A stretch of DNA of 64,000 nucleotides from assembly GCA_002869615.1 (NCBI GenBank), contig PKUH01000004.1:62001-126000 (forward strand). The letters are read 5' to 3'. Every line of letters starts with the position of its first letter. The first letter of the stretch is position 1. The translations under genes and the position numbers were made by a program. Positions 1 through 64,000 of the stretch are shown in pieces. The stretch comes from Desulfuromonas sp. Its GTDB lineage: Bacteria > Desulfobacterota > Desulfuromonadia > Desulfuromonadales > UBA2294. The notes under the pieces are model-generated. The model did no database searches and had not been told where the DNA came from. It saw only the letters and a program-made list of their open reading frames with translations.

Positions 1-1535
1 GGATCCTCTACCGTCAGGCTGTCAACCAGGAGCATCAGCGGTTGATAGATGAGAACGTCGAGTTTCATGCAATCCTCGCCCAGTATCGCAAATGTCTTGA
101 CTTGCTGAAGGTCGATGACCTTGATCGACTTGGCGATCTGATTCTTGACACCCTGATGGAGCTTTTGTCGGCCGAGGGGAGTGCCCTCTGGCTGGCTGTT
201 GACGGACAGGATTTTTTGCTCCGCTGCCGACGAGGGCTGGCGCGCATTCGGCCGAACGAACAAAGCTTCAATCTCGGAGATACGCAATGGCAAATGGTTC
301 GCTCCGGGCAATCCCGGTTGCAGGGCGAAGACCGGATTGTCGTGGTGCCGCTTGAATACAACGGAACACCGCTCGGGCTGGTTCGCATCGAGTCCCCGAT
401 CGGCCGGTCCGGCTTTAACCGCCAGGATCTGCGTGTTTCCGAGCTGGTCGCCGACTTTTCCGCCAGCGCCCTGAATAAGGTCCTGCAGATTCGCGCCCTT
501 GAACATAGTTCCCTGCATGCCAGTCGTGATGAGGCCTATAGTATGGCCTTCTTCAGGGATTACGCCGCCAAGGAGTTCTACAAGGCCCGGCGTTACAATC
601 GCCAGCTCTCTTATGTCAGGCTGGTGGTCGATAATATGGATCAGGTTAAAAGTCTTTTTAACCAGCGTGATCTGGATGCGGTTCAGTCCCGCATGCTTGA
701 TCTGGTCAACGCGGTGTTGCGCGACGCCGACATCATTGCCATGCATTCGGACAGCAGCTACAGTATCCTCTTGCCCGAGACCGATTATTGGGGTTCGCTG
801 GTGACCCAGAAGCGGATCCGCAAGGCGATTGAGGGCGAGTTGAAATTGAGCAACATGAAACGGGAACTGAATTTTGACGTTTTTCTCCGTTCGTCTTCAT
901 ACCCGGCCGATGGCGCGACGCTGGAAGACCTGGAAGCGGCCACTGAAAACCGGTTACAGCGCCTGCGGACCAGCCTTTTTTATAAAAGCAATCTGGTCCG
1001 ACTCGATTTCTGGTCAATTTTTAACCGGGTGCTCGGCCGCCCCGGTGAAGTCAGGACGGTCGACGGGAAGCTGATTGTCTCAAGTGATCTGAAGAAATTT
1101 GAATCACCGATCCGCAGTCGTTTTATTCGCGTACCGGCCGAGAGGTTGGATGAGATCGCCCGGGCCCTTTGCCGCGAGGTTGTTGAAGCGAGCCGGGTAC
1201 GCGGTATTATCTATTGCGGCTGCGCCGATTTTGAGGCGATGCGTCGTTCTCTCCGCTATGTTGATCAGCTCGAGAAAACCGAAACATCATTTTTTATGCT
1301 TGGCGGCAACAAGAGGGCGAACTGGGATATGAACCATGTCGTACCAATTCATATAGATGACCGGAATTTTCTGCAGAATGCGTTTCTCCTCTACATGAAT
1401 GAAGATTATGCTTATGCCATGCTGGCTCGTCGGGTCGGGGACGAGCTGATCGGCTTTCATTCTTCGGATTTCTATTTTGTCGAGAATATGATTGCCAAAC
1501 TTCAGGAACAGTATCAGTTGAGGTCACAAATCTAG
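1..1535 (+). CDS. GAF plus degenerate GGDEF signalling protein (5' end outside window)
   Basis: Cytoplasmic signalling protein of unknown role. The frame is open to the left edge (codons from base 3 read ILYRQAVNQEH), so the true start lies outside the window and the TTG at 42 is not needed as a start. A GAF-like sensor region covers roughly the first 150 visible residues. It is followed by a diguanylate-cyclase fold in which the GGDEF motif is replaced by SDSSY just before ILLPET, so cyclase activity is very unlikely. The last 190 or so residues match nothing I recognise. The next gene starts 3 bases after the TAG stop, so the two are probably co-transcribed. Confidence 0.8.
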   Translation, partial: ILYRQAVNQEHQRLIDENVEFHAILAQYRKCLDLLKVDDLDRLGDLILDTLMELLSAEGSALWLAVDGQDFLLRCRRGLARIRPNEQSFNLGDTQWQMVRSGQSRLQGEDRIVVVPLEYNGTPLGLVRIESPIGRSGFNRQDLRVSELVADFSASALNKVLQIRALEHSSLHASRDEAYSMAFFRDYAAKEFYKARRYNRQLSYVRLVVDNMDQVKSLFNQRDLDAVQSRMLDLVNAVLRDADIIAMHSDSSYSILLPETDYWGSLVTQKRIRKAIEGELKLSNMKRELNFDVFLRSSSYPADGATLEDLEAATENRLQRLRTSLFYKSNLVRLDFWSIFNRVLGRPGEVRTVDGKLIVSSDLKKFESPIRSRFIRVPAERLDEIARALCREVVEASRVRGIIYCGCADFEAMRRSLRYVDQLEKTETSFFMLGGNKRANWDMNHVVPIHIDDRNFLQNAFLLYMNEDYAYAMLARRVGDELIGFHSSDFYFVENMIAKLQEQYQLRSQI

Positions 1536-1538
1536 ATT

Positions 1539-3020
1539 ATGGCGTTTGCGCAACAGAAAATACTTCTCGCTTCCTCAAGCGGATTATTCGATCCGATGGA
1601 AGGGCTGTTACAGCAGTCCGGTTTCAAGGTTTCGAAGTGTTCTGATGGCGCACAGGCTCTTGAGATTGCTTTGAAAGCCAAGCCGGAACTGATGCTGGTC
1701 GACACCGCCATACCTGTACTGCCGGCCGACAAGCTTGTCCAGATCCTCCGGTCCAACAGCAAGACCGAACTGAACTCGATTTTCTTTATCGGTCCGGATG
1801 GCGAACAGATCGAAGGGTTCCGCAACAAGATCGACCGCTATGTGCCGCGGCCGTTTAACAATGAACAGCTGCTCGCTGAAATTCTGACCTTTTTCAGCCG
1901 GCGCGAAAAAAGTGAGCAACTCGGCAAAACCCGCACCGAGGTCGAGGGCGATCTGAAACAAATCTCTCTTCCCGATCTGCTGCAGATCTTTTCGCATAAT
2001 CGTAAGGACGGGGTTCTGGCCCTTTCAAACAACAAGAAAAAGGGGTATATCCATCTTCTCGAAGGGCAGGTTGTCAGTGCCAGGATCGGCCGGGTTTCTG
2101 CGGAAAAAGCATTCTTTCGGCTTCTTCTCTGGGATTTTGGCAAGTTCCGGTTTACACCCGGAAGTCCGCAAATTGAGAATCATATCGATCTGGCGACGGA
2201 TCAGCTGCTGCTCGAGGGGATGCGCCAGAACGATGAAATGCTGGCTCAGATGTCGACTTTCCCGGCAGCAGACAAATTGCTTGAACTGGCTGTTCCGCCG
2301 GAGCACCTGCCGAAAGGATTGCGTCCGGGAACCCTCGAGATCATTGAGTTGCTCGATGGCGAAACACATGTTTCGCATATTGTTGACAATAGTCCCCGGA
2401 CCGATTATGAGGCGTTGCAGGTTCTTCGGGCACTTCTGGAAAAAGGGGTTCTCAGGGAAAGCAGAAGTGAAAAAGACGAGATTGGTGAGGAGAGCGTTCT
2501 GCTGAACAGTGAGGAAGTTGTTTCGATCAAGGACTTTTTCGGCGAAAGCGATGCACTGCTCGAAGAATCTTCGGCCAAGCTGATTGTTCTTGCTGAAAAT
2601 GATGCACAGGCCGCGGCTTTCCTTCAATCACTACAGGGGATTGACGAGTTTGAACCGGAACCCGATTTTCTGCAGGGTGGTGCTGATCTCGCCCTCGGTG
2701 ATATCGGCCGTCTTGATATTTCGGATAAGTTCCATCTGCGGCTTTTTCTGCTCCCGGCCGGTGATGAATCGGCACCTTTCTGGCGACCGTTCTGTCACCG
2801 TCTTTTCGGAGTCCTGTCCCTGGCCAGAGACGAATCTTTACAGGATGCCGAAAAATATTTTTTTGAAACTGCCCATGTTCCGGTGGCAAAATATCGCGAT
2901 GTTGAGAACTTTGATGGTATTCTGCCTTTACGCCGCGGTGATCGACTCGGGCTGCGAAAACTGCTGCATTACTTTGCTGTCCGGTTTACCGGGAGCGAAA
3001 TCGAGGAGACAATAATATGA
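1539..3020 (+). CDS. Receiver-like / PATAN (DUF4388) / pseudo-GTPase signalling protein
   Basis: 493 residues in three parts. Residues 1-120 have a receiver fold: the phospho-acceptor Asp remains (LMLVDTAIP), but the acidic pair is missing (ILLASSS) and the switch Lys is Arg (YVPRPF). Residues 130-220 are a PATAN/DUF4388 domain (GDLKQISLPDLLQIF; GVLALSN). The C-terminal 150 residues line up with the Ras-like GTPase domains that follow DUF4388 in related bacteria, but the P-loop is gone (KLIVLAENDAQA) and the DxPG position reads LLPAGDE. It is probably a scaffold or sensor rather than an enzyme. It overlaps the next gene by ATGA. Confidence 0.75.
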   Translation: MAFAQQKILLASSSGLFDPMEGLLQQSGFKVSKCSDGAQALEIALKAKPELMLVDTAIPVLPADKLVQILRSNSKTELNSIFFIGPDGEQIEGFRNKIDRYVPRPFNNEQLLAEILTFFSRREKSEQLGKTRTEVEGDLKQISLPDLLQIFSHNRKDGVLALSNNKKKGYIHLLEGQVVSARIGRVSAEKAFFRLLLWDFGKFRFTPGSPQIENHIDLATDQLLLEGMRQNDEMLAQMSTFPAADKLLELAVPPEHLPKGLRPGTLEIIELLDGETHVSHIVDNSPRTDYEALQVLRALLEKGVLRESRSEKDEIGEESVLLNSEEVVSIKDFFGESDALLEESSAKLIVLAENDAQAAAFLQSLQGIDEFEPEPDFLQGGADLALGDIGRLDISDKFHLRLFLLPAGDESAPFWRPFCHRLFGVLSLARDESLQDAEKYFFETAHVPVAKYRDVENFDGILPLRRGDRLGLRKLLHYFAVRFTGSEIEETII

Positions 3021-3658
3021 TCGACCTTCACACTCATACATTGTTCAGCGATGGGGAACTGATACCGGCCGAGCTGACCCGACGGGCCGCGGTGATCGGC
3101 TATCGGGCTATCGCTCTGACCGATCACGGGGATCTGTCGAACCTTGACTTGATTATTCCGCGAGTTGTCCGGGTTGCCGATGATCTTTCAGCGCAGTGGG
3201 GGCTCAAGGTTGTTCCCGGGATCGAATTGACCCATGTTCCGCCGGCCCAATATGAAGAGGCGACGGTTGAAGCCCGCAAGCTGGGAGCCCGAATCGTTAA
3301 TGCTCACGGCGAAACAATTGTTGAGCCGGTCGCACCCGGGACAAACCGGGCCGCACTTGAGGCGGGGGTTGATATTTTGTCCCATCCCGGGCTGATCAAC
3401 GATGATGATACTGCCTTGGCTGCCGAAAAGGGGATCTGCCTGGAGATTACGACCCGCAAGGGGCACAGCCTGACCAATGGTCATGTTGTGCTGATGGCCA
3501 GGAAACATGGTGCCAAGCTGGTCATCAATAACGACGCCCATGCGCCCGGTGATCTGCTCAAACCGGAGTTGATTCACCAGATCGCACTCGGTGCCGGAAT
3601 GACCGAAGATGATATCGCCAGGGCCCTTAAAAATTCGGAAGCCCTGGCCGGTATATAA
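3017..3658 (+). CDS. PHP-domain phosphoesterase, histidinol-phosphatase type
   Basis: 213-residue metal-dependent phosphoesterase of the PHP family. It starts with the metal-binding DLHTHTLFSDG motif and carries the further ligands in ALTDHGD, PGIELTH, NAHGE, SHPG and NNDAHAP. It is a stand-alone PHP domain with no polymerase or DNA-binding part. Histidinol phosphate is a common annotation for such proteins, but no his gene is nearby and the substrate is open. The ATG overlaps the previous stop (ATGA), so translation is coupled. The M42 peptidase follows after 23 bases. Confidence 0.85.
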   Translation: MIDLHTHTLFSDGELIPAELTRRAAVIGYRAIALTDHGDLSNLDLIIPRVVRVADDLSAQWGLKVVPGIELTHVPPAQYEEATVEARKLGARIVNAHGETIVEPVAPGTNRAALEAGVDILSHPGLINDDDTALAAEKGICLEITTRKGHSLTNGHVVLMARKHGAKLVINNDAHAPGDLLKPELIHQIALGAGMTEDDIARALKNSEALAGI

Positions 3659-3681
3659 CCAGAGAGGATAATATAGGACAG

Positions 3682-4749
3682 ATGGATGATAAAGCTATTG
3701 AACTACTGAAGGAACTGGTCGAGGCGCCGAGCCCGTCCGGTTATGAACAGCCGGCACAACGGGTTTTCCGCAAGCACGTCGAACCGGTCGTTGATTCACT
3801 GCAGACCGATGTAATGGGTAATGTGATCGGCCGGGTCAACGCGGCCAGCGCCGATGCAGCAAAACTGATGCTGGCCGGGCATTGCGATGAAATCGGCTTC
3901 ATGGTCAAGTATATTGATGAAAACGGGTTTCTCTTTTTTGCCCCGATCGGCGGTGTTGATGCCCACCTGGTCCCGGGCCAGCGCGTCAACGTTCATACTG
4001 CGACCGGCCCGGTCCGGGGGGTGGTCGGCAAAAAACCGATCCATCTGATGGATCCGAAAGAACGGGAATCGGTGGTCAAGTTCAAGGACCAGTTCATCGA
4101 TATCGGATGTTCCGATAAAAAGATGGCTGAGAAACTCGTCGCAATCGGTGATCCGGTCACCTTCTCGGTCGGGCTTGAAAGACTGCAGGGGGAGCGGGTG
4201 ACCTCACGCGCTTTTGATGACAAGATGGGGGCCTGGGTTGTTGCTCGTGTCTTGCAGGAGGTCAGTAAAAAAACGCCGCCGGTTCATTTCTACGGGGTCT
4301 CAACCGTACAGGAAGAGATCGGTTTGCGCGGCGCGACGACCAGTGCATTCGGTATTGATCCGGATATCGGTATTGCTGTCGATGTCACCTTCAGTTCCGA
4401 TACACCGGGACTTAATATGATGGAAATTGGTGAGTTGGAGCTTGGCAAGGGACCGATTATCGCCCGGGGTGCCAATATCAATCCGACCCTTTTTGATCTG
4501 CTTGTGACAACAGCCAAAGAAGAGGCGATTCCGTACCAGGTCAGCGGTATGCCGAGAGCAACCGGTACCGATGCCAATGTTATCCAATTGGCGCGCAGCG
4601 GCGTAGCGGCCGGACTGATCGGTGTGCCTTTACGTTATATGCATTCGCCATCCGAGGTGCTGTCTCTGGCGGATCTCGAAAATACAGTACGATTGCTGGT
4701 CGGACTTATCTACCGAATAGAGTCAAAAAACATGTTCATCCCGAACTGA
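3682..4749 (+). CDS. M42 family metallo-aminopeptidase
   Basis: 355-residue cytoplasmic dizinc aminopeptidase of the M42 (tetrahedral aminopeptidase/FrvX/YsdC) family, which trims short peptides. Metal and catalytic positions are visible: H in LAGHCDEIGFMV, D in AFDDKMGAW, paired Glu in VQEEIGLRG, D in AVDVTFSSD and the late H in YMHSPSEV. Length is normal for the family. It follows the PHP gene closely and ends at an inverted repeat that probably terminates this unit. Which peptide or conjugate it cleaves cannot be told from sequence. Confidence 0.9.
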   Translation: MDDKAIELLKELVEAPSPSGYEQPAQRVFRKHVEPVVDSLQTDVMGNVIGRVNAASADAAKLMLAGHCDEIGFMVKYIDENGFLFFAPIGGVDAHLVPGQRVNVHTATGPVRGVVGKKPIHLMDPKERESVVKFKDQFIDIGCSDKKMAEKLVAIGDPVTFSVGLERLQGERVTSRAFDDKMGAWVVARVLQEVSKKTPPVHFYGVSTVQEEIGLRGATTSAFGIDPDIGIAVDVTFSSDTPGLNMMEIGELELGKGPIIARGANINPTLFDLLVTTAKEEAIPYQVSGMPRATGTDANVIQLARSGVAAGLIGVPLRYMHSPSEVLSLADLENTVRLLVGLIYRIESKNMFIPN

Positions 4750-4751
4750 AT

Positions 4752-4777
4752 GAAGGGCTCCCGGACGGGAGCCCTTC
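4752..4777 (+). terminator. Inverted repeat after the M42 peptidase
   Basis: An 11-bp stem (GAAGGGCTCCC / GGGAGCCCTTC) with a GGAC loop starts 3 bases after the stop codon. The T-tract behind it is short (GCTGTTTC), so termination efficiency is uncertain. Confidence 0.6.
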
Positions 4778-4836
4778 GCTGTTTCGGTGCAACTTTCAAT
4801 AAGGGTAATATAATGAACAAACTGTCCGGTTTTTGC

Positions 4837-4865
4837 TTGACGTTGTACCGGTGCTTTTGTACCTT
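4837..4865 (+). promoter_or_regulatory. Possible sigma-70 promoter for guaBA
   Basis: TTGACG and TACCTT are separated by 17 bases, 80 bases upstream of guaB and beyond the preceding terminator. The -35 is good and the -10 is weak. There is no sign of a purine riboswitch fold in the 195-base gap. Confidence 0.35.
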
Positions 4866-4917
4866 CTCTGATTAATATTTTGGCGAACGGTGATTTGTCA
4901 AAATAACCCGAACATAA

Positions 4918-6417
<1,500 letters not shown>

Positions 6418-6419
6418 TA

Positions 6420-7979
6420 ATGGTTGATATCCATTCTGAAAAAATCCTGATTCTTGATTTCGGATCACAGTATACCCAGCTGATCGCCCGGCGGGTGCGT
6501 GAGGCACATGTCTACTGTGAACTGCATCCGTTTGACATGGCGCTCGATGAAATCAAATCGTTTAATCCCAAAGGAATTATTCTGTCCGGCGGGCCGAAGT
6601 CGGTTTACGACAATGGCGCTCCGGTCATCGACGGGGAGTTGTTCGAGCTTGGTGTTCCGGTTCTCGGCATATGCTACGGCATGCAGCTGGTAGCGAACCA
6701 TTTTGGCGGCAAAGTCGTACCGGCCGGCAAACGGGAGTATGGTCATGCCGATCTGTACGCCAAAAATACACCCGGCCCGCTGTTTGATTCATTTTTTGTC
6801 GACGGCCACAGCCCGGTCTGGATGAGTCACGGCGACCATGTTGAGCTGATTCCACAAAACTTTGAAGTTGTTGCTGCAACCGACAACGCCCCGGTCTGTG
6901 CCATTCAGGATGTCGAACGCAACCTCTATGGTGTTCAGTTCCACCCGGAGGTTAATCATACCCCGCGGGGCGAGCTTCTGATCGACACCTTCGTCCGTAA
7001 AATTTGCAATTGTACCGGTCAGTGGACACCTGGGCAGATCATTGAGGATGCGGTTGCCCGGATCCGTCAACAGGTCGGTGCGGAGCATGTTATCCTCGGC
7101 CTTTCCGGCGGCGTCGATTCCTCGGTCGCAGCCGGCCTGATCTACAAGGCGATCGGCGATCAGCTGACTTGTGTCTTTGTCGATAACGGCCTGCTCCGCC
7201 TCGGTGAAGGGGACCAGGTTATGGCGACCTTCGCTGAAAACCTCGGGGTTAAGGTGCTCCGGGTCGACGCCGAAGACCGTTTTCTCGAAAAGCTGGCAGG
7301 GGAGTCCGATCCGGAAAAGAAACGGAAGATTATCGGCAATCTTTTCGTTGATATTTTCGAGGAGGAGTCGAAGAAAATCACTGATGCCAAATGGCTCGCC
7401 CAGGGAACAATCTACCCGGATGTGATTGAGTCGGCCGGCGCCAAAACCGGCAAGGCGCACAACATCAAGAGCCATCACAATGTCGGCGGTCTGCCCGATT
7501 ATATGACGTTGAAGTTGCTTGAGCCGTTGCGCGAGCTGTTCAAGGACGAGGTCCGGGCGATCGGTGAAGAACTCGGGCTGCAGCATCGCATGGTCTGGCG
7601 GCATCCTTTCCCGGGGCCGGGGCTCGGGGTCCGTATTCTCGGTGAGGTAAAAAAAGAGTATGCCGATATCCTCCGTCTGGCCGACAATATCTTTATTGAG
7701 GAGCTCTACCGGACCGGGCATTACGACAAGATCAGCCAGGCCTTCGCCGTCTTTTTGCCGGTCAAGAGCGTCGGCGTCATGGGCGACGGGCGTACGTACG
7801 AATATGTCATCGCCCTGCGCGCGGTCGAAACCAGGGATTTCATGACCGCCGGCTGGTATCCGCTACCTTATGCCGATATGGCCCGGATCAGTAACCGGAT
7901 CATTAATGAAGTCAAGGGCGTCAATCGCGTCACCTATGATATCTCTTCAAAACCGCCGGCAACAATTGAGTGGGAGTGA
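6420..7979 (+). CDS. guaA: GMP synthase (glutamine-hydrolysing)
   Basis: 519 residues from the ATG. Amidates XMP to GMP using glutamine. The class I amidotransferase domain has Cys85 in GICYGMQ and the His/Glu pair in QFHPEV. The ATP-pyrophosphatase domain has the SGGVDSS loop, and the dimerisation tail ends [10 protein letters not shown] chose ATG at 6420, 2 bases after the guaB stop; a TTG at 6414 in the same frame would overlap guaB and add only two residues. A perfect REP-like palindrome begins 13 bases after the stop. Confidence 0.97.
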
Positions 7980-7991
7980 TGTGAAATTAAA

Positions 7992-8024
7992 ATTCGGGGA
8001 CACATAGCTTATGTGTCCCCGAAT
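7992..8024. repeat. REP-like perfect palindrome
   Basis: A perfect 15-bp inverted repeat with a 3-base loop (ATTCGGGGACACATA-gct-TATGTGTCCCCGAAT). No T-tract follows, so it is not a canonical terminator, though it could stabilise or end the guaBA mRNA. The GGGGACACAT core resembles, from memory, repeats associated with REP-associated tyrosine transposases. I found no second copy in this window. Confidence 0.7.
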
Positions 8025-8040
8025 CGTTTCAGGTGGAACC

Positions 8041-8421
8041 ATGTCTGATCAGGTTACGACAATTCAGGAGTTAAAGGAACGGATGTCCCGATTCGTTCAC
8101 GAGCGGGACTGGGAACAGTTTCATACGCCGAAGAACCTTTCGATGTCGATCGCCATCGAGGCAGCCGAGTTGATGGAACATTTTCAGTGGTTGACGGTCG
8201 AGCAGTCGAAAAACCTTGACCCGGAAGCGTTACTTGATATCCGCGAGGAACTGGCGGATATCGTGATCTATGCACTCTCGCTTTCCAACTTTCTGAATAT
8301 TGATCTGGCCGAGGCGATTATCGACAAGATGGAAAAGAATATCCGCAAGTACCCGAAGGATAAAGTTCGCGGCAAGTCACACAAGTATACCTATTACCGG
8401 GACGAGCATGGCGACGAATAG
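8041..8421 (+). CDS. MazG-like nucleotide pyrophosphohydrolase
   Basis: 126 residues, all-alpha NTP-PPase fold of the MazG/dUTPase superfamily. The helix motifs EAAELMEHFQW and EELADIVIY carry the Mg-binding acidic residues. Such short single-domain members hydrolyse nucleoside triphosphates to monophosphates, often as a house-cleaning or dCTP-directed activity; the substrate is not known here. The ATG at 8041 follows AGGTGG. An earlier in-frame ATG at 8011 lies inside the palindrome and is rejected. The end overlaps the next gene by 14 bases. Confidence 0.88.
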   Translation: MSDQVTTIQELKERMSRFVHERDWEQFHTPKNLSMSIAIEAAELMEHFQWLTVEQSKNLDPEALLDIREELADIVIYALSLSNFLNIDLAEAIIDKMEKNIRKYPKDKVRGKSHKYTYYRDEHGDE

Positions 8422-9409
8422 GAAGCCGGGGAAGCCGGCCAAGAAATACAGCCAGGCGGCCCGCCTGCATGATGTCATCCGTATCCTTGAGGCCCGGTAC
8501 GGGGCGACGGTCGAGGAACTGGCCGAGGAGTGCCAGGTTCATCGCCGGACTATTTTTCGCGATCTGCAGGCGATTGCCGACGCCGGATATCCACTGGTTC
8601 GCGAGCCGGAGGATGATGGCCGGGTCCTCTATCGATTCATGACCGGGTTCAAGTCGATTCCGCCGATTACCTTTTCACTTGATGAATTGATGACCCTTTA
8701 TCTCTGCCGCGGCCAGCTCGATTTTCTGAGCGGAACCCCATTCCATGACGACCTCGATGCTATCTTCGGTAAAATCCGGTCATCTCTGCGGCCGAGTTCT
8801 GTTGCCCATCTCGAGCGGATCGCCGAAGCTTCGGCGCCCCGTTTTCAGGGAGTCCGCGATTATCGCGACAAAAAGGAGATGCTCGGCGAATTGCGCCGGG
8901 CACTGCTTTACCAGTACCGCTGTCAGATTGAGTATGCGCCGCCGAATCGTGACGCCGATATTTACGAATTTGACCCTTATACGCTCCTGTTTTTCAAGGA
9001 CTCTCTTTATCTCGGAGGTTTTGCTCATAACCGCAACGGGTTGCGCCTTTTTCTGGTCGATCGGATCCGATCGGTCACCGTGACAAAAGAACGTTTTGAG
9101 GTTCCTGGGTCTTACCGGGTTGATGATCTGACCGGCAGTGCTTTTGGTTTGGTTGATGACACGCCGATGTCGGTGAAAATCCGGTTCATGCCGGCCGTCG
9201 CCCACCTGATACGCGAACGGACCTGGCATCCAAATCAGAAACTGCATCAAGATGATGATGGGTCGGTACTGCTTGAATTCGAAGCAGCCGGCGCCAAGGA
9301 GATCCTCGCCTGGGTGTTCTCCTTTTTACCGCATGTTGACATCCTGCAGCCGCCCGAGTTGAAAGAACGATTTCGTACCGTACTGACCGAATCACTCAAA
9401 AACACCTAG
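8408..9409 (+). CDS. WYL-domain transcriptional regulator (DeoR-like HTH)
   Basis: 333 residues. The N-terminal winged helix (ATVEELAEECQVHRRTIFRDL, about residues 28-48) is typical of YobV/PafC-like regulators. The middle and C-terminal parts form a WYL domain, thought to sense nucleic acid or nucleotide ligands, with a WCX-like tail. The ATG at 8408 lies inside the end of the MazG-like gene, so the two are translationally coupled, hinting at a link to nucleotide or DNA damage control. The target is unknown. Confidence 0.88.
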   Translation: MATNRKPGKPAKKYSQAARLHDVIRILEARYGATVEELAEECQVHRRTIFRDLQAIADAGYPLVREPEDDGRVLYRFMTGFKSIPPITFSLDELMTLYLCRGQLDFLSGTPFHDDLDAIFGKIRSSLRPSSVAHLERIAEASAPRFQGVRDYRDKKEMLGELRRALLYQYRCQIEYAPPNRDADIYEFDPYTLLFFKDSLYLGGFAHNRNGLRLFLVDRIRSVTVTKERFEVPGSYRVDDLTGSAFGLVDDTPMSVKIRFMPAVAHLIRERTWHPNQKLHQDDDGSVLLEFEAAGAKEILAWVFSFLPHVDILQPPELKERFRTVLTESLKNT

Positions 9410-9475
9410 TGACTTATTCTGTCTCTGCCTCGACTGATAGTTAAGCTACACAGTTTTTCAACAGGAGGTGACGGT

Positions 9476-9853
9476 ATGATTTGGCTCGATATTTGTGATG
9501 ATCAGGGTAATGCTCTCTATTTCGATATGCACCATGTTGAACGACGCCGGGTCGGTCGGCGCTGGCAGTATGCGGTCAGTGGCATCTGCGGCAACGGTTT
9601 GTTTGAGGTTTCGGTACTGGTGGAACCGAACGAAGAGGGCGAAGTCACCTACATCGATTTGTCCGCCGGGTCGTCTTGCGGCCGACAGTTGCTGTCGAGG
9701 CTAGATTCGACTCAACTCGAGTATGAACTGCTCGATATTGCGCATCAGCAGTGTGATTCAGGGGTCTCAGGAGGCAAGGAACAGCCGCATTGGTTCAGGG
9801 CATCGGCGCCCACAGTTTGCGAAGAGAATCCGCTCTGGTCAAGACCGGTCTGA
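9476..9853 (+). CDS. Small protein of unknown function
   Basis: 125 residues; I recognise no family. It has no signal peptide and no membrane segment. It begins MIWLDICDDQGNALYFD, alternates short beta-like strands (QYAVSGICGNGLFEVSVLV; VTYIDLSAG) and contains five Cys that do not form an obvious zinc motif. A very good ribosome-binding site (AGGAGGTGACGGT) lies directly before the ATG, so it is probably translated. It stands alone between the WYL regulator and the Maf gene. Confidence 0.6.
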   Translation: MIWLDICDDQGNALYFDMHHVERRRVGRRWQYAVSGICGNGLFEVSVLVEPNEEGEVTYIDLSAGSSCGRQLLSRLDSTQLEYELLDIAHQQCDSGVSGGKEQPHWFRASAPTVCEENPLWSRPV

Positions 9854-9911
9854 ATCGTTGCTTTTTCCCCGGAGCTGCGGTAAAACAGTAAAAATTTTCG
9901 GGGAAATATCG

Positions 9912-10493
9912 ATGCGTAAAATTGTTCTTGCTTCCACCAGCCCTTATCGGCGCAATCTTTTAAGACAACTCGAGATTCCCTTTGTTGTCTCGTCGCCGCT
10001 CTATGTTGAGAAGCTGGACCAGGGGGTTGCTCCCGAGTTGCTGGTCAAACACCTCTCTTTCTGTAAAGCCGAAAGCCTGCAGAAGCATTTTCCCGATTCA
10101 CTGATTATCGGTGCCGACCAGGTTTTTGTCGATCCGCGGAGCCGTGTTCTTGGCAAGCCGGCCGGCCGTGAAGAAGCGATTCTTCAGTTAAAGGCGATGG
10201 TCGGGCAACGCCACACGTTTTATACCGGGGTCACTGTTTTCGACGCCGAAACCGGTGAGGCCGCTTCTGATTATTCCGAATATTCAGTGACCCTCCGTCA
10301 ACTGAGTGATCAGCAGATCGCCTCGTATGTCGACCGGGAATCGCCATATGATTGTGCCGGCGCTTTCCGGGTTGAAGGCCTCGGCATTACATTGATGGAG
10401 AAGATGGAAGGGGAAGACTACAACAGTCTGATCGGTCTGCCGCTCATCAAGTTGACGGCACTGCTTGAGCGTTTCGGTATTGAAATTCTGTAG
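9912..10493 (+). CDS. Maf family nucleotide pyrophosphatase, YceF type
   Basis: 193 residues. House-cleaning pyrophosphatase; the YceF subgroup acts on 7-methyl-GTP. Family motifs: ILASTSPYRR at the start, GADQV, GKP, the FYTG strand and DCAGAFRVEGLGI. The last is typical of YceF rather than of the dTTP/UTP-acting YhdE group. The start is ATG 9912, preceded by GGGGAAA; the frame is open further upstream but has no homology there. A hairpin with a T-tract follows the gene. Confidence 0.88.
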   Translation: MRKIVLASTSPYRRNLLRQLEIPFVVSSPLYVEKLDQGVAPELLVKHLSFCKAESLQKHFPDSLIIGADQVFVDPRSRVLGKPAGREEAILQLKAMVGQRHTFYTGVTVFDAETGEAASDYSEYSVTLRQLSDQQIASYVDRESPYDCAGAFRVEGLGITLMEKMEGEDYNSLIGLPLIKLTALLERFGIEIL

Positions 10494-10502
10494 TCTGTTA
10501 GC

Positions 10503-10532
10503 TTGACCGTCCGGCTTCGCCGGTGCTAATAT
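10503..10532 (+). promoter_or_regulatory. Possible sigma-70 promoter before dnaE
   Basis: TTGACC and TAATAT are 18 bases apart, with a small CCGGC/GCCGG inverted repeat in the spacer. A terminator-like hairpin lies between this site and dnaE, which makes its role unclear. Confidence 0.35.
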
Positions 10533-10544
10533 GATCCCGCCGTG

Positions 10545-10592
10545 AAGCCGCTTTCGCAACCTTGGCAATTCTGTTGCGCAAGTCGGTTTTTT
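10545..10592 (+). terminator. Terminator-like hairpin between maf and dnaE
   Basis: A long stem (AAGCCGCTTtCGCAAC with GTTGCGcAAGtCGGTT, one mismatch and one bulge) is followed by a run of T. It probably ends the Maf transcript, or attenuates transcription into dnaE. Confidence 0.6.
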
Positions 10593-10630
10593 CTCTTTAA
10601 ACTTCAATACTTGTATCGATCCTTACTCCG

Positions 10631-13600
10631 ATGAGACACGCTGACTTCGTACATCTGCATCTGCACACCCAGTATTCCCTTCTTGATGGGGCGATCAAGA
10701 TACCCGATCTGGTGAAAAGGGCGCATGACCTGCATATGCCGGCTCTGGCGATCACAGATCATGGCAACATGTTCGGCGCCCTCGAATTTCACCTCGTAGC
10801 GGTGAAAGCCGGGGTCAAACCGATCATTGGCTGTGAAATCTATGTCGCCCCGGGTTCCAGATTCGACAAGACCGGTGTGCGTGGTTCGGGCGAAGCATCG
10901 CATCACCTGATTTTTCTCTGCATGAACCAGACCGGTTACAAAAACCTCTGCCATCTTGTCTCGAGCGCCTATCGCGAAGGTTTTTACTATCGGCCCCGGA
11001 TCGACTGGGATCAGCTCCAGGATCATAATGAGGGACTGATCGCCCTGTCGGCCTGTCTCGGTGGTGAATTGCCGTCGCTGCTGATGGATAACAAGTACGA
11101 TCAGGCTCTGATCCGGGCTCGAGAGATGGCAGCGATCTTTGATAATGGTCGTTTTTATCTCGAACTGCAGGAAAACTTTATTCCGGAACAGAAAGTCGCC
11201 AATGAAGGTCTGATCCGGCTTTCGCAGGAAGCCGGCTTGCCGCTGGTTGCAACCAACGATTGTCATTACCTGACCCGGGAAGCGGCTTATGCGCACGAGG
11301 TGCTGCTCTGCATTCAGACCGGCAAGACGATGGATGATCAAAACCGGATGCGTTTCCATAATGACGAATTCTATGTCAAGTCACCCGAGGAGATGGCGAA
11401 GCTCTTTTTCCATGTCCCGGAGGCTCTGCACAACACCGTCGAAATAGCCGAACGCTGTAATCTCGATTTCGATTTCAAAACCTACCATTTCCCGCAATAT
11501 GAAAAGCCTGAAGACCAAAGCCTTGATGATGTTCTCGATGAACAGGCATGGGTTGGGCTTGAGGAACGGCTTGATGAAATCCGGAAACGACGCAAGGATT
11601 TTGAAGAGGAGGATGTTAAAAAGTACCGGCATCGTCTCGAAAAGGAGCTCGACTGTATCAAGCAGATGGGGTTTCCCGGTTATTTCCTGATTGTTGCCGA
11701 TTTTATCAACTGGGCCAAGGATCGTGACATTCCGGTCGGTCCGGGGCGCGGTAGCGCCGCCGGGAGCCTGGTTGCTTACGCCCTGCGGATTACCGATATC
11801 AATCCGATTCCGTACCACCTGCTGTTCGAACGCTTTCTCAATCCGGAGCGGGTCAGTATGCCGGATATCGACGTCGACTTCTGTATCTATGGTCGCGAGG
11901 ATGTCATCAAATATGTCCGCGATCGTTATGGCGAACATAATGTTGCACAGATCATCACTTTCGGAACAATGCAGGCCAAGGGGGTCATTCGTGATGTCGG
12001 GCGTGCCCTGAATCTCCCTTACGGAGATGTCGATCGTATCGCCAAGCTGGTCCCGAATCAGCTCGGGATTACCCTGGGTGAAGCCCTGCAAAAGGAGCCG
12101 CAGCTCAAGGATGTCAGCAAACGGGACGCCAAGAGCAAGCAGCTGGTCGATATCTCCCTGAAGCTCGAGGGATTGACCCGGCACGCGTCAACCCATGCCG
12201 CCGGGGTTGTCGTCACGCCGAAGGCCCTGACCGAGTATCTGCCGCTCTATTCCGATCCGAAAACAGGGGCCCAGGTTACCCAGTATTCGATGAAATATGT
12301 CGAGAAGATCGGTCTGGTCAAGTTTGACTTTCTCGGTCTGAAGACCCTCACCGTAATCGATAATTGTCTCAAGCATGTGCGCAAGGCTAATCCTGATTTT
12401 AATCTGGGTCTCGTGTCCGATGACGATCCCGCGACCTATGAACTGTTGTCCCGCGGCGAGACAACCGGCGTCTTTCAGCTTGAATCAAGCGGCATGAAGG
12501 AGCTTCTGGTCAAGCTTAAGCCGAACTGTTTTGAAGATATCATCGCGGTCTGTGCCCTCTACCGGCCCGGTCCGCTCGGCTCCGGCATGGTTGATGATTT
12601 TATCCTGCGCAAGCATGGCAAAAAGAAGATCGTTTACGACTTTCCTGAGCTTGAACCGATCCTCAAGGATACCTACGGAATTATCGTTTACCAGGAACAG
12701 GTTATGCAGATTGCCCAGGTCCTTGCCGACTACACCCTCGGCGGTGCCGACCTGCTGCGTCGCGCCATGGGCAAGAAGGTTCGCGAGGAGATGGCCGAGC
12801 AGAAGGAGATTTTCCTCGCCGGGGCGAAAAAGAAGAACCTCAATATCAAGAAGGCGACCGCTGTTTTTGATCTGATGGAAATGTTTGCCGAGTACGGCTT
12901 CAACAAGTCACATTCGGCGGCGTATGCACTGATTGCTTTTCAGACAGCCTACCTGAAAACCCATTACCCGGTTGAGTTTATGGCTGCGCTGCTGACCGAG
13001 GATATGGAAAATACCGACAAGGTCATCAAGAATATCAGCGAAGTCCGGGCTATGGGGATCGATGTGCTGCCACCCGATATTAATGAATCGCTACGTTCAT
13101 TTACCGTACATGATAACGCGATTCGTTTCGGCCTCGGTGCGGTCAAGGGCGTCGGGGCCGCGGCCCTCGAGTCTATCGTCGAGGTCAGAAAGGACGAGCC
13201 ATATCAGAGCCTTTCCGATTTTTGTGAACGGGTTGATCTGCGAAAAGTGAACCGCCGGGTTATCGAGGCCTTGATCAAGTGCGGTGCCTTTGATTCGCTC
13301 GGCGGCAAGCGGGCCCAGTTTATAGCCATTCTTGATGATGCGATCGACCTCGGACAGAAAATGCAGAAGGAGAAAGAGACCGGACAGGAATCTTTGTTCG
13401 GAACCGAGGAACTCGTCTCGCAGGGTGGAAACGGCTACGGCACTCTTCCCGATATCGACGAATGGGCTGAAAATATCCTGTTGACCAACGAAAAAGAAGC
13501 TCTCGGTTTTTACATTACCGGTCATCCGCTGGCCCGGCACAGCGACGCAATCAAACGTTTTGCGACTTGTGATACGGCCAGCCTCAGTGAACGGGCCGAT

Positions 13601-14101
13601 CGGAGCGAGGTCAGGGTTTGTGGTCTGGTTGCCGGGATCAAGGAGCTGGTAACGAAGAGGGGTGATCGCATGGCCCGGATTACCCTTGAGGATATGACCG
13701 GATTTGTCGAAACAACGATTTTCACGGAGGTCTACCAGGCCTCGGCCGAACTGCTGAATGGCGACGAACCACTTCTGGTAACCGGTACCCTCGAGATAGG
13801 CGAAGAGAGTTGCAAAATTCTCGCTACCGAGGTGATTCTGCTGCGCGATGTCAAGGAGAAGCAGACCTCGCGAGTTCACTTCCGGCTTTCAACGCCGGGG
13901 CTTGACAAGGATCAGCTCCGTCAATTGCGGGATCTGCTGCTCAAGCACCGCGGAGAATGTGATGCCATGCTGCATATGGTGATTCCGAATCGGAGCGAGA
14001 CGATGATTAAATTGCCGGAAAACCTTAAAGTTGCAGCAACCGATCAATTAATGGATGATACCGAACGTCTTTTCAGCTACAATGTCGTGACGTTTGAATA
14101 G
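10631..14101 (+). CDS. dnaE: DNA polymerase III alpha subunit
   Basis: 1156 residues, normal length for DnaE1. Replicative polymerase of the C family. Order: PHP domain ([22 protein letters not shown]), palm with the catalytic MPDIDVDF near residue 410 and the [10 protein letters not shown] motif, fingers with [10 protein letters not shown], helix-hairpin-helix, and a C-terminal OB fold ([11 protein letters not shown]) plus tail. The PHP histidines look intact. accA and a PfkB kinase follow within 20 bases each. Confidence 0.98.
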
Positions 14102-14118
14102 AAACAGGAGCTATTTAC

Positions 14119-15072
14119 ATGCAATTTTTTCTTGATTTTGAAAAGCCGCTTGTAGAATTGCGTAAAAAGATTAACGAACTGCGTGATTACTCAACCGACA
14201 GTGTCGATTTTTCCGGCGAATTGCAAAAGCTGGAAAAAAAGGCTGAAAAGTTGCGCAAGGATATTTTCTCCAACTTGACCCGCTGGCAGCGGACCCAGTT
14301 GGCCCGTCATCAGGCCCGTCCCTATACTCTCGATTATATTGACCTGATGTTCACCGATTTTTTTGAAGTCCACGGTGATCGTAATTTTCGTGACGATCCG
14401 GCCCTGGTTTGTGGCTTTGCCCGTTTTGATGGTCAGCCTTGTGCCGTAATCGGACATCAGAAAGGTCGTGATACCAAGGAAAAGGTCTACCGCAACTTCG
14501 GTATGCCGAACCCGGAAGGGTATCGCAAGGCGCTGCGGGTTATGCAGATGGCCGAGCAATTCGGGCTGCCGATCTTTACTTTTGTTGATACTCCCGGGGC
14601 CTTTCCCGGTATCGGCGCCGAAGAGCGCGGCCAGGCCGAGGCAATAGCCCGCAACCTGCGCGAGATGGCCGACCTCAAGGTGCCGGTCATCGTTACGGTC
14701 ACTGGCGAGGGTGGCTCCGGTGGGGCGCTGGCCCTTGCCGTCGGCAACAAGGTTATGATGATGGAGTATTCGGTCTACGCCGTAATTTCTCCGGAAGGAT
14801 GTGCTGCAATTCTCTGGAATGACGGCGCTCTCGGCCCGCAGGCGGCCGAAGCCCTGAAGTTGACTGCCAAGGATGTTGACGAGCTCGGTTGTGTCATTGA
14901 TGATGTTATTCCTGAACCGGAAGGTGGGGCTCACAATGATCCGAAACAGGCGGCTGCCAATGTCAAGGATTACCTGAAGAAACACCTTGACGAGTTGCAG
15001 AAGATGTCTCCCGAGGAACTGGTTGAACAGCGTTATCAGAAATACCGGGCAATGTCCCGGATTGAGGAATAG
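14119..15072 (+). CDS. accA: Acetyl-CoA carboxylase carboxyltransferase alpha subunit
   Basis: 317 residues. With AccD it transfers the carboxyl group from carboxybiotin to acetyl-CoA, making malonyl-CoA for fatty acids. The crotonase-like carboxyltransferase fold shows [18 protein letters not shown] and [11 protein letters not shown], which bind the CoA ester, and an N-terminal helical region about residues 1-60. It lies 17 bases after dnaE, a pairing common in Proteobacteria. AGGAG precedes the ATG. Confidence 0.97.
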
Positions 15073-15089
15073 CAGGACGGAGAATCCTG

Positions 15090-16007
15090 ATGATGGCTGG
15101 AAAACGTTTCGACGTTGTCGGTCTCGGTCAGTGTTCTTTTGATATACTCGGGCATTGCGGTCAGTTTCCCGGGGTCGACCAGAAAACCGAACTCGATCAA
15201 TTGACACATCAGGGCGGTGGGCCAGTGGCCACCGCCCTTGTTGCATTGTCGCGCCTGGGCGCCGGGGTCGCATTTTGCGGTCGCACAGGTGATGACGAAT
15301 ATGGGGACCGCATTCGCCAGGGACTGCAGGCCGAAGGGGTCGATTGTACTTCTTTGCTGGTCGGGCAGAATGCCACCAGTCAGGTCGCTTTTATCGCTGT
15401 TGAAGAAACCGGCTGCCGCAATATTTTCTGGCATCGCGGCACGGCTGAACCGTTGTCCCGGGATGAACTGGATCCAGATCTGATCGGAAGTTGTCGTATT
15501 CTTCATCTCGATGGTCTGCAGCACGAAGCATCGTTGGCGGCTGCGCATTTGGCCCGTGAGCAAGGGGTTGTAACAGTCCTTGACGGTGGTTCGGTTCGTG
15601 ATGGGACGCTCGAGCTGTTGCCGTGGATCGATCATCCGGTGGTCAGTGAGAAATTTTCTGAACAGTTGTTGCCAGGTGGTTCGGTTCAACAGAAGCTCGA
15701 ACGTCTCCTGTCATTCGGTGCTGTGGCGGCAACTGTGACCTTGGGTGCCCAGGGGAGCTGGTCCTGTCAACGGGAAGGGAAGCCTTTTCATCAGCCGGCC
15801 TTTACAGTCGATACGGTAGATACCACCGGTTGCGGTGATGTTTTTCATGGCGCCTATATTTACGGTTTGTTGAACGGGTGGGAGCTGGTTCGCATTGCAA
15901 GGTTCTCCGCGGCAGCCGCTGCGTTAAAATCTCGTCAGTTAGGTGGCCGTTCAGCGATACCTAACTTAAATGAATTAATGTTATATTTAAATGTAAATAA
16001 ATCTTAA
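15090..16007 (+). CDS. PfkB family carbohydrate/nucleoside kinase
   Basis: 305 residues, ribokinase-like fold. The N-terminal strand VGLGQCSFDILG, the substrate lid region GGGPVATALVALSRLG and the C-terminal anion-hole motif DTTGCGDVFHGA (usually GAGD) with the catalytic Asp identify the family. The sugar or nucleoside substrate cannot be read from sequence. It starts ATGATG after GGACGGAG. It is the last gene of the dnaE-accA unit. Its final 15 codons are abruptly AT-rich and belong to the island that continues into rlpA. Confidence 0.85.
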   Translation: MMAGKRFDVVGLGQCSFDILGHCGQFPGVDQKTELDQLTHQGGGPVATALVALSRLGAGVAFCGRTGDDEYGDRIRQGLQAEGVDCTSLLVGQNATSQVAFIAVEETGCRNIFWHRGTAEPLSRDELDPDLIGSCRILHLDGLQHEASLAAAHLAREQGVVTVLDGGSVRDGTLELLPWIDHPVVSEKFSEQLLPGGSVQQKLERLLSFGAVAATVTLGAQGSWSCQREGKPFHQPAFTVDTVDTTGCGDVFHGAYIYGLLNGWELVRIARFSAAAAALKSRQLGGRSAIPNLNELMLYLNVNKS

Positions 16008-16049
16008 ATAACTATAATGAATACGAATTAGAAATAACTATAATAAATA
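16006..16049 (+). repeat. 18-base direct repeat in AT-rich island
   Basis: AAATAACTATAATGAATA at 16006 and AAATAACTATAATAAATA at 16032 differ at one base and start 26 bases apart. Each contains a perfect TATAAT, so the pair may hold promoter -10 elements for rlpA, but no convincing -35 is seen. Confidence 0.6.
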
Positions 16050-16062
16050 AGGTTTATAATAA

Positions 16063-16818
16063 ATGTATTTAATAAAAAAAATGATTAATAAAACATTAAT
16101 TATGTTCATTTTAAGTATAATTATATCATGTGCACCGAGTTATCAGGTTTCGGTTGTTGAAACACCATCGAACAGGCAGCTTCAGGGCCATCAAAAGCCT
16201 TACATTGTTAACGGCAAACGTTACGATCCGCTCAGCAGCCATTCCGGATTCGTGGAAGAGGGAATGGCGAGCTGGTACGGCAAGAAGTTTCATGGGCGCA
16301 AGACCAGCAACGGTGAGATTTACAACATGTACGCCATGACGGCTGCACATAAAACACTGCCGATGGGCGTTTATGTTCGGGTGACCAACAAGTTGACCGG
16401 GCAACGATCGGTCGTTCGGGTCAATGACCGCGGGCAGTTTGTGGCCGGCCGGATTATTGATCTTTCCTATTCGGCGGCCAAACAGGTCGGCGTGGTCGGG
16501 CCCGGAACCGCCCCGGTTCGGATTGAAGCGCTCGGTTTCCGGGCCGACGACAAGCCGTCTTCACAACCTGTTTATACCCAGCCAAAAAGTTACGATATCG
16601 GTACTTTTGCCGTGCAGGTCGGTGCCTTCTCGGTGCGCGCCAATGCCGAACGCCTGGCCACAAAAATGCGCAGCCAGTATGGACACGCCCGGATCAACGA
16701 GGGGTGGGTCAAGGGGAAGAAATTCTACCGAGTCTGGGTCGGGCAATTCCCATCTCTTGAACTGGCCGAGAATATCAAGCTCAAGTTCAATGGCGGTTTC
16801 GTGATTGCCATCGAGTAG
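16063..16818 (+). CDS. rlpA: RlpA-like septal ring lipoprotein with SPOR domain
   Basis: 251 residues. A short hydrophobic signal ends in a lipobox (IIISC, Cys near residue 23), so it should be an outer-membrane lipoprotein. Residues about 65-155 are the double-psi beta-barrel (GMASWYGKKFHGRKTSNGE; VNDRGQF; DLSYSAAKQVG), which in some species cuts glycan strands lacking stem peptides. Residues about 180-250 are a SPOR domain (AVQVGAFSVRANAE) that binds denuded septal peptidoglycan. The first 25 codons are AT-rich, unlike the rest. A second in-frame ATG at 16081 is possible. Confidence 0.9.
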   Translation: MYLIKKMINKTLIMFILSIIISCAPSYQVSVVETPSNRQLQGHQKPYIVNGKRYDPLSSHSGFVEEGMASWYGKKFHGRKTSNGEIYNMYAMTAAHKTLPMGVYVRVTNKLTGQRSVVRVNDRGQFVAGRIIDLSYSAAKQVGVVGPGTAPVRIEALGFRADDKPSSQPVYTQPKSYDIGTFAVQVGAFSVRANAERLATKMRSQYGHARINEGWVKGKKFYRVWVGQFPSLELAENIKLKFNGGFVIAIE

Positions 16819-16901
16819 CCGGCCATGACCGGTCCGGAAGTAAGTTGGTCATGCTCCCTGCCTGACGGGACGCTTGTCCAGCCAGCTGTCATCAGGTTTT
16901 C

Positions 16902-17498
16902 TCAGGGTTTTCCGGAGTTATTCTTTTTTAACAAGACCGTGCTGAATTCATCCAGCATCCGGTTCCGGATGAGCTCGCAACCGCCCCGTTGATAGCTCTG
17001 CCGAACATCAAAGTTGTATTCCCAGAGAATCCCTGACAGGAGGAGCCACCCTCCCGGTTTGACTTTGGCAACAAGGTCTGTGCAGACATCGAGCAGGATG
17101 TCACCGTAAATATTGGCAAGTATAAAATCGAACCCTTCTGCGCCGACGTTTGCCAGGGTGCCACAATGGTGAGCGACCCTGTCGCCGATACCGTTCAATT
17201 CACAATTCGTGCGACCACTTGCAACGGCATCCTGTTCTATATCGATACAGAGGCCATCTACCGCGCCGAGCTTTGCTGCCGCGATCGCAAGGATGGCGGT
17301 GCCGCTGCCGAGATCAAGAAAAGTTTTGCCCGTCAGGTCGAGCCCTTCCATCAGCTCGATGCAGCTGGCCGTGGTTTCATGCTCACCGGAACCGAAGGCG
17401 CCGCGCGCCATGATAATATCGATCCGTTCTTCCTCCGGAGGTGTGTCGGGGGCCACAATACGGAATTGTTTGCCGATGTAAAACGGTTGGTAATTCAT
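16902..17498 (-). CDS. PrmA-like class I methyltransferase (short form)
   Basis: 198 residues, SAM-dependent methyltransferase. GAFGSGEHETT matches the region before motif I of PrmA, FLDLGSGTAILAIAA is motif I and FILANIYGDIL is the catalytic NPPY-like segment. PrmA is usually about 290 residues; the N-terminal L11-binding domain is absent. Methylation of ribosomal protein L11 is therefore doubtful and the target may be another protein or small molecule. It starts 1 base after the glycosyltransferase stop and is last in a three-gene minus-strand unit. Confidence 0.78.
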   Translation of the reverse strand: MNYQPFYIGKQFRIVAPDTPPEEERIDIIMARGAFGSGEHETTASCIELMEGLDLTGKTFLDLGSGTAILAIAAAKLGAVDGLCIDIEQDAVASGRTNCELNGIGDRVAHHCGTLANVGAEGFDFILANIYGDILLDVCTDLVAKVKPGGWLLLSGILWEYNFDVRQSYQRGGCELIRNRMLDEFSTVLLKKNNSGKP

Positions 17499-17499
17499 T

Positions 17500-18507
17500 T
17501 CATGTTACGCAGACGAAGTCTGTCCCTTCGGTGAGACCCATTTCGGCACATTTTTTCCTGACCAGTGGCCGGGCGCCGCGGGCGCCGATGGTAATCAGCA
17601 TCGGACCGCAGCCCGGGCGCAGGGAATCGGGGTTGGTGACGGCGGCCTGGTGGATGGTCTGGCCGATCTTGTTCGGATCGATATCAATCCAGTGTACGAC
17701 CCTGATTCCGGCGGCTTTTAGGACCTTGCGCCAGGCTTTTCCTTCCTGCCCGGTCCCCCAGAGGGTAACGGTGTCGTGTCCCTTGAGATAACTTTCCCTG
17801 AGGTAGTGCACCTTGCAGCGCCGGAACGAATCGAGGGAAAACTCGTCGGCCAGGTGAGTCAGGCGGATCTTGTGCTCGCGCCAGAAAAAGAGAGTTTCAG
17901 GAATCCGGGCAAACCTGTAGCCTGCCAGCGCCATCCGTAGCCAGAGATCGTAATCTTCGCCCCAGCTGTTATCCTGATAGCCGCCGACCTGATCGACCGC
18001 ATTTTTTCTATACATGACGCTCGGTTGCGTGACCGGTGATTCGACGAACAGATCACGCATCATCAGTTGATGACTGGTCAGGGAATTCTGCCATTGTTCG
18101 TAGTGGCGCATGCCACCCTGGACAACATGGGTCGGAAAATAGCGGATTTTAGTCGCGACCAGGGAAATGTCCTGATTTTCGTGCAGGAAATTAGCCTGTT
18201 TTGCCAGCCGTTTTGGATGGCAGATGTCATCTCCATCCATGCGGGCGATCACGTCTGCCTGGCATCTGTCTGTCCCGAAAACAAGGGCGTTGACCAGACC
18301 GGCCGGTTGACGGATAAAAGGCTTAATCCTTTTGTCTTCACCGGCATGCCGCTTCAGGATTTCCGCGGTACCGTCATCTGACCCGTCATCAACGGCAATC
18401 AGCTCCCACTCCTCGTAGGTTTGCCGCCGCAGGGAAATGAGTGCGGCTTCAAGGTAACGTTCCTCGTTGCGCACCGACATCAGGATTGAAACACCGGGAC
18501 GTGTCAT
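17500..18507 (-). CDS. Family 2 glycosyltransferase with C-terminal Rossmann-like domain
   Basis: 335 residues. The N-terminal GT-A domain shows VSILMSVRNEERYLE, AVDDGSDDGT and the DxD-type metal motif ARMDGDD, followed by the SWGEDYDLWLRM acceptor-side motif. After about residue 240 comes a separate nucleotide-binding-like domain (VTLWGTGQEGKAW; VHWIDIDPNKIG). No membrane helices. It probably adds a sugar to a surface glycan or lipid; donor and acceptor are unknown. It overlaps the permease gene by 4 bases. Confidence 0.85.
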   Translation of the reverse strand: MTRPGVSILMSVRNEERYLEAALISLRRQTYEEWELIAVDDGSDDGTAEILKRHAGEDKRIKPFIRQPAGLVNALVFGTDRCQADVIARMDGDDICHPKRLAKQANFLHENQDISLVATKIRYFPTHVVQGGMRHYEQWQNSLTSHQLMMRDLFVESPVTQPSVMYRKNAVDQVGGYQDNSWGEDYDLWLRMALAGYRFARIPETLFFWREHKIRLTHLADEFSLDSFRRCKVHYLRESYLKGHDTVTLWGTGQEGKAWRKVLKAAGIRVVHWIDIDPNKIGQTIHQAAVTNPDSLRPGCGPMLITIGARGARPLVRKKCAEMGLTEGTDFVCVT

Positions 18508-19448
18508 AAAGTGCCGGATCGGAGCAGGTAAAGGATGATGGTGTAGGTCAAGGCTGAGAGGAGGGTCGAGAGCATGACGATCGATCCGGCCAGTTCGGCG
18601 TCCCCATTGAGTTCAGCTGCCATGATGTAGTTGGCCGTCGCTGCCGGGGTAGCGGCGATCAGGATGCCGATGCTGTAATCCATACCGGTCACTCCAAAAA
18701 TTTTCAGTAGAACGATTGTTATCAGCGGCAGAATGATTAATTTGCCGGTGCTGGCGAGAAAGGTGGTGACAATGTCGCCCTTCAGTTTTTCCAGGGAGAA
18801 GCCGCCACCGATCGCAATCAGGGCCAGCGGCAGGGTCATGCCGGTCGTTATTTGCAGGCTGCGTTCGGCGATCAACGGTAGTGGGATTGCGAGAAAACTC
18901 CAGATGATGCCGGCGGCCGAGGCGAGGATCAGCGGGTTGAGAATCAGTTGTTTCAACCAGAACCGTGCACCGGTATGGTTGCCGCTCCCCCGGTGCGGTA
19001 ACAGCAAGGCGATAATGGCAAAAAAATTCAGGAACGGTACGATGAAGCCCATCAGGATGCCGGCTCTGGTCAGGCCGACTTCACCAAAAGCGTTCATAGC
19101 TATGGCGAGTCCGACATAGGCAATATTTCCGCGGAAGGATCCCTGGCTGAAGACACCGTGAACCTCGGCCGGGTATTGTCTCAATCTTGCATAACCGAAA
19201 GAGATGAGAAAGAGGAGGGCGATGCCGATGATCGAGGCGACGACAAGTTTGATATTAAAATTGGCAGAGAAGTTGGCAGTCCCGATCTTGTAGAAAAGCA
19301 GCAGCGGCAAGGCGAGATAATAAACCAGTCGATTGGTGTGCTGGACGAAATTTATATCGATCAGCCCGATTCGGCGAAGCAGGGTTCCGAGACCGATCAC
19401 AATAAAGACCGGTAGGACGATATTCAGGATTTCAACAAACAGGGCCAT
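18504..19448 (-). CDS. AEC (auxin efflux carrier) family permease
   Basis: 314 residues, about ten hydrophobic segments spread over the whole length, of the AEC/bile-acid-type transporter fold. Bacterial members move malate, malonate or other organic anions; the substrate is not evident here. The start region (LNIVLPVFIVIGLGTLLRRIG) and the C-terminal ATPAATANYIMA are typical. It is first in the minus-strand trio. Its ribosome-binding site lies inside a 24-base palindrome, suggesting operator or translational control. Confidence 0.87.
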   Translation of the reverse strand: MALFVEILNIVLPVFIVIGLGTLLRRIGLIDINFVQHTNRLVYYLALPLLLFYKIGTANFSANFNIKLVVASIIGIALLFLISFGYARLRQYPAEVHGVFSQGSFRGNIAYVGLAIAMNAFGEVGLTRAGILMGFIVPFLNFFAIIALLLPHRGSGNHTGARFWLKQLILNPLILASAAGIIWSFLAIPLPLIAERSLQITTGMTLPLALIAIGGGFSLEKLKGDIVTTFLASTGKLIILPLITIVLLKIFGVTGMDYSIGILIAATPAATANYIMAAELNGDAELAGSIVMLSTLLSALTYTIILYLLRSGTL

Positions 19449-19450
19449 AA

Positions 19451-19474
19451 ATTCTCCAGTAATTACAGGAGAAT
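19451..19474 (-). promoter_or_regulatory. Palindrome over the ribosome-binding site of the AEC permease
   Basis: ATTCTCC-a-GTAATTAC-a-GGAGAAT: a 24-base inverted repeat whose only mismatch is the A/A pair. It ends 2 bases from the minus-strand ATG, and its GGAGAAT arm is the Shine-Dalgarno sequence. It could be an operator or an mRNA hairpin hiding the ribosome-binding site. Confidence 0.5.
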
Positions 19475-19592
19475 AACCTACCCGATATCCGGATGTCCAT
19501 GCTGAATCGTCAACCGAAGCTGCAAAAAGGTATCGTTGACGGGCGATCTATTGTAGAATATTCATCAGTAATTTTCAGGAGCAGAGAGCGTC

Positions 19593-20699
19593 ATGAATCG
19601 TCAGGTAATCATAAAATCAGCCATCATTATTCTGCTGGTCGTCATCATCACCGCCCTGCATTACCTGACCTCGACCACACTGCACCAGTTTCATGATATC
19701 TACAGGCGTCTTTACTATATTCCGATCATTCTCGGCGGCCTCTGGTTTACCTTGGGTGGTGGTCTTTCGACAGCCGTTCTGGTTTCTATCGTCTATGCGC
19801 CGCATGTCTTGTTCCAGTGGCAGCACTGGCCCGGTACCGAACTGGAGCAATATCTCGAGATCCTGCTCTACAACGTTATTGGACTTCTGACCGGGCTGTT
19901 GTCGCAACGCGAGCAGAGACAGAAAAAAAGATACCAGAAAACATCGGAACAGCTCGAGAAGAGCTACGACAAGCTGCGGCATCAGGCAGATGAACTGCTC
20001 GAGATTGAAGAACAGCTGCGCCGGGCCGACCGGCTTTCGGCGCTCGGTGAGCTGTCGGCCGGGATGGCTCACGAGATCAGGAATCCGCTTGGATCTATCC
20101 GCGGAACCGCAGAAATTATCAGGGACGGAATTGACAAGAAGGATAAGCGGTACGAATTTGCGGAAATACTGGTCAAGGAAGTCGACCGTCTCGATGGAGT
20201 CGTTCGCGACTTTCTGAACTTTGCCCGACCGTCGGCGGTCGGACAAAGTTCTGTGCCGATCTGCGAAGCCTTGACCGAAGTCGTCACCCTGACCCGTCAA
20301 CAGGCGATTAAAAACAACGTCGAGATTAACCTGGCCCCGGTAACCCGGCCGGCACTGGTTGCCGGCGATCTCGAACATTATAAGCAGGCTTTTTTGAACC
20401 TTGTTCTCAACGCCCTGCAGGTGATGCCGGATGGCGGTAAAATCGACATTTCATGCGCGGAAACCGGCGAAAGCCTGAAGATTTTTTTCAATGATTCCGG
20501 CCCGGGGATCCCGGTCGAACTTCATGACCGGATTTTTAACCCTTTTTATACAACAAGGAGTGACGGTACCGGTCTTGGTCTGGCAATTACCCACCGGATT
20601 ATCGACAGCAATGGCGGTAAACTGTCGGTCGAAAGTTTGCCGGGAAGAGGAGCAACATTTATTGTTGAACTGCCGCTCTGGAAGGGGAGGGAGGCATGA
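19593..20699 (+). CDS. Membrane sensor histidine kinase
   Basis: 368 residues. Three or four hydrophobic segments occupy residues 5-105 with almost no periplasmic loop, so the signal is probably sensed in the membrane. A coiled-coil (about 108-150) leads to the HisKA domain with phospho-acceptor His160 in GMAHEIRNPLG. The ATPase domain has the N box (LNLVLNALQ), G1 (NDSGPGIP) and G2 (DGTGLGLA). It overlaps the regulator by ATGA, so the two form a cognate pair. Confidence 0.9.
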   Translation: MNRQVIIKSAIIILLVVIITALHYLTSTTLHQFHDIYRRLYYIPIILGGLWFTLGGGLSTAVLVSIVYAPHVLFQWQHWPGTELEQYLEILLYNVIGLLTGLLSQREQRQKKRYQKTSEQLEKSYDKLRHQADELLEIEEQLRRADRLSALGELSAGMAHEIRNPLGSIRGTAEIIRDGIDKKDKRYEFAEILVKEVDRLDGVVRDFLNFARPSAVGQSSVPICEALTEVVTLTRQQAIKNNVEINLAPVTRPALVAGDLEHYKQAFLNLVLNALQVMPDGGKIDISCAETGESLKIFFNDSGPGIPVELHDRIFNPFYTTRSDGTGLGLAITHRIIDSNGGKLSVESLPGRGATFIVELPLWKGREA

Positions 20700-22069
20700 G
20701 CAGAAACAAGCCGGTCGTGCTGATTATTGATGATGATGATTCGTTGCGACGGGTCATGGAATTCACTCTGCATGAAGCCGGCCACAGGGTCCTAACGGCT
20801 GCCAGTGGCGAAGATGGCCTCGCCATCTTCCGCAGCATGGAGCCGGCCGTTGTCATTTCTGATATTCAGATGCCAGGGATCTCCGGCTATGACGTCCTGA
20901 AAAAGATCAGAGCCGAAAATACAGAGACCCTGATCGTCATGATTACCGCATTTGCGACGGTCGAGCAGGCGGTAAAGGCAATGAAGGATGGCGCTTTCGA
21001 TTACATTACCAAGCCGTTCAGCAAGGATGAACTGGCCATGGTAGTTGAGCGGGCGCTCTCCTTTCGCGGCCTGAAGAATGAGAACGCGCGACTGCGTCAA
21101 CAACTCGATGACCGGAACAGTTTCGATCACCTGATCGGAATCTCTGATGCCATGCAGCAGGTCTTTTCAATGGTCCGCCGGGTCGCGGCAACGGATGCAA
21201 CGGTATTGATCGGCGGTGAAAGCGGAACCGGAAAGGAACTGGTTGCCCGGGCCATTCATAATAACAGTGACCGGGTTGATGCGCCTTTTGTTCCGATCAA
21301 CTGCGCCGCCATTCCGCGGGAATTGCTCGAGAGTGAACTGTTCGGTCATCGCAAGGGTTCTTTTACCGGTGCGGTCAGTGATCGCATCGGTAAATTTGAA
21401 CAGGCCGATGGCGGAACGCTGTTCCTCGATGAAGTCGGTGAAATGCCGTTAGATCTGCAGCCAAAGTTACTGCGGGTTCTTCAGGGGATGGAGATCGAGC
21501 CGGTCGGCTCCGGACAGCTCCGGAAAGTAGACGTCCGGGTTGTTGCCGCATCGAACATCAATCTTGAGCAGGCAATTGACGAAAAAAGATTCCGTGAAGA
21601 CCTCTATTACAGACTCTCGGTTGTCCCGCTAAGCCTTCCGGCCCTGCGCGAGAGGAAAGAGGATATCCCGGTTCTGACCCGTTTTTTTCTCAATCGATAT
21701 GCCGACCAGAAGCTGCAGATGGCAGATGAGGCACTGGCTGCTTTACGAAATTACGACTGGCCCGGCAATGTGCGGGAACTTGAAAATGCGATTGAGCAGA
21801 TGATAATCATGCGCCAGGGTGATTTGCTCGGAATCGAAGATCTGCCGGACAAGATCAACAGCCACCGGTCGGTACCCCGGTCCTCGGCTGTCGTCAATCT
21901 TCCTGCGGACGGTTACCCGCTGGCCGAACTGGAAAAAGAAGCTGTTGTTCAGGCCCTTGAATATTGTGGCTGGAATCAGACGAAAGCGGCCCGTTTTCTC
22001 CGGGTTCCCCGGCATACCCTGGTCTATCGAATGGAAAAGTATGAATTGAAAAAAGTAAATCGGAATTGA
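20696..22069 (+). CDS. Sigma-54-dependent response regulator, NtrC family
   Basis: 457 residues. Receiver domain with acidic pair (IIDDDD), phospho-acceptor Asp56 (ISDIQMPG) and switch Lys (ITKPF). AAA+ domain: Walker [10 protein letters not shown], sigma-54 contact loop GSFTGA in place of the commoner GAFTGA, and Walker [10 protein letters not shown]-terminal Fis-type helix-turn-helix ([18 protein letters not shown]). It activates sigma-54 promoters; rpoN itself is in this window at 35607. Target genes are unknown; the HtrA gene starts 12 bases downstream and may share the transcript. Confidence 0.92.
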
Positions 22070-22081
22070 GGTTGTAACGAA

Positions 22082-23407
22082 ATGATTTTGCGGAAATGTG
22101 TTTTGCCGGCGGCGCTGTTCTTTTCGCTGATCTGTCTCCTGCCGATGGCGGGCAAAGCTTCGGAGTTGAGGCGTTCACCGGTTGTCGATGTCGTCGCCAA
22201 GGCCGGTCCGGCGGTTGTTAATATCCGGACTGAGCAGATTATCAAGCGCCGCGGTTCACCGCTGTTCGGATTCGGTGACAGTTTTTTCGAAGAGTTCTTT
22301 CGGGGGTTTGGTCCGACCCGGGTTTACAAAACCCAGTCTCTCGGATCCGGCGTTATTGTCGACTCTCGCGGCTATATTCTGACCAATGCGCACGTCATCG
22401 AGCAGGCTTCAAAAATTTATGTTGCGCTTTCAGGCAAACAGAAAGAGATCGAGGCGACTCTGGTCGGCGTGCATGAAAAACTTGATCTGGCTGTGATCAG
22501 GATCGCGGAAGGGGATGATTACCCTTTTCTCAAGCCGGGCCGTGCGAATGACCTGATTCTTGGTGAAACCGTCATCGCTATCGGCAATCCGCTCGGACTC
22601 GGTAACTCGGTGACCACCGGCGTCGTCAGCTCGACTCATCGACGGGTGCCGATGTCCGATGGCATCGTTGGCCATTTCATTCAGACCGATGCCCTGATCA
22701 ATCCGGGCAACTCGGGTGGACCATTGCTCAATATTGAAGGAGACCTGATCGGCATCAATACGGCGATTGCCAGCCAGGCCCAGGGGATAGGCTTCTCGAT
22801 TCCGATTGATCTGGCAAAAAGGATTGTCAGCGACCTGATTGATTTCGGCAAAGTGCGCAAGCCTTATCTTGGTTTGCTGCCCGGAAATGTCAACCGGGCC
22901 CTGGTTCGTTCACGGGGTATTGGCGGGGTTCTGGTCACCGATGTCGATATAGGTTCGCCGGCCGGTCAAGCCGGGTTTTCTCTGGCTGATGTTATTCTCG
23001 ATCTGGACGGAATGCCGGTTGAAAGTCCGGCAGAACTGATGCAGGTTCTCGACTCCTATACTCCCGGACACCGGGTCGTGTTCAAAGTGTTGCGTGGTCA
23101 GGATGAAATCACCCTCTCGGCATTACTGACGGAAATGCCGGAGAATTATGGTCTCAGATACAGCAGACAACTCTTCGGCCTGGTTGTCCAGGCTTCAGCC
23201 CGGGGAGTTGTCGTTGACAAGGTCGTGGAAGATTCCTACGCGGCGAAAGCCCGAATCCGGGCGGGCGACCGGATCGCCGAAGTCGAAGGGATTGCCATCT
23301 CCGATATTAATACCTATATTGACGTCATCGAGCAGAATCTTGGCAAACTACCGCTTTCTTTTCTGATCGTCCGCGACAATCGGGGCTACTATATCGACCT
23401 CCCATGA
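22082..23407 (+). CDS. HtrA/Deg family periplasmic serine protease
   Basis: 441 residues. Signal peptide about residues 1-27 (VLPAALFFSLICLLPMAGKAS). Trypsin-like domain with catalytic triad His104 (LTNAHVIE), Asp135 (LDLAVI) and Ser211 (GNSGGP). Two C-terminal PDZ domains follow (about 255-345 and 355-440). It degrades or refolds damaged envelope proteins. Its position directly behind a two-component pair suggests that this pair monitors envelope state, but that is inference. Confidence 0.92.
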   Translation: MILRKCVLPAALFFSLICLLPMAGKASELRRSPVVDVVAKAGPAVVNIRTEQIIKRRGSPLFGFGDSFFEEFFRGFGPTRVYKTQSLGSGVIVDSRGYILTNAHVIEQASKIYVALSGKQKEIEATLVGVHEKLDLAVIRIAEGDDYPFLKPGRANDLILGETVIAIGNPLGLGNSVTTGVVSSTHRRVPMSDGIVGHFIQTDALINPGNSGGPLLNIEGDLIGINTAIASQAQGIGFSIPIDLAKRIVSDLIDFGKVRKPYLGLLPGNVNRALVRSRGIGGVLVTDVDIGSPAGQAGFSLADVILDLDGMPVESPAELMQVLDSYTPGHRVVFKVLRGQDEITLSALLTEMPENYGLRYSRQLFGLVVQASARGVVVDKVVEDSYAAKARIRAGDRIAEVEGIAISDINTYIDVIEQNLGKLPLSFLIVRDNRGYYIDLP

Positions 23408-23417
23408 TGGAGCTTTT

Positions 23418-23882
23418 ATGGCGGAGTTAAAGAAAAATGGCGATACGCTTGTCGTTGCTGAAGGCGAAACAGGTTTTGAGCTCAACGGTTGGATCGATAC
23501 CGCTCCGTTTGAAGATCTGGTCGGCATCACGATCGAATCAGCCGGATCGGGTCGCGCCGTGTTGAGTCTTCCCTTCCGCTTAAAGCTGGCCCAGGGCGGT
23601 GGATTATTGCATGGTGGCGTATTGACCACTCTGGCCGATACCGCCGTCGCAATGGCAATCAAGAGCCTGCTGCCGGAGGGGACGATTTTTGCGACGACCG
23701 ATCTGCAGATGACTTTTCTGGCCCCGGTTCGCCAGGGCATGGTGCGGGCGCAAGCGATGGTTTCCGGACCCGAGGGTCGTACTTTTCACGGAATAGCTGA
23801 CCTGTTTGATGATGCGGAGAACATGGTTGCCCGTTTTTCGTCGACCTTTCGAGTCGCCCGGGACCAGGGGTTTGCCGATTGA
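23418..23882 (+). CDS. PaaI-type hotdog thioesterase
   Basis: 154 residues, single hotdog fold. GGGLLHGGVLTTLADTAVAMA is the helix-bearing substrate motif of the PaaI/YdiI group, with the catalytic acidic residue in LADT. Members hydrolyse acyl- or aryl-CoA. The substrate is not clear, and the neighbours do not point to a catabolic route. It starts 10 bases after the HtrA stop. Confidence 0.85.
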   Translation: MAELKKNGDTLVVAEGETGFELNGWIDTAPFEDLVGITIESAGSGRAVLSLPFRLKLAQGGGLLHGGVLTTLADTAVAMAIKSLLPEGTIFATTDLQMTFLAPVRQGMVRAQAMVSGPEGRTFHGIADLFDDAENMVARFSSTFRVARDQGFAD

Positions 23883-23894
23883 CCGGTTAACATC

Positions 23895-23924
23895 TTGACT
23901 TGTCCCCACTGCCGGTGATAGAAC
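23895..23924 (+). promoter_or_regulatory. Possible promoter for tlpA-ccdA
   Basis: TTGACT and TAGAAC are separated by 18 bases, about 40 bases upstream of the TlpA-like gene. The -35 is good and the -10 only fair. Confidence 0.35.
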
Positions 23925-23963
23925 GACGCCGGAGGATGAACGCGGAAAAGTTTTGGAGATAAT

Positions 23964-24506
23964 ATGCGTTATTTAGGTATCGGGCTTGTCTTTTTGGCGT
24001 TGATTGCATCGGGTCTGGTCGGGATGTACTTCGCCGGGTCGTTTGACCAGTCGAGCGGTGCGATCTCGGAAACGGTCTCGGTCGGGCAACCCGCTCCCGA
24101 TTTTGAACTGCGCGACAAGGATGGCGGGATTTATTCCCTTTCATCGCTGCGCGGCAAGGTCGTACTGGTTAACTTCTGGGCGACCTGGTGTCCTCCCTGC
24201 CGTTCGGAAATTCCTTCCATGGAAGAATTGTATAAAAGTTATGGCAAAGGGAACCTCGAACTGCTCGCCATAAATGTTGAACCGGAAGGCCCCAGCCTGA
24301 TGGATGATTTCAGTAAGGAGTTTCCCCATTCGTTTCCGGTTCTTTTCGATGAAGATGCCTCGGTTCAGCAACTGTATGGTGTTTTCAAGTTTCCCGAAAC
24401 TTTTATAGTCAATAAGAACGGGATCATCGTAGAACGGGTTATTGGTGCCATTGACTGGACCGATCCAGGCGCACTGAGTTATATTAACGGCCTGATGCAG
24501 GAGTAG
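23964..24506 (+). CDS. TlpA/ResA-like thioredoxin-fold protein
   Basis: 180 residues. One N-terminal membrane anchor (LGIGLVFLALIASGLVGMYFA), then a periplasmic thioredoxin fold. The redox motif is Cys76-Pro-Pro-Cys79 within NFWATWCPPCRSEIP, and the cis-Pro segment is FPETFIV. Such proteins reduce apocytochrome c or other periplasmic disulfides. The CcdA gene 3 bases downstream would feed it electrons, which fits a cytochrome-rich anaerobe. Confidence 0.9.
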   Translation: MRYLGIGLVFLALIASGLVGMYFAGSFDQSSGAISETVSVGQPAPDFELRDKDGGIYSLSSLRGKVVLVNFWATWCPPCRSEIPSMEELYKSYGKGNLELLAINVEPEGPSLMDDFSKEFPHSFPVLFDEDASVQQLYGVFKFPETFIVNKNGIIVERVIGAIDWTDPGALSYINGLMQE

Positions 24507-24509
24507 AAT

Positions 24510-25259
24510 TTGTCAACAACAGCTGATGTGACATTCTGGATTGCTTTTTCAGCGGGGGTTCTCTCGTTTGTCTCGCCGTGTGTCCTGCCGCTGATCCCGT
24601 CATATATCACTTATATAACCGGTCTTTCATTCAGCCAGATTCAGGATGCACGCCCGAGCGCCAGGGTCCGTTTGACCGTTCTGTATCATTCGCTGTTTTT
24701 TATTCTCGGGTTTTCTGTCGTCTTTATATCACTCGGTGCTCTGGCCGGCTTCGCTTCTTCCAGTTTCCAGGCGAATTTGCGGGAAGGGCTGGTCTGGATT
24801 CAAAGAATCGGCGGTATTCTGATTTTCCTGTTCGGGATTCACCTGACCGGACTTTTCCATTTCGGAGTACTCCTTGGTGAGAAGAGGGTCCATCTCCAAC
24901 GTAAACCGACCGGTTTTTTCGGAACGCTTCTGGTCGGGATTGCCTTTGCCGCCGGCTGGACTCCCTGTATCGGTCCGATCCTTGGCAGTATTCTGGCGAT
25001 GGTTGCCGGGTCGAGCGGCGGTGTCGGTAAGGGGGTCTGGTTGCTCTCTGCCTATTCGGCCGGTCTCGGCGTTCCCTTTCTCCTCTCCGGACTGCTTTCT
25101 CACACGTTCCTTCAATTCTTTAACAAGTTCAAAAAGCATATCCGGCTTACCGAGATTATTACCGGCGCGCTGCTGATGGCGGTCGGTGTCGCACTCTTCT
25201 TTGATCTGTTCGGCAAAATGTCGGGTTATTTGTACCGCTGGTTTCCGAACCTGGGATAG
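24510..25259 (+). CDS. ccdA: CcdA/DsbD-type thiol transporter
   Basis: 249 residues, six or more membrane helices. The family's paired Cys are in SFVSPCVLPLIPSY (first helix) and AGWTPCIGPILG (fourth helix); they carry reducing power from cytoplasmic thioredoxin to the periplasm. Start TTG at 24510 follows CAGGAG with good spacing; no ATG fits. It forms a unit with the TlpA-like gene and probably serves cytochrome c maturation. Confidence 0.92.
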   Translation: MSTTADVTFWIAFSAGVLSFVSPCVLPLIPSYITYITGLSFSQIQDARPSARVRLTVLYHSLFFILGFSVVFISLGALAGFASSSFQANLREGLVWIQRIGGILIFLFGIHLTGLFHFGVLLGEKRVHLQRKPTGFFGTLLVGIAFAAGWTPCIGPILGSILAMVAGSSGGVGKGVWLLSAYSAGLGVPFLLSGLLSHTFLQFFNKFKKHIRLTEIITGALLMAVGVALFFDLFGKMSGYLYRWFPNLG

Positions 25260-25448
25260 ACCGTTCTTTTTATCCTCTTTTCGCCAATTCCTGCGATGAC
25301 AGAATATCCAATTCTGCTGCAGAAACTTAGCCTTTCGTAACCGATCAATTTAATTTTGAATCATGATCGCAGTCTGGCAGATGTTTGTGTTCGCTCAACG
25401 GTTGTTGATCATTTAACGATATCTGTTTGCTAAAATGAATTTTATTTC

Positions 25449-25477
25449 TTGACTTGGTTCGATCCTTTGCGTATTTT
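25449..25477 (+). promoter_or_regulatory. Sigma-70 promoter of fur
   Basis: TTGACT, 17 bases, TATTTT. It ends exactly where the first Fur box begins, so the box covers the expected transcription start. Confidence 0.6.
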
Positions 25478-25492
25478 TGAAAACGATTTTCA
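25478..25492. promoter_or_regulatory. Fur box upstream of fur
   Basis: TGAAAA-CGA-TTTTCA, a 15-base inverted repeat directly after the -10 element. It matches the box before feoB at every one of these bases. Autoregulation of fur is the likely role. Confidence 0.75.
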
Positions 25493-25506
25493 TTCTTGAT
25501 AATGAC

Positions 25507-25935
25507 ATGACTGATTCCAAGAAAAAAATATTCAGGGATTATCTACAGTCCCAACGGTTGAAATCGACCAGTCAACGTGAATTGATTCTCGATGAATTTC
25601 TCGCTTCTGGTGAACACCCGTCGACCGAAGACCTCTATCTGAGGGTGCGGAAGAAAAATCCGAGTGTCGGATATGCGACTGTGCACCGTACTCTGAAATT
25701 GTTTGCCGAATGCGGTATCGCATCCGTACAAAATTTCGGAGACGGAACAACCCGTTACGAATCGATCTCGGAAGAAGAGCATCATGACCATCTCGTATGC
25801 AAATCCTGTGGTCTGATTATCGAGTTTGAGGATGACCGGATTGAACAACTGCAGGATAAAGTTGCCAGCCAGCATAATTTCAAGGTTGTTGATCATCGTC
25901 TCGAACTTTATGGCCTCTGTGAAAAATGCCAGTAA
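25507..25935 (+). CDS. fur: Ferric uptake regulator, Fur family
   Basis: 142 residues. N-terminal winged helix (STEDLYLRVRKKNPSVGYATVHRTL) and C-terminal metal domain with HHDHLVCKSCG, the DHRLELYGLCEKC zinc site and FEDD. With Fe2+ it represses iron-uptake genes. I take ATG 25507; a TTG at 25477 in frame would place the start inside the Fur box. The two near-identical boxes on either side suggest it controls itself and feoB. Confidence 0.92.
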   Translation: MTDSKKKIFRDYLQSQRLKSTSQRELILDEFLASGEHPSTEDLYLRVRKKNPSVGYATVHRTLKLFAECGIASVQNFGDGTTRYESISEEEHHDHLVCKSCGLIIEFEDDRIEQLQDKVASQHNFKVVDHRLELYGLCEKCQ

Positions 25936-25957
25936 AAATGATTTTTTTTGCCACATC

Positions 25958-25976
25958 AATGAAAACGATTTTCATT
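25958..25976. promoter_or_regulatory. Fur box upstream of feoB
   Basis: AATGAAAA-CGA-TTTTCATT, a perfect 19-base inverted repeat, 26 bases before the feoB start. Size and sequence fit the classical Fur box. Confidence 0.82.
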
Positions 25977-26002
25977 AGCAGGGAGAGGTTGGAAGGGTCT
26001 TT

Positions 26003-27964
26003 ATGAAGTCAGGACTGGAAGAGGTCTCGCCGAAGAACATAATCCTTGTCGGCAGCCCGAATGTCGGCAAGTCTGTTCTTTTTAATGCACTGACCGGCGC
26101 ATATACAACGGTTTCAAATTATCCCGGCACTTCGGTCGAGGTGTCACGTGGTCATTCAACCATTCACGGGGAAAGGTACCAGATCCTCGATACTCCCGGC
26201 ATGTACTCGCTGATGCCGATTACCGAAGAAGAGCGGGTTGCCCGCAATATTCTGTTCAATGAAGATGCGCACGTCGTTGTTCATCTGCTCGACGCTCGCA
26301 ACATCGAGCGGATGCTGCCGATGACGATCCAACTGATTGAGTCCGGATTGCCGGTGATCCTGGCGGTCAATATCATGGATGAAGCCGAACGGATCGGGAT
26401 GTCGATCGATATTGAGCTGTTGCAGGAAAAACTCGGCATTCCGGTTGTTGATGCGGCTTTTGCGCGCAAGCGTGGTTACGAAGAGCTATATGGTGCCATC
26501 GATCAATACGATCGAATGCGCCGGGCCACGTTCCGTTACGCCACCGATCTGGAGAATGATATTTCTGTGATCGTCAACGTTCTCAACGGAGATTACCGGG
26601 TCGACAAACGGGCGCTCGCTCTTTTGCTGATGCAACGCGACGAAGACGTCAATGAATTGCTCAAGGAAAAAGAGGGCGATCATTATAAGGCTGTCGAAGC
26701 GGCCGTTTCGTCGATCATCTTTGAGCGACGTGCCGATCTTCACCTAAGGATCAGCCTTGAACGCAAGCATGTATGCCGAGGACTGCTCGATGGCGTTATT
26801 TCACAGAGTACCGGCCGGCGCACACCTTTTTCCGAGCGGCTGTCGCGGCTCAGTATGAATCCGGTGACCGGGGTCCCCTTGCTCATTATCGCTCTTTATT
26901 TCGGTCTCTATGAGTTTGTCGGCGGTTTCGGGGCCGGCACCCTGGTCGACTTTCTTGAAGGATCGATTTTTGAGGAGTATCTCAATCCCTGGGCCGTATC
27001 TCTGGGTGACAATTACCTGAAATGGGAGTGGTTGCGGGAGCTGATTGTCGGCGAATATGGCATATTTACTCTCGGCATCCGATACGCTGTGGCGATTATC
27101 CTGCCGATCGTCGGAACCTTTTTTATCGCATTTTCGATTATTGAAGATACCGGTTACTTTCCGCGCCTGGCACTGCTTGTCGATCGTATTTTCAAATTCT
27201 TCGGATTAAGCGGACGGGCCGTTATCCCAATGGTTCTCGGTTTCGGTTGCGATACCATGGCGACGATGGTGACCCGGACGCTGGAGAGTGTGCGCGAGCG
27301 GGTTATCGCGACCGTCCTGCTGGCCCTGGCAATTCCGTGCAGCGCCCAGCTCGGAGTTATCATGGCGCTGCTTTCGGAGGTACCGGGAGCACTTGCCGTC
27401 TGGGCCGGTTGTATTGCTCTGGTCTTCCTGCTGATCGGCGTGCTTGCTTCGAAATTGATGCCGGGGGAGCAGCCGATGTTTTATATGGAAATTCCGCCAT
27501 TGCGCTTGCCGCAGTTGCGCAACGTCATGGTGAAAACCCTGACCCGGATGCACTGGTACTTTCTCGAAATCTTCCCCCTGTTCATTATTGCATCGGTTCT
27601 GCTCTGGGCCGGTAAAATGACCGGCCTGATGGAGTGGCTGATCCGGGTTATGGAACCGGCGATGAGCGCCCTGGGCCTGCCTTTGCAGACAGCCGCGGTG
27701 TTTATCCTCGGATTCTTTCGCCGCGATTTTGGGGCGGCCGGGCTTTATGACATGCAGACCGCAGGGATTCTGACACCGGTGCAACTGACGGTGGCGGCGG
27801 TCACCCTGACCCTGTTTGTGCCGTGCGTTGCCCAATTTTTGATGATGCAGAAAGAGCGCGGCTGGAAAGTCTCGCTCGCAATATTTGCGTTTGTAACGAT
27901 TTTCGCATTCGTTTTCGGGTGCCTGCTTAATTTTGTTTTAATTCAGACAGGTCTTTTATCATGA
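26003..27964 (+). CDS. feoB: Ferrous iron transporter B
   Basis: 653 residues. N-terminal GTPase: G1 GSPNVGKS, switch NYPGTSVE, G3 DTPGMYS, G4 NIMD. A helical GDI-like region leads to about eight membrane helices with the two Gate motifs (around residues 360-450 and 520-610). It imports Fe2+ across the inner membrane. It is shorter than the E. coli protein (773), as in many anaerobes. No separate feoA; a FeoA domain is fused to the regulator two genes on. Confidence 0.96.
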   Translation: MKSGLEEVSPKNIILVGSPNVGKSVLFNALTGAYTTVSNYPGTSVEVSRGHSTIHGERYQILDTPGMYSLMPITEEERVARNILFNEDAHVVVHLLDARNIERMLPMTIQLIESGLPVILAVNIMDEAERIGMSIDIELLQEKLGIPVVDAAFARKRGYEELYGAIDQYDRMRRATFRYATDLENDISVIVNVLNGDYRVDKRALALLLMQRDEDVNELLKEKEGDHYKAVEAAVSSIIFERRADLHLRISLERKHVCRGLLDGVISQSTGRRTPFSERLSRLSMNPVTGVPLLIIALYFGLYEFVGGFGAGTLVDFLEGSIFEEYLNPWAVSLGDNYLKWEWLRELIVGEYGIFTLGIRYAVAIILPIVGTFFIAFSIIEDTGYFPRLALLVDRIFKFFGLSGRAVIPMVLGFGCDTMATMVTRTLESVRERVIATVLLALAIPCSAQLGVIMALLSEVPGALAVWAGCIALVFLLIGVLASKLMPGEQPMFYMEIPPLRLPQLRNVMVKTLTRMHWYFLEIFPLFIIASVLLWAGKMTGLMEWLIRVMEPAMSALGLPLQTAAVFILGFFRRDFGAAGLYDMQTAGILTPVQLTVAAVTLTLFVPCVAQFLMMQKERGWKVSLAIFAFVTIFAFVFGCLLNFVLIQTGLLS

Positions 27965-28143
27965 AATGTGGAATGTGCCATAAACAGATCCCGGATGCGA
28001 CTCCTGGCCGGGAAAACCGCTGCGGTGCCTGCTCGGGAGGTTGCCGACTGGTGCATTGTCCCTATTGTGGATATGGTAATCCTCTCACACCGGGTTTTTT
28101 AAAAATACTTGTTAAGGACGATTCGGACGAGGGAAGGGAATAG
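27961..28143 (+). CDS. Small Cys-rich FeoB-associated protein
   Basis: 60 residues, overlapping feoB by ATGA. Seven Cys in CGMCHK, CGACSGGC and HCPYCGYG suggest one or two zinc-ribbon or Fe-S sites. Small proteins of this kind often follow feoB in anaerobes (general memory of the family). A role in FeoB function or metal sensing is likely but untested. Confidence 0.75.
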   Translation: MKCGMCHKQIPDATPGRENRCGACSGGCRLVHCPYCGYGNPLTPGFLKILVKDDSDEGRE

Positions 28144-28147
28144 TTTT

Positions 28148-28798
28148 ATGAAATTATCAGAAAAAGCGGAAGAGATCCTCGAAGCGCTGTGGATTGCGAC
28201 CGAGGAAGAGTGCGATGTCGCGGCTCAGTTTGATCGGCTCAATGTTGCTCCTGACGATGAGGGACTGGTCGAACTTGGTCGACGTGCCTATATTGAAATT
28301 AAAGGCACGCGGGTTTACCTCCGTGAAGAAGGGCGTGACGAAGCAAAGATGACCGTTCGCCGGCATCGCCTGGCAGAACGTCTGCTGATGGATGTTCTCG
28401 ATCTCAAAGGTGATCATGGCAATGAAAAGGCCTGTGAATTTGAACACCTTCTGCATCAGGGTGTCGACACCAAGATCTGTACGTTGCTTAATCACCCGAC
28501 CACCTGTCCGCATGGCAAACCGATTCCTCCCGGAATCTGTTGCGAGCAGGCAAGGCAGACTGGTGAGGTTGGCGTCGTTCCGTTGACCGAACTTAAACCG
28601 GGGGAAACCGGTGAGATCGCTTACCTCTCAACCAATGATTCGAAAAAGATGCAGAAACTGATGAGCATGGGAGTGCTCCCGGGGAACCAGATAGAATTGA
28701 AGCAGGCATTTCCTTCCTACATTTTCAGGATCGGTAATTCCGAGTTTGCCGTTGACCAGGTATTGGCCCTCGAAATTCATGTCCGTAAATCAACATGA
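28148..28798 (+). CDS. DtxR-like metalloregulator fused to a FeoA domain
   Basis: 216 residues. Residues 1-65 are a reduced winged helix, residues 66-140 the DtxR metal-binding and dimer domain (MTVRRHRLAERLL; HPTTCPHGKPIP), and residues 145-216 an SH3-like FeoA domain (LKPGETGEIAYLS). It could be both regulator and partner of FeoB. The HTH part is shorter and less regular than usual, so DNA binding needs proof. I chose ATG 28148 because homology starts there; the frame is open further upstream. Confidence 0.85.
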   Translation: MKLSEKAEEILEALWIATEEECDVAAQFDRLNVAPDDEGLVELGRRAYIEIKGTRVYLREEGRDEAKMTVRRHRLAERLLMDVLDLKGDHGNEKACEFEHLLHQGVDTKICTLLNHPTTCPHGKPIPPGICCEQARQTGEVGVVPLTELKPGETGEIAYLSTNDSKKMQKLMSMGVLPGNQIELKQAFPSYIFRIGNSEFAVDQVLALEIHVRKST

Positions 28799-28825
28799 CA
28801 GGTCTGCTGCCAGTGCTAAATTCAT

Positions 28826-28860
28826 GCCGCCGGCTACTAACTTCTGGCGGCTTTTTTATT
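28826..28860 (+). terminator. Intrinsic terminator after the feo unit
   Basis: Stem GCCGCCGG / CTGGCGGC followed by TTTTTTATT, 27 bases after the stop codon. Confidence 0.85.
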
Positions 28861-28880
28861 TTGCAGCGGCAAACAGATTC

Positions 28881-28909
28881 TTGACATAATCGAACTGATT
28901 GCATAACCT
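28881..28909 (+). promoter_or_regulatory. Possible promoter of kdsB
   Basis: A perfect TTGACA, a 17-base spacer and a weak TAACCT, lying between the feo terminator and kdsB. Confidence 0.4.
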
Positions 28910-28948
28910 GACCGCTGTTTTGTTTACCCCTGTCAAAAGGTCTGTTCG

Positions 28949-29677
28949 ATGACGGTTTCTGCCATAATTCCAGCTCGTTACGCCTCAACCCGTTTCCCCG
29001 GAAAACCATTGGCCGATATTGCCGGAAAACCGATGATCCAGCATGTCTATGAACAGACCGCCAAGTCGGCTCTGGTCAATCGGGTTATCGTTGCAACCGA
29101 CGACGAGAGAATCTGCGACTCGGTTCTCGGCTTTGGCGGTGAGGCGGTTATGACCCGTGCCGATCATCCCTCCGGTACGGATCGTCTCGCCGAAGTGGCG
29201 GCAGGCCTTGATGCGGAGTGGATCGTCAATGTCCAGGGCGATGAGCCACTGATTGATCCGCAAATGATTGACGAGGCGGTTCAGCCGATGCTTGACAACC
29301 CGGAAATCAGAATGGGAACGCTCAAAAGCCGACTGGTCGATGAAAGCGAATATCTCAATCCGAATATCGTCAAGGTCGTGACCGATCAGTCCGGTTTTGC
29401 TCTCTACTTCTCCCGTTCATCGATCCCGTTTCTGCGTGATAGCAAATTTGGCAGCACTCGGATTTACAAGCATGTCGGTCTTTATGTCTACCGGCGTGAT
29501 TTTCTGCTGCAGTATCCGCAACTGGAGGAGACCGAACTTGAAAAATCGGAGAAGCTCGAGCAACTTCGAGCACTTGAACATGGATACAGGATTTATGTGA
29601 CGGAAACGGCACGAGAGTCGATCGGGGTCGATGTGCCGGGTGATATTGGAAAGGTTCTGGCTCGACTTGCTAACTGA
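28949..29677 (+). CDS. kdsB: 3-deoxy-manno-octulosonate cytidylyltransferase
   Basis: 242 residues. Activates KDO with CTP to CMP-KDO for lipid A inner core. The nucleotidyltransferase fold opens with [16 protein letters not shown], and the metal/CTP motifs VATDD and VQGDEPL are present. First of the KDO block: CTP synthase and three further KDO enzymes follow. Confidence 0.95.
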
Positions 29678-29759
29678 ATCTGCGCCTCTTTTTTTCTGTT
29701 TCTGTTTCCCTTTTGAACGGTTCTATATTAAATTACCGGATTAGCTTTGCATGATTTGA

Positions 29760-31391
<1,632 letters not shown>

Positions 31392-31392
31392 G

Positions 31393-32220
31393 ATGTCGGT
31401 TCGCGAGATCAAAATCGGTGACCTGGTTATCGGTGGAAACCGTCCCCTGACACTTATTGCCGGGCCTTGTGCCATTGAAAATGAAGAAGCGACTTTGGCC
31501 ACCGCCGAGGCATTGAAGGCGATCTGCACCGAACTCGGTGCCGGCCTGATTTTTAAGGCTTCCTACGATAAAGCCAACCGGACATCTGTCGACTCGTTTC
31601 GCGGCCCCGGCCTGGCCGAAGGTTTGAAAATTCTCGCCCGGGTCAGGAAAGAATATTCCCTGCCGGTGCTGTCCGATGTCCACGATATCTCCCAGCTCGC
31701 ACCGGCGGCCGAGGTCCTCGATATTATCCAGATTCCGGCCTTTCTCTGCCGGCAGACCGATTTGCTGGTTGCTGCAGGAAACTCCGGCTGTGTCATTAAT
31801 GTCAAGAAGGGACAGTTCATGGCCCCGGGGGACATGAAAAATGTCGTTGCCAAGATTGAATCGACCGGCAACCGAAATATCATCCTGACCGAGCGTGGGG
31901 CCAGTTTCGGCTACAATAATCTGGTAACCGACATGCGGTCGCTGGTCATCATGCGGGAGTTGGGTTGTCCGGTTGTCTTTGATGCGACCCATTCGGTCCA
32001 GCTGCCCGGCGGAGCCGGAACCGCATCGGCCGGGCAGAGGCAGTTTGTCGGTGACCTTTCCCGCGCTGCTGCTGCGGTCGGTATCGACGGTCTCTTCTGG
32101 GAAGTTCATCCCGATCCCGAGCAGGCTCTTTGTGACGGTCCGAATTCACTCTATCTCAAAGATGTCCGGCGGATGCTTGAACAGATGCTGGCCATAGATC
32201 GCCTGGTCAAGGAAAACTGA
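31393..32220 (+). CDS. kdsA: KDO-8-phosphate synthase
   Basis: 275 residues. Condenses arabinose-5-phosphate with phosphoenolpyruvate. TIM barrel with [31 protein letters not shown] and [11 protein letters not shown]. The Cys-containing IAGPCAIE is shared by metal-dependent and independent types, so I do not call the type. ATG 31393 follows the pyrG stop by one base; upstream in-frame sequence lies inside pyrG. Confidence 0.96.
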
Positions 32221-33191
32221 TGTCAGATATAATTGAAAAGGCACAAAATGTTCTGAAGGCAGAAGCCGAAGCGGTTCTCGCCCTGGTCGATCGGATTGAC
32301 GACCAGTTTGTGCGGGCGGTTGAAATGATTTTCGATTGTGCCGGCCGGGTCGTTATTACCGGAATGGGCAAATCGGGCCTGATCTGTCAGAAGATTGCGT
32401 CGACCATGGCGTCAACCGGGACCCCTGCTTTTTTTCTCCATCCGGCTGAAGGGGTTCATGGCGATCTCGGAATGCTGATGAAGGGGGATGTCGTGATTGC
32501 CGTTTCGAATTCCGGTGAAACCGATGAAATCACCCGTATCCTGCCGGTGATCAAACGGATGGGTCTGCCACTGATCGCGATGAGTGGTAACCCTGAGAGC
32601 ACCCTGGCGCGGGCCGGGGATGCTTCGCTCGATATTTCTGTTGTCGAGGAAGCCTGCCCGCTCAACCTTGCTCCGACTTCAAGCACGACGGCGACTTTGG
32701 CGATGGGCGATGCTCTTGCCGTTGCCCTCCTGGTCAAGCGTGGCTTCAAAGAGGAAGAATTTGCCCTCTATCACCCGGGTGGCGCCCTCGGACGGAAACT
32801 GCTGACCCGGGTAGATGATCTGATGCACACCGGTGAGGCCATGCCGACGGTCGATCAAGGGGTGAGTCTGAAAGAGGCGCTGTTTGAGATTACCAGTAAA
32901 AAACTCGGAATCACCGGGATTGTTAATGGCTCCCGGGAATTGGTCGGCGTTTTTACTGACGGCGATCTGCGCCGGGTTATAGAAAAGGACAGCAAAAGCC
33001 TCGAACTGCCGATTGAAGAGATTATGTCGCCTAATCCGAAGCGGATCCTGCGGACCAATCTTGCAGCCAAGGCATTGCAGCAGATGGATAAATATTCAAT
33101 CACTTCACTGTTTGTTTTTGAAACCGAAGAAGAGTCGGTTCCGGTCGGAATTATCCATCTGCACGATCTACTCAAGGCGGGAGTTGTCTGA
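32220..33191 (+). CDS. kdsD: Arabinose-5-phosphate isomerase
   Basis: 323 residues. Interconverts ribulose-5-phosphate and arabinose-5-phosphate, the KdsA substrate. N-terminal SIS domain (VVITGMGKSGLICQKIASTM; SNSGETDEI) and two C-terminal CBS domains from about residue 205 (DLMHTGEAMPTV; IMSPNPKRIL). The ATG shares one base with the kdsA stop. Also called KpsF in capsule clusters; the kds context favours KdsD. Confidence 0.95.
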   Translation: MSDIIEKAQNVLKAEAEAVLALVDRIDDQFVRAVEMIFDCAGRVVITGMGKSGLICQKIASTMASTGTPAFFLHPAEGVHGDLGMLMKGDVVIAVSNSGETDEITRILPVIKRMGLPLIAMSGNPESTLARAGDASLDISVVEEACPLNLAPTSSTTATLAMGDALAVALLVKRGFKEEEFALYHPGGALGRKLLTRVDDLMHTGEAMPTVDQGVSLKEALFEITSKKLGITGIVNGSRELVGVFTDGDLRRVIEKDSKSLELPIEEIMSPNPKRILRTNLAAKALQQMDKYSITSLFVFETEEESVPVGIIHLHDLLKAGVV

Positions 33192-33706
33192 TGCAGGAAC
33201 GGCTGAACAAGATCGAATTGCTTTTGCTCGATGTCGACGGAGTCCTCACCGACGGGCGGATCATATACGGTAACGACGGTCAGGAAACAAAAGCTTTTGA
33301 TGTCAAGGACGGGCATGGCCTCAAGCTGGTGCAACGGACCGGTATCAAGGTCGGAATCATTACCGGCCGCCAGTCAAAGATCGTTGCGGCAAGAGCCGAA
33401 GAGCTCGGGATAGAGATTGTCTATCAGGGATGTCGTGACAAGTTGGAACCCTATGAGGAAATTCTCGCGCAGACCGGTCTGTCCGATGAACATGTTGCTT
33501 ATGTCGGCGACGATGTCGTTGATCTGCCGGTTTTGACCCGGGTCGGTTTTTCGGCCACCGTTGCCGATGCCGTCGAAGATGTCAAAGGATATGTTGATTA
33601 CGTTTCCGAGCGTTCCGGTGGCCGCGGCGCTGTTCGCGAAATATGTGATCTAATCCTTAAGCAGTCGGGGCGTTGGGATTCAGTTGCCGGGCGCTACTTC
33701 CCCTAA
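33191..33706 (+). CDS. kdsC: KDO-8-phosphate phosphatase
   Basis: 171 residues, HAD fold without a large cap (type C0), active as a tetramer in the family. Nucleophile motif DVDGVLTDG (residues 14-22), motif II ITGR and motif III GDDVVDLPVL. Removes the phosphate from KDO-8-P before KdsB. Starts one base inside the kdsD stop. The tail (SGGRGAVREICDLIL) is the usual KdsC end. Confidence 0.95.
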   Translation: MQERLNKIELLLLDVDGVLTDGRIIYGNDGQETKAFDVKDGHGLKLVQRTGIKVGIITGRQSKIVAARAEELGIEIVYQGCRDKLEPYEEILAQTGLSDEHVAYVGDDVVDLPVLTRVGFSATVADAVEDVKGYVDYVSERSGGRGAVREICDLILKQSGRWDSVAGRYFP

Positions 33707-33752
33707 CGCGCCAGCTCCATTCAATTCTCATGCCAAATCACGTCTATTCGTC

Positions 33753-33781
33753 TTTACACGCATTTTTCAGAATGATATACT
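33753..33781 (+). promoter_or_regulatory. Sigma-70 promoter of the lptCAB-rpoN unit
   Basis: TTTACA, 17 bases, TATACT. The expected start site is only about 5 bases upstream of the lptC ATG, so the mRNA would be nearly leaderless unless another start is used. Confidence 0.65.
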
Positions 33782-33792
33782 GAGCTGAAATT

Positions 33793-34365
33793 ATGGCTGA
33801 CTGGTTTTCCGCACGGGTTTTTCTGGCAGGTTTTATTCTGCTTCTGGCGATGCTTTTGACGGCACTGGTTGTCGGCAACCTGCGCCAGAGACAGCCTGAC
33901 GTCGTTGCCGATTTTGTGCGGCCGAATGCCGATCTGGCGATGCAGAAAGTCAACTATACCGAAACCCGCGACGGACAGCGAAAATGGTCTGTTCAGGCTG
34001 ATTCGGCAACCCATGACCGCGAACAGAACATGACTCGTATCCATAACGTCAGGATTGTCGTGTTCGGTCGCGAACAGGGTGATATTCTGGCTACTGCAGA
34101 AAGCGGGAGTTTCGATTCTGATAAAAGAACTGTTGTCTTGAGTGGTCAGGTTGTTGTCGAAAATATCGATGGTTTTTCGATCTTCACCGAGGATCTTTTT
34201 TTTGATGGTGCGACGCGGGTTTTGAAAAGTTCCGAATCTGTTTATGCCAAATCGGCCGAACTGGAGTTAACGGCGGTGGGGTTGCGATATGACATTGACC
34301 AGGGCAATCTCAAACTGTTGGATTCGGTCAAAGCGGAGTTTAAGGGAGCGATGAGATTGCCATGA
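33793..34365 (+). CDS. lptC: LPS export protein LptC
   Basis: 190 residues. One N-terminal membrane helix (VFLAGFILLLAMLLTALVVG) and a periplasmic beta-jellyroll (DUF1239/OstA-like; DGQRKWSVQAD; VVLSGQVVVEN). It receives LPS from LptBFG and passes it to LptA. There is only a weak ribosome-binding site, and a strong promoter sits immediately upstream. It overlaps lptA by ATGA. Confidence 0.88.
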   Translation: MADWFSARVFLAGFILLLAMLLTALVVGNLRQRQPDVVADFVRPNADLAMQKVNYTETRDGQRKWSVQADSATHDREQNMTRIHNVRIVVFGREQGDILATAESGSFDSDKRTVVLSGQVVVENIDGFSIFTEDLFFDGATRVLKSSESVYAKSAELELTAVGLRYDIDQGNLKLLDSVKAEFKGAMRLP

Positions 34366-34847
34366 AAAAGCTCCTGCTGTTGATGCCCATGCTTTTATTG
34401 ATTTTGGCGGGATCTGTTGGCGCCAGTGACCAGCAAAAGGCAGCCGAAGACCTGATCAGGGTTTCGGCCGACCGGATGGAAGCGGATGAGAAGAATCGGA
34501 CGGTCATGTTTTATGGCCAGGTCGTTGCGCAACAATCGGGCATGGCCATTTACTCCGAGAAAATGACCCTCGCTTATCGGCCCGGTGAAGCCAGAGAGAT
34601 TGAAAAGATAGAGATCGATGGTGGTTTGCGGATAGTTCAGGGCGACCGGGTGGCGACTGCTGATCACGGTATTTATAAATTTACAGACGGCCTGATTGTG
34701 CTTTATGGCAGCGCCGAGGTTCATCAGTCCGGCAACAGTATAGTCGGCGACGAAATCATTTACTATCTTAACGAGGCCCGTAGTGTCGTTAAGAGTCGGC
34801 CTGATTCAAGAGTAAATGCCGTATTCAGTCCCGGGGGGAAACCGTAA
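34362..34847 (+). CDS. lptA: LPS transport periplasmic protein LptA
   Basis: 161 residues. Signal peptide ([18 protein letters not shown]) followed by an OstA/LptA beta-jellyroll (ISVSADRM-like [30 protein letters not shown]-like stretch). It polymerises into the periplasmic bridge that carries LPS from LptC to LptD. lptD is not in the window. The stop codon shares a base with the lptB start. Confidence 0.9.
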
Positions 34848-35575
34848 TGGCGCACCAACTGTTAGCCCGGGGACTTTGTAAAAGTTATCGTGGCCGCAAG
34901 GTTGTAAACGGGGTTGACCTCGATGTTGATTCAGGTAAGGTTGTGGGGCTTCTTGGCCCGAACGGTGCCGGCAAGACGACATCTTTTTACATGGTCGTCG
35001 GGCTGGTTCAGCCGGATGAAGGCCAGGTATTTCTGGATGATCTCGCTTTGACCGGCCTTCCGATGTGCGAACGGGCCCGTTCCGGGATCTCCTATCTGCC
35101 ACAGGAAGCATCGGTCTTTCGCAAACTGACAGTTGCCGAGAATCTGCTCGCCATCCTCGAAACTCTCGGTCTGTCGCAATCAGCCTGTAATGAACGCAAG
35201 GATGAGTTGCTGGAACAGTTCAGGCTGACACATGTTGCGGAAACATATGGCTTTGCTCTTTCGGGGGGGGAACGCCGGCGGATCGAGATTGCGCGGGCGC
35301 TGGTTCTGTCCCCGAAGTTTATTCTGCTGGATGAACCTTTTGCCGGGATTGATCCGATCGCGGTGATTGATATCCAGAATATTATACTGCAATTGAAAGA
35401 GCAGGGAATCGGTGTTCTGATATCGGATCATAATGTTCGTGAAACGCTGGGGGTTTGTGATTCGGCTTATATTCTGAACGAAGGCGAAATCCTCGAATAT
35501 GGTGAGCCCGATGTGATAGCGGCCAGCCCGCAGGCGAAAGAAATTTATCTCGGTGAGAGGTTTCAGCTCTGGTAA
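34847..35575 (+). CDS. lptB: LPS export ABC transporter ATPase LptB
   Basis: 242 residues. Powers LPS extraction with LptF and LptG, whose genes lie at 50186-52440 in this window. Walker [11 protein letters not shown]-loop [12 protein letters not shown], signature [12 protein letters not shown], Walker [13 protein letters not shown], switch His in SDHNVRE. All catalytic residues are intact. rpoN follows after 31 bases, the arrangement seen in many Proteobacteria. Confidence 0.97.
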
Positions 35576-35606
35576 TTTCAAGAACACTTTTGATGAGGCT
35601 TGACGA

Positions 35607-37049
35607 ATGGCTTTAGAGCTACGGCAACAACTGAAATTGAGCCAACAGCTGGTGATGACACCCCAGCTGCAGCAAGCTATTAAGCTCCTCCAGCTGTCAC
35701 GGATGGAACTGATTGATCTGGTTCAGCAGGAACTGGAAGAGAATCCGGTTCTTGAGGAGGGAGCTGATGTCGAAGCAGGCGACGCTCCCGAGATAGAAGA
35801 GGGTGAACCCGAAGCTCCTTCCGAAAACCAGGTCGAGGAAGTCAAGGCGGATGATGAAGGACTGAACGATATTGACTGGCAGACCTATCTCGAGGGTTAT
35901 AACCTCGGAGGAACGGTCGCCAGCTCCTATGAAGAGGATGAAGATCGTCCATCTTTCGAAAATCTGCTGACCCGTAAAGAGACGCTGGTTGATCATTTGA
36001 TGTGGCAACTGAAGTTGACCAGACTGAGTGAGCAGGAAACCAGAATTGCCACCGAGATTATCGGCAATATCGATAATGACGGTTTCCTCAAGACTTCAAT
36101 TGACGAATTGTCCCAGGTTACGGGATTTGCCTCCGAACTGGTCGAACAGACATTGAAGGCGGTTCAGGAATTTGACCCGGCCGGTGTCGCCGCCCGAAAC
36201 CTTCAGGAGTGCTTGCTGATACAGGTGCGACAGCTCGGAATGGCTGGCTCGCTTGTCGAAAATGTGCTCGAAAACCACATCTCCGAACTTGAATCGAGAA
36301 AGTATCAGGTTATTGCCAAGACACTCGGAGTCCCCCTCGACGAGGTTCTGGCAACCGCCAAAATTATCGCGAGTTTGGACCCGCGGCCAGGATCGCAATA
36401 TGGCCAGGAAGATGTTCAGTACATCACGCCCGATATCTTTGTCTACAAGATCGGCGGAGAGTATGTTGTTGTTCTGAATGACGAGGGCTTGCCGAACCTC
36501 AGAATCAATTCCTTCTATCGCAGTGCACTCTCCGGCGCCTCGGAAATTGATGAGAAGGCCGGTGAGTATATACAGGAAAAGATGCGTGGCGCCGTTTGGC
36601 TGATCAAGAGTATTCATCAGAGACAGCGAACGATTTACAAGGTCACCAAAAGTATTATAAAGTTCCAGCGCGAGTTCTTTGACAAAGGGATCGAATACCT
36701 TAAACCTCTGGTCTTGCGCGACGTGGCGACCGATATCGACATGCATGAATCGACGATAAGCCGGGTGACGACCAATAAATATATGCAGACACCCGGTGGT
36801 CTGTTTGAATTGAAATACTTTTTTAACAGTGGTATCAGTACGACAGGTGGTGATTCGGTTGCCTCGGAAAGCGTCAAGACGAGGATCAAGGAGATTATCG
36901 CCGGTGAAAATCCGAAGAAACCGTATTCGGATCAGAAAATTGTCGTGCTGTTGCGAGAGAATGGAATTGATATTGCCCGGCGGACGGTAACCAAGTACAG
37001 GGAAATGCTTGGTGTCGGTTCGTCTACCGAGAGAAAAAGACTGTTTTAG
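35607..37049 (+). CDS. rpoN: RNA polymerase sigma-54 factor
   Basis: 480 residues. Region I is the glutamine-rich activator-contact helix (LRQQLKLSQQLVMTPQLQQA), followed by an acidic linker (about 50-100), the core-binding region, the HTH with HESTISRVTTNKYMQTP and the C-terminal RpoN box (ARRTVTKYREMLGV). It directs transcription from -24/-12 promoters and needs activators such as the NtrC-type protein at 20696. Confidence 0.97.
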   Translation: MALELRQQLKLSQQLVMTPQLQQAIKLLQLSRMELIDLVQQELEENPVLEEGADVEAGDAPEIEEGEPEAPSENQVEEVKADDEGLNDIDWQTYLEGYNLGGTVASSYEEDEDRPSFENLLTRKETLVDHLMWQLKLTRLSEQETRIATEIIGNIDNDGFLKTSIDELSQVTGFASELVEQTLKAVQEFDPAGVAARNLQECLLIQVRQLGMAGSLVENVLENHISELESRKYQVIAKTLGVPLDEVLATAKIIASLDPRPGSQYGQEDVQYITPDIFVYKIGGEYVVVLNDEGLPNLRINSFYRSALSGASEIDEKAGEYIQEKMRGAVWLIKSIHQRQRTIYKVTKSIIKFQREFFDKGIEYLKPLVLRDVATDIDMHESTISRVTTNKYMQTPGGLFELKYFFNSGISTTGGDSVASESVKTRIKEIIAGENPKKPYSDQKIVVLLRENGIDIARRTVTKYREMLGVGSSTERKRLF

Positions 37050-37072
37050 GTGTCGGGGCGTTGACGGTTTTG

Positions 37073-37081
37073 TGTTATAAT
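37073..37081 (+). promoter_or_regulatory. Extended -10 promoter of hpf
   Basis: TGTTATAAT, an extended -10 with a perfect hexamer, 65 bases upstream of the hpf start. No matching -35 at normal spacing; TTGACG lies too close. The same TGTTATAATT occurs at 46901. Confidence 0.5.
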
Positions 37082-37100
37082 TGTAAACACTTATCCCACT

Positions 37101-37121
37101 GCGCTTGCGGAGCGTAAGCGC
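37101..37121 (+). other. Hairpin in the hpf 5' leader
   Basis: GCGCTTGCG-GAG-CGTAAGCGC forms a 9-bp stem with one G-T pair and a 3-base loop, 11 bases before the AGGAGGT ribosome-binding site. There is no T-tract, so it is more likely an mRNA structure than a terminator. Confidence 0.5.
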
Positions 37122-37146
37122 CCAATCCAGCAGGAGGTTTGATTCT

Positions 37147-37692
37147 ATGCAAATTGCCGTATCTTTTCGTCACATGGAAGTCAGTCAACCGATCAGGGAC
37201 TATGCTGAAGAGAAAGTTTCCAGGGTCACAAAGTATATTGATGAGCCGATCGACGCTCAGGTTGTGCTTTCGGTAGCCAAGAAGATCAGGCATAAAGCGG
37301 TGGTGACATTAAACGCCAAAGGAATTACGATCAAGGGGTCTGAAGAGACCGGAGACATGTACGCTACGATTGATGCTGTTGTCGACAAGATTGAACGTCA
37401 GCTTAAGCGGTATCGGGAAAAAATCAAGGACCACAAGCCGCACGCCGGCCGTGAAAGAAAGATCAGTAAATCGGTTCTGGCGGCTGACAGCATTGATGAG
37501 TTCAACCCCGATCCGGAAATAATTCAGACTGATAATTACCAAATCAAACCAATGGCAGTTGAAGAAGCAGTCATGCAGATGAATTTGATGCATCGCGATT
37601 TCCTCGTTTTCACCGATGCCTCATCGGAAGAAGTAAATGTTGTTTATAAGCGCAAGGACGGAAACTACGGACTGATCGTTCCGCACGCTTGA
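37147..37692 (+). CDS. hpf: Ribosome hibernation promoting factor, long form
   Basis: 181 residues. The N-terminal S30AE domain (about 1-105) binds the 30S decoding site. A linker leads to the C-terminal domain (DFLVFTDASSEEVNVVYKRKDGNYGLI) that dimerises ribosomes into 100S particles. The long form implies no separate Rmf. ATG 37147 sits 8 bases behind AGGAGGT; upstream codons in frame lack homology. It has its own promoter and terminator, so it can be made apart from rpoN. Confidence 0.95.
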   Translation: MQIAVSFRHMEVSQPIRDYAEEKVSRVTKYIDEPIDAQVVLSVAKKIRHKAVVTLNAKGITIKGSEETGDMYATIDAVVDKIERQLKRYREKIKDHKPHAGRERKISKSVLAADSIDEFNPDPEIIQTDNYQIKPMAVEEAVMQMNLMHRDFLVFTDASSEEVNVVYKRKDGNYGLIVPHA

Positions 37693-37704
37693 ATTCAGAT
37701 GTAG

Positions 37705-37741
37705 CGGTGGCAGGGGGTGTGAATCCCCTGCCACCGTTTTT
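37705..37741 (+). terminator. Intrinsic terminator after hpf
   Basis: A 12-bp perfect stem (CGGTGGCAGGGG / CCCCTGCCACCG) with an 8-base loop, followed by TTTTT. Confidence 0.92.
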
Positions 37742-37776
37742 GGTCTTGTACTGATGGAAAAGGATTAACCGCAATA

Positions 37777-38238
37777 ATGAAAATCACAGAATTGGTAACC
37801 CCGGCGGCCATTACCACCGACATGAAGGCGACCGACAAGAATTCGGCACTGGTTGAACTGACCGATGCAATTGTTGCCCTTGCAGATGGTCTTGATCGTG
37901 AGGAAGTGCTTAAAGTCCTCAAAGAACGAGAGCGCCTTGGAAGTACCGGCATCGGCGATGGTGTTGCAATTCCGCATGGCAAGCTGAAAAATATCGACAA
38001 TCTGCTTTTGGCTTTTGGTTGTAGCAAGACCGGGGTTGACTTTGATTCAATGGACGGCAAACCGGCACATCTTTTTTTCCTTCTTCTTGCTCCCGAAGAG
38101 TCGGTTGGTGTTCACCTGAAGACTCTCGCCCGCATTTCAAAACTCCTCAAAAATTCGGGAGTTCGTAATTCCCTGTTGGCAGCAAATGATGCTGATGAAC
38201 TGTTCAGGATTATAGCTGCTGAAGAAGAAAGACTCTGA
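37777..38238 (+). CDS. ptsN: PTS EIIA-Ntr type protein
   Basis: 153 residues, fructose/nitrogen-type EIIA fold. The phosphorylated His is residue 67 in GVAIPHGKL, and RERLGSTGIGDG precedes it. It is not a transporter part but a regulator that takes phosphate from the NPr/HPr chain and acts on potassium transport, phosphate or nitrogen control in other bacteria. It lies between hpf and hprK as in many Proteobacteria. Confidence 0.92.
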   Translation: MKITELVTPAAITTDMKATDKNSALVELTDAIVALADGLDREEVLKVLKERERLGSTGIGDGVAIPHGKLKNIDNLLLAFGCSKTGVDFDSMDGKPAHLFFLLLAPEESVGVHLKTLARISKLLKNSGVRNSLLAANDADELFRIIAAEEERL

Positions 38239-38253
38239 TCCCGACGAGGTGAA

Positions 38254-39228
38254 ATGGCCGGTTTAAGTATCAAGGACCTTCTTTCCGAGAAAGAAGCCGG
38301 ACTCAATCTGGATCTGCTTGCAGGTGAATCCGGTCTTGAAAACCTGATCAAGGTTCCCCGGATTCAGAAGCCGGGCCTGGCGCTTGCCGGTTATACGACC
38401 AGCCTTCATCCCGATCGTGTCCAGATCCTCGGAGCTACCGAACTTACCTACCTTGACTCTCTATCCAAAGATGAGGCGCGGAACAATATTCGTGAGCTTT
38501 GTGCTCTGCCTATTTGCTGCCTGATTATTACCAAGAATCAAAAACCGCCCGACTCATTGATCAAAGAGGCGGAGCAGCAGGGTCTCCCGCTACTCCGGAC
38601 CCATCACCAGAGTTCCAATTTCATATCCCTTGTGACCCGTCTGCTTGAAGAGAGGTTGTTGCCTGCAACCACTGTGCATGGTGTTCTTGTCGATGTTCTC
38701 GGCGTCGGAGTGTTGCTGACCGGCAAGAGTGGTATCGGTAAAAGCGAATGTGCCCTCGATCTTATTCTTCGCGGCCACCGTCTGGTCGCCGATGATGTTG
38801 TCAAGGTTCGGATGAAATTACCGGCTGTTCTATTTGGTGAAGGGAGTGACCTTCTCCATTATCATATGGAAATTCGCGGTCTTGGGATTATTAATATCAA
38901 ACACCTTTTCGGTGTTGCGGCTATTCGCGAGCGGAAAAAGATCGATCTGGTTATTGAGTTGGTCGATTGGGATGCAACCGAGGATTATGATCGGCTCGGG
39001 CTTGAAGATTTGCAATACAAGATTCTCGGCCTCGATATCCCGATGCAGAAAATACCGGTTCGCCCCGGGCGTAATATCACTTCGATTGTCGAAGTTGCCG
39101 CCCGTAATCAGTTGCTCAAGGAAATGGGTTATCACAGTGCTGTTGAGTTTCAGGATCGCCTTGAAAAGCGAATGGCCGAAATCGCGCATCTGCATGCACA
39201 TGAGATCATCGGAGACAATCTCGAATGA
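38254..39228 (+). CDS. hprK: HPr kinase/phosphorylase
   Basis: 324 residues. Phosphorylates HPr on its regulatory Ser and removes that phosphate. N-terminal MurF-like domain (about 1-130) and C-terminal P-loop kinase with Walker A GKSGIGKS near residue 157, the VADDVV motif and the signature EIRGLGIINI. Its partner HPr (42446) keeps the target Ser47. It overlaps rapZ by ATGA, so sensing and output are co-expressed. Confidence 0.95.
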   Translation: MAGLSIKDLLSEKEAGLNLDLLAGESGLENLIKVPRIQKPGLALAGYTTSLHPDRVQILGATELTYLDSLSKDEARNNIRELCALPICCLIITKNQKPPDSLIKEAEQQGLPLLRTHHQSSNFISLVTRLLEERLLPATTVHGVLVDVLGVGVLLTGKSGIGKSECALDLILRGHRLVADDVVKVRMKLPAVLFGEGSDLLHYHMEIRGLGIINIKHLFGVAAIRERKKIDLVIELVDWDATEDYDRLGLEDLQYKILGLDIPMQKIPVRPGRNITSIVEVAARNQLLKEMGYHSAVEFQDRLEKRMAEIAHLHAHEIIGDNLE

Positions 39229-40103
39229 TACCCGGCCGCCTTGTGATCATTTCCGGCTTGTCAGGATCCGGTAAAAGTACTGCGGCCAGAGCCCTCGAAG
39301 ATGAGGGTTTTTTTGTCGTTGATAACCTGCCTGTCGTCCTGTTACCTCAATTTCTGAAGACATTCGAGGGGAGCGCCGTCGAAACCGATGAGGTCGCGGT
39401 AGTCCTTGATGTCAGAAACCGTGAGTTTTTGTCCGAATGCGATAAGATCCTCGATGAAGTGGAGGCCTTTGGCGTAGAACCGGAAATCCTCTTTCTTGAC
39501 GCCGATGAAATTGATATCCTTAAAAGGTTTTCTGAAACACGCCGCCGCCACCCGCTCGCTCTTGACATGGGTGTCAGCGATGGGGTTCGCCTCGAACGGG
39601 AACTGCTTGCCCGGTTGCGCAACCGGGCAACGGTGACTATCGATTCGTCCCAATTGACGCCACATCAGCTCAGAGCGCGTGTCGTCGGTGTTATTGCCGG
39701 ACTCGAGGATAAAAGCAGATTGACCGTCCGGGTCCAGTCTTTCGGATTCCGATACGGTTTGCCGCCGGAATCTGATATTGTTATCGATGTCCGGTTTTTG
39801 CCCAACCCTCATTTTGATCCTGGCCTCCAGGCATTAACCGGTCGGGATGGGAAAGTCAGTCGATACGTTCTCGAGAAAAAGGAATGTCGAGAGCTGATGG
39901 TCCAATTGCAGCAGCTTTTTGGGTTCCTCATCCCACGTTATCGGGATGAAGGTAAAAATTATCTCACAATTTCTCTCGGCTGTACCGGTGGGAAACATCG
40001 AAGTGTTGCTGTTGCTGAAGAGTTGGCCCGCACCTTGCCGGCGCAAGGACTTTATGTCAAAGTGGAACATCGCGATGTCGATAACGAGGAGTATGTAAAA
40101 TGA
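39225..40103 (+). CDS. rapZ: RapZ-type P-loop adaptor protein
   Basis: 292 residues. In enterobacteria RapZ binds glucosamine-6-phosphate and steers RNase E onto the sRNA GlmZ; outside them the role is less clear. Walker A GLSGSGKS (residues 9-16), VVDNLPVVLLP, and the C-terminal domain with FGFRYGLP and SLGCTGGKHRSVAVAEELA. It overlaps hprK and the EIIA gene by 4 bases each, so it probably acts with this phosphorelay. Confidence 0.93.
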   Translation: MIPGRLVIISGLSGSGKSTAARALEDEGFFVVDNLPVVLLPQFLKTFEGSAVETDEVAVVLDVRNREFLSECDKILDEVEAFGVEPEILFLDADEIDILKRFSETRRRHPLALDMGVSDGVRLERELLARLRNRATVTIDSSQLTPHQLRARVVGVIAGLEDKSRLTVRVQSFGFRYGLPPESDIVIDVRFLPNPHFDPGLQALTGRDGKVSRYVLEKKECRELMVQLQQLFGFLIPRYRDEGKNYLTISLGCTGGKHRSVAVAEELARTLPAQGLYVKVEHRDVDNEEYVK

Positions 40104-40501
40104 AAGGCCTGGTGATCGCAACCCATGCAAATCTCGGTGATGAACTGCTCCGCGCATGCGAGCTGATTATCGGACCGGTTCGTTGCGCACGGGCAATCTC
40201 GGTTCAGCGGGAAGACGGGGTTGAGCAGGTACGGCAATTCTTTATCGAAGCAATAACTGAAGTCGGAGGCGATGGGGACGGAGTCGTTATCATGACTGAT
40301 ATGATAGGCGGTACACCGGCAAACCTCGGCGCATCCTTTATCGAAGAAGGCAAGATCGAATTGTTGACAGGTGTCAATTTGCCGATGGTCCTGAAATTTT
40401 TTAATAGCAGTGATGATCTGTCACTCTACGAGTTGGCCGATATGCTGCGGGCCTATGGACAGAGGGCCGTAAGCTGTATCAGTGACCTGTTGAGAAAGTG
40501 A
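40100..40501 (+). CDS. PTS EIIA component, mannose family
   Basis: 133 residues. Phosphorylated His9 in VIATHANLGDELL, then the TDMIGGTPANLG strand and GVNLPMVLKF typical of the mannose-type IIA. It accepts phosphate from HPr and passes it to EIIB. It is a single-domain protein, unlike the fused ManX of E. coli. Confidence 0.92.
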   Translation: MKGLVIATHANLGDELLRACELIIGPVRCARAISVQREDGVEQVRQFFIEAITEVGGDGDGVVIMTDMIGGTPANLGASFIEEGKIELLTGVNLPMVLKFFNSSDDLSLYELADMLRAYGQRAVSCISDLLRK

Positions 40502-40509
40502 CCTAAACA

Positions 40510-40998
40510 ATGAATCTCGTATTGACGCGTATCGATAATCGTCTGATCCATGGCCAGGTTCTGGAGGCCTGGATTCCGACGATCAAGGCTAATTGCATTG
40601 TTGTCGCCAACAACAAGATCGCGAACAGTGCAATGCAGAAACTGTTAATGGAAGCATCCGTTCCGAAAGGGATACGGGTCATTATCGTAAGTCTTGATAA
40701 ACTTGGTGAAGTTCTTGACTCCGAAGAATTGACAAATGCCAGAATCCTTCTTCTTTTTGCTACTTCGGGAGACGCTCTGATGGCTAATCGTCAGGGTGTT
40801 CAATACAAAAAACTGAACCTCGGAAACATGCATGCCGGTGCCGGCAAGGTGAAATGCTCCTGCACCATCGCTCTTGATGAAGACGATGTCGAGAATCTTA
40901 TGAATCTCGAGAGAGCCGGCATCAAAATCTCTTCACAATGCGTTCCTTCCGACAAGGAAGTCAGCTGGCATAAAATGTTGAAAATCACCAGGAATTAG
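40510..40998 (+). CDS. PTS EIIB component, mannose/fructose/sorbose family
   Basis: 162 residues. The phospho-carrier His14 sits in RIDNRLIHGQVLEAW, the family signature. The rest (NLGNMHAGAGKVKCSC) follows the usual fold. It hands phosphate to the sugar bound by EIIC/EIID. It lies 8 bases behind the EIIA gene. Confidence 0.93.
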   Translation: MNLVLTRIDNRLIHGQVLEAWIPTIKANCIVVANNKIANSAMQKLLMEASVPKGIRVIIVSLDKLGEVLDSEELTNARILLLFATSGDALMANRQGVQYKKLNLGNMHAGAGKVKCSCTIALDEDDVENLMNLERAGIKISSQCVPSDKEVSWHKMLKITRN

Positions 40999-40999
40999 C

Positions 41000-41692
41000 A
41001 TGACATTATTCGATTACATCACCGTCAGCCTGGTTGCGGTTATATGTGGCCTTGATCGTATGGCGGTTTGTCAGGTCATGATTTCTCGTCCGATTGTTGC
41101 CGGTCCATTGACCGGTTTCGTTCTCGGCGCGCCTCTGATTGGTCTTGAAGTCGGATTGTTGGTCGAGTTGCTCTGGCTGGGTCGCCTGCCGGTCGGGGCG
41201 TCGATACCACCTGATGATACACAGATTGCAACCGGGGCAACTTTTCTGGCCATATCAGCAGCCGGAATCTGGAATTATCCGCAACCGGTGACGATAGCCA
41301 TCTGTCTCCTTGTTGCCATCCCTCTCGGCAAGTCGGGCCAACTTTTTGATCACATGACACGGCGGGCCAATGACAACCTCGGTAAAAAAGTTGATCGTTT
41401 TTTACAGGCGGGTGAACTCGGAACGGTCGAGCGGAGCCATCTTGTCGGACTCGGCCATTTTGCCATCTCCTCGCTCAGCACGTTTCTTGTCGTTGCCGGG
41501 ATCGGTTCCCTTATCTGCTATGCAATTTTTCCGCTGCTTGCAAGGTATCTGGTTCCGGCGGGAGAGTGGCTGTTGCTGGTCTTTCCGCTGATTGGTGCGG
41601 CGATGATTCTCCGGTCGATCAACATCAATCGGTCCGTTACCTTATTCAGCGCTTCTTTTACCAGTTCTTTACTGATTTTGTGGCTGCTATAG
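41000..41692 (+). CDS. PTS EIIC component, mannose family
   Basis: 230 residues, six or seven membrane helices. GPLTGFVLGAPLIGLEVGLLVELLWLG-type sequence (within residues 33-60) and PVGASIPPDD are typical of the sorbose-type EIIC. It forms the membrane channel with EIID. It starts one base after the EIIB stop. No sugar-metabolic gene accompanies it. Confidence 0.9.
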   Translation: MTLFDYITVSLVAVICGLDRMAVCQVMISRPIVAGPLTGFVLGAPLIGLEVGLLVELLWLGRLPVGASIPPDDTQIATGATFLAISAAGIWNYPQPVTIAICLLVAIPLGKSGQLFDHMTRRANDNLGKKVDRFLQAGELGTVERSHLVGLGHFAISSLSTFLVVAGIGSLICYAIFPLLARYLVPAGEWLLLVFPLIGAAMILRSININRSVTLFSASFTSSLLILWLL

Positions 41693-41702
41693 GACGTCAA
41701 GG

Positions 41703-42449
41703 ATGAAGTTGCCGGTTACTCTACTGATCAGAACACTCTGGCGCTCACTGCTGCTTCAGGCAAGCTGGAACTATGAGCGTATGCAGAACATGGGAGTTTT
41801 GTATGCACTCAGTCCGGCACTCAGGTTTTTATACAAGGACGAGGATCTTGAAGAGGCATATCAAAGGCATCTGACTTATTTCAATACCCATCCGTACATG
41901 TCGGCTCCGGTTCTGGGCGCGACCCTGGCCCAGGAAGAGAGTCGGGCCGATGGGCAGGAGATGTCCTTCAGCGTTGAAGATTTCAAAAGCATGATCATGG
42001 CCCCCTATGCCGCTATTGGTGACGCCCTTTTCTGGGGCGGGGTACGGCCATTGGCTGCCTGTACGGCTCTTTTCTTTGCCGGGAAGGGGTCGCTGCTCGC
42101 TCCGTTCGTTTTTCTGACCTTGTTTAACCTGCCTCATCTGATGATGCGCTCATGGGGTTTTGCCAGGGGGTACGTTCGGGGTGTCAGTGTTGTCGAAATC
42201 ATTCAGCGGCGGCGGTTGCCGGATGTTGCCATTCGGTTCAAGGAGGGGGCGGTTATCCTTCTTGGCGGCCTGATTGCTTTTCTCACGACTGAGACATGTC
42301 GATTGAGTGAAATCGAAGCCGGTTGGGGACTTTTTGCCCTGCCGGTTGTGTTGTCAGTGGTTTGGTTGGCCCGGAAAGGGCTTTCGACGTTATTTCTCGT
42401 TTTTGTTTCGGTCCTGCTGGTTATTACGGTGTTCCAGGTTATTACATGA
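41703..42449 (+). CDS. PTS EIID component, mannose family
   Basis: 248 residues, slightly shorter than E. coli ManZ. Motifs QASWNYERMQNMG, FNTHPYMSAPVLGATLAQEE and APYAAIGDALFWG fit the family; two or three membrane helices lie near the C-terminus. Found only in mannose-type PTS. The last 4 bases overlap the HPr start. Confidence 0.9.
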   Translation: MKLPVTLLIRTLWRSLLLQASWNYERMQNMGVLYALSPALRFLYKDEDLEEAYQRHLTYFNTHPYMSAPVLGATLAQEESRADGQEMSFSVEDFKSMIMAPYAAIGDALFWGGVRPLAACTALFFAGKGSLLAPFVFLTLFNLPHLMMRSWGFARGYVRGVSVVEIIQRRRLPDVAIRFKEGAVILLGGLIAFLTTETCRLSEIEAGWGLFALPVVLSVVWLARKGLSTLFLVFVSVLLVITVFQVIT

Positions 42450-42715
42450 AAATTTCGAAAACAATGAAAATTGTAAACCGCCTCGGTCTGCATGCCCGGG
42501 CTGCCGCCCAGTTGGTTAAAACGGCCAACCTGTTCACATCAGAAATCCTGATCGAAAAGGACGAGGAGACGGTAAACGCCAAAAGTATTATGGGAATCCT
42601 GATGCTGGCTGCGGTATGTGGCTCGGAAATCACTGTCAATGTTGATGGCGACGATGCCGAATCGGCAATGCAAGCGGTTGGGGAATTGGTTGAAAATGGT
42701 TTCGGCGAAGATTGA
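42446..42715 (+). CDS. ptsH: Phosphocarrier protein HPr
   Basis: 89 residues. Active His16 in GLHARAAAQ receives phosphate from EI. The regulatory Ser47 in AKSIMGILML is intact, so HprK can act on it. ATG 42446 overlaps the EIID stop (ATGA); a second in-frame ATG at 42464 would give the more usual length. It shares 20 bases with ptsI. Confidence 0.94.
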   Translation: MKISKTMKIVNRLGLHARAAAQLVKTANLFTSEILIEKDEETVNAKSIMGILMLAAVCGSEITVNVDGDDAESAMQAVGELVENGFGED

Positions 42716-44480
42716 TATCCCGCAAGATACTTTCCTGGTCGGTATCGGTTCTTCTCCCGGTATCGCTATCGGCGAATCGTTTCTGTTGCATCGCAACCGG
42801 ACGACGGTCGTACCGCGCCAGATTACTCCGGAAGAGGTTCCCGGTGAGGTCGCTTCTTTCAGGCGGGCCCTGAAGATGTCGCAGGTTCAACTCCGTGAAG
42901 TAAAGGACGGGGTGAGTGATCAACGACTGGTTGACCATCTTTATATTATCGATACCCATCTGATGATTCTCGATGACGAGATGCTGGTCAAGGATACGAT
43001 TTCACTGATTGAAAAGGAACTATTGAACGCCGAGGCGGCACTGCAGAAGACGGTTCGCAAGTTCAGGGATGTCTTTTCCAGTCTCGAGGACGAATACCTG
43101 CGCGATCGACAAAGTGACATTGACTCGGTCGGTGATCGCATCCTCTGTAACCTGACCGGAGAGACGCGCCAGTCTCTCACCGATATCGATCAGAAAGTGG
43201 TTGTGATTGCGCATGATCTGTCTCCGGCTGATACGCTTCAGATCGACCGCAAGAAGATTATCGGTTTTGTCACTGATGTCGGTGGTCGCACCTCCCATAC
43301 ATCGATTCTCGCGCGCTCCCTTGGAGTCCCGGCGGTCGTAGGTCTGGAAACGGCAACAGCACTTGTCCCTGGCGGAATTCCGGTGATCATGGATGGCACC
43401 AATGGGACCCTGATCCTCAATCCGTCGGAGATGACCTTCCGGGAATATCTCAGGAAAAAGCAAGATTACGAATACCAGGAACAGGAACTTCTTTCCTATA
43501 AAGAACTTCCGGCGATCACAAGGGACGGGTTCCGGGTCTCCCTGCAGAGCAATATTGAGCTGCCGATGGAAATTTCACAGGCATTGAGCCAGGGCACCGA
43601 AGGTGTCGGATTAATGCGGAGTGAATTTCTTTTCATGGGGCGGCCGACCCCTCCGGATGAAGAAGAACAGTACCATGCCTACCTTGAAGTAGTTGAAAGG
43701 ATGACCCCTCATCCGGTAACGATCCGCACGCTCGACGTTGGCGGCGACAAGTTTGTACCGGAAATCAACCTGAATGATGAAATGAATCCGGCGATGGGCC
43801 TGCGCGGTATCCGTTTTTCGCTGAATGAGAAACAGATGCTCAATGTCCAGTTGCGGGCGATATTGCGGGCCTCGGCACAGGGTCCGGTGCGTATCATGTT
43901 TCCGATGCTCACCGGCGTTGCCGAGTTGCGTCAGTGCCTTGAATATCTGAATGCCATAAAAAATGAATTGCGCACGGCCGGTATCAAATTTGATGAAAAA
44001 ATACCAGTCGGGATCATGATTGAAACGCCAGCGGCTGCCCTGATTGCCGACCATCTGGCCAGCGAAGTCGATTTTTTCTCCATCGGCACCAATGACTTGA
44101 TCCAGTATTGCCTGGCGGTTGATCGGGCGAATGAGCATGTCGCGTATCTGTATGAACCTCTTCACCCGGCAGTTCTCAAGGCGCTTGCATTGATCTGTCA
44201 GGCTGCAGAAAAAAACAATATTCCGGTCAGTATGTGTGGTGAGATGGCCGGTGATCCGCTCTATACCCTGATCCTGCTCGGTCTCGGCATCAACGAGCTT
44301 TCGATGAACCCGTCAGGGCTTCCACGAGTGAAAAGAATCCTGCGCCAGGTTGACCGGTCTGCCGGACAGAAAGTGATTGACGAAATTTTCGGCCTGACGA
44401 CAGCCCAGGAAGTCATTCAGTGCCTGGAAAAACGGATGGCCGACCTTTTCCCGGACCTGTTCGGTGAGCCTTCTTTCTAA
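42696..44480 (+). CDS. ptsI: PTS enzyme I
   Basis: 594 residues. Autophosphorylates from phosphoenolpyruvate and feeds HPr. The phospho-His domain has GGRTSHTSILARS (His201), followed by the PEP-binding barrel with EGVGLMRSEFLFM, the GTNDLIQY motif and the catalytic Cys in VSMCGEMAGD. I place the start at ATG 42696, 20 bases inside ptsH; earlier in-frame codons lie within ptsH and have no homology. No GAF domain, so this is not the PtsP type. Confidence 0.93.
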   Translation: MVSAKIDIPQDTFLVGIGSSPGIAIGESFLLHRNRTTVVPRQITPEEVPGEVASFRRALKMSQVQLREVKDGVSDQRLVDHLYIIDTHLMILDDEMLVKDTISLIEKELLNAEAALQKTVRKFRDVFSSLEDEYLRDRQSDIDSVGDRILCNLTGETRQSLTDIDQKVVVIAHDLSPADTLQIDRKKIIGFVTDVGGRTSHTSILARSLGVPAVVGLETATALVPGGIPVIMDGTNGTLILNPSEMTFREYLRKKQDYEYQEQELLSYKELPAITRDGFRVSLQSNIELPMEISQALSQGTEGVGLMRSEFLFMGRPTPPDEEEQYHAYLEVVERMTPHPVTIRTLDVGGDKFVPEINLNDEMNPAMGLRGIRFSLNEKQMLNVQLRAILRASAQGPVRIMFPMLTGVAELRQCLEYLNAIKNELRTAGIKFDEKIPVGIMIETPAAALIADHLASEVDFFSIGTNDLIQYCLAVDRANEHVAYLYEPLHPAVLKALALICQAAEKNNIPVSMCGEMAGDPLYTLILLGLGINELSMNPSGLPRVKRILRQVDRSAGQKVIDEIFGLTTAQEVIQCLEKRMADLFPDLFGEPSF

Positions 44481-44487
44481 TGCTGAC

Positions 44488-44516
44488 TTGACTTTGGTTT
44501 ATCATCTGATTAGAAT
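44488..44516 (+). promoter_or_regulatory. Sigma-70 promoter of metK
   Basis: TTGACT, 17 bases, TAGAAT. The spacer contains ATCA-tc-TGAT (44501-44510), whose half-sites resemble those of the operator candidate upstream of the SahR-like gene, but with different spacing. Confidence 0.65.
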
Positions 44517-44555
44517 ACGACGCTTTTTAAATCTTAAACGGGGAGGATTTATCCC

Positions 44556-45725
44556 ATGCCAATGACAGACTTTCTTTTTACATCAGAATCGGTGAGTGAA
44601 GGCCATCCTGACAAGGTCTCCGACCAGATTTCCGATGCAATTCTCGATGCTATCCTTACCCAGGACCCTAAATCACGTGTCGCGTGTGAAACCCTGGTAA
44701 CAACCGGAATGGCGATGATTGCTGGTGAGATCACAACCGAAGCACGGGTTGATTACGCCGATGTTGTCCGCGAAACGATCAAGGAAATCGGCTACAGTGA
44801 TGCCGCAATGGGTTTCGATTGGGAGACCTGTGCCGTGCTGGTCTCGCTCGATCGTCAATCCCCCGATATTTCGCAAGGCGTTACTGAAGGCGAGGGGATG
44901 TTCAAGGAGCAGGGCGCCGGTGACCAGGGCATCATGTTCGGCTACGCCTGCAATGAAACACCGGAATTGATGCCGATGCCGATCACCTTTGCCCATAAGC
45001 TGACCAAGCGCATGGCCGATATTCGCAAGGCCGGCCAGGTTTCCTTTTTGCGTCCCGACAGTAAGTCGCAGGTATCAATTGAATATATCGACGACAAGCC
45101 GGTTCGTGTTGATTCGGTTGTTGTTTCGACTCAGCACACACCGGATGTTACCTACGAAACGCTCAAGGAAGCGATCATGCAAGAGGTCATCAAGAAAGAG
45201 ATTCCGAATGAACTGCTTGATGAAAAAACCAAGTATTACATCAATCCGACGGGGCGATTCGTCATCGGTGGCCCGCAGGGTGACTGTGGTCTGACCGGGC
45301 GCAAGATTATTGTTGATACCTACGGCGGCCAGGGCTCACATGGTGGCGGCGCTTTCTCCGGCAAGGACCCGTCAAAGGTTGACCGCAGCGCTTCCTATAT
45401 GGCCCGCTATGTTGCCAAGAACGTCGTAGCGGCCGGCCTGGCTGAGAAATGTGAAGTTCAGCTCGCCTATGCCATCGGTGTTTCCGATCCGGTCTCGGTT
45501 CTGGTCAATGCTTTCGGTACCGGAGTGATCCCGTCCAATGAAATATCCAGGATTGTTCGGGAAGAGTTTGATCTGCGGCCGCGGGCAATTATCGAATCCC
45601 TCGACCTGTTGCGCCCGATTTTTCGTGAAACAGCAGCTTATGGCCATTTCGGCCGTGAACTGCCGAATTTCACCTGGGAGAAGACCGATCGGGTTGATTC
45701 ATTGAAGAAACGTGCCGGCATCTGA
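44556..45725 (+). CDS. metK: S-adenosylmethionine synthetase
   Basis: 389 residues. Makes SAM from methionine and [24 protein letters not shown] at the N-terminus (motif given in part), ATP-site [12 protein letters not shown] and the P-loop-like [16 protein letters not shown] are intact. GGGGAGG precedes the ATG. Own promoter and terminator, so a single-gene unit. It supplies SAM whose product SAH is cleaved by AhcY 3 kb away. Confidence 0.97.
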
Positions 45726-45749
45726 TTCTTCCGGTTAAGGTGTTTTATC

Positions 45750-45781
45750 AGCCGGACCTGGTTGCAGGTCCGGCTTTTTTG
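45750..45781 (+). terminator. Intrinsic terminator after metK
   Basis: Stem AGCCGGACCT / AGGTCCGGCT with a 6-base loop, followed by TTTTT. Confidence 0.92.
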
Positions 45782-45821
45782 TGTTCTTGTCACTGTCCGG
45801 ATCTTCACTTATGATGGCGGC

Positions 45822-46889
45822 ATGAAGCTTTCAGTGATTGTCCCCGTACTCAATGAGATTGATCAATTGCCCGCTTTTTTACGGATGCTGGCAGGGCAGC
45901 AGGGTCTCGAGTTTGAGCTGATCATTGTCGACGGTGGTTCCAGCGATGGCAGCACTTCGTTTGTTTCTGAAAGCTCTGCAGAATACCCCGGCCCGCTTTG
46001 CCTTGTAGAATCAGCGCCCGGTCGCGGCCGTCAGCTTAACACCGGCGCCGCACGGGCCGCCTCAGATCTGTTGCTGTTTCTCCATATCGACACTGTTTTC
46101 AATGATGCCCTGACCCTGGCGCGGGCGGTGGATGAGTATCGGACGGTTATCGATAATAGCCCTGACCGGTGCGTTGCAGCGCATTTCCGGCTGCAATTTC
46201 AGCGCGCAAATCAAGAGTCAGCGTTCGGCTATTATTTCTGGGAAGCGAAAGCCAGGCTCGATCGACCGGAATGTACGCATGGCGATCAGGGTTTTCTGAT
46301 GACCCGCGAGTTGTTTGATAAAGTCGGCCCGTTTGACGTTGATGTTCCCATTGCCGAAGATACCAGGCTGGCTGAACGTGTCCGGGCTCTCGGCGCATGG
46401 CACCTCCTTTCCTCTTCGCTCTGCACCTCGGCCCGCCGTTTCGAGAATGAAGGTCTTCAGCAACGCCAGACTCTGAATGCCCTCATTATGAATTTCGCCG
46501 CAATCGGCTGGAATGATTTTTTTTCACAGGCCCGCGATGTTTATCGGCAGCAGTCCGAAACCGGGGGGCTCGACCTTGTTCCGTTTTTTGCTCTGATTGA
46601 TCGGTTGAATCGACAGTCTTCGTTGTTGCAGAGGTTGACACGATGGTACCGGACCGGCATTTATGTCCGGCCCAATGCCTGGCAGCTGGCTTTCCTGAAA
46701 GATATCAAACGCAACTTCAAAGATGCGGTTCCGGTCGATGACATCACGCTGCCGGCTCTTGAGTTTCATGATCGGTGGTTTGAACTGCTGACCGATAATT
46801 TATTCGGCCGCCTGGTCGCAATGGGCGGTACCTGGATTTGGTATCGACTGACGGTCTGGCGCTATCGAACCGGCAAACTCCATCCATGA
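45822..46889 (+). CDS. Family 2 glycosyltransferase (TIGR04283-like) with C-terminal extension
   Basis: 355 residues. The GT-A domain (LSVIVPVLNEIDQLPAFL; IIVDGGSSDGS; GRGRQLNTGA; LFLHIDT; EDTRLAERV) matches the group often called arsenosugar-type or selenodomain-associated transferase 2, usually about 225 residues. Some 120 extra C-terminal residues with Trp/Tyr-rich helices are unexplained. ATG 45822 lies behind the metK terminator. Substrate unknown; association with the SAM cycle may be chance. Confidence 0.8.
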   Translation: MKLSVIVPVLNEIDQLPAFLRMLAGQQGLEFELIIVDGGSSDGSTSFVSESSAEYPGPLCLVESAPGRGRQLNTGAARAASDLLLFLHIDTVFNDALTLARAVDEYRTVIDNSPDRCVAAHFRLQFQRANQESAFGYYFWEAKARLDRPECTHGDQGFLMTRELFDKVGPFDVDVPIAEDTRLAERVRALGAWHLLSSSLCTSARRFENEGLQQRQTLNALIMNFAAIGWNDFFSQARDVYRQQSETGGLDLVPFFALIDRLNRQSSLLQRLTRWYRTGIYVRPNAWQLAFLKDIKRNFKDAVPVDDITLPALEFHDRWFELLTDNLFGRLVAMGGTWIWYRLTVWRYRTGKLHP

Positions 46890-46900
46890 TTCTAATTCTC

Positions 46901-46909
46901 TGTTATAAT
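46901..46909 (+). promoter_or_regulatory. Extended -10 promoter of the lipoprotein gene
   Basis: TGTTATAAT, 25 bases before the ATG; no -35 match at normal distance. Same extended -10 as at hpf. Confidence 0.5.
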
Positions 46910-46934
46910 TTGACTAACGAACAGGAGATGCCAT

Positions 46935-47663
46935 ATGCGACGTAATATATTCATTATACTTGTTGCCTCGCTTTTTCTTTTCGGTTGTGGCAGCGGTGGC
47001 TACAGAAATCAGGAGATACCTTTTCGCCCACCTGCGGCCTACACGACCATGAAAGTGGTTGCCGGAGCGCAGATTGCGGCACAGGCATATGTTACGGTAT
47101 CTGAAGCGCGGCAATTATTCGGATTTGATATACGCAAGGCCGGCCTTTTACCGGTTCAGGTGGTTATTGACAATGCCGGAGAGGATGCACTCGAAATTCG
47201 TCCAGAGCAATCTTTTCTGGTCGACCAGGAGGGCAACTACTGGAACCTCCTCGACAACAGGACTGCCTATCGTCGCGTTACCGAGAGTACCGAGTTTGCC
47301 AACGTGACTGGTGAATCAGGTAAAAATGCCTTCTGGGGTGCTCTCGGCGGTGCTGTTGTCGGTGGTGCCATTGCCATAGTTGGCGGCGAAAATGTCGGGA
47401 AGGGGGCCGGCAAGGGCGCTGCCATCGGGGGTGCTCTCGGGTCAGTGACCGGTGGTGCCGAGGCGCTTCAATCATCGGAGGCCGAGTATCAGATTTCGCG
47501 CGATCTCGGATCCAAGGCATTGGAAAATCATCCGGTTCGTCCCGGCGAACTGGCCCGCGGCTTTCTCTTTTTTCCCGGAGAGGCCCTTTCTGCCGGCCAG
47601 TTAAGGCTTCAGATTGAAGCGATTCGGACCGGAAAACTCTATACCGTTCTCCTTGATCTCTGA
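46935..47663 (+). CDS. Lipoprotein with glycine-zipper segment
   Basis: 242 residues. Signal peptide with lipobox LFGC (Cys18). The middle (residues about 132-175) is a Gly/Ala-rich stretch (FWGALGGAVVGGAIAIVGG; GKGAAIGGALGSVTGG) of the glycine-zipper type, which inserts in or packs against membranes. The parts on both sides look like one beta-sandwich split by the zipper (VQVVIDNAGEDALEIRP; ARGFLFFPGEAL). Probably an outer-membrane or periplasmic lipoprotein; function unknown. Own extended -10 promoter. Confidence 0.7.
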   Translation: MRRNIFIILVASLFLFGCGSGGYRNQEIPFRPPAAYTTMKVVAGAQIAAQAYVTVSEARQLFGFDIRKAGLLPVQVVIDNAGEDALEIRPEQSFLVDQEGNYWNLLDNRTAYRRVTESTEFANVTGESGKNAFWGALGGAVVGGAIAIVGGENVGKGAGKGAAIGGALGSVTGGAEALQSSEAEYQISRDLGSKALENHPVRPGELARGFLFFPGEALSAGQLRLQIEAIRTGKLYTVLLDL

Positions 47664-47695
47664 CTGCCTGGTCTCTTTTGAATAGTATTTTACGG

Positions 47696-47725
47696 TTGAC
47701 TCAACCTTCCCCGGTTTGATATATC
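47696..47725 (+). promoter_or_regulatory. Sigma-70 promoter of the SahR-like gene
   Basis: TTGACT, 18 bases, TATATC. The -10 lies within the palindrome TGATATATCA (47717-47726) and overlaps the operator candidate. Confidence 0.6.
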
Positions 47726-47738
47726 AAGAAAAGTTGAT
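47723..47738. promoter_or_regulatory. Operator candidate for the ArsR/SahR-like regulator
   Basis: ATCAA-N6-TTGAT, a perfect 16-base inverted repeat overlapping the -10 and the expected start site of the regulator gene. Its position suits autorepression of the regulator-ahcY unit. Confidence 0.5.
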
Positions 47739-47761
47739 TAATTAAATCTACTGGATATGAT

Positions 47762-48685
47762 ATGTTGAACGTCATCAAGGCTCTGGCCGATCCGACGCGG
47801 CTCCGGCTGATCGGAATACTGGAGCATGGAGAATTTACGGTACAGGACCTGGTTGCGATACTCGAGATGGGGCAATCACGTGTCTCCCGGCATCTCAGGA
47901 TCCTGGTTGAAGCCGGAATCTGTACAGTTGAAAAACAGGGAACCTGGAGTTATTTCAAGATCGACGGGAAGGCTGATTTTTTCGCTGCTATTAAAGCTGA
48001 GCTAATACCGCGGCTCAGCGGAATCGATGGCTATCACCGGGATCAGATCGGACTGAGCCGGGTCCTGGATGAACGGCGCCGTAAAAGCAGGCAGTTTTTT
48101 GATCAGCACGCCCGGCAATGGGACCGGATGGTGAGTGAACTGATCCCGGTCGAGCATTACGCCGATCATATTCTGCGCGAACTTGACCCCGGACATCTGG
48201 TCGTTGATGTTGGCGTTGGCACCGGCCGTCTGTTGAATGATCTGTCGAATTCGGCACGATATGTTGTCGGAATCGACCAATCATCGGCAATGCTTGATGA
48301 AGCGCGTGCCCGGGTGAATGCCGGACAACTCGACAACGTTGAACTCAGGCTTGGGGAATTGACTCACTTGCCGGTAGCGGACGGCTACGCCGACTGCGTC
48401 ATCCTCAACATGGTCTTACATCATGCCGCCAATCCCCAGGATTCCCTGAATGAACTGTGCCGGGTCCTGAAGCCGGGAGGAAAGCTGATTGTCGCTGACC
48501 TGATCCGACATGATATGGAATGGTTTCAGGTGCAGATGGCTGATCAATGGATGGGTTTTGAAAGAAGGGAAATGGATCGCTGGCTCGATGCCGCCGGGTT
48601 CCGGGCCGGTCCGTATGTGCAAATAAAGATTGATGACAGCAAGCCGTCGGTTTTTGTGCTGACTGCTGAGAAAATCGAAATCTGA
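47762..48685 (+). CDS. ArsR-family regulator with SAM-methyltransferase-like domain (SahR-like)
   Basis: 307 residues. N-terminal ArsR winged helix (KALADPTRLRLIGILEHGE; SRVSRHLRILVEAGI) lacking the usual Cys metal site. From about residue 100 comes a class I methyltransferase fold with motif I VDVGVGTGRLL and LHHAANPQDSL. The layout matches SahR, the proteobacterial regulator that responds to S-adenosylhomocysteine; here the methyltransferase fold would be the SAH sensor. It lies 29 bases before ahcY, which supports the call. Confidence 0.82.
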   Translation: MLNVIKALADPTRLRLIGILEHGEFTVQDLVAILEMGQSRVSRHLRILVEAGICTVEKQGTWSYFKIDGKADFFAAIKAELIPRLSGIDGYHRDQIGLSRVLDERRRKSRQFFDQHARQWDRMVSELIPVEHYADHILRELDPGHLVVDVGVGTGRLLNDLSNSARYVVGIDQSSAMLDEARARVNAGQLDNVELRLGELTHLPVADGYADCVILNMVLHHAANPQDSLNELCRVLKPGGKLIVADLIRHDMEWFQVQMADQWMGFERREMDRWLDAAGFRAGPYVQIKIDDSKPSVFVLTAEKIEI

Positions 48686-48714
48686 CAACAGACAGAACTT
48701 AAGGAGAAGAAAAC

Positions 48715-50133
48715 ATGGATTACAAGGTGAAGGATATCGCCCTGGCCGACTGGGGCCGCAAGGAAATCGGGATGGCCGAGGTCGAAATGCCCGGTCTGAT
48801 GGCCCTGCGCGAAGAATATGGGCAAAAAAAACCTCTGGCCGGCGCCCGGATAACCGGTTCGTTACACATGACGATCCAGACGGCGGTACTGATCGAAACC
48901 CTGATTGCCCTCGGCGCTGAAGTGCGCTGGGCTTCATGTAATATTTTTTCGACCCAGGACCATGCCGCAGCCGCTATCGCCGAGGCCGGTGTTCCGGTTT
49001 TTGCATGGATGGGTGAATCCCTCGAAGAATACTGGTGGTGTACCGAGCAGGCCCTGACATGGCCGGACGGTCAGTTGCCGAACATGATCCTTGATGATGG
49101 CGGTGACGCGACCATGATGGTTCTCGAAGGAGCCAAGTGGGAAAAGGATGGGGTTCCGGAATTAAAGGATGATGATCCTGAAGACTGGGTCGAACTGGTC
49201 AAGTGCCTGCGGAGTTCAATTGCCGAAAAGCGTAACGACTGGACCGCTATGCGCGACACAATCAAGGGAGTGACCGAAGAGACCACGACCGGGGTCCATC
49301 GCCTGTACCAGCTCGAAAAAGCAGGAACATTGCCGTTCCCGGCCATGAACGTCAACGATTCGGTCACCAAGAGCAAGTTCGATAATGTCTACGGCTGCCG
49401 CCACAGTCTGGTCGACGGAATCATGCGCGCGACCGACGTCATGCTGTCCGGCAAGGTTGCAGTGGTTTGCGGCTACGGTGACGTCGGCAAGGGGAGTGCC
49501 CAGTCGCTGCGCGGTCAGGGCGCCCGGGTCATCATTACCGAGATCGACCCGATTTGTGCCCTGCAGGCATTGATGGAGGGCTACGAGATCCGGACGCTCG
49601 AGGATGTTGTTGAAACTGCGGACATTTTTGTCACCACCACCGGTAACTACAATGTCATCCGGGTTGAGCACATGGAGAAGATGAAGCACAATGCCATCGT
49701 TGGCAATATCGGGCATTTCGACAATGAAATCGAGATGGCTGCCCTGGCCAGGGTTCCCGGGATCAAGAAGATCAATATCAAGAACCCGCAGGAACATGGC
49801 AACCAGGTTGATCAATGGGTGTTCCCGGACGGCAAGGCGATCATCATACTGGCAGAGGGCCGCTTGCTTAATCTCGGTTGCGCGACCGGCCATCCGTCGT
49901 TTGTCATGTCGAACAGTTTTACCAACCAGGTGATCGCCCAGATCGAGCTGTTCGGAAGTTCGGATGAGTACGATAACCAGGTCTATGTCCTACCGAAACA
50001 CCTTGATGAAAAAGTTGCCCGGCTGCATCTTGAAAAACTTGGAGCCAAATTGACGGTATTGAGCCAGAAGCAGGCCGACTATATCAACGTGCCGATTGAA
50101 GGCCCGTATAAATCGGATCATTATCGATATTGA
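48715..50133 (+). CDS. ahcY: Adenosylhomocysteinase
   Basis: 472 residues. Cleaves SAH to adenosine and homocysteine, relieving methyltransferase inhibition. NAD-binding [17 protein letters not shown], substrate residues in [14 protein letters not shown] and HFDNEIEM, and the C-terminal KSDHYRY. It has the roughly 40-residue insertion (around residue 145) of the long bacterial form. AAGGAG precedes the ATG. It probably shares a transcript with the SahR-like gene. Confidence 0.97.
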
Positions 50134-50155
50134 GAAGCTGTTTCCGTTGCAAGTC

Positions 50156-50188
50156 AAAAGCCCCGTCTGTATCAGGCGGGGCTTTTTA
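50156..50188. terminator. Bidirectional terminator between ahcY and lptG
   Basis: AAAAGCCCCG-TCT... CGGGGCTTTTT: a stem with A-tract on one side and T-tract on the other, serving ahcY (+) and the lptFG unit (-). It runs to the lptG stop codon. Confidence 0.88.
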
Positions 50189-51268
50189 TTGGGTTCGGAA
50201 AAGGACCAACCAGAGACCGCAAAGACCGACCAGAATATTGGCTGACCAGGTTGCGAGGAGCGGCGGCAATATGCCTGAATAGCCGAAGGCCATGCTGACC
50301 GAATGCAGAATGAAATAGGCGACTCCGATAATCACACTGATGACGATACCCAGGGATAGCGAGGTGTTTCGTCCCCGGTTCAATGCGAATGGAATGCCGA
50401 GCAGAACCATGACGATGCACGAAAAAGGGGCCGATAAATGGGAATACATGTTCACCAGCAACCGGGTATTGTCATACCCCTCGACTTTCATCTTTTTGGC
50501 CAGGCTCTTGAGCTCAAGGTAGTTGAGTTCCCATTCATGCGGCTCCGGACGCTGAAAGTCCTCCGGTGATTTTCCGAAGTCGATCCTCTGTTGCGCCGAT
50601 TTTACGGAATCGATCATGGCGCCGGAGTTGACGTCGAATTTCCTCATGTTCAGATTTTTGAATTGCCAGGAGCCATCGATATATTGGGCACTGCCGGCAT
50701 CGGTCCGTCCGGCAATCTGGAAATCACTGTCCATCTGGTAAATGGTGATACCCTGAAGGGCACCTTCACGCGGGACGACCTGCTCAATGTGAATGATCCG
50801 GTCGCCGGAGCGGACCCATAATTTATTGCGGAGAAGTTGTGGTTGCGAGAGTCCTTTGATCTTCTGCTCGAGGATCTTGTTCATGGTCCTGGTGCTTCTC
50901 GGCAAAAGGAGTTCCTGGGACAGAATGAGGGCAAGCGTTATGCCGCATGTCGTAATGATGATTGGCCGGGAAATACGGAACAGACTCAATCCGCCGGCCC
51001 GCATTGCCGTCAGCTCGCCGGTACGGGAAAGGCTGCCGATGGAAGTAAAGGCGGCCATCAGGACAGCCAATGGCGCAACCTGGGTTATAATGAGCGGGAA
51101 GGCGTTGATGAAATAACTGAAGTAGAGACCGAGGGCTGCCTTTTTTTCAATAAACTTATCGATCTTTTCGAAAAACTCGACAAGAAAAAAAATACCGACA
51201 AAGGCCGCGAGCGCCAGCGCGAAATTTGTCAGAAAAACTTTGACGGTATATCGTGTTAAAAGGGTCAT
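50186..51268 (-). CDS. lptG: LPS export permease LptG
   Basis: 360 residues. Six membrane helices (three N-terminal, three C-terminal) around a periplasmic jellyroll (about residues 125-245), YjgP/YjgQ family. With LptF and LptB it extracts LPS from the inner membrane. RTGELTAMRAGGLSLFRI is the coupling-helix region contacting LptB. The start overlaps the lptF stop by 4 bases. I separate G from F by similarity and order, so the names could be swapped. Confidence 0.88.
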   Translation of the reverse strand: MTLLTRYTVKVFLTNFALALAAFVGIFFLVEFFEKIDKFIEKKAALGLYFSYFINAFPLIITQVAPLAVLMAAFTSIGSLSRTGELTAMRAGGLSLFRISRPIIITTCGITLALILSQELLLPRSTRTMNKILEQKIKGLSQPQLLRNKLWVRSGDRIIHIEQVVPREGALQGITIYQMDSDFQIAGRTDAGSAQYIDGSWQFKNLNMRKFDVNSGAMIDSVKSAQQRIDFGKSPEDFQRPEPHEWELNYLELKSLAKKMKVEGYDNTRLLVNMYSHLSAPFSCIVMVLLGIPFALNRGRNTSLSLGIVISVIIGVAYFILHSVSMAFGYSGILPPLLATWSANILVGLCGLWLVLFRTQ

Positions 51269-52440
51269 GACTTCTTTTTATTCCTGAAAACATTCGTTGT
51301 GAAATCCTGCAACCGGTCTAACAGCTCAAGACGCTTCTCATTGATTGCCATTTTCATCATATAGGCACCTCCAAACAGGAACACAAGAACCGGCAGGATA
51401 ACAATATACGGAGTGACTCCACCATCGACCGCCAGGGTCTTGGTCAAGGAATAAAGAATATAGAAGACAAAGAAAACCAGCAGTCCGAGGGCGAATCCGC
51501 CACCTCGACCGGAACGGGTGGTCTGGATGCCGAGAGGCACTCCGACCAGGGCGAAAATAAATGGTGTGAAAGGCAAAACCGTCCGGTTCAGCAGCTCGAC
51601 TGTCAGCTCGGCTTTTCTCTGTTGGTCCGGGCTGTTTTTGATCAGTGTTGTCAATTCAAACCAGGAGAGTTCTTTTTCTTTCTTGCGCCGTTCCCCCTGG
51701 GGGGCAAGCTCCCGGTCAATATCAAGATTGATATCGTATGACGCAAAATCGATAACCTGATAGGTATTCTGCTCTTCACGGGTTGTCTGGCGGTGAATAC
51801 TTCCATCAACAAGGTGCAGACTCAACGACAGATCATCCGGGTCGGAAATGATCTGGCCTGTTCTGGCGGTTATGATCGACGGGGTCGAACTGCTCCGTTC
51901 ATCTGAAATGAATACTCCGTTGATCAAGCCGCTTTTTTGCTCGAGCTGGTTAGCGTAGATGACCAGGTCATCAAAATCATCATTGAAAATTTGCGGTTCG
52001 ATACCGACATCTGCTTTTTGGGTCGATATATCATAAATTTTGCTGCGGAAAGCGTTGTTGCTGGCCGGTCCGGCGTAAATCGAGAGGATCGCCGTCGCCA
52101 GCGCTGTGAGTGTCGCCATAAAAAAAACCGGTTTCAGTATTTTCTGCAGGCTGATGCCATTCGCTTTCATCGCAATAATTTCGGCATCTGAAGAGAGGCG
52201 GCCGAATGCAAGCAGGATCCCCATCAGGAAGGCAAGGGGCAAGGTAATGACCATGAAGGCCGGCATCATGTAAAGAAAGAGCAGGGATACCTCGGCAAGA
52301 GGTACGCCTTTATTGAGCACCATCTCGACCAGCCTGATCATTCTCCCCATCAGCACAAGCAGGGTAAAGATCATGATCCCGATCAGGGTGGGAGTTGCGA
52401 TTTCCATCGCAATATATCTGTTGAGTTTTTTTACGCTCAT
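51265..52440 (-). CDS. lptF: LPS export permease LptF
   Basis: 391 residues, same YjgP/YjgQ architecture as its neighbour: N-terminal helices (LIGIMIFTLLVLMGRMI), coupling helix SSDAEIIAMKANGISLQKIL, periplasmic jellyroll and three C-terminal helices. First gene of the minus-strand pair, divergent from rpsB. The other exporter parts, lptCAB, are 16 kb away on the plus strand. Confidence 0.9.
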   Translation of the reverse strand: MSVKKLNRYIAMEIATPTLIGIMIFTLLVLMGRMIRLVEMVLNKGVPLAEVSLLFLYMMPAFMVITLPLAFLMGILLAFGRLSSDAEIIAMKANGISLQKILKPVFFMATLTALATAILSIYAGPASNNAFRSKIYDISTQKADVGIEPQIFNDDFDDLVIYANQLEQKSGLINGVFISDERSSSTPSIITARTGQIISDPDDLSLSLHLVDGSIHRQTTREEQNTYQVIDFASYDINLDIDRELAPQGERRKKEKELSWFELTTLIKNSPDQQRKAELTVELLNRTVLPFTPFIFALVGVPLGIQTTRSGRGGGFALGLLVFFVFYILYSLTKTLAVDGGVTPYIVILPVLVFLFGGAYMMKMAINEKRLELLDRLQDFTTNVFRNKKKS

Positions 52441-52501
52441 TGCGCCTGAATCTTATTACAACAATCGGCAACTGTAAACATGGATCGGCCGGTTTTTTCC
52501 C

Positions 52502-52530
52502 TTGCCTTGGTCGTTTCTGCATGGTATATA
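52502..52530 (+). promoter_or_regulatory. Sigma-70 promoter of rpsB
   Basis: TTGCCT, 17 bases, TATATA. It predicts a leader of about 110 bases before rpsB. Confidence 0.65.
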
Positions 52531-52559
52531 GCCACGTTACTCAAATCCACACGCTTTCT

Positions 52560-52626
52560 GACCTGCTGAAGGGTGCCTCTGTCTTTGCTGATCGGGGTTT
52601 TCGCTGGGATGATGAAAGCGGAGGTC
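52560..52626 (+). other. Structured 5' leader of rpsB
   Basis: CCTCTG(t)CTTT at 52576-52586 pairs with AAAGCGGAGG at 52615-52624 (10 bp, one bulge). The alternative GACCT (52560) with AGGTC (52622) would compete with it. The 3' arm ends 22 bases before the start codon. Leaders of this kind mediate autoregulation by ribosomal proteins; S2 control is inference. Confidence 0.45.
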
Positions 52627-52648
52627 AACAAACCAACAGGAGAAAAAA

Positions 52649-53470
52649 ATGGCACAGATTACCATGAAGCAATTGCTTGAGGCCGGTGTCCACTTTGGTC
52701 ACCAGACCAAGCGCTGGAATCCGAAGATGAAACCTTATATCTTCGGCGCCCGTAACGGCATCTACATCATCGACCTGCAGAAGACAGTCCGCTATTTCAA
52801 TACGGCCTATCAGTTCATCAAGGAGGTTGTTGAAGGCGGCGAAAAGGTTCTTTTCGTTGGCACCAAAAAACAGGCCCAGGACTCGATTCTTGAAGAGGCT
52901 CTCCGGGCCGACCAGTATTTTGTCAACAGCCGCTGGCTCGGCGGCATGCTGACCAATTTTTCGACCATCAAGGCGAGTATCGATCGTCTCAAAAAAATCG
53001 AAGTCATGGCTCAGGATGGCACTTACGACCTTATTACCAAAAAGGAAGCCCTGCAGCTCGACCGTGAAAAAGCAAAGCTCGAAAAGAGTCTCGGCGGGAT
53101 CAAGATGATGACCAAGCTTCCCGGGGCTATTTTTGTTGTCGATCCGAAAAAAGAAGCGATCGCCGTTAAGGAAGCCCGCAAGCTCGGTATCCCGGTTGTC
53201 GCCGTTGTCGACACCAACTGCGATCCGGATGAAGTCGATTACATCATCCCGGGTAATGATGATGCGATTCGGGCCTTGCGCCTTTTTGCATCAAAAATGG
53301 CTGATGCCTGTCTTGAAGGTGTCGAAGCGCGCCAGAAGAGCCTTCAGGCAGATGCTGAAGGGAGCGAAACTGAGGCTCCGGCTGAAAACGTCGAAACCGC
53401 AAAAGCAGAAACCAAGGTAGAAGCCGCGCCGGTTGAAGCTCCGACTGAAGCTCCTGCGGCAACAGAATAA
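52649..53470 (+). CDS. rpsB: 30S ribosomal protein S2
   Basis: 273 residues. [24 protein letters not shown] at the N-terminus (motif given in part by residues 3-20), coiled-coil insertion and [14 protein letters not shown] are typical. The last 45 residues are an Ala/Glu/Pro-rich tail beyond the conserved S2 core, probably disordered. CAGGAG lies before the ATG. The pairing with tsf is universal in bacteria. Confidence 0.97.
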
Positions 53471-53490
53471 TTACTTCCTTAATCCGGTAT

Positions 53491-53525
53491 CAAGGCGGTT
53501 GACATTTATGTCGACCGCCTTTTCT
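53491..53525 (+). terminator. Intrinsic terminator between rpsB and tsf
   Basis: A 13-14 bp stem (AAGGCGGTTGACA / TGTCGACCGCCTT, one G-T pair) with loop TTTA and a T-tract. It probably lowers tsf expression relative to rpsB. Confidence 0.85.
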
Positions 53526-53594
53526 TAAACACCCATAATTCAAAACGGGCGCAAATGCCCGGAACACGTCTTATTTATAGTACAGGAGGTTTAC

Positions 53595-54506
53595 GTGGCG
53601 AACATTACCGCAAAGATGGTTGCAGACCTGCGTGCCAAAACCGGCGCCGGTATGATGGACTGCAAAAAAGCATTGAACGAAACGGACGGAAACATCGAAG
53701 AAGCTGTTGATTTTCTGCGCAAGAAAGGGCTGTCGGCCGCCGCCAAGAAATCGGACCGTGTTGCGGCCGAAGGACTGATCTCTGTCGCCGGTGAAGAAAA
53801 AGCCGGTGCTATTGTCGAGGTCAATGCCGAGACCGATTTCGTTGCCAAGAATGACGCTTTTATCGCTTTTTCAAAAGGCGTTGCCCAGACCGTTTTCGAT
53901 CACAACCCGGCTGACGTCGACGCCCTTAAGGGACTCGATTTTCCCGGCTCGGGCCGCAACGTCGGCGATGAACTGACTCACCAGATTTCGACGATTGGCG
54001 AGAATATGAACATCCGTCGCTTCGCCCGGCTTGAAACAGCAGCAGGCGCCGTTGCCTCCTATGTGCATGCCGGTGGTAAGATTGGTGTTCTTGTGCAACT
54101 GGACAGTGACGGTCAGGCTGATCAGATTGCAGCGACAGCCCGGCAGATTGCCATGCACGTTGCAGCGGCCAATCCGCAGTATCTCAGTCGCCAGGATGTG
54201 CCGGACGAGATTGTCGCAAAAGAAAAAGAGATTATGAAAGTCAAGGCTCTCGAGAGCGGCAAACCGGAAAACATTGTCGACAAGATTGTCGAGGGACAGA
54301 TTAATAAATTTTTCGGAGAAATTTGCCTGCTTGAGCAGGTTTATGTTATCGATACCGATATGAAGGTCGGCAAGGTCGTTGAGGCGCTGGCCAAGGATAT
54401 CGGTGCCGAGGTCTCACTGGCCGCATATGTGCGTTACCAGCTTGGTGAAGGCATTGAGAAAAAAGAGGATGATTTCGCGGCAGAAGTTGCTTCCCTGACC
54501 AAATAA
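53595..54506 (+). CDS. tsf: Elongation factor Ts
   Basis: 303 residues. Nucleotide exchange factor for EF-Tu. The N-terminal UBA-like domain ([21 protein letters not shown]), the EF-Tu contact TDFVAKND and the dimerisation core are present. Start GTG at 53595, preceded by AGGAGGT at 6-base spacing; no closer ATG has a ribosome-binding site. Preceded by a terminator that may allow partial read-through from rpsB. Confidence 0.96.
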
Positions 54507-54517
54507 AAGGTATCTTC

Positions 54518-55240
54518 ATGGCGAACAAACCTGTGTATGACCGAATTCTGCTAAAGTTAAGCGGTGAAGCTCTGGCCGGACAACAGGGGTACGGAATCGA
54601 TCCCGAGGTCATCACCGGAATTGCTTCTGAGATCAGAGATGTCATCAATATGGGTGTTCAGGTTGCCCTGGTCATCGGCGGCGGCAATATCTTCCGGGGA
54701 CTTTCGGCAGCATCCAGGGGGATGGATCGTGCCAGTGCCGATTACATGGGGATGCTGGCAACAGTGATGAACAGTCTCGCCATGCAGGATGCCCTCGAAT
54801 CGGTTGGCGTCGATACCCGGGTTCAGTCGGCCATTGAAATGCAGGAAATCGCCGAACCGTATATTCGTCGACGGGCTGTTCGTCATCTTGAGAAGGGGCG
54901 CGTTGTTATTTTCGGGGCCGGGACCGGCAACCCGTATTTCACGACCGATACCGCTGCCAGTCTGCGTGCCATGGAGATTAACGCCAATGTTATTCTCAAG
55001 GCGACCAAGGTCGATGGCGTCTACAGCTCTGATCCGACCAAGGATAAGGATGCCGTCAAGTACGAAAAACTGACCTACCTTGAGGTGCTGCAGAAGAATC
55101 TTCAGGTTATGGATGCGACAGCGACCTCGCTTTGCATGGACAACAGTCTTCCCATTATTATTTTTGATTTGACCAGTACCGGTAATATCGAAAAAGTTGT
55201 TCGGGGAGCAGATATCGGGACTCTTGTTACAGGAGGGTGA
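54518..55240 (+). CDS. pyrH: UMP kinase
   Basis: 240 residues, amino-acid-kinase fold. Phosphorylates UMP to UDP; usually activated by GTP and inhibited by [24 protein letters not shown], and [13 protein letters not shown] are family motifs. Lies 11 bases behind tsf in the usual order. Confidence 0.96.
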
Positions 55241-55244
55241 TGCC

Positions 55245-55802
55245 ATGTACAATGACATTTTGAATGAAGCCAAAGGCGGGATGGACAAAGCGGTTGAAAG
55301 CCTGAAAAAGGAACTGACCAAAGTCAGAACCGGTCGGGCTTCAGTCTCTTTGCTCGATGATGTCCGGGTTGATTATTACGGAACCCCGACTCCCCTGAAC
55401 CAGGTCGGAACCCTGGCGGTTCCCGAACCGAGGTTGATTACGATTCAACCATGGGAAAAACCGCTGATTCCGGAAATTGAAAGAGCGATCATGAAGGCAG
55501 ACCTCGGGCTCAATCCGGCTTCGGACGGCCAGATAGTCAGAATAGCTATCCCGGCGCTGACCGAAGAGCGGCGTAAAGAGATGGCAAAACTGGCAAAGAG
55601 CATTGGCGAAAATGCCAAGATTTCTGTCCGGAACTCCCGTCGTGATGCCAACGATATGCTCAAACAGCTGGAAAAGGAAAAAGAAATTTCAGAGGATGAC
55701 CTCAAACGCGGGGAAAAAGAAGTCCAGGATTTGACCGATGGTTATGTCAAGAAGATTGATGAAGTCGTCGCTGCCAAAGAAGCTGAAGTGATGGAGATTT
55801 AA
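55245..55802 (+). CDS. frr: Ribosome recycling factor
   Basis: 185 residues, normal length. Three-helix bundle with inserted beta domain; VRTGRAS in the tip region, [11 protein letters not shown] and EERRKEMAK are conserved. It splits post-termination ribosomes with EF-G. ATG 55245 follows AGGAGGG; earlier in-frame codons lie inside pyrH. Confidence 0.96.
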
Positions 55803-55840
55803 GGCAATTCAGTTGCCAATAAAAAGATAAGGAGAAAGAA

Positions 55841-56005
55841 ATGGCACTTTCAATTACCGAAGAATGTATTGCTTGCGGTGCATGTGTGGATACCTGCCCG
55901 GTGGATGCGATTTCCGAAGCTGGTGATATCTATGCGATCAGTGCGGACTGCACGGAATGTCAGGCCTGCGTTGACAGTTGCCCGGTCGGGGCAATCGTCG
56001 AGTAA
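55841..56005 (+). CDS. Small 2[4Fe-4S] ferredoxin
   Basis: 54 residues (MALSITEECIACGACVDTCP...). Two clusters: Cys9, 12, 15, 19 and Cys37, 40, 43, 47, each CxxCxxCxxxCP, with the clostridial-type spacing. It is a low-potential electron carrier in the cytoplasm. GGAG lies 9 bases before the ATG. Inserted between frr and uppS and followed by its own terminator, so it is probably co-transcribed with the translation genes. Confidence 0.93.
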   Translation: MALSITEECIACGACVDTCPVDAISEAGDIYAISADCTECQACVDSCPVGAIVE

Positions 56006-56010
56006 AAACA

Positions 56011-56039
56011 AAAGGGCGCCTTAACGGCGCCTTTTTTTT
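56011..56039 (+). terminator. Intrinsic terminator after the ferredoxin
   Basis: Stem GGCGCC / GGCGCC with a short loop, flanked by A-tract and eight T. It separates the ribosomal-protein unit from the uppS unit. Confidence 0.9.
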
Positions 56040-56095
56040 GCCGTTTTCCCGCCTTGCCGCCAGCCCTTCTTTCATGGTAAATTCCACAGCTGTAT

Positions 56096-56866
56096 ATGAT
56101 GAAAGACAGCGAAAATACAAGTGAACATATACCCTGTCATCTGGCGATCATCATGGATGGTAATGGTCGGTGGGCACAAGCACGCCATTTGCCGCGGATT
56201 GTCGGTCATCAGAAAGGTGTTGAGACCGTTCGCCAGATTGTCGAAGAGTGCACTTCCCTCGGCATCCGCTATCTGACTCTCTATGCCTTCAGTTCCGAGA
56301 ATTGGGGTCGACCGTCGGAAGAGGTATCAGCCCTGATGGGCCTGTTGTCGAGCTATCTAAAAAGTGAGCTGCAATCGTTGCTGACCAACCGGGTCCGACT
56401 TAATGTAATTGGTGAAATCGAAAAGCTGCCAAAAAATATCCGTCGGACTCTTGTTGATTCAGTGGAGAGGACAAGGAACAACGAGGGTATGACCCTGACG
56501 CTTGCACTCTCTTACGGTTCCCGCGATGAACTTGTGCGGGCTTGCCGGAAGATTGCGCTCAGGATCGAAAAAGGGGAGTTGGGTTCTGCCGATATTAACG
56601 AGAAGATGATCGAGTCTGAACTTGACACCCGGGATCTTCCGGAGCCGGATCTGCTGGTCAGGACCAGCGGCGAAATGCGCATCAGTAATTTCCTGCTCTG
56701 GCAAATCGCCTACACCGAGCTCTACTTTACCGAAGTATACTGGCCCGATTTTAATCGGGACGAGCTGCATAAAGCAATCAAGGTTTTTGGCCAACGACAA
56801 CGTCGATTCGGTCTGACGTCCGAACAGACGGACCCGGTAAAATCGACCGAAGGAGAGTCCTATTAA
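56096..56866 (+). CDS. uppS: Undecaprenyl diphosphate synthase
   Basis: 256 residues. cis-prenyltransferase making the C55 carrier lipid for peptidoglycan and LPS sugars. The catalytic Asp is in IIMDGNGRWA; FSSENWGRP, YGSRDELV, DLLVRTSGEMRISNFLLWQ and TELYFTEVYWPDF follow. Two ATG codons (56096, 56099) are possible. The stop codon shares one base with the probable ATT start of cdsA. Confidence 0.96.
   Translation: MMKDSENTSEHIPCHLAIIMDGNGRWAQARHLPRIVGHQKGVETVRQIVEECTSLGIRYLTLYAFSSENWGRPSEEVSALMGLLSSYLKSELQSLLTNRVRLNVIGEIEKLPKNIRRTLVDSVERTRNNEGMTLTLALSYGSRDELVRACRKIALRIEKGELGSADINEKMIESELDTRDLPEPDLLVRTSGEMRISNFLLWQIAYTELYFTEVYWPDFNRDELHKAIKVFGQRQRRFGLTSEQTDPVKSTEGESY
56851..56857 (+). promoter_or_regulatory. 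Ribosome-binding site deciding the cdsA start
   Basis: AGGAGAG inside the end of uppS. AGGAG ends 6 bases before ATT 56862, ideal spacing, but 21 bases before TTG 56877, too far. This favours ATT as the initiation codon. Confidence 0.6.
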
Positions 56867-57656
56867 AAAACGACTCTTGACGGCAGCAATTGCCCTGCCG
56901 GTACTAGCATTTATTGTTCAGTACGCTGACCGGAGTATTTTTATCGGTCTGACCGTCCTGGTGTCGACGCTCGGACTCTATGAGTTCTATGAGATGACCC
57001 TGACAGGGAAACGTCGGATTGAAAGTTATCTTGCCTTATCCTTCGGGGCACTGTTTTGTGGTTATGTCTGCTCGAATGAACCGGCAACAGCGCTGTTCGT
57101 TCTGACCGTGATTTTTCTTTTGCTGGCGGTTGTCTACCTTTTCCGGTTCGGCGAATTATCGCTGGTAATTCAGCATCTTGCGATCACTTTTCTCGGATTG
57201 CTCTACATTCCCTTTCTGCTCGGCCACCTGGCCTTGTTACGGGGTTTGCCGTACGGAAGTTCATGGGTTTTTCTGGTTCTGGTTGTCGCCATGGTCGGCG
57301 ACTAGGCCGCACTGTTTGTCGGTTCGGCTGTTGGCCGGCGCAAGCTCTATCCTTCGATCAGCCCGAATAAGAGTATTGAAGGCGCGCTCGGGGGGCTTGC
57401 CGGGAGTGTTCTCGGCGCGGTAGTCTTTAAGCTGCTGTTCTTTCCGCAAGCTGATCTGGTGATGGTTGTCGGTCTGGCGATCGTTCTTTCGGTTGCTGCA
57501 CAACTGGGGGATCTTTTTGAATCGATGTTGAAAAGAAGTTGTCAGGTCAAGGATTCGGGAAAAATCATACCGGGACATGGTGGCATTCTTGATCGCCTCG
57601 ATTCCCTTCTGTTCGTTTTCCCTGCAGCATATTACCTGATAGGTTTCTTCGGTTGA
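56862..57656 (+). pseudogene. cdsA: Phosphatidate cytidylyltransferase frame interrupted by TAG
   Basis: One frame of 264 codons, with an in-frame TAG at 57303 (codon 148). Both halves are CdsA: before it, several membrane helices starting KKRLLTAAIALPVLAF; after it, the conserved ISPNKSIEGALGG, SMLKRSCQVKDSGK and PGHGGILDRLDS signature. CdsA makes CDP-diacylglycerol, the precursor of acidic phospholipids, and is normally essential. The TAG sits where relatives have Ser or Thr after Asp; TCG to TAG is a one-base change. Base error, read-through and true inactivation are all open. The start is probably ATT 56862. TAG ends several other genes here, so the code is standard. Confidence 0.85.
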
Positions 57657-57659
57657 TCT

Positions 57660-58817
57660 ATGATTCATAAGAAATTGACGATACTCGGTTCGACTGGATC
57701 AATTGGCGTCAGCACCCTTGAAATAGCTGCTGTCCACCCGGATCAGTTCAGGGTAGTCGCGATGACTGCCGGTTATAACCTCGATCGCTTTGTCTCACAG
57801 ATCCGATCCTTCCATCCGGAGCTGGTATCGGTGGTGTCGCCTGATGATGCGACGAAGCTCAGGCAAATCCTCGGAGACGATGCTCCGGAAATCGTTTCAG
57901 GGGTCGAAGGGCTGATTGCCTGCGCAACCCATCCCGCTGTTGATATGGTCGTGTCGGCCATAGTCGGCGCGGCCGGTCTCGTTCCGACTATGGCCGCAAT
58001 TGAGTCCGGCAAGGATGTTGCTCTGGCCAACAAGGAGACCCTGGTGACCGCCGGTTCACTGGTGATGGAATCAGTCGCCAGAAGCGGGATTAAGCTCTAT
58101 CCGGTCGATAGCGAACATTCAGCAATTTTTCAGTCACTCGAAGGGCACCGCGACAAGGATGTCAGGCGACTGATTCTTACGGCCTCCGGCGGTCCTTTCC
58201 GCGATCAGGATCCGGCAACATTTGCTGAAATCACTCCTGAAGATGCTCTGTCTCACCCGAACTGGAATATGGGACGGAAGATTACTATCGATTCGGCGAC
58301 AATGATGAACAAGGGGTTGGAGGTCATCGAAGCACATTGGCTTTTCGATCTTCCCGGAGAACAGATCGATGTACATGTTCATCCGCAAAGTATCGTTCAC
58401 TCGATGGTCGAATATGTCGACGGTTCGGTCATTGCCCAGCTCGGAATCCCCGACATGAAGACGCCGATTGCCTACGCTCTTTCATACCCGGAACGGCTGC
58501 CTCTGGACCTGCCACCTCTCGATCTCTGCCAGCTCGGCGCGCTCACTTTTCAGAAGCCGGATTCAGGAAGGTTTCCATGTCTGGAGCTTGCTTATGAGGC
58601 GCTGGCCGCGGGTGATTCGGCCCCCGCTGTGTTGAATGCGGCCAACGAAATAGCAGTCGGTTCTTTTCTTGAGCGTCGAATCCGGTTTACCGATATTCCG
58701 GATCTGATCCGGTTGACTCTTGATCATCATGAAATAATTAAACTGAACAACATTGAAGATGTCCTCCTGGTAGACCGGTGGGCACGAGACTTCACGTCCG
58801 GAAATCTTCCGGCATAG
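57660..58817 (+). CDS. dxr: 1-deoxy-D-xylulose-5-phosphate reductoisomerase
   Basis: 385 residues. Second step of the MEP isoprenoid route, feeding UppS. NADPH loop [11 protein letters not shown] (residues 10-20), ANKETLV, metal ligands in [11 protein letters not shown] and the substrate motif [29 protein letters not shown]-type block (around residue 200). Lies 3 bases behind the cdsA frame. Confidence 0.96.
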
Positions 58818-58829
58818 ACAGGTGCAGAT

Positions 58830-60164
58830 GTGACTCTAGAACAGATTATTTTCGGCATAATTTTTCTTGGAATCCTCGTTTTCGTCCATGAGCTTGGCCA
58901 TTTTCTGGTCGCCAAGATGAACAGGGTCAAAGTCCTCAAGTTTTCACTCGGTTTTGGTCCGAAAATCATTTCCAGGAAATGGGGAGAGACTGAATATATG
59001 ATCTGTGCCGTGCCGCTCGGCGGATACGTGCAGATGCTGGGTGAAGGAAAAGGAGAGATGGGTGAGGATGCGCTCCTGACCGAAGAGGAAAAAAGTCATT
59101 CCTTTGCCCATAAAACAGTTGGCCAGCGGACGGCGATTGTTGCGGCCGGGCCGATCATGAATCTGATTTTGCACTTCTTGATCCTTCCGATCGCATATAT
59201 GGTCGGCGTTGATATGCCGGCATTCCTCGATCAGAAAACCTGTATCGGTTATGTGCTCGAGGAATCGGAGGGAGCGGCCGCCGGATTCGAGCCGGGTGAT
59301 TGTATCGTCACAATTGGCGATGACCCGATCGCCAGCTGGTCCGATGCCAATAAGGCGCTGATTTCCCATGCCGGGATGCCGCTCGAGTTTGGAGTGGAAC
59401 GGGGCACTGAAACCATCAATCTCAGCATCGGAGAGGACAATGGCAGCCTTGAAGGATTGCAGGCACTCGGTCTTTTCCCCCGGCAGCCGGCCATTATCGG
59501 CGCTCTGTCTCCCGGTATGCCGGCCAAGTCTGCCGGCATGGAGGTCGGTGACAGAATTGTGGCGATTGATGGGTCCGAGGTCAGCAACTGGTATGATCTC
59601 AGGGTCTTTATTCAGCAGAGCGAAGGAGAGACCCAGCAGTTTACCGTTGATCGTTCCGGAACCAGGGTTGACCTCGAGGTTGCTCCTACTAAAAAGGGAA
59701 GAGATGGTGATTTTCTGATCGGTGTTGGTCCGGAACAACAGGTCGTATTCAAGCGGTTCGGTTTTATCGAATCGATCCGTTATGGTGCCGAAAGGACCAT
59801 GGACCTGATTGAGTTGACCCTGGTTTTTATTCAGAAACTTTTTTCCGGACATGTCTCAACGAAAAATATTGGCGGGCCGATCATGGTCGTACAGATCGCC
59901 GGGCAGGCCGCACAGACCGGACTTGCCAGCAGCTTGACTTTTCTCGCTTTCCTCAGTATTCAGCTCGGTATCCTTAACCTGTTGCCGATTCCGATTCTCG
60001 ATGGCGGCCATCTTCTGTTCAATCTGACCGAGTTTGTTTACCGGAAACCGATTTCAATCAGGGTTCGAGAGTTTGCCCAGCAGATCGGCCTGGTCCTGCT
60101 TCTGATGCTGATGGTCCTCGCTTTCTATAATGATATTGTCAGGCTTTTTTTCGGAGGCCAGTAG
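58830..60164 (+). CDS. rseP: Site-2 intramembrane zinc protease RseP
   Basis: 444 residues. The zinc motif HELGH (residues 20-24) is in the first membrane helix; LNLLPIPILDGGHLLF near residue 385 carries the third ligand. Two PDZ domains between helices (about 125-205 and 215-295). It cuts anti-sigma factors such as RseA and remnant signal peptides. Start GTG 58830. Confidence 0.94.
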   Translation: MTLEQIIFGIIFLGILVFVHELGHFLVAKMNRVKVLKFSLGFGPKIISRKWGETEYMICAVPLGGYVQMLGEGKGEMGEDALLTEEEKSHSFAHKTVGQRTAIVAAGPIMNLILHFLILPIAYMVGVDMPAFLDQKTCIGYVLEESEGAAAGFEPGDCIVTIGDDPIASWSDANKALISHAGMPLEFGVERGTETINLSIGEDNGSLEGLQALGLFPRQPAIIGALSPGMPAKSAGMEVGDRIVAIDGSEVSNWYDLRVFIQQSEGETQQFTVDRSGTRVDLEVAPTKKGRDGDFLIGVGPEQQVVFKRFGFIESIRYGAERTMDLIELTLVFIQKLFSGHVSTKNIGGPIMVVQIAGQAAQTGLASSLTFLAFLSIQLGILNLLPIPILDGGHLLFNLTEFVYRKPISIRVREFAQQIGLVLLLMLMVLAFYNDIVRLFFGGQ

Positions 60165-60878
60165 GTGACTGAAGTTCTTCTGACCCTGGCGACCGCAACC
60201 CGGACCGCCAGCGTGGCACTAACCGCCGGTGAGGAGCTGCTTGCCGAGGTGACGTTTAATCCCCCGACGACCCAGAGTGAAGTTTTGCTCCCGGCCGTCG
60301 AACAGGCCTTGTCCGGAGTCAATCTCGATATTGACTCAGTTGATGCCATTGCCGTTGTTGTCGGTCCCGGGGCGTTTACAGGTTTACGCGTCGGGGTCGC
60401 TACGGCCAAGGGCCTGGCCCTGGCAACCGGCAAGCCGCTGATCGGCATTTCATCACTTGAGGCGCTGGCGATGCAGGTTCCGGACGTTGCACTGCCGGTT
60501 TGTGCATTGCTCGATGCCAGAAAAGGCGAGGTCTATGCCGGCCATTTCGAATGGCAGTCCGGGATGCCGCAGGCATCGAAACCTGAAGAAGTTGTCGATC
60601 CGGAATTATTGCTCCAGGCGGTTTCCGGTAACACCCTTTTTGTCGGCGATGGCAGTGAGTTTTACCGGACCTTGATCATCCGTAAACTGGGACAAAGAGC
60701 ACTCTTTGCCCCGGCTTCGGCAAGTGTTCTCAGGGCCGGATCAGTGGCCCGGATAGCCCTCCGGAAATTCAGGAATGGCGATACGGTTTTGCCCGAGAAT
60801 TTGAATCCGGTCTATATCAGTCCTTCTGATGCTGAAATAAATGAGAAAAGAGCGATCGGCAACACTATAGAAGGTTGA
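60165..60878 (+). CDS. tsaB: tRNA threonylcarbamoyladenosine biosynthesis protein TsaB
   Basis: 237 residues, ASKHA fold. Partner of TsaD in making t6A37 of tRNAs that read ANN codons. LLTLATATRTASVAL, VVVGPGAFTGLRVGVATAKGLAL-type block (about residues 66-88) and ALLDARKGEVYAG are diagnostic. Start GTG immediately after the rseP stop. Its last codons hold the -35 of the next promoter. Confidence 0.92.
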   Translation: MTEVLLTLATATRTASVALTAGEELLAEVTFNPPTTQSEVLLPAVEQALSGVNLDIDSVDAIAVVVGPGAFTGLRVGVATAKGLALATGKPLIGISSLEALAMQVPDVALPVCALLDARKGEVYAGHFEWQSGMPQASKPEEVVDPELLLQAVSGNTLFVGDGSEFYRTLIIRKLGQRALFAPASASVLRAGSVARIALRKFRNGDTVLPENLNPVYISPSDAEINEKRAIGNTIEG

Positions 60879-60903
60879 CAATATTCTGGTCGTTGGTTAT
60901 TTT
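60875..60903 (+). promoter_or_regulatory. Sigma-70 promoter of the DUF465 gene
   Basis: A perfect TTGACA overlapping the tsaB stop, 17 bases, TATTTT. Confidence 0.6.
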
Positions 60904-60951
60904 AAAACTGTATTTTACGACTCACTTTTAAACACTAAACTGGAGGTGCCG

Positions 60952-61173
60952 ATGCAGGAGCAAGAAAGGGTTCTGGTCGAAAAATTAGTTAGCGAAAACC
61001 CACGTTTCCGCAAACTTTACGAGGAACATCAGTTTTTCGAAAAAGAATTGGTAGAACTCGAAGATAGACCCCATCTGACTCCCGAGGACGAGCTCGAACA
61101 GAAAAAAATCAAAAAGCTGAAGTTGGCCGGCAAAGAAGAGATGGAGTTGATTCTTCAACAACACCGGGATTAG
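60952..61173 (+). CDS. YdcH/DUF465 small helical protein
   Basis: 73 residues, two charged helices forming a hairpin (VLVEKLVSENPRFRKLYEEH; PHLTPEDELEQKKIKKLKL). Widespread in Proteobacteria, function unknown. ATG 60952 follows GGAGGT by 4 bases; a GTG at 60946 overlaps that site and is less likely. It has its own promoter. Confidence 0.85.
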   Translation: MQEQERVLVEKLVSENPRFRKLYEEHQFFEKELVELEDRPHLTPEDELEQKKIKKLKLAGKEEMELILQQHRD

Positions 61174-61247
61174 TTTTTATTGATATTATGTGACCATGTT
61201 TCCGCCTTCCCGGGCGTTTGCGTGGAGCAATATAAGACGAACAACTT

Positions 61248-61268
61248 GACAGGGGTCCTGCCCCTGTC
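61248..61268 (+). other. Hairpin in the ilvD leader
   Basis: GACAGGGG-tcctg-CCCCTGTC, a perfect 8-bp stem, followed by GTTTGTTTATTTT, 33 bases before ilvD. It could end the DUF465 transcript or attenuate ilvD. No leader peptide rich in Ile, Leu or Val codons precedes it. Confidence 0.6.
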
Positions 61269-61301
61269 GTTTGTTTATTTTGGGCTGAAAAAGAGGAAAT
61301 T

Positions 61302-63140
61302 ATGCCGAAACTGAAGTCGGATACAACGACCGTTGGCCAGAAGATGGCCGGTGCGAGAGCTCTCTGGCGGGCAACCGGAGTGCGCCAGGAAGATTTTGGC
61401 AAGCCGGTTGTCGCCGTCGTAAATTCTTTTACCCAGTTTGTTCCCGGGCACGTACATCTGCATGGCATCGGGCAGATGGTTGTTGCGGAAATTGAACGGA
61501 ATGGAGGAATTGCCAAAGAGTTCAATACCATGGCCATTTGCGATGGCATCGCCATGGGGCACGACGGGATGCTCTACAGCCTGCCGTCGCGAGAATTGAT
61601 CGCCGATACGGTCGAGTACATGGTCAATGCCCACACCGCTGATGCGCTTGTCTGTATTTCGAACTGTGACAAGATTACGCCCGGCATGTTGATGGCTGCA
61701 ATGCGCCTCAATCTGCCGACGGTTTTTGTCAGTGGCGGTCCGATGGAAGCCGGCAAGGCAACCGTTGCAGGGAATGAAGTTCATCTCGACCTGGTCGATG
61801 CGATGGTTGCGGCGGCAACTCCCGGGATCCCTGAAGATGTGGTCAAAGAACATGAGCGCTCCGCCTGTCCGACCTGCGGATCCTGTTCCGGAATGTTTAC
61901 CGCCAATTCCATGAATTGCCTGACCGAGGCCCTCGGCCTCAGCCTCCCCGGCAACGGCAGTCTGCTGGCGACCCATGCCGATCGCAAGGAACTTTTCCTC
62001 GAAGCGGCCCGCACCGTCCTGCGTCTGACCGGGCGCTATTATTCAGAACAAGATGAATCGGCCCTGCCGCGCGGAATCGCAACCAAAGCCGCTTTCGAAA
62101 ATGCCATGCGGCTCGATATTGCCATGGGTGGTTCGACCAACACCGTCCTGCATCTTCTGGCGGTTGCCCATGAGGCCGGTGTCGACTTCACCATGGAAGA
62201 TATTAACCGGCTCTCCCTGGAAACGCCGAATCTGTGCAAGGTAGCACCCTCGGTCCAGCACTACCACATGGAAGATGTCCATCGGGCCGGCGGTGTCTTT
62301 GGTATCCTCGCCGAGCTCGACCGGGGCAAGATGATTCACCGTGATGTGGCGACTGTTCACTCCGGTGATATGGGTCAAGCCCTGGAGAAATATGATTTCC
62401 GGACGACTGACGATCAGGCTGTGAAAACGATGTTTTCGGCAGCTCCCGGAAATGTACCGAGTCTCGAGCCCTTCAGTCAGCAGGCGCGCTGGGCATCACC
62501 GGATCTCGATCGTGAAAACGGTTGTATTCGTGACGTCGATCATGCCTACAGTGCCGACGGCGGGCTGGCTGTTCTTTACGGAAACCTTGCACCCGACGGC
62601 TGCATTGTCAAGACGGCCGGTGTCGAGAAGGAGGTCTGGACGTTTTCGGGCCCGGCAAAAATATTTGAGAGTCAGGATGCGGCGATTGATGGCATCCTCA
62701 ATGATTCCGTCAAAGCGGGTGATGTTGTTATCATCCGCTACGAAGGCCCGAAGGGCGGACCCGGTATGCAGGAGATGCTTTACCCGACCAGTTATCTGAA
62801 ATCGAAAGGGCTCGGCAAGGCATGTGCCCTGATTACCGACGGTCGATTCTCGGGTGGAACGTCCGGTCTTTCGATCGGACATGTCTCACCGGAAGCGGCT
62901 GAAGGAGGAATGATCGGTTTGATCAGGGAAGGGGATCTGATCGTTATCGATATCCCGAATCGGGTTATTAAAGTCGATGTTGCCGATGCGGTACTCGAGA
63001 CGCGTCGGGCCGAGATGGAGGCTGCCGGATCGGATGCCTGGAAACCGGCCAAGCGCCAGCGCAAAGTCAGTACTGCACTGCAGGCCTACGCCGCGATGAC
63101 GACCAGCGCCGCCCAGGGTGCCGTACGCAAGATTCGCTGA
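61302..63140 (+). CDS. ilvD: Dihydroxy-acid dehydratase
   Basis: 612 residues, the long E. coli-like form. Dehydrates dihydroxy-isovalerate and its homologue in valine, leucine and isoleucine synthesis. Fe-S ligands lie in [12 protein letters not shown] and [16 protein letters not shown]; the catalytic Ser region is [16 protein letters not shown]. The [4Fe-4S] cluster is oxygen-sensitive in this form. ilvB follows after 52 bases. Confidence 0.96.
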
Positions 63141-63192
63141 CAGGTTTGCCAGATAAAATATTTTTACCGTCATTCTTTTGGAGGAGGTTCAC

Positions 63193-64000
63193 GTGAAAAT
63201 GACCGGTTCTGAAATACTGCTTGAATGTTTCAAGGAAGAAGGGGTCGATACCGTCTTCGGCTACCCCGGGGGGGCGGTTATCAATCTTTATGATGACCTG
63301 ATGAAGTCAAAGATCAACCATATCCTGCCACGGCACGAACAGGCTGCGATCCACGCTGCCGATGGATATGCGCGCGCGACCGGAAAGGTCGGGGTGGCGA
63401 TTGCCACCAGCGGACCGGGTGCGACCAACACGATTACCGGTATCGCAACCGCTTACATGGATTCGATTCCGATGGTGGTTGTCACCGGTCAGGTTCCGAC
63501 CCCGTTGATCGGCAACGATGCTTTCCAGGAAGCCGATGTGGTCGGGATTACCCGTCCGGTCACCAAACACAACTACCTGGTCAAGGATGTTCGTGATCTG
63601 GCGCGGATTATGAAGCAGGCGTTCTATATTGCCCGCACCGGAAGGCCGGGGCCGGTGGTTGTCGATCTGCCGAAGGATGTCCAGGTCGCCGAAACGACAT
63701 TTGCATATCCGGATAAGGTCGAGTTGCGCGGCTACAAGCCGACTTTCAGCGGTAATGCCCGGCAGATTGCCAAAGCCGCAAAAATGATTCTGACAGCGCG
63801 CAAGCCGGTTCTTTATGTCGGTGGCGGGGCCAGCCTGTCGGATTCCGACAAGGAACTGCTCAAACTCGCTGAAATGATCAAGGCTCCGGTGACAACGACC
63901 CTGATGGCGATGGCCGCATTTCCGCAGAATCATCCGCTCTGCATGGGCATGCTCGGCATGCACGGGACCTATCATGCGAATATGGCGGTCACCAATTCCG
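63193..64000 (+). CDS. ilvB: Acetolactate synthase large subunit (3' end outside window)
   Basis: 269 residues visible, no stop before the edge. Makes acetolactate or acetohydroxybutyrate with TPP. N-terminal TPP-binding motif [14 protein letters not shown], catalytic Glu in [18 protein letters not shown], and [16 protein letters not shown]. Start GTG 63193, 5-6 bases behind GGAGGAGG; ATG 63199 is the alternative. The small subunit ilvN and ilvC usually follow. Confidence 0.95.

Follow-up and report, generated by a model that had tools for sequence, protein, structure and literature searches.

The window analysed here is a stretch of 64,000 nucleotides from Desulfuromonas sp. (contig PKUH01000004.1, positions 62,001 to 126,000 of the forward strand). 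At its start lie two adjacent genes, here termed A and B, followed by genes for a PHP-family phosphoesterase and an M42-family aminopeptidase. The window truncates gene A, which begins 349 bases upstream (contig L011) and encodes a complete protein of 627 amino acids. The features are:

3..1535, + strand: protein A, in-window part (residues 118-627); response regulator with receiver (REC), GAF, degenerate GGDEF and C-terminal domains; AlphaFold pLDDT 87.4, pTM 0.58
117..473, + strand: GAF domain of A, residues 156-274; matches Pfam GAF_2 with E 8.8e-6, just below the curated cut-off
519..974, + strand: degenerate GGDEF domain of A, residues 290-441; Pfam GGDEF and fold match
720..731, + strand: RxxD (R357-D360), corresponding to the c-di-GMP I-site of PleD and PelD in the alignment to solved GGDEF domains
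747..761, + strand: SDSSY, residues 366-370, replacing GG(D/E)EF in the same alignment
813..815, + strand: R388, equivalent by residue spacing to the third I-site arginine
984..1532, + strand: C-terminal alpha/beta domain of A, residues 445-627; unassigned, kept along with the pair
1539..3020, + strand: protein B, 493 amino acids; pseudo-receiver, PATAN, linker and putative Ras/Arf-like pseudo-GTPase domain; AlphaFold pLDDT 82.4, pTM 0.46
1539..1898, + strand: pseudo-receiver of B, residues 1-120; Pfam E 1.9e-6, fold match with Z 18.3 and rmsd 1.8 over 118 residues
1944..2237, + strand: PATAN/DUF4388 domain of B, residues 136-233; Pfam PF14332, E 5.8e-25
2256..2468, + strand: small, mainly helical linker of B, residues 240-310; AlphaFold secondary structure
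2556..2993, + strand: putative Ras/Arf-like domain of B, residues 340-485; element order and weak Arf profile matches
3017..3658, + strand: PHP-family phosphoesterase gene; a neighbour, not counted in the A-B pair
3682..4749, + strand: M42-family aminopeptidase gene; a neighbour only

Three bases separate the stop of A from the start of B, and the start of the PHP gene overlaps the stop of B by 4 bases, in the window as in 23/51 loci. The genes around A are those for M48, a PH-like protein, miaB, B, PHP, M42 and guaB. Upstream of the M48-miaB region is what we take to be an ExbB/ExbD/TonB-like gene set (L011:2411-5551).

Protein A consists of a receiver (residues ~1-120), a long helix, a GAF domain (~156-274), a further helix, a GGDEF fold (290-441) and a C-terminal alpha/beta domain (445-627). 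The receiver, encoded outside the window, matches Pfam with an E-value of 7.9e-22 and has Asp10, Asp54, Thr82 and Lys104. Among proteins of the near set (see below), Asp10 is found in 25/25, Asp54 in 22/25 (Glu in the other 3) and Lys104 in 23/25, and by residue content the receiver looks phosphorylatable in most of them. Pfam GAF_3 matches A in 22/24 relatives at E<=0.1. Judged by length and profile coverage, the composition of A varies between REC-GAF-GGDEF-C, GAF-GGDEF-C, REC-GGDEF-C and GGDEF-C; every form has the dead GGDEF and the C-terminal domain. The shortest form, of 322-348 amino acids, has neither receiver nor GAF, and phosphorylation is thus not a universal input. A profile of the C-terminal domain finds a match in 33/297 genomes of the phylum; Pfam and PDB searches gave no assignment for it. 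DICT (PF10069) was considered and rejected (best E 0.11, in 1/32; nothing over cut-off in 247 genomes), and hemocyanin matches were judged to be due to chance.

The GGDEF fold is confirmed: Pfam GGDEF matches A in 24/24 relatives at E<=0.1 (best 1.6e-11), and over residues 290-441 of the A model VIA-align matches GGDEF domains with Z about 20. A profile built from 24 A domains was aligned with solved GGDEF domains. In this alignment, SDSSY falls exactly under GG(D/E)EF and RDAD under the RxxD of the I-site, while the metal-binding Asp position of the first strand is occupied in A by Val325. We take R388 to correspond to R390 in PleD numbering. Across the A proteins with coverage, GG(D/E)EF occurs in 0/54, the nearest being AGDDF (n = 3), and Asp at the metal position in 5/53; R357 and D360 are present in 54/54. 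The R388 position is Arg in 25/25 near proteins and Arg (17) or Lys (12) in the 29 distant ones, i.e. Arg in 42 and Lys in 12 overall. Two proteins (L057, L244) contain too little of A to be scored, hence 54 of 56, and the metal position is covered in one fewer. On these sequences, A appears to have lost its catalytic site and retained its I-site, and the retention is suggestive of c-di-GMP binding. By itself, however, it weighs little because ordinary GGDEF domains often have RxxD, those of two of these genomes having it in 25/28 cases (GG(D/E)EF in 26/28; 28 of 30 loci parsed, L335 and L337 being left out), and because other columns of A (L374, P375, T377) are conserved to a degree close to that of RxxD. 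The motif may thus have a structural role in A. A further GGDEF domain in the same genome, L337 (G000:C40:9941-10381), has lost its signature (YDDNVL) and kept RxxD.

Protein B has a nearly constant make-up. In its receiver, the window protein has lost the acidic pair and has Arg104 in place of the Lys; the phospho-acceptor Asp55 is retained. In 30 distant relatives, the first acidic place is Asp in 20/30 and the Lys is present in 17/30. Since distant relatives often keep these residues, their loss belongs to the window's order. The PATAN domain scores 88.1 bits against a cut-off of 25 for PF14332, which matches B in 25/25 relatives at E<=0.1; the domain is missing in 1/30 distant relatives, a short B of 328 amino acids that keeps the receiver and last domain (L263:5494-6480, G394). 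Two further receiver-PATAN proteins, of 472 (L276, G168) and 558 amino acids (L277, G111), are related to the front part of B; the DNA fetched around them gave no miaB match, and they are a possible source of B.

The last domain of B is harder to place. Its order of strands and helices, in an AlphaFold model made with 25 sequences, fits a small GTPase. When a profile of 32 diverse relatives was searched against the PDB, most of the 32 matches at E<=10 were Arf GTPases, aligned over the PLW...G stretch with E-values of 0.03-0.6 (best 0.028); these count as one weak signal because the Arf sequences are related to each other. No Pfam GTPase family matched any of 32 B members, hhalign of the domain against MglA was negative, and hmmsearch of 970 open reading frames, MglA included, gave no signal except at the pair-bearing locus L290. 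Arf-family matches, MglA among them, are found in 13/13 genomes and are uninformative. With whole models, Foldseek and VIA-align lists were filled by receiver or GGDEF matches, so a lack of matches there to the final domain of either protein carries no weight. From element order and the Arf profile matches, the domain likely has a Ras/Arf-like fold. The nucleotide-binding motifs are missing: the P-loop GxxxxGK(S/T) is found at the beta1-alpha1 position in 0/56 B proteins (one chance match lies elsewhere, in L256), and NKxD is absent from the last 120 residues in 56/56.

An earlier note, made from the window alone, had described these genes as neighbouring signalling proteins built of inactive enzyme folds. 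Its reading of a GGDEF fold with SDSSY in the first gene is confirmed by the alignment to solved domains; the full gene, starting outside the window, adds an intact-looking receiver and a GAF domain that it did not mention. Because A has this phosphorylatable-looking receiver, the pair would not be inert throughout. In B, the PATAN domain was correctly named, and the loss of the acidic pair and Lys from the receiver holds, with the qualification that Asp55 is kept. The Ras-like fold that it proposed is plausible; the absence of P-loop and NKxD from that domain is borne out.

We then considered how the pair is distributed. Full-length B is carried by 24/58 close genomes (the near set) in 25 copies, and A adjoins B in 25/25. 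There, within the limits of each contig, the genes run miaB-A-B-PHP-M42-guaB. One genome, G047, has two copies of this arrangement on separate contigs (L062 on C140, L063 on C129), which reflect either a duplication or a mixture of strains. Profile searches of 244 genomes of the class found 24 with A, and 23 of these also have full-length B; in the remaining one (G017), A is cut at a contig end. Among 297 genomes of the phylum, the C-terminal domain of B was found in 31, one of them dropped as noise (G276, E 0.002, in a frame with stops). In the distant genomes fetched, A and B are adjacent in 30/30, miaB lies upstream in 26/26 loci where the contig reaches, and PHP is present in 26/29. Conservation of the pair and of its order extends far beyond the window's class.

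We examined 21 genomes that lack the pair, 12 of which have PHP; in 12/12 of these, miaB and PHP are separated by a gap of 2-235 bases. This adjacency indicates that the pair comes and goes as a unit. A MiaB tree was built with 71 rows (8/79 loci had no usable MiaB), and on it the pattern of presence and absence requires at least 10 changes, 4 of them forced by starred branches; the pair-lacking genomes in this tree come from the class only, and L275 (G017) was scored as present on A alone. In genera g3 and g8, some members have the pair and others do not. A and B are thus gained or lost as one unit, which argues that they work together. With GG(D/E)EF in 0/54 A and the P-loop in 0/56 B proteins, the inactivity of both folds is old and the motif loss, as far as sequences can tell, ancestral. 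The proposal of the earlier note that the two genes form a non-catalytic ligand-sensing or scaffold pair is strengthened by this ancestral loss, by the conserved order and by the joint gain and loss. Relatives at the same locus with intact active sites, which it had named as evidence for recent decay, were not found for the GGDEF and GTPase-like folds, nor was a lack of co-occurrence; they were found in part for the receiver of B, as counted above. Together, these results indicate that the pair is real, old and conserved, that it is undescribed as far as our searches reach (no published description was found in the open-licence literature of PubMed Central), and that it is a variant of the dead-GGDEF-receptor theme with an unusual partner.

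What might such a pair do? We give about even chances to a reading in which A is a c-di-GMP receptor of the PelD/BcsE kind, tuned by phosphorylation, and B is its adaptor, the two making one non-enzymatic signalling unit. A would be a response regulator, presumably dimeric, in which phosphorylation of the receiver, and possibly a ligand of the GAF domain, would act through the long helices on the GGDEF fold. The latter would no longer synthesise c-di-GMP but may bind it through the retained I-site residues R357, D360 and R388. The C-terminal domain would pass this state to B through a putative A-B contact. B would be a protein-binding adaptor, its Arf/Ras-like domain presumably unable to bind nucleotide in the usual way, and its PATAN domain the likely output towards a putative target, on the model of PATAN regulators whose target is the pilus motor PilB. 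PixE is such a regulator, binding the pilus motor PilB1 (PMC9090330), and in Myxococcus two PATAN proteins are listed among those that co-occur with SgmX (PMC11580455). PilB itself is over cut-off in 62/64 genomes, whether the pair is present or absent, and is uninformative on a link to the pilus. More tentatively, the pair could be a phylum-wide, hitherto undescribed two-protein c-di-GMP relay, in which a phospho-tunable dead GGDEF receptor uses a novel C-terminal domain to signal to a PATAN adaptor with a bacterial Arf-like pseudo-GTPase as interaction module; we would not expect this full version to hold, while regarding it as a genuine possibility.

A second reading, which we consider possible if rather doubtful, is that A and B are a purely structural or protein-sensing scaffold, in which RxxD would be retained for folding only, nucleotides would not bind, and the signal would come from phosphorylation of the A receiver together with either a ligand of the GAF domain or a partner protein. 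The frequency of RxxD in ordinary GGDEF domains, the near-equal conservation of the neighbouring LPETD and the lack of nucleotide motifs at the expected place in every B protein all point that way. Against it, R357 and D360 never vary among A proteins whose signature motif has changed freely along its entire length, and the solved precedents keep RxxD for c-di-GMP: PelD (GAF and dead GGDEF; PMC7112168) and BcsE (dead REC-GGDEF; PMC7439463) are each described as binding c-di-GMP through this motif and signalling to a partner.

The earlier note had also suggested that the output might concern PHP and M42. We find it improbable that the pair regulates the downstream PHP phosphoesterase, with or without the M42 peptidase, even though it is probably co-transcribed with them: the 4-base overlap between B and PHP occurs in the window and in 23/51 loci, and PHP follows the pair at most pair loci. 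PHP nevertheless stays next to miaB in all 12 pair-lacking genomes that have it, three pair loci (L254, L257, L265) have other genes downstream instead of PHP, and BLASTP found no M42 match at the distant pair loci L243-L272. As PHP persists without the pair and the pair exists without PHP, the tight coupling suggests shared transcription and not a shared task. At L254, L257 and L265, the place of PHP is taken by a 233-residue protein and a protein of ~750 residues starting WHMHQPYYKDP, the latter presumably resembling glycoside hydrolase 57.

Residual catalysis by the GGDEF fold of A, as reported for a Vibrio cholerae AGDEF protein (PMC3974145, which describes an active enzyme), finds some encouragement in the three A relatives that read AGDDF; we think it very improbable given the SDSSY of the window protein, its Val at the metal position and the rarity of Asp there. 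That ordinary enzymes decayed recently in a single lineage is hardly credible, and is contradicted for the GGDEF and GTPase-like domains, for although the B receiver looks intact in part of the distant relatives, the frames of the pair are open with 36-67% identity across the order, no catalytic GGDEF or GTPase-like motif is found anywhere in the phylum, and A and B are lost jointly, not piecemeal.

Dead enzyme folds are known as sensors singly, in PelD and BcsE, whereas in this case a pair of them is maintained as one unit, at a constant genomic position, in much of the phylum. Because some species of a genus have the unit and others do not, it lends itself well to genetic work. Should A bind c-di-GMP, many of these bacteria would have one more receptor that is not annotated as such and, if the fold of its last domain is as proposed, B would be an unusual bacterial pseudo-GTPase.

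Among the known systems closest to A is PelD, the c-di-GMP receptor of Pel secretion, its GAF-GGDEF structures 4eu0 and 4dmz being matched by Foldseek at E about 4e-8. PelD starts with membrane helices where A has its N-terminal receiver, and A has one more domain at its C terminus and is encoded behind miaB and outside any pel operon. Both proteins have a GAF domain followed by a GGDEF fold that has lost its signature, with RxxD and a third Arg at similar spacing (PMC7112168). BcsE, a receptor of cellulose secretion, resembles A in combining REC and a dead GGDEF in one protein, in its RxxD and in having a dedicated partner (PMC7439463). The BcsE receiver is degenerate whereas that of A looks intact, and A differs further by its GAF domain, its different C-terminal domain and its neighbours, which are not bcs genes. 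Turning to B, the domain order of PixE is different, the receiver of B coming first; the receiver of B is moreover degenerate, and its last domain is the putative Ras/Arf-like one. Like B, the cyanobacterial PATAN-REC regulators, PixE and its relatives, have PATAN and receiver in one protein (PMC9090330). MglA and Arf share with the last domain of B the order of elements, and the PLW stretch aligns to Arf; unlike them, B is without P-loop and NKxD, the likeness is under significance and the comparison with MglA was negative. Finally, the dynein light intermediate chain, a eukaryotic analogy drawn without sequence comparison, uses a Ras-like fold as an adaptor or linker (PMC4359372), much as the last domain of B may do.
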